From: a virus
IMG/VR virus record: IMGVR_UViG_3300018016_000213
Coordinates: 1-26,033 of that record
DNA: 26,033 nucleotides
Strand: one strand, 5' to 3'
Under the pieces are notes generated by a model. The model made no database searches and was not told the origin of the DNA. It worked only from the letters and a program-made list of their open reading frames with translations. Position 1 is the stretch's first letter, and each line of letters begins with the position of its first letter. Position numbers and translations under genes: made by a program. Below, one piece after another: positions 1-26,033 of the stretch.

Positions 1-804
1 TTACTGCTCCAGGGCGCTGATGCCGACATTGGTGAAACCCATGTCCGAGGCCGTGGTGACGCTTTCCGCGGCCAGGTCGATCCAGTAGGCCGTATTCAGG
101 GTCAGGCCGGTGACCACCACGGAGACGGAAAAGGGCACGTGCAGGTCAGCGGCGGTGATGGCGGCTGGGTTGGTATATTCCTGGATAACCCCGATCTGAG
201 TCCCAGTCAGAGTGCCAGCATTGGACGGCGCACCGCCGGTCCCATAGGAAATCTGATACAAAATGCCGTTGTCGACCGTAGTGCCGGTGGGGGCAATGAT
301 GGTCCCGCAGATCGTGATTAAGACTCTCCCGGAGCGAGTCGGAGTAATGGAGCCGGCCAATCCCTGCATTTTGTAAGCACTGGTGCTGGCCGGGGCCGTG
401 GGGCTGCTCGTCCCGGTTTTCTGGTCATAAGCAGCTACGGGCAGGTCGGCATTTACCAGGGCCCGGAACGAAGCCGTGCCGGAACTGCCGTTAGGCGCAG
501 CGTAGATATAGTTGGCAGTTTGCGAGCCGGAAATACCGGCCGCCGTGCCAGTAGTATTCTGATTAAAGGTCGGCCAGTCGGTCAACTGGCTGCCGTTCAC
601 CGCAGGGAGCCTGCCGCTGCCGTCAAGCTGCACCAGATTGTTGGCCGCAGTCCCCACTTCATAGGCGTTATTCCAGGTATAGCCGGTCGCAAGAGGGACG
701 CCGGAGCCGGGTGCGCCCTGCCCCACCAGATACTGCTGGGCCTCGGCCCCGTTGATTGCCAGGGTCAGCAGGAGCAATGCCATCAGGATTACTGCTCTTT
801 TCAT
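1..804 (-). CDS. Short tail fibre-like protein with signal peptide
   Basis: The 267-residue protein is complete; its stop codon is the first three bases of the window. The ATG is preceded by GGAGGA at good spacing, and this ribosome site overlaps the stop of the upstream 1607-residue fibre gene, so the two are probably translationally coupled. Residues 1-22 form a typical Sec signal peptide (Lys-Arg, a Leu-rich core, then AEA before QQ). Residues 23-120 carry the low-complexity cassettes shared with the other two fibre genes, such as VQLDGSGRLPAVNGSQL and [14 protein letters not shown]. Residues 140-267 form a beta-rich C-terminal domain of unknown fold that resembles small phage fibre head domains. 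A role as a receptor-binding or accessory fibre is inferred from the cassettes and position. Export of such a protein would be unusual. Confidence 0.75.
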   Translation of the reverse strand: MKRAVILMALLLLTLAINGAEAQQYLVGQGAPGSGVPLATGYTWNNAYEVGTAANNLVQLDGSGRLPAVNGSQLTDWPTFNQNTTGTAAGISGSQTANYIYAAPNGSSGTASFRALVNADLPVAAYDQKTGTSSPTAPASTSAYKMQGLAGSITPTRSGRVLITICGTIIAPTGTTVDNGILYQISYGTGGAPSNAGTLTGTQIGVIQEYTNPAAITAADLHVPFSVSVVVTGLTLNTAYWIDLAAESVTTASDMGFTNVGISALEQ

Positions 805-817
805 GGTTCGATCCTCC

Positions 818-3800
818 TTAATAAGCCGTCAACCCGCAGTTGAAGATGCTCACCCCGGCTGCCGAGGCCGAAGCCGCCCGGCTAAGGGTCAGGGTGTTCG
901 TTCCGGTGTCGATAGCGATAACTCTGTTGTCAGGGCCAATGCCACTACCCTGAATGAAGTCGCCTACCATCCAGTTGCCGATGTTAGTCACGCTCGTAAG
1001 AGAGGTGCTGGAATTGGTAGCCGCCGTTGACAGATTGCCGGGGCCAATAATAAAAAGCGGCACTACGACCTGGATAGAGCCACCTGCTGGCGCCCATGAA
1101 GTGTTGATGTTATCCACTAAACTCTGGGCTGTGATCTGAGCCCCGGTGATATTAGTGACGTGGAAAGCTGGGGCGATATTGCCTGAGTTAACGGTTGACC
1201 TGTCTGGCACATTCCATAAGATTGTATCTCCTAACTGATAATCGGCGCCTCCCCCTGCTCCAGCTGTAAAAGTCAGGACGGCGCTGTGGCCGACGCCGGA
1301 TATGGACAATCCGCTATAGTAAAAGGTGTCGGTTATGTAGTTATTATAACCAGGACCGCCGTTAATATTGTAGTGGGTACAACTTTGATTGGTGAATATC
1401 TGTGCCTTGGTCGTCCAGGGCGAGATGTACTGCTTCCCGGTATAATATCCAGTATATTCCTCACCTAAATAACCGGGGCTATCCCATATCGGGGAGTTTG
1501 TAAATGTCCCAAAGTCCAGAGGATTTAGAGTATAACCGATAAGCGCATTAGCATTAAATGATAGAAATGTAGTTCCTGTAAATACCGGTGGCCTATTGTC
1601 GGCGATGAAATTGAACCCCCAAGCTACTCCTCCACCCTCTATGCTACACCCTGTAAATAGCGAACTTCCAACAAACAAATACGGTTCGTAAGAATGAATA
1701 ATGTCTATAAGGCAACTATCATAATGACAGGAATTATTTCCCAGCCAGCCAATAGATTCCATTTCTGCGCCTGATACTACACTGGCGCCATTTCCCCCAT
1801 CAATAACTTCCCAGGTTGTTTGACTCCCTCCACCATAGATAGAAGGAATTTGTCCTTGTTGAGCACCGTGGACCGTCCCAGTATATCCCTGCCAGCAGGA
1901 AGTAACCCAACCGTTCTCCGTAATACAACCGTCATTTTGGGTTCCGCCAAAGGAAAAGCCATAAGTGCAATTTATAGCTTGGCTATCCCTGATGCTGATG
2001 GTGTCATCTGCCTCGCCGCCCAGGGCCACAAAGCCCACGACGAAATTGCTTATCTGAATATCTTTTAGAAACAGACCCGAACTATATCCCTGCCCGTAGG
2101 TATCGTTGCTGTACCCGCCTGTGGGTTTGGTCCCGGAGTAAGGGTCAAGGGCAATCCCGGCATAAGGGGAATATTGCGTGTCATTGCAGCCCGCCGTGAC
2201 CCAATCAGCCTTCACGGGGTCAGGCATACTATTTGCATAAGAGTTACAAGCAGTACTTGGCGCAACATTCTTTCCATTGATTGTAAGGCCTTCTATTACT
2301 GTTCCCCGTAAATTACATAGTGCAACAGCAGGCCGGTCCCCGAAGGCAGTAGCGTCAATAAATGTTGCTTTGCTTCCCGCACCCCTAATATTATAGCCAA
2401 TAAGACCATAGCGAGAATTTTCCCCTATCTTCCAGGTATCGGTAATCTTGTACTCGCCTTCTGGTAAATAGATAGGGGCACCACCGGGGCCACACGTAGC
2501 GGACACAACCATACTGTTGAGGGCGGCTGTATCATCGTTCACATCATCGCCCTTAGCTCCCCACCACTGAGGAACCAGAGTTGTGGGCTTTCCCGGACAG
2601 TTTGCATTTGAATTGTTCCAAAAGGAGACAAGCGCAGTTGCATCGGCACAGGAGAACACCTGATATAGCCCTGCCTGGAAGCCCCCGTTGATGGTGAGGG
2701 TAACGCCGGTGGGGATGGACAGGATGGCTCCACGCTCCGGGGCCAGGGTGAGGTTGGCGGGGATGGTGAGGTTAGTAGAAATTGCTTGAGGGCTACTATA
2801 ATGCAAGGTGGCCATGGTTGTGGTGCCGATGGTGGTGATGGCCGCCGCCAGGGTGGCGCAGCCCGGGTCGCCGATGGTGTAGCCCAAAGGCAGGCCGTAA
2901 TCGGCGCCTGAGACCGCCGGCGTAGTGCCTCCGGTCCCGTTGCCTTTCAACATGGCCGTGCCGGTAGTGGCCGGGGCATAAGCCCCCGGGGTTATGGACA
3001 CCACGCCCCCGGTGTTGGTGAGGGGGGAGTTGAAGGTGAGAGAGGAGGAGCCGCCGGACGAGGCTATGGCATAAGGGTTGGCCACCGTGCCCGAGCCGGT
3101 GATGGTGACGTTGCCGCCTGCCGCTAGTAGTCCGTTGATGCTTGCCACCGACCCGGCCTGCCCGGTAATGCTGCCGGTAGGCGTCACATAATCTGTTCCC
3201 GGACTGGCACTGGTAAACCCGCCTGCCCCGTTCCCTTTGAGGAGAGCTGAGCCCAAAGTGGCCGGGGCGTAGTCGGTGCCGGGGACTGCCGCCGTAGTGC
3301 CCCCAGCGCCATTACCCTTGAGGATGCCGGTGCCGGTAGTGGCCGGGGCCGCGCCTACCATCGCCGCGGTCAGGTTGGTTAAATTTGCCCCACTCACTGC
3401 CGGAAGCTGGCCGCTGGAATTGAGCAGCACCACGCCATTGGCGGCGTTGGCGTTGGCGGTCGAGCCGGTGCCCCCGTTGGCGGCGGCTACGACTCCGGTC
3501 ACGTTGGCGGCGGTACCCGTCGTGTTTTGATTCAGAGTCGGGAAGGTGCAATTGGCCAGATTACCGGATGCCGGGGTGCCCAGGGCCGGGGTTACCAAGG
3601 TGGGCGACGTGAGGGTTTTATTGGCTAAGGTCTGCGTGTCCGTAGTGCCAGCGATGATGCCGCTGGCGGGGAAAGCCTCACCCGTTACGGAACCCGCAGC
3701 CCCGGTGGTGGATTGATTCAGGGTTGGGATATCCGAGGCTACAATCGACCGGAACGAAGCCGTGCCAGAGCTGCCATTAGGCGCAGCGTAGAAGGATTTG

Positions 3801-5641
3801 GCGGTCTGGGAGCCGGAAAGTCCGGCGGCGGTAGTGGCGGTCGCAGCATTCCCGGTGGTATTCTGGTTCAGGGTGGGAAAAGTGCAGTTGGCCAGGTTTC
3901 CGGAGGATGGAGTGCCTAAAGCTCCGCCGGAATATAACATCGTGGCACTTGATGCAGGAAAAGTATAGGTTGCGGCGGAACTGGGACCGGCGATACTGGC
4001 GTAGGCTCCCCATAGGGTAGCTGACCCAGCGCTGCCAGTAGTATTCTGATTAAGAATAGGAAAGGTGCAGTTGGCGAGGTTGCCAGAGGCCGGAGTCCCA
4101 AGGACCGGTGTCGTCAGGGTCGGTGAAGTCAGAGTCTTATTGGTAAGAGTCTGGGTATCTGAAATACCGACTAAGGCACTGGCCGGGGCAGTAAGGCTGG
4201 TCCCCCAGGCGGAGCCGGTGGAAAGTGGAACTCCAGCTCCCGGATAAAGCATGCTGCCACCGCTGCCGCTGCTGGAAATCGAATAAGGGCTGGCCGCGGT
4301 TCCAGAACCAGAAAGGGTGATATTGCTTCCGGAGCTTATCAAGCCGTTGATGGTCGCAACCATCCCGGCCTGGCCAGTGGTGTTCTGATTAAGGGTGGGG
4401 AAGGTGCAGTTGGCCAGGTTTCCGGAGGATGGAGTGCCCAGAGCCGGGGTGGTCAGGGTCGGGGTGGTCAGGGTCTTGTTGGTAAGGGTCTGCGTCCCGC
4501 CCGTGGTGACGAAGCCATCCAGAGCATAGGTGTTGCCGGAGGTGCCGGAAAGAGAATATCCGGCATAGGCAGGGGGCGTTCCGACGCCACCGGACAGGAG
4601 AGGCTTGTTGGCGGCCACATCCGGGATATATGATGTTGCCCCGAAGCCGCTCTGATAGACTAAGGAGCCTGCCGTGGTGCCTGACAGATTCATGGCCGTG
4701 GTGGCCGTAGTGGCCGTGGCGGCCGTGGCCGCATTGCCGGTAGTATCCTGGTTCAGGGTTGGGAACGTGCAATTAGCCAAGTTGCCGGAAGAGGGAGTGC
4801 CCAGCGCCGGGGTGGTCAGGGTCGGGGAGGTCAGGGTTTTATTGGTGAGTGTCTGGGTATCGGAGACTCCGACTAGAGCGCTGCCCGGAGCCGTCAGGCT
4901 GCTCCCCCAGGCGCCGGAGCCGGCATAGACCGGGATGCCGGAAGCAGAGGGCCAGCTCATGCTGCCGGGTTGGGAGTACCAGCCCTTAACCCCGGACGCA
5001 TTGGTCCCGTACACCATAGAATTGCCGGGCGAAGATGAGTCCCCGGACAAGGCCACGGTCCCGCCCGTGTTGAGGAGGCTCTGGTAGAAGGTCAAGCCGA
5101 CGGCGGCGGCATTAAGCGTCTGCCAGCTCTTGTCGCCTCTCCAGTATTGGGAGGTGGTCCCGGGGGCGATGGCGGGTTCCTGGGCCTCGTTGAGGACGTT
5201 CCCCAGCCCCACCGCGGCGGCGTTGAGGGTCTGCATGGTGAGGTCGCCCCTCAGGTATTGGGAAGCGGTGCCGACCGGCAGGGCGGCCTGCTTGGCGTTG
5301 AAGGCGCTCCAGTCGGCGGCGCACAAGTAGCCGGCCGCCGCGGCGCCGGCCTGGGGCATACTGATTACGCGAGTGGCGGCGTTATAGGTGAGGGGCGCCG
5401 CGGGCGAGAAGTTGACGCCGCCCCCTCCGCCCCCATTCGCGGCCAGGAGGGCCAGTTCGGCGTCAGCCTTGGCCAGGCCCTGGTTGAACAGGTTATATTC
5501 CGTCGGTCCCGCGGCCCCCAGGGAGGGTTCGTAGAAATAGCCGTTGGCGGTCCACTGGCCGGCATGGCAAGTGAGCGGTGAGCAGTAAGCAGTGAGCAGT
5601 AAAGCTAACCCAACCACGGTGACTTTGAATAACTTATTCAT
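818..5641 (-). CDS. Large tail fibre/tailspike with beta-helix domain and signal peptide
   Basis: This 1607-residue protein starts at an ATG preceded by AGGAG. Residues 1-27 read as a signal peptide whose second half (LTAYCSPLT) is translated from a heptamer repeat element. The next segment, [20 protein letters not shown], looks like an ordinary phage fibre N-terminus. Residues about 30-920 consist of degenerate repeats ([38 protein letters not shown]) typical of long fibre shafts. From about 924 a pectate-lyase-like right-handed beta-helix begins, with the motif [17 protein letters not shown] near residue 1035; such domains often bind or cleave surface polysaccharide. The last 150 residues form another beta-rich tip. 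The beta-helix coding part is visibly more AT-rich than its surroundings, which suggests a swapped receptor-binding domain. Depolymerase activity is inference; no catalytic residues could be assigned. Confidence 0.85.
3543..4863 (-). repeat. Direct repeats encoding fibre shaft
   Basis: Five diverged copies of a unit of up to about 100 bp lie near 3543-3642, 3880-3920 (short copy), 4061-4161, 4401-4500 and 4764-4863. They encode the peptide block [12 protein letters not shown] and, upstream of it, [14 protein letters not shown] and [10 protein letters not shown]. The copies differ at many third positions, so they are not recent duplications. They are likely sites for recombination within the gene and with related fibres. 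Confidence 0.8.
5570..5604. repeat. Heptamer array (family A) inside signal peptide codons
   Basis: A run of AGTGAGC/AGTAAGC-type 7-bp units on the plus strand. Read on the minus strand it encodes LTAYCSPLT of the 1607-residue fibre signal peptide. It belongs to the same family as the intergenic arrays elsewhere in the window. Confidence 0.8.
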
Positions 5642-5649
5642 TCGAGACT

Positions 5650-5710
5650 CCTATAAGCGGTAAGCACTTAGCCGTTAGCAGTTGTTTTATTCCTGCTCCC
5701 TGCTCACTCG
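5650..5710. repeat. Degenerate family A heptamers, endolysin-fibre gap
   Basis: Diverged GTAAGC/GCTCACT heptamers fill the 71-bp gap between the endolysin stop and the large fibre start, on both sides of a short T-rich stretch. The two sides are in opposite orientation, so the transcript could form an imperfect hairpin. The large fibre ribosome site (AGGAG) lies just outside the array. Confidence 0.6.
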
Positions 5711-5712
5711 CT

Positions 5713-6423
5713 TCATTCAATGCCGAGGGCCTTCAGCGTGGCCGGGCCCGCCTCACCATCGGCTACCAGGGAGCCCTGGGAACGTTGAAAACCGGCAACG
5801 GTAAGCTCCGTTTGAGGTCCATAAACCCCATCCGCCTCCAAAGACCCACAGGCCGGAACCACCCGCCGCTTCAGGGCCTCCTGGAGGCGCTGCACCGCCG
5901 GACCCCTCATCAGGGGATCGGTGAGGCGGTAAATGGGCCCGGTTGGAGGCATAACCGGAATATTAGGCCGGGGCGTCTGGTACTCGATCCCTGGAACCAT
6001 TATACCCAAATCCCAGCGCCGGCCGTGCAGGGTGGAAGTAATGACCCCGGTTGCGGTAGAATGCGCCTCCACGGTCCCCCCCAGGCCGTCTGAGAAGACG
6101 ATATGGCCGCACTGGGAGGCGGTGCCCAACCTCAGGACCGCGGCCCCGGGCGAGGCGGCAGCTTCCTCCAGAGAGACGATGAGGCCGACGCTGCGGGCGT
6201 CCCGGTTCCAATAAATGGTGCCTCCGTAAACCTCCAGGGGGTTCCCCTTGTCGCGGTCGGCGCCATAAATGAGCTTGGCCGCCTGATATACGGCCCAGGA
6301 AGCGAGTTTGGAGCAATCAAAGACCCGGGGGTTCGGCGCCCCTACCGGAGTGAGGGCGCCGAAGACGTAAGAATCGCCCAGGCGGGTGCGGGCTTTTTGC
6401 AGGATGTCTGCGCCTGTGACCAT
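5713..6423 (-). CDS. Endolysin: NlpC/P60-like peptidase with PG_binding_1 domain
   Basis: The 236-residue protein starts at an ATG preceded by AGGAGC. Residues about 5-150 match an NlpC/P60-type cysteine peptidase: Cys37 in VFDCSKLASW, His107 in QCGHIVFSDG and a possible third residue His121 in VEAHST. Residues 168-236 form a peptidoglycan-binding domain of the PG_binding_1 type (RGPAVQRLQEAL, then ADGVYGPQT, GFQRSQG and GPATLKALG). It probably cleaves stem-peptide bonds in peptidoglycan and lyses the host at the end of infection. The neighbouring holin-like gene on its 5' side supports a lysis cassette. There is no signal peptide, so a holin or other route is needed to reach the wall. This is distinct from the second NlpC/P60 gene in the tail tip module. 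Confidence 0.85.
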   Translation of the reverse strand: MVTGADILQKARTRLGDSYVFGALTPVGAPNPRVFDCSKLASWAVYQAAKLIYGADRDKGNPLEVYGGTIYWNRDARSVGLIVSLEEAAASPGAAVLRLGTASQCGHIVFSDGLGGTVEAHSTATGVITSTLHGRRWDLGIMVPGIEYQTPRPNIPVMPPTGPIYRLTDPLMRGPAVQRLQEALKRRVVPACGSLEADGVYGPQTELTVAGFQRSQGSLVADGEAGPATLKALGIE

Positions 6424-6431
6424 AAAAGCTC

Positions 6432-6505
6432 CTGTTTTCTGTTTTCTTTCTTCTGTTTTTCTGGGAAAGGCAAAATCAGACCCATTTATAAAAGACAGAA
6501 AACAG
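6432..6505. repeat. Octamer array with inverted repeat, holin-endolysin gap
   Basis: Units of the GTTTTCTG type (family C) run from 6432, and the perfect 11-bp arms CTGTTTTCTGT (6432-6442) and ACAGAAAACAG (6495-6505) face each other across about 50 bp. The gap between the two lysis genes is thus filled by an inverted pair that could fold as RNA. A poly-U terminator is not evident. Confidence 0.65.
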
Positions 6506-6515
6506 ATAATCGCCT

Positions 6516-6707
6516 TTATTTAGGCCAGTTGCTGAAGAGGCCCACGAGGGCGACGATGCCGCCGAGGGTGGCGGTCAAGGCTGTTTGCAAGGGGCTGGAC
6601 TGAGCCGGGGTGATGATGCCTAAGGCCACCAGGGTGCTCAGGGCGGCGGCGATGATCCCGGGGATGGTGGTCTTGGGATCGGCCCAGATTTTTTGCCAGA
6701 AAGTCAT
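6516..6707 (-). CDS. Holin-like small membrane protein
   Basis: This 63-residue protein has a near-perfect ribosome site (AAGGAGG) four bases before its ATG. It has two hydrophobic segments, about residues 14-34 (IPGIIAAALSTLVALGIITP) and 42-59 (ALTATLGGIVALVGLFSN), separated by a short polar turn, and a short charged N-terminus (WQKIWADPKTT). Size, topology and its place directly 5' of the endolysin gene fit a small phage holin that would permeabilise the inner membrane. Assignment to a named holin family cannot be made by eye. It could instead be another small phage membrane protein, but the lysis context makes holin the best call. Confidence 0.7.
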   Translation of the reverse strand: MTFWQKIWADPKTTIPGIIAAALSTLVALGIITPAQSSPLQTALTATLGGIVALVGLFSNWPK

Positions 6708-6732
6708 ATGGCCTCCTTAGCTGCTGGTATAG

Positions 6733-6906
6733 TGGCCGGTAGCAAAGGCCCCTGGCCTGTGAGTAATCATATGGGCCACAGGCGGGACGCCTATGCTACC
6801 GGCTTACTGCTCACTGCTTACTGTCTTGGCGGGATGCGCTCCGCTTTCCCGCCCTACACCGCTGCTCACTGCTCACAGAAATGGTGGGCGGTGCCCACCC
6901 TACACT
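6733..6906. repeat. Compound repeat block between collar fibre and holin
   Basis: The 201-bp gap holds four elements in a row. A palindrome has arms GCCGGTAGCA (6735-6744) and TGCTACCGGC (6794-6803) and contains the GCCACAGGCGGGACGCCT core (family E). Two family A heptamer arrays lie at about 6803-6829 and 6849-6876. A GGTGGGCGGTGCCCACC palindrome (family F) lies at about 6882-6900. The block ends at the stop codon of the collar fibre. No gene was found in it. Confidence 0.8.
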
Positions 6907-6908
6907 GC

Positions 6909-8117
6909 TTAATATTTGATGATGTAATTCAGCACCAGGGCGGGGGGGGTGATATTGTGCGCCCCGCCGCCGCCGGTGGCGGTCCCTGTGATACCATTCA
7001 GGGCGGTAATTGCCGTAAACTGGCCACTCTGGATAAGTGCGGTATTAACGTTATCCTGTATGACTGCATTTGATCCCCCGCCGCCGGTGCCGGTTGCCAG
7101 AGTCCCTGTTACCGGCATACTCGCTTCCTCTGCCGACGTTAGAGTATGCGATTGCTGGCCGCCGCTGGCTCCCAGCGTGGCGCTGCCGGTGATGCCTCCG
7201 GTATTGCCCGAGCCCAAACGCCCGGCCGCCGTGCCTCCCATGGCGTCGGCGCCGAAGGCGGCGCGGCCCCGCAAATCTGGGATGCCGAAGGTGCCGCTCC
7301 CGGAGCCGTAGGTGGTGCCGATGGCGCCATACAAGCTGGCATAGGTCGTGGTGCTCACCTGCTGGCCGTAGCATAAGAGCCAGCCGCTGGGAGCGGAGGC
7401 GCCTGCATAGGGCACGATGACTCCAGGAGGAATAGAGGCGGCCGCCAGGTTGGTCAACAGGCTGCCGTCCACCGCGGGCAGTTGGCCGCTGCTGTTAAGC
7501 TGGACCAGGTTATTGGCGGTCGTTCCCACCGTGTAGGAAGTCCCCCAGGCCGACCCGGTGCTGTTGGGAACTCCGGCGCCGGGATAGACCATGCCGGTAG
7601 TGGGCAGATTGGTCAGTAAAGCCCCGCTCACGGCGGGGAGCTGGCCGCTGCTGTTAAGTTGGACCAGGTCATTCGCCCCCGTCCCCACTGTGTAGGAAGT
7701 CCCCCAGGCGGACCCGGTGCTCAGAGGAACCCCCGCTCCCGGATAAGACAGGCTTGGGGGTAAGGTCTGCCAGGTCTTGTCGCCGCGCCAATATTGAGAA
7801 GTGGTTCCGGGGGTAATGGCTAGCTCCAGACCCAGGTTGGCGGCGCCCAGCGTTCCGAGGACGATCCAGGCGGTGTTTGTTGAGTTCATTTGTTTCAGGA
7901 GGTTGTTGGTGGTGTCGGCCCAGAGCATGTAAGGCTCGGTGGTGGTGGGCGCCGAAGGTCCGGAGTTGATAGTGTTCAAGGAATCGAGGGCATTATTGAA
8001 GCCGGCGCGCACCTGGGCTCCGGTGCCGTCGGGAACCACCAGGGGGTATTGGGAGGCAAGGCAAAAGTTAAAAGTAAAAAGGCAAAAAACCAGCAAAAAG
8101 GCGGTTAGTTTTTTCAT
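6909..8117 (-). CDS. Tail fibre with phage collar domain and signal peptide
   Basis: The 402-residue protein starts at an ATG preceded by AAAGGAG. Residues 1-21 form a signal peptide with a Phe/Leu-rich core (LVFCLFTFNFCLA) and a plausible cleavage site before SQYP. The codons for LFTFNFC come from a repeat of the TTTTACTTTTAACTTTTGCC type. The rest, starting SQYPLVVPDGTGAQVRAGFN, resembles the ordinary N-terminus of phage fibre proteins. Residues about 123-223 are two copies of a 50-residue cassette ([32 protein letters not shown]). Residues about 225-285 are a phage tail collar domain (PPGVIVPYAG, GWLLCYGQ, YGSGSGTFGIPDLRGRAAFG), followed by a Gly-rich tip ending PALVLNYIIKY. It probably serves in receptor binding at the tail tip. 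Its position just after the tip protein gene fits. Confidence 0.85.
   Translation of the reverse strand: MKKLTAFLLVFCLFTFNFCLASQYPLVVPDGTGAQVRAGFNNALDSLNTINSGPSAPTTTEPYMLWADTTNNLLKQMNSTNTAWIVLGTLGAANLGLELAITPGTTSQYWRGDKTWQTLPPSLSYPGAGVPLSTGSAWGTSYTVGTGANDLVQLNSSGQLPAVSGALLTNLPTTGMVYPGAGVPNSTGSAWGTSYTVGTTANNLVQLNSSGQLPAVDGSLLTNLAAASIPPGVIVPYAGASAPSGWLLCYGQQVSTTTYASLYGAIGTTYGSGSGTFGIPDLRGRAAFGADAMGGTAAGRLGSGNTGGITGSATLGASGGQQSHTLTSAEEASMPVTGTLATGTGGGGSNAVIQDNVNTALIQSGQFTAITALNGITGTATGGGGAHNITPPALVLNYIIKY
7448..7750 (-). repeat. Tandem duplication of fibre cassette (two copies, about 150 bp)
   Basis: Two head-to-tail copies, near 7448-7597 and 7602-7750, encode the block from YPGAGVP to QLPAVSG/QLPAVDG. 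They are very similar at the DNA level, more so than the five copies in the 1607-residue fibre, so this duplication looks younger. Confidence 0.75.
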
Positions 8118-8143
8118 GGGAAACTCCTTTGATAGGGGCCAGG

Positions 8144-8195
8144 TTAGTGAGCGATGAGCAGTTACTGCTCACTGCTCACTGCTTACTGCTCAATA
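8144..8195. repeat. Inverted pair of family A heptamers
   Basis: Two facing arrays meet at GAGCAGTTACTGCTC, followed by three more GCTCACT/GCTTACT units. The stop codon (TGA) of the 1290-residue tip protein lies inside the array. The ribosome site of the collar fibre lies just beyond it. Confidence 0.8.
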
Positions 8196-11100
8196 GCCCT
8201 TGGCGATGTAACTTATGTTCCGTGCTACGCCCGTGCCGCCATTACTAACCATGATTGCGCCCCCGGCTGGCCCGATGGCCGTGGGGAAGGTCACCACGTC
8301 CCCGGCCTGGGCGTTCAGAATGGTCACCGCGACGGATGGGGTGATCTGGAAGGCCGGGGTGAAGGTGACGGCCAGCCCGGTGGCGGGGCAGGCGATGCTG
8401 CCCACATCGACCAGGCGGTCCGGCATGGAGATGGACCAGGCGAAGTCCGTGACCACGGGTGATAAAGTGACGCCTCCCTGAACTATCTGGGTCAAGAGCA
8501 CCTGGAAGTTGACTTTACGGAAGACATAGGTGCCGGGGGTAAAATTCTGCCAGGCTCCCCAGGTGGCGCCGTCCTGGGTGAACTGCACCCGGATCTGGAC
8601 AGTCTGGGCCAGCGCCCCTCCGGCCTGGTCGAAGTCCGGCGCCGCGTCCACGTCGGGCACCGAATCGAATTCCCCGCCGGCTCCCGCATCATATTGATCT
8701 ACGTCGGGGATGGCATCCATGTCCGGAGCGGTATCGAAGGAAGCACCAGGCACCACGTTGTTGAAGGCCACGGAGGCGCCCAAGGCCGCGGCCTGGGCCG
8801 TACCCAGGTCCGGGACCTCGCTGGCGGGAATGGCGTAAGAGCCGACGGCTTGACCAACTGCCAGCACCACGGTCCCGGAGGACACCTGGGCAGCGGTGAG
8901 GATACCGGGCCAGCCTTCGCTGGCCTCATCCCTGCTGACCATGTCATTGATGGTGATGGCAACGGCTTCGACCTCGATCTGGGCGGTCACGGCGGAATAA
9001 GCCAGGATGACGCCGTTGCTGGCATAAGAGGCTGACACCCAATAGGTGCCGGCCTGCGTTACCAGGAAATCGGGATCGCTGACATAGGTCAGGATTTGAG
9101 CTGTGGCCCAAACGGCGCCAGAACGAATCTCGTAATTGATTCCGGAATACCTCGGGTCCTGGGCCGGCGTGATGGCGGTCCATTGGAGGTATTGCTGGGA
9201 GCCCTGGTAAACCGACACCAGGCCGGTGATATCCGGGAGGGGAGAGGTGAGGGCGCTGCCCTGGATCTGATAGGGATAGGCCTCGACATCGGCCAGGGAT
9301 TGGACGGCAGCGCCCACCTGGTTGTAGGACAGAAACTTCAAATAGATGGTCTGGCCAATCTGGTTGACCGAGAAAGGCATTTTATAGACGGAGCCGTCGA
9401 CCCGGGCGAAGCGGTCGCCGGCGGCGTGGGCGATTCCCACAGGCGAGCCGGTTGCGCCAGTGCCATAACCGTAGCAGTTGCGGCGCAGATAGCTGAGGTC
9501 ATAGATGGAGGCGCTCACCAGGGCGGCATTTTCGTAGGCGATGAATTCGCCGCCGGAAAGGTAGCAGAGGGTGACCAAGGCGTTCACTTCCGCCAGGGAG
9601 GCGCTAAGCAATACGCCTTCGGACTCGGTGAGATTCACCTTGGCCACGTCGGTGGTGTCGGGATCCGGGGCCGCGGGGAGCGGGTTCACCAGGAAGCCGG
9701 TGCGGGCCGGCGAGGTGACCATGCCAATCTGCTGGTAATTGCTGCCATCCCATGAGGCCCACACCTGGCAGCCGCCCCAGTTGGGACCGCCGCTCACCGC
9801 GGCCCAAACCTCCAGATCGTCGCTCAGGCCCAAAGGCGGCTCGAAGATGACCGGCGGATTGCAGTCCCCCGGGGGAGAGTTGTAATTCAGGACCAGAGGC
9901 GAGCGGTTCTGGCTGGGATAGACCGGGGCCTGGGCCGTGCCGATGGGCCATTCCAGGGCTGTGACCGTGGAGGTGCACTGGTCGTCCTCGGAGATCTCGG
10001 TGACCCGCAGGGGCATCTGGTTTAGCCCCAGGCGCGGGCTGGTCAGGGTGATCCAGTCGCCGGGCTCCAGGATATTGGCGATGAGGCCCAGCTTGAACTG
10101 GTAGGTGTTGCGGGCGTAAAGGCAATATTGGAGGATATTGGCGGCCACCGCAATGGCGACGTCGGGATCGGTGATGGGGTGGGCCATGATGACGTCCTGG
10201 GGCCTCAGCCCGTAAACGTCCTGGGCCGCCTGGTTGTTGACCACCACGATGGTGGTATTGTAGTCGGCGTAACGGTCCAGGTACTCGAGCTGCACCTGGT
10301 TATAGGCGTCCACCTGGGGGTTGCGGGTGATCTGGATCGGGTCGTTGTTGTCGTCCTCCAGGAAATCATCTTCGGTGAGGTCGAGGACCGGGGTGAGGAC
10401 CGGGGTGAAGGTGACGCCGGTCTTGGCGCTGCTGACGACCTGGTCGCCCATGGGGATGAACTTGAGATGGTCCTCGCTCCAGATAACTTGGGTGTTGAGG
10501 AGCTTGAGGATGTCGGCGATCTGCTCCCGGGTTTCCTGCTGCTCATCGAGAACCGGAGAGAGGAGGAAATCGTTGGCCAGGCAATAGTCGGAAAACTGGC
10601 TCATATCGCCGATCTTGGTGGGGTTGAAGCCGGCGCCATAATCGGGGTTGGTGAGGAGATCCGGGAGGAATTCGGCTGGATTGGAGTCGAGCAGGGTATT
10701 GTAAGTGTAATTAAGGACGACGGTGCGGCCACAGTCCCAGCCGGAGAAGGTGTAGGTGCCGGCGGTGACGTTGTATTGGCCGGCCGCGGCGGGGGCGCCG
10801 GCCGCCGGGGTTAAAGGTGTCCCATCGTCATAGGTGACGCCGTTGTCCTCCGTCCAGACGCAGCCGCTGGGAGAGATGGTAGCGCCCTGGGGCGTGGCGT
10901 AGTAATAGGCGATCACCAGGTCGCCGGGGTTCTGGCTGGCGTCCAGGGGGCTAAACCAGTAGGAGCCGTTGAGGCTCATATAGCAGCCCTGGGCGACCAC
11001 CGGCGGGTAAAGGGGATTGGGTTGGGAATAGGGAATGGGGGTGAGGAGGACCCCGGTCAGAGCGACGCCGGCGTCTCCGGTCCACAGGTCGTCATTGACC

Positions 11101-12062
11101 ACCTGGACCGGGTTGTCGTCGGGGAGGGTATATGCCTCGGTGCAGGTCCCGAGGCATCGGGCCACGGCCTGGAAGGCGGGTGCCGGGACATAGGTGTAGG
11201 AGATGACTATATTGCCGGCAGCGGGAGGAACATAGCCCGGATCATCAGGCGCGATATCCGGAGTGCCGACATAAAAAGTATAAATGCCACCGGTCTGGGA
11301 ATACTGCCCCGAGGCCTCTGGAGTCCCGGACACTTTGGTCATGGAGACCTGATTAAAGTCGCCATTTGCATCAACGCTGTCCCAGATAACCCCGCCATCG
11401 CTGATGAAGGCGACGGCGTTGGCCACGCTGACGGGAGTGATAGGCCCCCCGCCCGCACTGTAGTATGGCAGTGTATATGATTCGGTGGCCGTCGCGGCCG
11501 GGGGCAGCATCTGGGGCTCGCCGGTGACGGTGGTGGCGACTGTATAAGGAAGCGGTCCGTAGCACTCAAAGGAGACGTTGGGCATGGAGTTGCCGCTACC
11601 CAGATAGATGTTGCCGTGATAGAAGGCGGTGCCGTAATAGCCCAGGGCCTGGGCCGGGGCTCCGCTCAGCAGCTCGGGAACCGGGGGTTGGGGGCGCGAG
11701 CCTGCGGCCAGGCCCGCGGCGCTGAACAGGCATTGCCGGGTCTTGTCGCTCCAGGTGCGGCCGATGGCGGTGAGGGGCCCTTCGCAGAGGCCGAAGAGGA
11801 CCCAGATGGTATAGACGTATTGGGAGCCGCCGGAGGGCTGGGCGCCGCCTTTGCCCATGCTCTGGGAGGAGGCCGGCTGGGCCACCGGCATCCAACCCCA
11901 GGCGAAGAAAATGTTGGGCTGGAGGCGGTTGCGGCCGTAGAAAAGGGGGATGGCCAGGCCCTCTACCGCGGTGGTGACGCGGTAGGAGGCCTGGATGGTG
12001 CTGGTCTTGGCCGCAGGGCGGCTACTGCTGCCCGCCGCGGAGTCGCCCATCAATCCGGACAT
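8190..12062 (-). CDS. Tail tip/host specificity protein (gpJ / GTA gp15-like)
   Basis: This 1290-residue protein occupies the place of lambda gpJ or RcGTA gp15: after DUF2163 and NlpC/P60 and before the fibres. The N-terminus (residues 1-120, with LFYGRNRLQPNIFF and VYTIWVLFGLCEGPLT) is like phage tail tip proteins. Residues about 187-457 contain three copies of a small beta module (GQYSQTGGIYTF, GQYNVTAGTYTF), which also occurs in the tail tube protein. Residues about 460-700 fit a phage tail protein 3 type domain (TREQIADILKLLNTQVIWSE). Residues about 940-1025 look like a fibronectin type III fold. Residues 1105-1147 are Asp-rich (DMDAIPDVDQ, DSVPDVDAAPDFD). The last 75 residues form a beta-rich tip. 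The TIM-barrel part of RcGTA gp15 is not recognisable. The ATG has AAGGGA upstream. Confidence 0.85.
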   Translation of the reverse strand: MSGLMGDSAAGSSSRPAAKTSTIQASYRVTTAVEGLAIPLFYGRNRLQPNIFFAWGWMPVAQPASSQSMGKGGAQPSGGSQYVYTIWVLFGLCEGPLTAIGRTWSDKTRQCLFSAAGLAAGSRPQPPVPELLSGAPAQALGYYGTAFYHGNIYLGSGNSMPNVSFECYGPLPYTVATTVTGEPQMLPPAATATESYTLPYYSAGGGPITPVSVANAVAFISDGGVIWDSVDANGDFNQVSMTKVSGTPEASGQYSQTGGIYTFYVGTPDIAPDDPGYVPPAAGNIVISYTYVPAPAFQAVARCLGTCTEAYTLPDDNPVQVVNDDLWTGDAGVALTGVLLTPIPYSQPNPLYPPVVAQGCYMSLNGSYWFSPLDASQNPGDLVIAYYYATPQGATISPSGCVWTEDNGVTYDDGTPLTPAAGAPAAAGQYNVTAGTYTFSGWDCGRTVVLNYTYNTLLDSNPAEFLPDLLTNPDYGAGFNPTKIGDMSQFSDYCLANDFLLSPVLDEQQETREQIADILKLLNTQVIWSEDHLKFIPMGDQVVSSAKTGVTFTPVLTPVLDLTEDDFLEDDNNDPIQITRNPQVDAYNQVQLEYLDRYADYNTTIVVVNNQAAQDVYGLRPQDVIMAHPITDPDVAIAVAANILQYCLYARNTYQFKLGLIANILEPGDWITLTSPRLGLNQMPLRVTEISEDDQCTSTVTALEWPIGTAQAPVYPSQNRSPLVLNYNSPPGDCNPPVIFEPPLGLSDDLEVWAAVSGGPNWGGCQVWASWDGSNYQQIGMVTSPARTGFLVNPLPAAPDPDTTDVAKVNLTESEGVLLSASLAEVNALVTLCYLSGGEFIAYENAALVSASIYDLSYLRRNCYGYGTGATGSPVGIAHAAGDRFARVDGSVYKMPFSVNQIGQTIYLKFLSYNQVGAAVQSLADVEAYPYQIQGSALTSPLPDITGLVSVYQGSQQYLQWTAITPAQDPRYSGINYEIRSGAVWATAQILTYVSDPDFLVTQAGTYWVSASYASNGVILAYSAVTAQIEVEAVAITINDMVSRDEASEGWPGILTAAQVSSGTVVLAVGQAVGSYAIPASEVPDLGTAQAAALGASVAFNNVVPGASFDTAPDMDAIPDVDQYDAGAGGEFDSVPDVDAAPDFDQAGGALAQTVQIRVQFTQDGATWGAWQNFTPGTYVFRKVNFQVLLTQIVQGGVTLSPVVTDFAWSISMPDRLVDVGSIACPATGLAVTFTPAFQITPSVAVTILNAQAGDVVTFPTAIGPAGGAIMVSNGGTGVARNISYIAKGY

Positions 12063-12076
12063 GGATAAGTCCCTTA

Positions 12077-12220
12077 AAAGTGAGCAGTGAGCAGTGAGCA
12101 GAAAAATCCAACTGATAACTACTGCTTACTGTTCCGAAAAGTTAATGTGGCAAAAACTTTTCATCGTCTCGGTTGAGCCGAGGGCCCATGAATCACTGCT
12201 TAGTGCTCACTGCTTGCTTA
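12077..12220. repeat. Heptamer arrays and two hairpins downstream of cold shock gene
   Basis: Family A units lie at about 12077-12103, 12119-12130 and 12192-12220. The last of these contains the stop codon and final codons of the cold shock gene. Between them are an inverted repeat with arms GAAAAGTT/AACTTTTC (12136-12162) and a small hairpin CTCGG/CCGAG (12168-12182). Together these could attenuate transcription into the tip gene, but no clear U-tract directly follows a strong stem. Confidence 0.6.
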
Positions 12221-12410
12221 CATTGACTGCCTGGAGGCCCTTTCTGCCCTCAGCCACCTCGAACTCCACCTCCTGGCCTTCGGCCAGGGTCTTGTAGCCG
12301 TCCCCCTGGATGGCGCTATAGTGGACGAAGAGATCGTCGCCGCCGGGCCGGCTGATGAAGCCGTAACCCTTGGCGTCATTGAACCATTTGACAGTGCCGG
12401 TTTCTTTCAT
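12207..12410 (-). CDS. Cold shock domain protein, CspA family
   Basis: From the ATG at 12410 the protein has 67 residues, the usual size of the family. AGGAGC lies about six bases upstream, which favours this ATG over the GTG/ATG-like starts further up. RNP1 (KGYGFI, residues 14-19) and RNP2 (LFVHY, residues 27-31) are intact, as is the opening [11 protein letters not shown]. It should bind single-stranded RNA or DNA and melt RNA structure. It sits between the NlpC/P60 and tip genes, on the same strand and flanked by repeats on both sides, which is an unusual place for a cold shock gene. The C-terminus (VNVSKQ and stop) is read from a heptamer repeat, so the natural end has been replaced or trimmed. 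It could act as an RNA chaperone for the structured late transcript; that is inference. Confidence 0.93.
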
Positions 12411-12436
12411 GGAAATGCTCCTGTTCATTAATTGAA

Positions 12437-12508
12437 AGTGAGCTGTGAGCTGTGAGCTGTGAGCAGGAAAGACTAACTGCTTACTGCAAACTGCTTACTG
12501 CTTACCCC
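12437..12508. repeat. Heptamer arrays upstream of cold shock gene
   Basis: Three AGCTGTG units facing right are followed by GCTTACT-type units facing left. The TAA stop of the NlpC/P60 gene (12502-12504) lies inside the left-facing array. The pair could form a hairpin in the leader of the cold shock gene. Confidence 0.75.
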
Positions 12509-13023
12509 CAGGCGGTTAAGAATTTCACCTGATACCGGTCCAGATTCAGGGCCGAGAAGAGGGCGTTGTCCAGGATACAGGCGTTGATCGGCGAGGCCGC
12601 GGCATGGATGATGCAGGGCCAAAGGAGCACGATGGCCCCGTGGGAATAGGCCCGGCCAATCTTCCAGACCGCGATGTCGCCGTGCAAGGGAGTGGTGTTT
12701 ATTTCCCGGCCGCCCAGGGTCCGGACCATTTCCAGATAGCGCTCCTCCCCCCGGTGCAGGTGCCATTGTTGAGAGTAGTTGGGAATCAGGGAGCTGTGGG
12801 CCGTGAGCCGCGAGCCGTGAGCAGTTACTGCTCGCTGCTCGCTGCTTACTGCTAACTCCTTTTTGATGACTCCCGCGGCCAGGAAGACCTCCAGGAGCAA
12901 CATGGCGCAATCGACGCCGCCCTGGGGCCCCTTGACCCGGCCCTGATGATGGAAGGGCGTGCCGATCCAGGACTCGGCTTCGGCAAGGACGGCCTGACGC
13001 TGGCCGGACTCCAAAATAGTCAT
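12502..13023 (-). CDS. Tail tip NlpC/P60 peptidase (GTA gp14-like) with in-frame repeat
   Basis: The 173-residue protein starts at an ATG preceded by GAGGT. It has the peptidase core of the tail-associated NlpC/P60 family: Cys39 in GGVDCAMLLLEV, His128 in YSHGAIVL and His140 in PCIIHAAA. It is expected to clip peptidoglycan during DNA entry and is carried at the tail tip, as in RcGTA gp14 or the lambda gpK C-terminal half. Between AAGVI and IPNYSQQWHLHR, which are normally close together in this family, lie about 26 extra residues (54-79; ELAVSSEQRAVTAHGSRL is part of them) read from a family A repeat. All putative catalytic residues remain. The insertion is a multiple of three and keeps the frame, so the protein may still fold with an added loop. 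The stop codon also lies in a repeat. Confidence 0.88.
   Translation of the reverse strand: MTILESGQRQAVLAEAESWIGTPFHHQGRVKGPQGGVDCAMLLLEVFLAAGVIKKELAVSSEQRAVTAHGSRLTAHSSLIPNYSQQWHLHRGEERYLEMVRTLGGREINTTPLHGDIAVWKIGRAYSHGAIVLLWPCIIHAAASPINACILDNALFSALNLDRYQVKFLTAWG
12787..12864. repeat. In-frame family A inverted pair inside NlpC/P60 gene
   Basis: A 78-bp segment (26 codons) consists of right-facing GTGAGC-like units and left-facing GCTGCTTACTGCT-like units meeting at GAGCAGTTACTGCTC. The flanking protein sequence continues as a normal family member on both sides, so this is an insertion inside a coding region without loss of frame. Confidence 0.85.
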
Positions 13024-13046
13024 ATTGACCTCACGCTCATAAAACC

Positions 13047-13140
13047 GGTTTCCGGTTTCCAGTTTTCGGTTTTCGGTAAAGTCAAAAGCAAAAAGCCTTT
13101 ACTGCTAACTGCTAACTGCTTACCGCTCACTGCTCACTAA
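13047..13140. repeat. Octamer and heptamer arrays between DUF2163 and NlpC/P60 genes
   Basis: Family C units (GGTTTTCG and GGTTTCC types) run at about 13047-13083, then a short AAAGTCAAAAGCAAAAAG stretch, then family A heptamers at about 13096-13140. They fill most of the 132-bp gap and leave room only for the NlpC/P60 ribosome site. Confidence 0.75.
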
Positions 13141-13155
13141 TCCTTAACCCCTGAT

Positions 13156-14085
13156 TCAATCCGCCGTCTCCGGCACCGGAATCCAGGGAAAGCCCCGGAA
13201 GTTGCCAATATTATTAAACTTGTTCCGGCAGGTGCTGAGCGCCCGGTCGCAGCCGGGCCAGGCGGTGAAGGCGTCGCCCGGGGCCGGCGCTGCCAGGAGC
13301 GGCGGCGTCAGGGTGAGGGCCACGGGGGCCGAACCGCTGCCCACCTGGGACTGGATGCCGATCCAAGTCCCTTGGAGCGCCCCGGAGGTGAACTGGAGCT
13401 TCCCCAGGCTAAAAAAGCCGGCCGCATAGCCCGTCAGGTTGGTGGCTATCCGGAAGATGGTGCTCCCGGCTTGCGCCTGGCCGGCGACCGTATACGAGGC
13501 CCCGTTCAACCCGCAGCCCTGGCCGTAGAGGACATGGTTGCAGAGGTGTTGGTAGAGGTTGCGGGGAATCTTCAAGTCCAGGGTGTAGAGGTGCGAATCT
13601 ATCTTAATCTGGGCCGTAAGCCCCCCGGTGATGACCTCGGTGACCAGGCCGGAGAAGAGCCAGACGACACCGGTGGGAGGCGCTAAGGCCTGGCCGGCCT
13701 GTAACCACCCGGGAGGGGTAAACGAGCCATCTACGAACCAGCCCCCCGGGGCCTGATAGTAGGCCCGCGAGAGCAGCAGGTAGGCGTTGTCGAAGCCGCC
13801 CTGGCGCAGGAATTGATGGAAGGGGACGCCGTTCACCAGGTCGGTGGGGCTGGCGTAGGCCTTCACCGTAAGGCTGTCCGCCTCCAGCCCGGCCTTCAGA
13901 TCGACCTGGGAGCGGTCGAAGCGTACGGAACCGCCGTAGGTGTTGCCGTTATAGACGATGGGCACGTCGGCGGTCCCGTAATAGAGCACCGTGTCGCCGG
14001 GCAGCGTGAATTGATAGAGGTCGAAGGCCAACACCGGCTCACGGCTGCTGAGGAGATCGACCAGGGCTGGGGTGACGGTTTTCAT
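13156..14085 (-). CDS. Tail hub protein, DUF2163 / phage_BR0599 (GTA gp13-like)
   Basis: This 309-residue protein matches the DUF2163 family along its length, with the C-terminal signature PGCDRALSTCRNKFNNIGNF and NFRGFPWIPVP. Four cysteines (182, 191, 279, 286) are arranged like those of tail hub proteins related to lambda gpL, for which an iron-sulfur cluster has been reported. Cluster binding here is inferred. The protein would form the hub or ring joining the distal tail to the tip. Its neighbours (DUF2460 before, NlpC/P60 after) are the same as in RcGTA. No clear Shine-Dalgarno is seen; the ATG follows AACTTTAAA, just downstream of repeat-like sequence. The length is normal for the family and there are no inserted repeats. 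Confidence 0.9.
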   Translation of the reverse strand: MKTVTPALVDLLSSREPVLAFDLYQFTLPGDTVLYYGTADVPIVYNGNTYGGSVRFDRSQVDLKAGLEADSLTVKAYASPTDLVNGVPFHQFLRQGGFDNAYLLLSRAYYQAPGGWFVDGSFTPPGWLQAGQALAPPTGVVWLFSGLVTEVITGGLTAQIKIDSHLYTLDLKIPRNLYQHLCNHVLYGQGCGLNGASYTVAGQAQAGSTIFRIATNLTGYAAGFFSLGKLQFTSGALQGTWIGIQSQVGSGSAPVALTLTPPLLAAPAPGDAFTAWPGCDRALSTCRNKFNNIGNFRGFPWIPVPETAD

Positions 14086-14097
14086 TTTAAAGTTACC

Positions 14098-14163
14098 AGT
14101 TCCCGGTTCCCAGTGAAGGGCGGGAGACGTTTGGTGGCACAGGTTTTAAACCTGTGCTACTAA
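14098..14163. repeat. Family D palindrome
   Basis: A 27-bp near-perfect palindrome, GTGGCACAGGTTTTAAACC plus its complement, lies at 14134-14160. It is preceded by GGTTCCCAGT-type octamers from about 14098. The same palindrome is found in frame inside the protease gene at 23431-23457. It lies between the 48-residue membrane protein and the DUF2163 gene. Confidence 0.8.
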
Positions 14164-14187
14164 CTCCCGGCCTACGGGCTCTATGAT

Positions 14188-14334
14188 TTATTCCTTCCAG
14201 TCATGCTCCAGGGCTTCTTTCTCAATCTCACGGCGCAGGCGCTGGCGGTAGGCGGCCTCGGCTGAGGCCCCTAACACCGCGGCCACCACGAAGCCCGTAA
14301 CCGAGCCGGCCAAATAGCACAAAAGATAGAGCAT
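14188..14334 (-). CDS. Small single-span membrane protein, unknown
   Basis: A 48-residue reading frame begins at the ATG at 14332-14334, with GAGGGAG upstream at reasonable spacing, and ends in TAA. It starts MLYLLCYLAGSVTGFVVAAV, one membrane-spanning segment ending with LGAS near residue 24. A charged, helical cytoplasmic-type tail follows (YRQRLRREIEKEALEHDWKE). The charge pattern and clean start make it look like a real gene, although it is short. It lies between the DUF2460 and DUF2163 tail tip genes, where lysis or superinfection proteins are not usually placed. It could be an accessory membrane protein, an Rz-like or exclusion protein, or a moron. I do not recognise it and assign no function. 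Confidence 0.6.
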   Translation of the reverse strand: MLYLLCYLAGSVTGFVVAAVLGASAEAAYRQRLRREIEKEALEHDWKE

Positions 14335-14342
14335 TACGCCAC

Positions 14343-14490
14343 TCCCTCACCCTAAGCCGCTCCCCCTCGAAGGGGGAGAGGGGACCCCAGGCCTGGTATG
14401 CCACCAGCTCGGACCCGAGATCCAAAACAACAAAATGCTGGCCTTTTACTTTTGCCTTTAGTGTCAACCGGCATCTGGGAACTGGGAACT
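14343..14490. repeat. Mixed repeats between DUF2460 and the small membrane protein
   Basis: The 163-bp gap holds a CCCTCACCCTAAGCC element with the hairpin CCCCCTCGAAGGGGG (about 14343-14390). A CTTTTACTTTTGCCTTTA unit (family B, about 14443-14460) and GGGAACT octamers (about 14475-14490) follow. No further gene is supported here. Confidence 0.7.
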
Positions 14491-14497
14491 ATCCCCA

Positions 14498-15109
14498 TCA
14501 CTTAACCGTCTCGATTTTGATGCCTTTGTGCTCCCAAAGCTGGTTCATAAACTTGTCGAACTCCGAGAGGTCTTCCTGGAAGTGGCACCGCCAGTAGTAG
14601 CCGAAGTCCGCGGTGATCACTGTCCCCGCGGCCGGGGCAACGGAGAAGGTGAGCAGCCCAGAGTCGAGATAGCCGATGGTATAAGTTGAAGACTCCTGGG
14701 CCACGCCGTTGAGATAGACTACCGGGGCCGGGTCAGAGCTCTTGAGGTTATAAATCGGTTCGACAAAACCGCCGTAAGCCCGCTCCATTTGAAAGGCGGT
14801 GGTCTGGCCGTCCCCGATCCCCAGCTCCTGGCCTTGAATAAAATCGTCGTCCGGGTCGTCGAAGAGAAAGGAGTCGAAGCGCCCCTGGCGGGCCAGGAAG
14901 AAGCCCACCAGGGTCTTCAGGTCCTCGACGCCGTCCTGGCCGTCCAGCAGGAATTCCACCGGGATCTCGATCTGCCAGCGGGGATATACCCAGTTGGCGA
15001 TGCGTCTTTTGATGCCGCTCACCGACTCCTGCTCGATGGTGGAGAAGGTGGGCTTTTTGATCACCGGATAGGTGAAGCCTCGGAGCGCTGGGAAGATGGC
15101 ATTACTCAT
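14498..15109 (-). CDS. Distal tail protein, DUF2460 family (GTA gp12-like)
   Basis: From the ATG at 15109 the protein is 203 residues, a normal family length, starting MSNAIFPALRGFTYPVIKKP. A start nine codons further up is possible but adds only SANSG-like sequence. Family features are the opening GFTYPVIKKPTFST, the WQIEIPVEFL strand, FFLARQGRFDSFLFDDPDD, and the late FGYYWRCHFQEDLSEFDKF. It forms the distal tail ring between the tube and the hub in GTA-like tails. Its neighbours are the tape measure (5') and the small membrane gene plus DUF2163 (3'). No Shine-Dalgarno precedes the start, and the leader ends at an octamer repeat block. Confidence 0.92.
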   Translation of the reverse strand: MSNAIFPALRGFTYPVIKKPTFSTIEQESVSGIKRRIANWVYPRWQIEIPVEFLLDGQDGVEDLKTLVGFFLARQGRFDSFLFDDPDDDFIQGQELGIGDGQTTAFQMERAYGGFVEPIYNLKSSDPAPVVYLNGVAQESSTYTIGYLDSGLLTFSVAPAAGTVITADFGYYWRCHFQEDLSEFDKFMNQLWEHKGIKIETVK

Positions 15110-15128
15110 AGAAAGTCCGCTATTTGCT

Positions 15129-15204
15129 GAGTTCAAGGTTCAAGGTTCAAGGTTCAAAGTCAAAGTCAAGGGCAAGCCCGGTTTTCAACCTTGAACTTTG
15201 AACT
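15129..15204. repeat. Octamer array GTTCAAGG with inverted partner (family K)
   Basis: Three to four GGTTCAAG units at about 15131-15165 face AACCTTGAACTTTGAAC at 15185-15204. The array starts right after the tape measure stop and fills the gap to the DUF2460 gene, and could form a hairpin in the transcript. Confidence 0.8.
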
Positions 15205-15205
15205 A

Positions 15206-16771
15206 TCATTTAAGCCTTCTGCCGTCGCGCATGGCGGATTTGACCGCCTCGGCCACGTGGTTGCGGTTGTTCTTGAAGAAACTTTTGACGGAGTTGCCGT
15301 CCATGGCGCTGACGTGAAAATGAACGTCGCCGCTCGAGGGGCGGGCGTCCCGTCCGCTGCCGGCCACCAGGCCCCGCACCCCCGCGGCCAGGGAGGCGGG
15401 GAGGACCATCTCCTGTTTGTGGAGATAGGCCAGGGAGTCGGCGGGGACGTCCCAGCCACCGGCCGCGGCGGGGACCATCCCCGCGAAGGCCATGATGGCG
15501 GCATAGGTTTGGGCCGCGGCCTCCGCCCCCATTTCCGGCCCCACCACCGGGATGCCGGCCATCGCCGCATAGGCGGCCGCGGCGCCCTGGGCCGCGGAGC
15601 CGCTGATCGCCTGAACGTCGGCGAGGGCCTGGGTCGTGGCCGCCTCCGGGGCGGCCGCGGTTTCCGCGGCGACCACCTGGGTGGAGGTGGTCTGGGTGGA
15701 CAGCAGCTTGGCCGCCTCGGCGGCGATCCAGTTCTGCAGGCTCTTGGCGGCCAGGTTGATATACGAGGCGAGGATGTCCTGGAGGAGCTTGCCAACCATC
15801 TTTTGCATGCTCTGGGTGCCCTGGATCATGCCGTTGATGGCGGTGGTCATGGCCGAATCGATGGGGGCCAGGGCCGCCTTCCACTTATTCTGGACGTCTT
15901 GGGCCGCCTGGGCCTCTACCTTCTGGATTTCCAGGGCGTTCTTCTTCTCGGCGACCTGATCCTCTTGCAGGATCTCCGCCATCTTCTTAGGATATTGGGC
16001 CCAAATCTGCTGCCGCTGCTCGAAGTTTTGCTTCTCCAGGGCGATCTCCTGCTCTTTCAGGGCCTTAACCTGGGCCAGTTCCTCGCCGGCGGAGATCATC
16101 CCCAGGCTTTTCTCCTGATTAATCTTCTCTTTCTGGGCCTCAATATCCATCTGGGCCAGCTTGAGGGAGTTTTGCAGGTGCTGGTCGGCCAGCTCCCGGT
16201 CCGCCTTGTCGGCGTCCTCCTCCATCTTCTTCTTCTTCAGGACCGCATTTTGATAATTCATGCTGTCTTTACCGTAGGAGGCGGCGTTGATGGCGACGAT
16301 GCGGTTCTGATCGGCCAGGCGTGCGGCCGTGGACTCCTTTTCGGAGGCCATCTGCTGCTTGATGGCGGCGATTTGCAAGGCAACCGCCTGTTTGGCCCCG
16401 GCCACGTCCAGTTCGTAGAGCTGGTGCTTCACCTGGAGGTATTCGGCGGAGCCCTGCTGGCAGAGCGCTAATTTCTCCTGCCAGAAGGCGCGCTCCTGGG
16501 ATTTGGAGGCCTCCAGGAGGTTGCCCTCTTCCTTAATCTCCTCCAATTCCTGGCGCCAGGCCTCCATCCGGCTGCCGCCGCCCCCCCCGCTTCGCTTCAT
16601 GGAGTCTATGATGGCAGAGGCGCTGACGGCGCTGGCCGCCGATACTTGCTCCAGGGAGGCCTTCATTTCGGCGGTGGCGTTACTCACCGCAGTCGTGGCC
16701 TGGTCCATGCCGTCTTTCAAGGCGTCGGCTTGGGCGCTTATGAGAACTTGGATTTGGGAGTCGTCAGCCAT
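15206..16771 (-). CDS. Tail tape measure protein
   Basis: This 521-residue protein has the composition and layout of a tape measure. The N-terminus is Ala/Ser-rich and helical (residues 1-60), followed by a short Gly run. A long charged coiled-coil region covers about residues 70-310 (EAWRQELEEIKEEGNLLEAS, VAEKKNALEIQKVEAQAAQD). An Ala-rich hydrophobic stretch with helices covers about 310-440, and the C-terminus carries the motif GGWDVPADSLAYLHKQEMVL, common at the end of tape measures. It sets tail length and may help form the entry channel. At about 1.5 angstrom per residue it would specify a short tail, near 80 nm. It follows the chaperone genes as expected. The ATG has no clear ribosome site and follows an octamer repeat. 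Confidence 0.9.
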   Translation of the reverse strand: MADDSQIQVLISAQADALKDGMDQATTAVSNATAEMKASLEQVSAASAVSASAIIDSMKRSGGGGGSRMEAWRQELEEIKEEGNLLEASKSQERAFWQEKLALCQQGSAEYLQVKHQLYELDVAGAKQAVALQIAAIKQQMASEKESTAARLADQNRIVAINAASYGKDSMNYQNAVLKKKKMEEDADKADRELADQHLQNSLKLAQMDIEAQKEKINQEKSLGMISAGEELAQVKALKEQEIALEKQNFEQRQQIWAQYPKKMAEILQEDQVAEKKNALEIQKVEAQAAQDVQNKWKAALAPIDSAMTTAINGMIQGTQSMQKMVGKLLQDILASYINLAAKSLQNWIAAEAAKLLSTQTTSTQVVAAETAAAPEAATTQALADVQAISGSAAQGAAAAYAAMAGIPVVGPEMGAEAAAQTYAAIMAFAGMVPAAAGGWDVPADSLAYLHKQEMVLPASLAAGVRGLVAGSGRDARPSSGDVHFHVSAMDGNSVKSFFKNNRNHVAEAVKSAMRDGRRLK

Positions 16772-16774
16772 TTA

Positions 16775-16887
16775 AAGACCCGGTTTTCGGTTTTAGGTTT
16801 TCGGTAAAAGTCAATCCTGGCCCAGGCGAAGGAGACAATGAACCAGCGGGCCGTTACTGCTCACTGCATACTGCACACTGCTTGCTA
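16775..16887. repeat. Octamer and heptamer arrays upstream of tape measure
   Basis: Family C units (GGTTTTCG, GGTTTTAG) run at about 16778-16812 and family A heptamers at about 16853-16887. The second array includes the stop codon (16885-16887) of the chaperone frameshift frame. The tape measure start codon lies immediately next to the first array. Confidence 0.75.
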
Positions 16888-17187
16888 TTTCACCTTGCCG
16901 CCCGAGGCGCTGAAGGCGGCCATCAGTTCCTCGAGGGATCCGTAGGAGCGACCCGCTGGGTCGCCCTGGGCGACCGGGCCGGTCGCCCCTGCAGGCGCCT
17001 TATATCCCATGTAGGCGGCCACCAGGTCGCCCAGCGGCGGGTGCTGCTCCCAGTAGCGCTGCATCTCGTAAAGGCGGGGCAGTGTCAGGTGCTGCCCTAT
17101 GTATTCCCAAGTCCAGCCGGTGAGGCTGATTACCCGGGAATAGAGGTATCCCCAATCGGGACGCTCCCCGCCTGCGGTTCCCCCGGG
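16885..17187 (-). CDS. -1 frameshift extension of tail assembly chaperone (gpGT-like)
   Basis: In the -1 frame, 98 codons stay open after the slip site and end at TAG (16885-16887). The translation is protein-like: PDWGYLYSRVISLTGWTWEY, then IGQHLTLPRLYEMQRYWEQH, then PPLGDLVAAYMGYK. No ATG precedes the conserved Trp/Tyr-rich part, so it is unlikely to be made on its own. Fusion through the slip site would give a chaperone of about 205 residues, the analogue of lambda gpGT, which recruits tube and tape measure proteins during tail assembly. Its place between the chaperone and the tape measure gene is the classical one. Residues after MGYK (GPVAQGDPAGRSYG) are read from a repeat element, and the C-terminus runs into a heptamer array. 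A separate gene starting at a rare codon is the alternative. Confidence 0.8.
   Translation of the reverse strand, partial: PGGTAGGERPDWGYLYSRVISLTGWTWEYIGQHLTLPRLYEMQRYWEQHPPLGDLVAAYMGYKAPAGATGPVAQGDPAGRSYGSLEELMAAFSASGGKVK
16942..16996. repeat. Family G palindromic repeat within frameshift frame
   Basis: GTAGGAGCGACCCGCTGGGT and its following GTCGCCC/GGGCGACC arms form a GC-rich palindromic element. A shorter relative lies at about 23669-23697 inside the protease gene. In the -1 frame it encodes GATGPVAQGDPAGRSYGS without interrupting translation. Confidence 0.75.
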
Positions 17188-17501
17188 AGGCGCCTCACCA
17201 GGCCGCTCACCTCCAATAGCTGGGCCAGGGCGGCAGGAAAATTGGCCAGGTCCAGACCCTCCTTGACCTCTGCCAGGGTGAGCTCTGCATAATTGCGCAC
17301 CAGCGCGGCGTGCAGCAACTCCGCCCCCTCGGAGAGGCGGCTTACCAGTGAAGCCGGCGGCTCGCCCCAGGACTCGATCACCGGCCAGTATTTTTCCAGG
17401 GCCGCCAGGTTGAGGGGGGGGAGGATGTACTCTTTGCCTCCCAGCAGGAGAGGGACGCCGTCAAGTTTCGGTTCCATTATTGCCATCCTTGGCTTTTTCA
17501 T
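17130..17501 (-). CDS. Tail assembly chaperone (gpG-like, zero-frame product)
   Basis: The zero-frame product is 123 residues from 17501, or 115 from the in-frame ATG at 17477 (MEPKLDGVPLLLGGKEY), which has AAGG nearby. It has the short alpha/beta N-terminus (VPLLLGGKEYILPPLNLAALE) and helical body (SLVSRLSEGAELLHAALVRN) seen in phage tail assembly chaperones that follow the tube gene. It lies between the tail tube and tape measure genes, where siphophages encode this protein. It would coat the tape measure and be lost at maturation. After the slip site the zero frame adds only 16 residues before its stop, while the -1 frame continues for 98. That is the hallmark of frameshift-dependent pairs. 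Confidence 0.8.
   Translation of the reverse strand: MKKPRMAIMEPKLDGVPLLLGGKEYILPPLNLAALEKYWPVIESWGEPPASLVSRLSEGAELLHAALVRNYAELTLAEVKEGLDLANFPAALAQLLEVSGLVRRLPGEPQAGSVPIGDTSIPG
17157..17187 (-). promoter_or_regulatory. Programmed -1 frameshift site CCCGGGG with stem-loop
   Basis: The heptamer C CCG GGG (17187 down to 17181) fits the X XXY YYZ rule in the zero frame of the chaperone. Ten bases downstream, CGGG and CCCG (17170-17157) can pair as a small stem with a six-base loop, possibly extended by a G-U pair. Slippage would join codon 107 of the chaperone to the -1 frame. The site is seen directly; its use is inferred from the lambda G/GT paradigm. Confidence 0.72.
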
Positions 17502-17530
17502 TTACTGATCACTGACCACTGGCCACTATC
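17502..17530. repeat. Degenerate family A heptamers
   Basis: ACTGATCACTGACCACTGGC-type units fill the short gap between the tail tube stop and the chaperone start. No Shine-Dalgarno is present before the 17501 ATG, which supports the internal ATG at 17477. Confidence 0.6.
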
Positions 17531-17531
17531 C

Positions 17532-18275
17532 CTACTCCGTCACCGTCAGCGTGCCCACATTGTCGTTGTCGTCCGCCATCGCCGAAAAGTCGAATTCCAC
17601 GATCAAGTGATCCTCGTTCTTGGTGGGTAGCGAGAGCTTCGAGCTTACGCAGCGGTTGAGGATCAGGGTCATGGTCTTGCCGTCAGTGACGCCGGACAGG
17701 ACCGCCTTGAACGTGGGCGTCAGGCCCATCGGCTGATTGGTGATAGCGATGGTGCCCCCGGTGGTGGCCGAGTTATGGAGGTAGTCGATGAGGATGGCCG
17801 CGCCTTCGTCGGCCGCGGCAAAGGTGTAGACGCCGCCGGCGCCTATGCTGTATTGGCCCACCGTGGGGGCGCTGGGGACCTGGGTCAGCGGGGCGCCATT
17901 GGCGGCGTAGACCACCCCCAGGTCCTGTGTGAAGGTGGCGGCATTGGCCACGGTTACCGTGTAGGGCGACGCGGCCGGGATCTCGGCCGCCTCGCCCTGG
18001 GCCTCCAGCAGCTCGCCGGTGCTCTTGGGCAGCCCGAAAAAGAGGACGTTCAGCATAGCGCCCTGGATCTGGCCCAGCTTGGCCTTGCAGGTGATCTTGC
18101 TCTTGCCCCGGCCGATGTGGGCGGCGAACTGGTTGGCGCCGTAGAGTTCCTTGGCATCCGCGGAGAATTCCACCGAGACGTCCTGGAGCGTGCCGAATTT
18201 GACGGGGGTGGGAGTCGGGGTGGAATTGTCCAGCCCGTAAAGTGCTCCGGCCCCGAAGAAGAATTGCTTGGGCAT
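17532..18275 (-). CDS. Major tail tube protein with inserted beta module
   Basis: The ATG at 18275 has AGGAG at ideal spacing and gives 247 residues. The longer frame upstream is repeat sequence and is rejected. The N-terminus (LYGLDNSTPTPTPVKFGTLQ, DVSVEFSADAKELYG) and the C-terminal strand VEFDFSAMADD fit tail tube proteins of the phage/GTA type. These polymerise into stacked hexamers around the tape measure. Residues about 102-168 form an inserted module (YTVTVANAATFTQDLGVVYA, VGQYSIGAGGVYTF, AILIDYLHNS) that also occurs three times in the 1290-residue tip protein, where it probably decorates the surface. It is followed by the chaperone and preceded by a Pro/Ala-rich small gene. Confidence 0.87.
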   Translation of the reverse strand: MPKQFFFGAGALYGLDNSTPTPTPVKFGTLQDVSVEFSADAKELYGANQFAAHIGRGKSKITCKAKLGQIQGAMLNVLFFGLPKSTGELLEAQGEAAEIPAASPYTVTVANAATFTQDLGVVYAANGAPLTQVPSAPTVGQYSIGAGGVYTFAAADEGAAILIDYLHNSATTGGTIAITNQPMGLTPTFKAVLSGVTDGKTMTLILNRCVSSKLSLPTKNEDHLIVEFDFSAMADDNDNVGTLTVTE

Positions 18276-18285
18276 CTTAGTCTCC

Positions 18286-18455
18286 TTTCTAAAAGGGGTA
18301 AAAGGGTAAAAGGTCAAAAGGGTAAAAGGTCAAAAGAACAGGGGTAAAAGGGTAAAAGGCGAAAAGGGTAAAAGTTTTGGGGGTCCTTCCCCTTTTTCCC
18401 TCTTCCCATTTTTCCCCGGTTTTCATTCCCCTTTCCCCCCTTTCCCCTTTCCCCC
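18286..18455. repeat. Purine-to-pyrimidine array, 170 bp
   Basis: From 18286 the plus strand is a run of GGTAAAAGG and GGTCAAAAG units (family B), nearly pure purine apart from T. From about 18385 it switches to CCCCTTTT and TTTCCCC tracts. The two halves are roughly complementary and could form a long hairpin or an intramolecular triplex. It fills the gap between the Pro/Ala-rich gene and the tail tube gene. No gene is present. Confidence 0.75.
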
Positions 18456-18697
18456 TAGGTTTTAGAAAGCCTTTTTTTAAGGTCTTCCTTGGCCTGGTAG
18501 GCGTGGTTCCAGGCCGCGGTATCCCGGCTTACCGGGGAATTGGGGAACCAATCCTGCCACCAGCGCTCCACCAGCAAGACGGCAGCGGCTGGAGGCGCCG
18601 GCTGAGGCGCAGGCTGGGGAGCGGGGGCCGGCTGCGGCGCAGGCTGCGGCGCAGGAGCGGGCGCGGACTGTTCTTTGGGTTTATCCTCCGGTTCCAT
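18455..18697 (-). CDS. Small Pro/Ala-rich protein of tail module, unknown
   Basis: The 80-residue protein has a strong ribosome site (GAGGAGG) before its ATG. Residues 1-11 are acidic and polar (MEPEDKPKEQS). Residues 12-39 are an alternating Pro-Ala-Gln tract (APAPQPAPQPAPAPQPAPQ), likely an extended linker. Residues 42-80 form a conserved-looking aromatic and charged segment (VERWWQDWFPNSPVSRD, AYQAKEDLKKRL). A disordered spacer with a small C-terminal binding part fits a minor tail or assembly protein. It lies between the tail terminator-like and tail tube genes. I do not recognise a family. The Pro-Ala tract is itself repetitive at the DNA level (GGCGCAGGCTG units), so its length may vary. 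Confidence 0.65.
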   Translation of the reverse strand: MEPEDKPKEQSAPAPAPQPAPQPAPAPQPAPQPAPPAAAVLLVERWWQDWFPNSPVSRDTAAWNHAYQAKEDLKKRLSKT

Positions 18698-18713
18698 ATC
18701 GTCCTCCTCAAAA

Positions 18714-18780
18714 TGCAGTGATCAGTAACTGCTCACCGCTCACTGCTTACTGCTCACTGGGCGGGGAAACCCCGCCCCTA
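18714..18780. repeat. Heptamer array and GC palindrome supplying a stop codon
   Basis: Family A units lie at 18714-18757, followed by the palindrome GGGCGGGGAAACCCCGCCCC (18758-18777). The TAG stop of the tail terminator-like gene (18778-18780) sits at the end of this palindrome, within the CTAC that normally closes such elements. Confidence 0.8.
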
Positions 18781-19209
18781 CGACACCACAATCTCCACCG
18801 GGATCAGGGCCGCGGCCTGAGGGCCCAACGACCCTCCCTCAGCGATGAGCACCTTGCCGCTGATCCGGCAATGGGAAACGAGGCCCCCTAAGGTCTGCTC
18901 TTCCTGGCTGCCGGAAGGCTCCAGCACGGCCAGTACCGCATCCAGGAGGGGGTTGAGGGTTTGTGAGGGGGCCGCCTGCTGGTCGTTGCCCACGTTGACA
19001 TAGAGGGCCAGGTTGAGGCTCAGGGTCCATTTGGCCGGGAAGGCCCGGCCGACATAGCGGGCGCTTTCTTCAAACTGCTCCTGGATCAGGGCCGGCTGTT
19101 CCGCCGGCGGCACGTCGGTCCAGTGGCGCACCCGGCGGCTGCAGGTGACGATCCCCGGGATGGTGGACAAAAGGGCAAATAGGGCGCTGTAGATGGCTTC
19201 TCGGTCCAT
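18778..19209 (-). CDS. Tail terminator/completion-like protein
   Basis: This 143-residue protein has an N-terminal helix (DREAIYSALFALLSTIPGIV), a central strand region (WTLSLNLALYVNVGND) and an extended helix (LNPLLDAVLAVLEPS). That is the pattern of phage tail terminator and gpU-like proteins, which cap the tail tube at the head-proximal end. It comes after the gp10-like gene and before the tail tube gene, as expected. Similarity by eye is at the level of pattern and order only. The ATG has no Shine-Dalgarno; it follows directly on an octamer repeat (GTTTTCTG type). The stop codon is contributed by a repeat element. Confidence 0.7.
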   Translation of the reverse strand: MDREAIYSALFALLSTIPGIVTCSRRVRHWTDVPPAEQPALIQEQFEESARYVGRAFPAKWTLSLNLALYVNVGNDQQAAPSQTLNPLLDAVLAVLEPSGSQEEQTLGGLVSHCRISGKVLIAEGGSLGPQAAALIPVEIVVS

Positions 19210-19213
19210 AAGA

Positions 19214-19298
19214 TTCTGTTTTCCGTTTTCTGTTTTCTGTAGGGGCAGGTTTAAAACCTGCCCCTACTGCTCACTGCTTACTGCTAACTGCTCACTGT
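19214..19298. repeat. Three repeat families in one gap
   Basis: Family C octamers (about 19214-19240) are followed by the palindrome GGGGCAGGTTTAAAACCTGC (family D variant, about 19240-19267) and family A heptamers (about 19266-19296). The TAG stop of the gp10-like gene (19284-19286) and its last codons (QTVSS) lie in the heptamer array. Confidence 0.8.
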
Positions 19299-19763
19299 TT
19301 GGGCCACGGCCTGCTCAATTGCCGCCCTGATGCTGCCTGCGTTCTCCGAAAGTGCGGAGCGCAGGAAGGAGCGCTCGGGCATGCGGGAGCCGGGATGGTT
19401 GACCCGTTTGCAGAACACGTCCTGGCCGCCCATCTGGAAGGCCAGGGCTTGGGCGTTGCGGGCCTCAATGACGTGGGCCCGGGTGGTGCCCCCATATTCG
19501 TGGATGGCGGCATAGATCAGGTTGGTGCCCACCGAGGCTGCAATTCGGTCGCCTTCATCCTGGAGTTGATAATTGATGCTGCGCTGCAGGGCGCCGGTTT
19601 GTATATTCAACTCCTGCCCGCTCAGCTTCTGCTCCTTGACGTAGGCGGTCAATTTGATGGCCTCGGCCGCAACAGCCCGGCGCAGCGCCGCGGCCACCTT
19701 GCCCGGGACCTGGTCCAGGCGGCTGATCACTCCTGCGGTTCCCTCAATCCAGGCTCTAATCAT
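19284..19763 (-). CDS. Head closure/tail joining protein, HK97 gp10-like
   Basis: From the ATG at 19763 (MIRAWIEGT) the protein has 159 residues, the usual length for the family. A longer frame exists upstream but it runs over the preceding gene. The body has the gp10 pattern: a long N-terminal helix (VAAALRRAVAAEAIKLTAYV), then GALQRSINYQL, SVGTNLIYAAIHEYGGTTR and a C-terminal PERSFLRSALSEN. Such proteins connect the head portal vertex to the tail. It lies in the right place, between two small unknown genes and the terminator-like gene. The leader has only a weak GGGAA-type ribosome site. The last five residues are encoded by repeat DNA. Confidence 0.85.
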   Translation of the reverse strand: MIRAWIEGTAGVISRLDQVPGKVAAALRRAVAAEAIKLTAYVKEQKLSGQELNIQTGALQRSINYQLQDEGDRIAASVGTNLIYAAIHEYGGTTRAHVIEARNAQALAFQMGGQDVFCKRVNHPGSRMPERSFLRSALSENAGSIRAAIEQAVAQTVSS

Positions 19764-19813
19764 GGTTAGTTCCCATTCCCACTTGTACCGCCGTGGGGAT
19801 TTGTGGTTTCGTC

Positions 19814-20098
19814 TCACCGGGGGGGAAACGGTACCTTTACCGTAAACTCCTGCAAGGCGCTGATGTAAGCCGGATGCCAGGTAATCTCCCAGCCGCTCGA
19901 CCTCTTCCTGTCGGCCAACCGGTGGAGGTCCTCCAGCCGCTCCCACAGCCGCCAGTAGGACCAGGCACTCCAGTTGCCATTATGGGCCAGGCGGTGCATG
20001 ATCTGGTGGTCGCTGAGGTAGGAGACCTCCCGGTCGTAGACCTCGTCATCCAGCCGCATCCGTTTCGACATGTGCAGCACCTCATGCTCGTCCGGCAT
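19814..20098 (-). CDS. Hypothetical connector-region protein
   Basis: The 94-residue protein begins at ATG 20098, overlapping the end of the 61-residue gene before it by 17 bases, so the two are likely translationally coupled. It is rich in charged and aromatic residues: EVLHMSKRMRLDDEVYDREV, SYLSDHQIMHRLAHNGNWSA, and SYWRLWERLEDLHRLADRKR. It looks like a helical protein without membrane segments or a signal peptide. The gene order suggests a head completion or chaperone role, but I do not recognise a family. The last few codons (VPFPPR) run into GC-rich repeat-like sequence. Confidence 0.65.
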   Translation of the reverse strand: MPDEHEVLHMSKRMRLDDEVYDREVSYLSDHQIMHRLAHNGNWSAWSYWRLWERLEDLHRLADRKRSSGWEITWHPAYISALQEFTVKVPFPPR

Positions 20099-20267
20099 AG
20101 CTTTCCCCCTCGATGGCCGTCAGGTTCATGCACTCCAGCTTCCGGGCCACCGCCTTTAAGACCATGTTCGATATCTCCCTGACGTTGGCCGGGTGGATGT
20201 CCGGGCTGAACTCAATGACCAGACTGGGCTTTGGTCCGGAATGGAAACGGCAGGTCACGGCATCCAT
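20082..20267 (-). CDS. Small hypothetical protein, head-tail junction
   Basis: From the ATG at 20267 the protein has 61 residues; a GTG one codon upstream is also in frame. GGAGG lies seven bases before the ATG and decides the start. The sequence reads MDAVTCRFHSGPKPSLVIEF, then SPDIHPANVREISNMVLKAV, then ARKLECMNLTAIEGES, suggesting a small alpha/beta fold. The gene overlaps the following one by 17 bases and follows the connector gene. It could be a small head completion protein. I do not recognise a family. Confidence 0.6.
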   Translation of the reverse strand: MDAVTCRFHSGPKPSLVIEFSPDIHPANVREISNMVLKAVARKLECMNLTAIEGESYAGRA

Positions 20268-20337
20268 CACTCACCCTCCACAGATATGGCATTCATCCTG
20301 TTCCGGTAATTGGCCTTAGTAAGCGGGAACTTTTCCC

Positions 20338-20949
20338 CTAAACACACACGACCCGGCGGTGGCGGTCCAGGATAGTTTTGACGTCCGGGGGCAGGTCCTG
20401 GATGCTGTAGGTGACGTTGGCCCCCTGGAGGGATTTGCTGTTCTGCCCAATATGCTGCCGCTCCTCATAACGCCAGGAGGTCAGTTCGATGCATGCCTGC
20501 TCCAGGTCGAATGGGACCCAGGGAACGCTCCCGTCCGGCTGGGGCGCGCTAAGCCAGGGGTCCTCGAGCCAGCCGCCGCTTGGTGGCCCATAGCCCGCGG
20601 TGTAGTTCAGGGTGACGTTGCCCCAGCCCTGGATGAAGCGATGGCCCTGCAAGATGATCTGGGTCCGGGTGAAGCGATACCCCGGGGTGACGGTATCGGA
20701 GGCCAGGGGGAGGGAAACCCCGTTCACCGTGACCCCGGATACCGCAGTTACCGGGTACTCCCGAAAGTTCATGACGCGGCCGCCGGTGCCGTCCCTTATT
20801 TCGGCGTAGTCCTGGCTCCCCAGGCGCCGGCCCAGGTAGGTCTCGATGAAGGAGCTGGCCGCGCTGACCAGGCGCGTCAGCAGGTCGTCGTCGGTATCGC
20901 TGCTAATTCCGAGCCATTGTTTGGCATTGGCCAGGGTGGTGAGATCCAT
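20338..20949 (-). CDS. Head-tail connector, gp6-like (phage_connect_1)
   Basis: This 203-residue protein starts at ATG 20949 with GGAG about six bases upstream. The N-terminal helical pair LTTLANAKQWLGISSDTDDD and LLTRLVSAASSFIETYLGR is the signature of gp6/phage_connect_1 adaptor proteins, which form the ring below the portal. A beta region follows (EYPVTAVSGVTVNGVSL, VTLNYTAGYGPP), then a C-terminal helix (FDLEQACIELTSWRYEERQ) and SIQDLPPDVKTILDRHRR. The length and order (after the capsid protein and a small gene) are typical. The gene is intact and free of repeats. Confidence 0.9.
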   Translation of the reverse strand: MDLTTLANAKQWLGISSDTDDDLLTRLVSAASSFIETYLGRRLGSQDYAEIRDGTGGRVMNFREYPVTAVSGVTVNGVSLPLASDTVTPGYRFTRTQIILQGHRFIQGWGNVTLNYTAGYGPPSGGWLEDPWLSAPQPDGSVPWVPFDLEQACIELTSWRYEERQHIGQNSKSLQGANVTYSIQDLPPDVKTILDRHRRVVCV

Positions 20950-20951
20950 AA

Positions 20952-21058
20952 TTACTCCAAGTTAGCAGTGAGCGGTGAGCAGTAAGCCGGTAGCACAGGC
21001 GTCCCGCCTGTGGCCCTCATTTGGTGCGCAGTGCGCACCCTACACCGACCACTGATCA
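20952..21058. repeat. Chain of family A, E and F repeats
   Basis: Family A heptamers (about 20955-20988) are followed by GGTAGCACAGGCGTCCCGCC (family E, about 20988-21014), then GGTGCGCAGTGCGCACCCTA (family F, about 21023-21043), then more heptamers ending in the TGA stop (21056-21058) of the small gene to the right. There is no room for a gene. Confidence 0.8.
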
Positions 21059-21304
21059 CTGCTTTTTGCCTTTGGCTGGCGCCGCTTCTTTCGGCACGGC
21101 CTCCGGGGTAGGCTGCTCTAGGTCTGCCTGGGTGGCCTCCTGCTCCGGCACCGGCTGCTTTGGGGCCAGGGTAAACCCCCAGCCAAAGCCCAGCAGCTCG
21201 TTGGCAGCCTCCTCGGGCATTTCCACACAGCCCTTGACCACCGGGTATTCCTGCCCCTGGTAGCTCACCCCGCCCACGCCGGGGTCGGCCTTTAGTCGAA
21301 CCAT
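21056..21304 (-). CDS. Small head-module protein, unknown
   Basis: From the second of two adjacent ATG codons the protein has 82 residues; AAAGGAGG lies about five bases upstream and favours this start. The N-terminal half (MVRLKADPGVGGVSYQGQEY, then PEEAANELLGFGWGFTLA) is a compact beta/alpha pattern seen in small proteins between the capsid and connector genes of many phages. The C-terminal half is a charged, Pro/Ala/Gln/Glu-rich tail ending AKGKKQ, likely disordered. It may be a minor head or decoration protein, which cannot be shown here. Its stop codon lies in a repeat block. Confidence 0.65.
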   Translation of the reverse strand: MVRLKADPGVGGVSYQGQEYPVVKGCVEMPEEAANELLGFGWGFTLAPKQPVPEQEATQADLEQPTPEAVPKEAAPAKGKKQ

Positions 21305-21315
21305 CATGACCTCCT

Positions 21316-21430
21316 TTCAGTGAGCAGTAAGCAGTGAAACTACTTGCCTTTAAAGGCCCCGGGCGATACGCCCAGGCTACCGTGCCCACTGCCTTTTGCC
21401 TTTGCTTTTACTGGCTACTGACTACTGCCT
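21316..21430. repeat. Repeats between capsid and small head gene
   Basis: Family A units (about 21318-21338), a GCCCCGGGCGATACGCCCAG palindrome (about 21355-21378), a TGCCTTTTGCCTTTGCTTTT stretch (family B, about 21390-21409) and degenerate heptamers (to 21430) fill the gap. The element ends just before the TAG-side end of the capsid gene. Confidence 0.75.
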
Positions 21431-21431
21431 C

Positions 21432-22934
21432 TTAGCCATTGGCGATGTTGAAGATCGCCCCGAAGGCTGGCGGGAAGTAGTTCTGGAGCACGCCGGAGTA
21501 GTAGACTCCGCTCTCCCACTGGCGGGTCCGGAGCGGCCATTCGATCTGGTAATATTCCCTTCTCGTCTTCACCTGGATGATGTTGGTGACGTCGGTGAGG
21601 GGATAGGGAATCCGCTCGCACCGGAAGAGGATGGTGCCCGGCGGCAGGTTGGGATGCAGCATCACCCGGACCAGCTGGCCGCCACCCATCGTGAACTTGT
21701 TGAGATAGGAGCCGATCACCGAGCCCGCGGTCAGGGTGACGTCGGCCACCGCACCCTGTTGGGCGTCCACGTTGAAGCGGAACAGGGGAGCGCCGCCGCC
21801 GGCGATCACCTTGGCGGTGATGTTCAGCAGCTCCTGGGCGTTGACGTACATGATGTCCGGGCTCAGGCGGTAGTTGTTCCAGAAGGCCTCCAGGGCGTTG
21901 TTGATCTCGACGATGCCGCCGGCTCCGTCGGGGGTGAGGGGAGTGCCGGTCCCCGGCGCGCCGGTGGACATGACATGGACATAGGAACCGGAACCGGGGG
22001 TGCAAATCTGGGTGATCAGGCCGTCGAACAGCAGGCCGTTGAGGCTGTTGTCCGCGGCCGGGAGGCTGGCGGCGGTCTGGGTCCCCGTGGCCGCGGCCAG
22101 GATGAGGACGCTGTTGATGGTGGTGGTGGCTCCTAAGAGCTGAGGCCCTGCGGCCGGCCCCCAGAACCAGGCGTAGCCCACCGCGCCGTTGACCGGGGCC
22201 ACGCTGGCCTTGAGGCCGTGGGTGGCGTTGCCGTCGTTGGCGGTGGTGATGCTGGCCGGGGCGCTCGCCTGGGCCGCGCCGCCACCGTAGGTGTCGGTGC
22301 TGCCGTCAGCATTGGCGCGGGCGATGTTCAACTGAATACCGCCGGACACCGAGGCGGCCAGGAAGCCTTCCAGGGTGAGGGCCACGCAGACCACCGCAAA
22401 GGCGGTGTTGGCGGGCAGGGCGCCCCCGGTGAGCTGGTCCGCCAGGGTCGGGATGGAGGTTGTCCCCAGGGCCAGGTCACTGTTGCCGCCCAGGAGAACC
22501 ATTTCCTCGGACTGCATCAATGATTGCAGGGTGGTGAGGATGGCCAGGGCCCGGTTGTCGGTGCCGGGGAGGCCAGATTCTTCGGCCTCGAAGGTCTCGA
22601 AACTTTCGTGGCCCAGGGTCTTGTAGGCCGCCATGTTGCTGGTGGTGCTCAAGGACACGGTGCCCCCGCGGTGTCCTTCGGAGACCCCCGGGGAGAGACG
22701 GGCCACGTTGATGCCAGTGACCGACAGCCAGTGAACCGCGGTGCCGACGCCGCCGCCGGCCCGGCTGATGCTGTTCCGGAGCGGGGTGATCAGGGGATAG
22801 AGTTTTTTGGCCGCGGGTTCCAGGTCGTAGGCCACCAGGCCCTGAGCGGTGGTGATGCCCGCTTTGGCCAGTTCGGCAGCGTCCAGGACCTTGGCGCTTT
22901 TCAGAAGTTCGAGGGTTTCAGTGGTTGGGTTCAT
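21432..22934 (-). CDS. Major capsid protein with Ig-like insertion
   Basis: The 500-residue protein starts at ATG 22934 with AGGAGG upstream. It lies after the protease gene and before the connector, the standard place for the major capsid protein. The N-terminus is helical (TLELLKSAKVLDAAELAKAG). The middle has KTLGHESFETFEAEESGLPG and a long helix. The C-terminus has VKTRREYYQIEWPLRTRQWE and GVYYSGVLQNYFPPAFGAIF, as in large HK97-fold capsid proteins. Residues about 176-282 look like an added Ig/fibronectin-type domain (VCVALTLEGFLAASVSGGIQ, VGYAWFWGPAAG), probably exposed on the capsid surface. It contains none of the repeats found in the neighbouring protease gene. Confidence 0.85.
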   Translation of the reverse strand: MNPTTETLELLKSAKVLDAAELAKAGITTAQGLVAYDLEPAAKKLYPLITPLRNSISRAGGGVGTAVHWLSVTGINVARLSPGVSEGHRGGTVSLSTTSNMAAYKTLGHESFETFEAEESGLPGTDNRALAILTTLQSLMQSEEMVLLGGNSDLALGTTSIPTLADQLTGGALPANTAFAVVCVALTLEGFLAASVSGGIQLNIARANADGSTDTYGGGAAQASAPASITTANDGNATHGLKASVAPVNGAVGYAWFWGPAAGPQLLGATTTINSVLILAAATGTQTAASLPAADNSLNGLLFDGLITQICTPGSGSYVHVMSTGAPGTGTPLTPDGAGGIVEINNALEAFWNNYRLSPDIMYVNAQELLNITAKVIAGGGAPLFRFNVDAQQGAVADVTLTAGSVIGSYLNKFTMGGGQLVRVMLHPNLPPGTILFRCERIPYPLTDVTNIIQVKTRREYYQIEWPLRTRQWESGVYYSGVLQNYFPPAFGAIFNIANG

Positions 22935-22944
22935 TATAGCCTCC

Positions 22945-23000
22945 TATGGGGTCTGTTTTCCGTTTTATTGGCGCAGGTTTTAAACCCGTGCCCCCAGACG
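22945..23000. repeat. Octamer and family D variant, protease-capsid gap
   Basis: GTCTGTTTTCCGTTTT (family C) is followed by GGCGCAGGTTTTAAACCCGT (family D variant, imperfect palindrome, about 22970-22994). The capsid ribosome site lies outside it. Confidence 0.7.
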
Positions 23001-23013
23001 CCGCCCCTGCATG

Positions 23014-24477
23014 CTAACGGAGAAAAAATGGTTTCTGTCGGGCCGCGGCAATCTCCTCCAGGGCGGTCTTGGGTTCCTCGGGCTCGTTGGCCTTGGCAAG
23101 GCTATCCGCCTCCTTGGGGACCGCCTTGAGCGCGCCCTTGGCCGGGGCCGGCTCGGCCTTGAGCTTCTCCACTTCGGTGACCAGGGCCTCTTTTTCGCCG
23201 GTGACCTTGGCCAGGTCGGCATTAACTTTGGCCAGTTCCTCATCCTTGGCCCGGAGGGTTTTGGCCAGCTCCTCGTTCGCCGGTAGCACAGGCGTCTCGC
23301 CTGTGGACGCCTGCGCCACTTTTTCGGCGCCTGGGCAGTCGGCGCCCAGGGCCGCGGCGTGGTCGTGGATCAACTGGACAAGCTCCTGGTCCGCGGCGGA
23401 ATGGCGGGCCCCCGCCTTTGCCATACCCGGTGGCACAGGTTTAAAACCTGTGCTACCGGAGGCCTTGCTCAGGTCGGCGAGCAGCTCGTCCACCTCTTCG
23501 GCAGCCATCGCCTTGAGAATTTCGCACCCCTGAGTCAGCCATTCCTTGAACTGGCCAGGCAGGGGGGAGTCGTCCATCTCCTGAACCGCCTCCCAATCGA
23601 TGCCGTCGGCCATATCGCTGAGGCTTTCGATGAGCTGGGCAAAATAGCTCACGGTGTAGAGCCCCTTCTGTAGGGGCAACCCGCTGGGTCGCCCGCCGTC
23701 CACCTTCTCGGCCGAAGGCGGACCGTCCTTGTCGATTTTCTCCTTCCAGGCATTGATGATCCTGGTTTTGATGGCCAACAGGTCCTCAGCCGAATACTTG
23801 GCCGCGTTCTTTTCTTTGTTGATGTAGTTCCAGGCCGCCCGGATGTGCTTCTCGGTGTCGATGGGGTACTTCTTGTTCTTCTCGTCGGCAAACTTGACGT
23901 CTCCGTATTTATCCTCACCTTCCTTGGGGTCGGTGTCGGAGCGGGCCGCGACCTTCTCTGCTTTTCTCCGCGTCCGCTGCGTTTCTGCGAAAGCCTTTTC
24001 CACCTCGGAGCCGTCGGCCTTCACCAGGGTGAAGCGGGCGGTGGGCACGCAGGGCTTGTCGGCCAGGGACAGCTCCACCGGCTGGGCGGCGTAGCGCACG
24101 TGCTCACCGTCGCTCTTGCGCCAGGCGTAGGAGCCGCCGAAGGAAAGCCCAGTGTAAACGCCGGCCGCCAGCTTTTTCAGCTCCTCGGAGTCGATGACCT
24201 TGCCCATGACTTCGACCCGTTTGCGCTCATCATTGAAGGTTATGGCGGTGAGGATGCCGGCGGCCACCTTGGCGTTGTGCATGGCCCGCAAATTGCCGTA
24301 GGATTTGCCGTTGCTGTGGGCCCGCGAATCATCCGACCAGGCCTTGATTAAAGGCTTGGAGGCCTCGTAGTCGAAGATCTCCCCGGTCTGGTCGGGGATC
24401 TCCTCCGCGGCGATCCCGGTGAACTCCCCGGTGGCTTCATTGACCTTGACGAATTGGGCGAACAGGATTTTTTGCAT
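23014..24477 (-). CDS. Prohead protease (XkdF-like) fused to DUF6582 and scaffold-like coiled coil
   Basis: The 487-residue protein starts at ATG 24477 after GGAG. Residues 1-150 fit an XkdF-type prohead serine protease, with His67 in RAMHNAKVAAG and Ser112 in YTGLSFGGSY as likely catalytic residues. Residues about 190-255 are a DUF6582 domain (YGDVKFADEKNKKYPIDT, HIRAAWNYINKEKNAAKYSA). Residues 273-338 are helical. Residues 355-385 contain AGARHSAADQELVQLIHDHA. Residues 400-445 form a coiled coil (EELAKTLRAKDEELAKVNAD), probably a scaffold that the protease removes. The linkers between these parts are repeat DNA read in frame: residues 163-174, 261-272, 340-352 and 389-400. The domains are intact on both sides of each. 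The gene precedes the capsid gene. Confidence 0.87.
   Translation of the reverse strand: MQKILFAQFVKVNEATGEFTGIAAEEIPDQTGEIFDYEASKPLIKAWSDDSRAHSNGKSYGNLRAMHNAKVAAGILTAITFNDERKRVEVMGKVIDSEELKKLAAGVYTGLSFGGSYAWRKSDGEHVRYAAQPVELSLADKPCVPTARFTLVKADGSEVEKAFAETQRTRRKAEKVAARSDTDPKEGEDKYGDVKFADEKNKKYPIDTEKHIRAAWNYINKEKNAAKYSAEDLLAIKTRIINAWKEKIDKDGPPSAEKVDGGRPSGLPLQKGLYTVSYFAQLIESLSDMADGIDWEAVQEMDDSPLPGQFKEWLTQGCEILKAMAAEEVDELLADLSKASGSTGFKPVPPGMAKAGARHSAADQELVQLIHDHAAALGADCPGAEKVAQASTGETPVLPANEELAKTLRAKDEELAKVNADLAKVTGEKEALVTEVEKLKAEPAPAKGALKAVPKEADSLAKANEPEEPKTALEEIAAARQKPFFLR
23278..23313. repeat. In-frame family E repeat in protease gene
   Basis: GGTAGCACAGGCGTCTCGCC and its right arm form the palindrome known from the intergenic blocks at 6733 and 20988. 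On the minus strand it encodes STGETPVLPA at residues 390-399 of the protease, just before the coiled coil. Confidence 0.85.
23422..23460. repeat. In-frame family D repeat in protease gene
   Basis: GGTGGCACAGGTTTAAAACC with its right arm is the same palindrome as the intergenic copy at 14134-14160. It encodes SGSTGFKPVPPG at protease residues 340-351 and separates two helical segments. Confidence 0.85.
23662..23697. repeat. In-frame family G repeat in protease gene
   Basis: GTAGGGGCAACCCGCTGGGT plus the following CGCCCGCC belongs to the same family as the element at 16942. It encodes GGRPSGLPLQKG at protease residues 261-272, right after the DUF6582 domain. Confidence 0.75.
23953..23998. repeat. 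In-frame family J repeat in protease gene
   Basis: CTTTTCTCCGCGTCCGCTGC followed by GTTTCTGCGAAAGCC encodes FAETQRTRRKAEK at protease residues 163-175, between the protease and DUF6582 domains. A TTTCTGCG-type repeat giving AETQRTRRK-like peptides is familiar from many bacterial genomes. No second copy is seen in this window. Confidence 0.65.
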
Positions 24478-24495
24478 ATAATCTCCGGTTTATTA

Positions 24496-24565
24496 ACTGT
24501 GAGCAGTAAGCAGTGAGCAGCGACCAGTTTTTTGCCTTTGTTTTTACTGGCAACTGGCCACTGGC
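24496..24565. repeat. Heptamer and family B repeats
   Basis: Family A units (about 24497-24520) are followed by TTTTTTGCCTTTGTTTTTAC (family B, about 24528-24547) and ACTGGCAACTGGCCACTGGC units (to about 24566). The TAG stop of the glycosyltransferase gene (24565-24567) lies in this block. Confidence 0.75.
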
Positions 24566-25335
24566 TACTCAGGGCCGAAGGCCCTGGTGGTCCTGCCGTT
24601 CCAGTTGGCGCCCATGGCGGCGCGCTCGCTCTCCAGGTGGGTGGCGATGATCTCCGGGATCAGATGGCGCCTGTCCCTGGTCCACTGCATGGCGAAGAGC
24701 ATGTCGCTCCGGGCCGCGGTGGTGTGGTGCTCGGGATATTGGCAAACACCCGAGCCCCCGGGATTCCATAATTGAAAATAGCCGATGGGCACGTAGCCGT
24801 CCCGGTCCAGCTTGGCGATGCGCACCGCCAGCGGGAAGGGGCGGTTGTGCACGAAGATCTCCCATTCGTGCTGCAGGGGCGGCGCGCTCAAAAACTTGAT
24901 CCAATCGGCGAAGCTCCAACACTCCATGCGGTCCAACCCGTAGAGGCACTGAGGGTCCAGGGAGATGCGCTGCAGGATGGACCGGGTCCGGGGCGGCAAG
25001 TAAATATCGGCGTCCATGTGGACCACCCAGCCGTCTTTGGCCAATTTCGACAGGCCGAAATTGATGCCCTTGGCTTTGTTAAAGGCGTCGTCATTGCGGT
25101 GCCAGTCGTAGGTGGGGTAGCACTCGACGTGGTAATAGGCGCACAACTGTTGCGTCAGCTTGTCGTCGGGCCGCGTAACCACCACCATGCGGTTGAAGTG
25201 CTGCTTGTTGGCTGGCAGCGTCCAGGCCAGGTAATCGCCATATGAGACGCAGGTGATCACCGCTTCGATCTTGAGGTCCACGGGCGAAGGCTTCGGTCCT
25301 GGCGGTTCGGGATGGGGATATTCCTTATCCGGCAT
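24565..25335 (-). CDS. GT-A type glycosyltransferase in head module
   Basis: From the ATG at 25335, chosen because AAGGAGC lies seven bases upstream, the protein has 256 residues. After a Pro-rich start (EYPHPEPPGPKPSPVD) it has a nucleotide-sugar binding type beta-alpha start (KIEAVITCVSYGDYLAWTLP), NRMVVVTRPDDKLTQQLCAY, NKAKGINFGLSKLAKDGWVV and then HMDADIYLPP. The last holds the DxD-type metal site at residues 108-110 expected of GT-A family 2-like enzymes. The C-terminal part has several His residues (CQYPEHHTTAARSDMLFAMQ, IIATHLESERA). It would transfer a sugar from a nucleotide donor; donor and acceptor cannot be told. Its place between portal and protease, with tight spacing, suggests capsid protein glycosylation or a moron modifying the host envelope. 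Confidence 0.8.
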   Translation of the reverse strand: MPDKEYPHPEPPGPKPSPVDLKIEAVITCVSYGDYLAWTLPANKQHFNRMVVVTRPDDKLTQQLCAYYHVECYPTYDWHRNDDAFNKAKGINFGLSKLAKDGWVVHMDADIYLPPRTRSILQRISLDPQCLYGLDRMECWSFADWIKFLSAPPLQHEWEIFVHNRPFPLAVRIAKLDRDGYVPIGYFQLWNPGGSGVCQYPEHHTTAARSDMLFAMQWTRDRRHLIPEIIATHLESERAAMGANWNGRTTRAFGPE

Positions 25336-25391
25336 TGATGTGCTCCTTAGCCAGTCTGACACGATGATTTCTTCCGCTCTCAGGGCGTTAC

Positions 25392-26033
25392 CTATTGGCC
25401 CTTGCCTGCCATCGGCAGCATTTCCTCTTCCGGCGGCGGGGCGGCGGCCTCCTTGCCGATGGCGCTCACCAGCACCGCCCCGGTGGTGGTCATGATGAAA
25501 TCGGGGGCGCCGTCGTTCTCCAGACCCCTGGAGGCTCGAATCTCGCTGCGCAGGCGGATGCCGTTGCGCACGTCCAGGTCGTCGATCTGAGCCTGTTCCA
25601 GCGGGTCCATGGCGCTATCCTGCATCCAGGTGAACTCCACCTGGTCGAACCCGAAGCTCTGGAGGGCGTAGTTGATGAAGTCCGCCATCCATTCCATCAG
25701 GGGCGCCAGCCCCTCGGAGAGAGCCGCCTCCTGGGCGGTCTCCGCGGTGGCCCGATTGATGGTTTGCACAAAGGGCTGGGGTGACACCGAAAAGGCGTAG
25801 CACACCACCCGGGCGAACCATTCGTCGACGGGAGACTTCAGATCCCCCTCCTTCATCAGGTGCGGGGTCGTGCCGTGGGGCACCCATTTGCCGCGCCGGC
25901 GCTGGGCGGTGTTACCCGCGTGCAGCCCGTCCCAATATTGCTGGAACTCGGCGATTTGGGCAGTGGACCAGTTCTCCGGCACCTCCAGCAGGGCGTCGGG
26001 CAGGTTGCCGTCGGTGTAATATTGGAGGAGGTG
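25392..26033 (-). CDS. Portal protein, C-terminal part (cut by window edge)
   Basis: The frame is open to the right edge and ends at TAG 25392-25394; 213 residues are visible. The GTG near 25982 is not a believable start because the frame continues upstream as HLLQYYTDGNLPDALLEVPE. Features typical of phage portals are WSTAQIAEFQQYWDGLHAG, KWVPHGTTPHLMKEGDLKSP, VCYAFSVSPQPFVQTINRAT and AETAQEAALSEGLAPLMEWM. The tail (AAAPPPEEEMLPMAGKGQ) is a flexible end. The portal forms the dodecameric ring through which DNA is packaged and released. The next gene, the glycosyltransferase, starts 56 bases downstream and this gap contains no repeat. Confidence 0.88.
   Translation of the reverse strand, partial: HLLQYYTDGNLPDALLEVPENWSTAQIAEFQQYWDGLHAGNTAQRRRGKWVPHGTTPHLMKEGDLKSPVDEWFARVVCYAFSVSPQPFVQTINRATAETAQEAALSEGLAPLMEWMADFINYALQSFGFDQVEFTWMQDSAMDPLEQAQIDDLDVRNGIRLRSEIRASRGLENDGAPDFIMTTTGAVLVSAIGKEAAAPPPEEEMLPMAGKGQ

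What the first reader, a model, noticed from the sequence alone, without database searches (positions are those of the whole stretch)
1..8117. All three tail fibre genes encode secretory signal peptides
The 267-, 1607- and 402-residue fibres each begin with a classical positively charged, hydrophobic, small-residue cleavage pattern, followed in two cases by what resembles an ordinary phage fibre N-terminus ([26 protein letters not shown]). Strong ribosome sites support these starts. Tail fibres normally assemble in the cytoplasm. Export to the periplasm or surface could mean fibres that join virions outside, decoys that block receptors or superinfection, or re-use of fibres by the host.
Basis: partly seen in the sequence, partly recalled or inferred. 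Interest (0 to 1): 0.85.

Follow-up and report, generated by a model that had tools for sequence, protein, structure and literature searches.

The report
Phage tail fibres with export signals
A family of uncultivated bacterial viruses has attached ordinary secretion tags to its tail-fibre proteins, one of which belongs to a family that its bacterial hosts also secrete from their slime-making gene clusters, so these fibres are probably sent out of the cell instead of staying inside, as tail fibres are thought to do.

Summary
Observation confirmed. The 402- (F1), 1607- (F2) and 267-residue (F3) proteins begin with Sec/SPI-type signal peptides, behind strong ribosome sites and with no credible internal start. 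On a scorer calibrated on E. coli, all three fall among known secreted proteins; of the other 15 window genes scored only the holin, a membrane protein, passes.

F1 is a real tail-fibre orthologue. Relatives lacking the signal start with Met exactly at the predicted mature N-terminus. Relatives with it keep the mature domain (83-98% identical, dN/dS 0.05-0.18), while the signal is diverged or swapped (40-55%), except in one close pair. The F1 N-domain always follows one C-terminal tail-tip domain, whether or not the signal is present, so F1 probably still docks to virions.

F2 belongs to a signal-adaptor-beta-helix family also found in 12 of 29 genomes of the likely host class. At the loci read most are host genes, usually beside exopolysaccharide genes; one lies in an unrelated prophage. 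Phage-host exchange is visible: 82% DNA identity over 227 nt between a prophage fibre and an exopolysaccharide-locus gene.

The sequence evidence for export is strong. What the exported fibres do (dock at lysis, act on the envelope, or exclude rivals) is untested. I found no report of tailed-phage fibres with signal peptides.

The parts
6909..8117 (-). F1, 402-aa tail fibre with Collar domain and N-terminal signal peptide
   Evidence: (PF07484 75 bits)
8055..8117 (-). F1 signal peptide, residues 1-21, predicted cleavage CLA|SQ
   Evidence: 11.55; SP-less orthologues start at S22
8124..8130 (-). Shine-Dalgarno AAAGGAG of F1
7842..8054 (-). F1N domain, residues 22-92, conserved docking-type N-domain of phage fibres
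818..5641 (-). F2, 1607-aa protein: signal peptide, F2N adaptor, phage shaft repeats, beta-helix
   Evidence: (PF12708 30 bits)
5561..5641 (-). F2 signal peptide, residues 1-27 (junction CHA|GQW conserved in relatives; TAYC|SP scores equally)
5647..5652 (-). Shine-Dalgarno AGGAGT of F2
5438..5560 (-). F2N adaptor domain, residues 28-68, shared with host exopolysaccharide-locus proteins
2957..5287 (-). phage fibre shaft repeats inserted between F2N and beta-helix; largely absent from the L017 homologue
2342..2878 (-). start of beta-helix region, residues 922-1100, homologous to host proteins
   Evidence: 38% identity to G008 protein, E 6e-21
1..804 (-). F3, 267-aa fibre-like protein with signal peptide
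739..804 (-). F3 signal peptide, residues 1-22, predicted cleavage AEA|QQ
   Evidence: 13.75
811..819 (-). Shine-Dalgarno AAGGAGGAT of F3
8190..12062 (-). tail-tip protein (Phage-tail_3, Rcc01698_C), no signal peptide
8193..8690 (-). tipC, C-terminal tail-tip domain that co-occurs with F1N
6516..6707 (-). putative holin between F1 and F2
   Evidence: weak hits
5713..6423 (-). endolysin with peptidoglycan-binding domain, no signal peptide

Best explanation
The three N-termini are working Sec signal peptides, so in this prophage lineage of an anaerobic Deltaproteobacteria group the fibre proteins are made with the late tail and lysis genes, exported, and cut at the junction with the mature fibre (strong sequence support; not shown experimentally). 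F1 is a bona fide tail fibre whose N-domain pairs with the tail-tip C-terminal domain; its signal is a bolt-on, at least once of the type found on F2. F2 is the phage branch of an exported signal-adaptor-beta-helix family shared with host exopolysaccharide loci. Inferred mechanism: mature fibres collect in the periplasm or at the surface, where F2 acts on or binds the cell's own exopolysaccharide, and F1 docks onto tail tips when lysis lets virions, assembled in the cytoplasm, meet it.
For: Calibrated scores. Signal retained in F1 of three other contigs and in F2 of two further phages. L005 and L006 carry 98%-identical mature F1 N-domains behind different signals (55% identity); dN/dS of the mature domain is 0.05-0.18. 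Signal-less orthologues start exactly at the junction. The window F1 and L017 F2 signals are homologous at DNA level (alignment score 44.5; maximum of 2000 codon shuffles 22.5). F1N and tipC co-occur in 9/9 tail-tip loci with tipC and downstream sequence, and in 0/34 without tipC. In L103 the F2 start codon overlaps the stop of a tail gene. F2-family genes in 12/29 host-class genomes, usually beside polysaccharide genes, nearly all with signals. 82% DNA identity over 227 nt between a prophage fibre and an exopolysaccharide-locus gene.
Against: No experiment. If F1 is exported, it is separated from the cytoplasmic tail tip until lysis; no tailed phage is known to me to assemble that way. The F2 family's host context would also fit fibres that never join virions. 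Parts of the F1 and F2 signals are encoded by low-complexity or dispersed repeats that happen to read hydrophobic. F3 has no relative with an aligned N-terminus.
Confidence: 0.58

Rival explanations
1. The exported fibres never join virions. Late in infection or in the lysogen they bind or modify the cell's own surface polysaccharide, blocking superinfection, freeing progeny from slime, or converting the lysogen.
For: F2 relatives in host chromosomes lie beside Wzx, Wzz, Wza, sugar-transferase and epimerase genes. F2 contains a pectate-lyase-like beta-helix. The tail tip has no signal.
Against: F1 sits next to the tail-tip gene and keeps a strongly conserved N-domain that pairs with tipC as in signal-less phages. 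No promoter-like site of its own was found upstream of F1 (weak test). L103 F2 is translationally linked to a tail gene.
Confidence: 0.22
2. Domestication: the prophage is a remnant and the host uses the fibres as its own surface adhesins, as Bdellovibrio uses its MAT fibres.
For: L017 runs from fibre genes into host genes. Host homologues of F2 exist and exchange with prophages is seen.
Against: Tail tip and endolysin remain under purifying selection (dN/dS 0.17-0.37) and the window's structural module is intact. F1 was not found in the 29 class genomes, and of 395 phylum genomes only one had a relative, in a tail module and without a signal.
Confidence: 0.08
3. The segments are uncleaved membrane anchors or structural hydrophobic helices retained in the fibre.
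For: Inner-membrane proteins score as high as signals on the scorer used. F2's c-region is long and its cleavage site ambiguous.
Against: The junction coincides with the start of signal-less orthologues in every F1 case, a -3,-1 motif is present each time, and the whole segment is exchanged as a unit.
Confidence: 0.07
4. Artefact: spurious upstream starts, frame errors or chance hydrophobic N-termini; translation begins at the fibre domain.
For: Window F2's signal contains a dispersed repeat that also lies between genes.
Against: Strong SDs at the signal start and none at the junction; the same arrangement in independent contigs and genomes.
Confidence: 0.02

Closest known systems
Siphophage tail fibres with Collar domain next to the tail-tip gene (e.g. 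Roseobacter phages CRP-6 gp38 and CRP-406)
   Same: F1 has the same N-domain, position after the tail tip, and (in close relatives) Collar domain
   Different: Those begin with Met at the mature N-terminus and have no signal peptide
Bdellovibrio MAT (mosaic adhesive trimer) fibres (PMC10769870)
   Same: Phage-fibre-like proteins with a signal peptide, displayed outside the cell
   Different: MATs are host genes of a predatory bacterium; here the genes lie in phage structural operons. Homology was not tested
Phage tailspike depolymerases / pectate-lyase-like beta-helix proteins (PF12708)
   Same: F2 contains the fold
   Different: F2 starts with a signal and an adaptor shared with host exopolysaccharide-locus proteins; activity unknown
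Sec-exported phage proteins: fOg44 endolysin Lys44 (PMC6116005), lambda Lom (PMC12309495)
   Same: Phage proteins using the host Sec signal
   Different: A lysin and an outer-membrane barrel, not tail fibres
Phage DGR target proteins (PMC6199706)
   Same: Receptor-binding phage proteins with bacterial surface-displayed counterparts
   Different: There the absence of signal peptides was taken as a mark of phage origin; these fibres break that rule

Membership tests
Sec/SPI secreted protein | positive n-region, 8+ residue hydrophobic core, small residues at -3/-1 | tested here: met
Sec/SPI secreted protein | cleaved and found outside the cytoplasm | not testable with these tools
   needs fusion assay or N-terminal sequencing
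Lipoprotein (SPII) | lipobox [LVI][ASTVI][GAS]C | tested here: not met
   no such motif in the three N-termini (read by eye)
Siphophage tail fibre (F1) | orthologous N-domain in phage fibres | tested here: met
Siphophage tail fibre (F1) | adjacent to and paired with the tail-tip gene | tested here: met
   (9/9 versus 0/34)
Siphophage tail fibre (F1) | present in virions | not testable with these tools
   no isolate or proteome
Siphophage tail fibre (F1) | synthesised and kept in the cytoplasm | tested here: not met
   sequence prediction only: signal peptide present
Host exopolysaccharide-locus SP-F2N-beta-helix family (F2) | signal peptide + F2N adaptor + beta-helix in that order | tested here: met
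Host exopolysaccharide-locus SP-F2N-beta-helix family (F2) | gene located in a polysaccharide locus | tested here: not met
   F2 lies in a phage late operon; host members do lie there
Bdellovibrio MAT family | conserved ~130-aa beta-rich domain after the signal | not tested
   no MAT sequence was compared
Polysaccharide lyase / depolymerase (F2) | catalytic activity on a polysaccharide | not testable with these tools
   PF12708 just over cut-off (30 vs 27 bits)

The most novel reading that the evidence does not exclude
A tailed-phage lineage exports its receptor-binding fibres through the host Sec machinery and completes its virions outside the cytoplasm, the mature fibres docking onto tail tips at lysis, with fibre modules traded between phages and the host's own secreted exopolysaccharide proteins.
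Probability: 0.3. Interest if true: 0.92.

Novelty: new variant of a known kind. Interest (0 to 1): 0.72.

Why it matters
Tail fibres are taken to fold and assemble in the cytoplasm, and absence of a signal peptide has been used to tell phage receptor-binding proteins from host surface proteins (PMC6199706). A lineage with signals on all its fibres, kept and exchanged as modules, and with homologues in host exopolysaccharide loci, makes two questions testable: can virions be completed outside the cytoplasm, and do phages and hosts trade exported carbohydrate-directed beta-helix proteins?

Tried and rejected
AlphaFold2 on F1 with six relatives gave mean pLDDT 34, so no fold search was run. The F1N profile against PDB sequences had no meaningful hit. 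First genome scan with F1 found nothing. PF13550 hits in two class genomes lie in a ~1,490-residue ORF that reads as a dehydrogenase/HdrA-like protein, judged spurious. The G008 prophage collar fibre showed no signal on reading its start, so not every fibre in this host class has one. Cysteine content as a sign of periplasmic folding was uninformative: F2 1.3% but the signal-less tail tip 1.2%. Promoter scan near chance. Literature searches found no report of signal peptides on tailed-phage fibres; only open-licence papers were searchable. G029's short F2N protein and G024's fragment lack a signal, so the host family is not uniformly exported.

Full report
WHAT THE WINDOW IS. The window is a 26,033-base virus record carrying the late genes of a long-tailed phage on the minus strand. 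From the right-hand end inward these are portal, protease, major capsid, connectors, tail tube, tape measure, DUF2460, DUF2163, NlpC, a 1290-aa tail-tip protein, F1 (402 aa, Collar domain), holin, endolysin, F2 (1607 aa, pectate-lyase-like) and F3 (267 aa). The record begins exactly at the F3 stop codon, as trimmed provirus records often do (inference). A related contig (L017) runs past F2 into an HMA-domain gene and a DUF6600 gene that look like host DNA. The closest DUF6600 relatives found are in lake Deltaproteobacteria MAGs (51% identity). A 23-nt repeat dispersed in the window occurs exactly in 12 of 29 genomes of that class, with none for the reversed control. One of those genomes holds a prophage whose capsid protein is 51% identical. 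The likely host is therefore in that class; its name was not given by the tools.

THE SIGNALS ARE REAL. All three fibres have canonical tripartite signals and strong Shine-Dalgarno sequences. No SD-backed start lies at the mature N-terminus. A scorer calibrated on 200 E. coli genes separated all 30 Sec proteins from all 112 cytosolic ones. It puts F1-F3 with the secreted set and every other window gene except the holin with the cytosolic set. The scorer does not separate signals from N-terminal membrane anchors, so the comparison with relatives matters more.

F1: A BOLT-ON SIGNAL ON A TRUE FIBRE. Relatives fall into two sets. The window, L005/L041, L006/L040 and L017/L043 have a signal. L020-L024, L092-L094, Roseobacter phages CRP-6 and CRP-406 and cyanophage MED4-184 have none and start Met-Ser-Gln (or Met-Ala-Thr) exactly where the mature protein would start. 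Within the signal set the mature N-domain is 83-98% identical with dN/dS 0.05-0.18. The signal itself is 40-55% identical, apart from the close pair L006 and L017 (90%). L005 and L006 are the sharpest pair: 98% identity after the junction, 55% before it. The window's F1 signal is homologous at DNA level to the signal of F2, not F1, in L017. So the signal behaves as an exchangeable cassette selected for its property.

F1 STILL LOOKS LIKE A VIRION PART. A profile of the tail-tip C-terminus (tipC) and one of the F1 N-domain were run over all loci. Among loci found through the tail tip alone, all nine with tipC and downstream sequence have F1N next, and none of 34 without tipC does (Fisher p = 1.8e-9; about 1e-6 after thinning near-copies by eye). 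Loci found through F1N, except CRP-6 and one distant MAG prophage, have tipC in the gene before. This holds with and without a signal. The simplest reading is that F1N docks on tipC. The tail tip has no signal, so an exported F1 would meet it only at lysis. That is inference.

F2: A HOST-SHARED EXPORTED FAMILY. The F2 N-domain has no match among 50,697 isolated phages. In three viral contigs it always follows a signal, with three different signals and one junction, |GQWT. In L103 its start codon overlaps the stop of the NlpC tail gene. A profile of the domain hit 9 of 395 genomes sampled across the phylum, all of them in the host class, and 12 of the 29 held for that class. Most of those proteins are about 600-860 residues and read signal-F2N-beta-helix. 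At the loci read, G008, G004, G024 and G029 have sugar-transferase, Wzx, Wzz, Wza or nucleotide-sugar epimerase genes alongside; G002 has an epimerase a few kilobases away, and G010-G012 a DegT-type aminotransferase next door; the rest were not clear. One copy lies in a different prophage (G013), between its major head gene and a minor tail gene. The window's F2 is this architecture with phage shaft repeats inserted between adaptor and beta-helix. A small tree groups the two phage F2 proteins (97/98) and places the G013 prophage copy among host genes, so at least two moves between phage and host are needed. In G004 the prophage fibre, which also has a signal (MTRLLKTITICILTVGLALGSMTAMGF), shares 82% DNA identity over 227 nt with an exopolysaccharide-locus gene of the same genome, read from a viral contig matching that prophage. 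Direction of transfer is not settled.

HOW GENERAL. Fibre-like proteins with signals also occur in two unrelated tail-tip loci, L072 (beta-helix) and L089, and in L103 (LamG-like). Most other tail-tip loci have none, and lambda fibres score below threshold.

MECHANISM AND CONFIDENCE. Functional export signals: about 0.88. F1 still destined for virions: about 0.6. F2 acting on exopolysaccharide: about 0.5. The combined picture, in which fibres are exported late with the lysis genes, F2 works on the envelope and F1 docks at lysis, is the best fit but inferential. The main rival is that exported fibres never rejoin virions.

COMPARISON. Sec-exported phage proteins are known (Lys44, PMC6116005; Lom, PMC12309495), as are exported phage-like fibres of bacteria (Bdellovibrio MATs, PMC10769870). 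Absence of signal peptides was used as a phage hallmark in PMC6199706. I found no report of signal peptides on tailed-phage fibres in the open-licence literature, so I rate this a new variant of a known kind.

Noticed in passing
window 5566-5602, 6773-6823, 8149-8198, 12437-12509, 12788-12859, 13086-13141, 18713-18757, 19251-19297, 20966-21016, 24491-24529: A dispersed repeat (ACTGCTCACTGCTTACTGCTCAC and variants) lies between many genes and inside two: the F2 signal peptide ([11 protein letters not shown] is its reading) and the NlpC gene 12502-13023. It is shared with the presumed host class.
   Followed up: partly
window 24565-25362: A 265-aa protein that reads like a glycosyltransferase sits between portal and protease genes; no confident family hit.
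   Followed up: no
window 8190-12062 and 17532-18317: phrog_8234 matches both the tail-tube-position protein (207 bits) and residues 395-460 of the tail tip (46 bits), suggesting a duplicated tail-tube-like domain.
   Followed up: no
L103 298-7129: A prophage with TMP, DUF2460, DUF2163 and NlpC genes but no tail-tip gene after them: two signal-bearing fibre-like proteins stand in its place.
   Followed up: no
L072:10032 and L089:12990: Signal-peptide-bearing beta-helix or fibre-like proteins near tail-tip genes in two unrelated phage contigs.
   Followed up: partly
L129 2646-3770 (G001): A weakly Phage-tail_3-like gene directly after a host F2-family gene, possibly a prophage trace.
   Followed up: no
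L130 6477-7058 (G029): A short F2N protein without a signal, next to a large secreted protein and near an asparagine-synthase-like gene.
   Followed up: no
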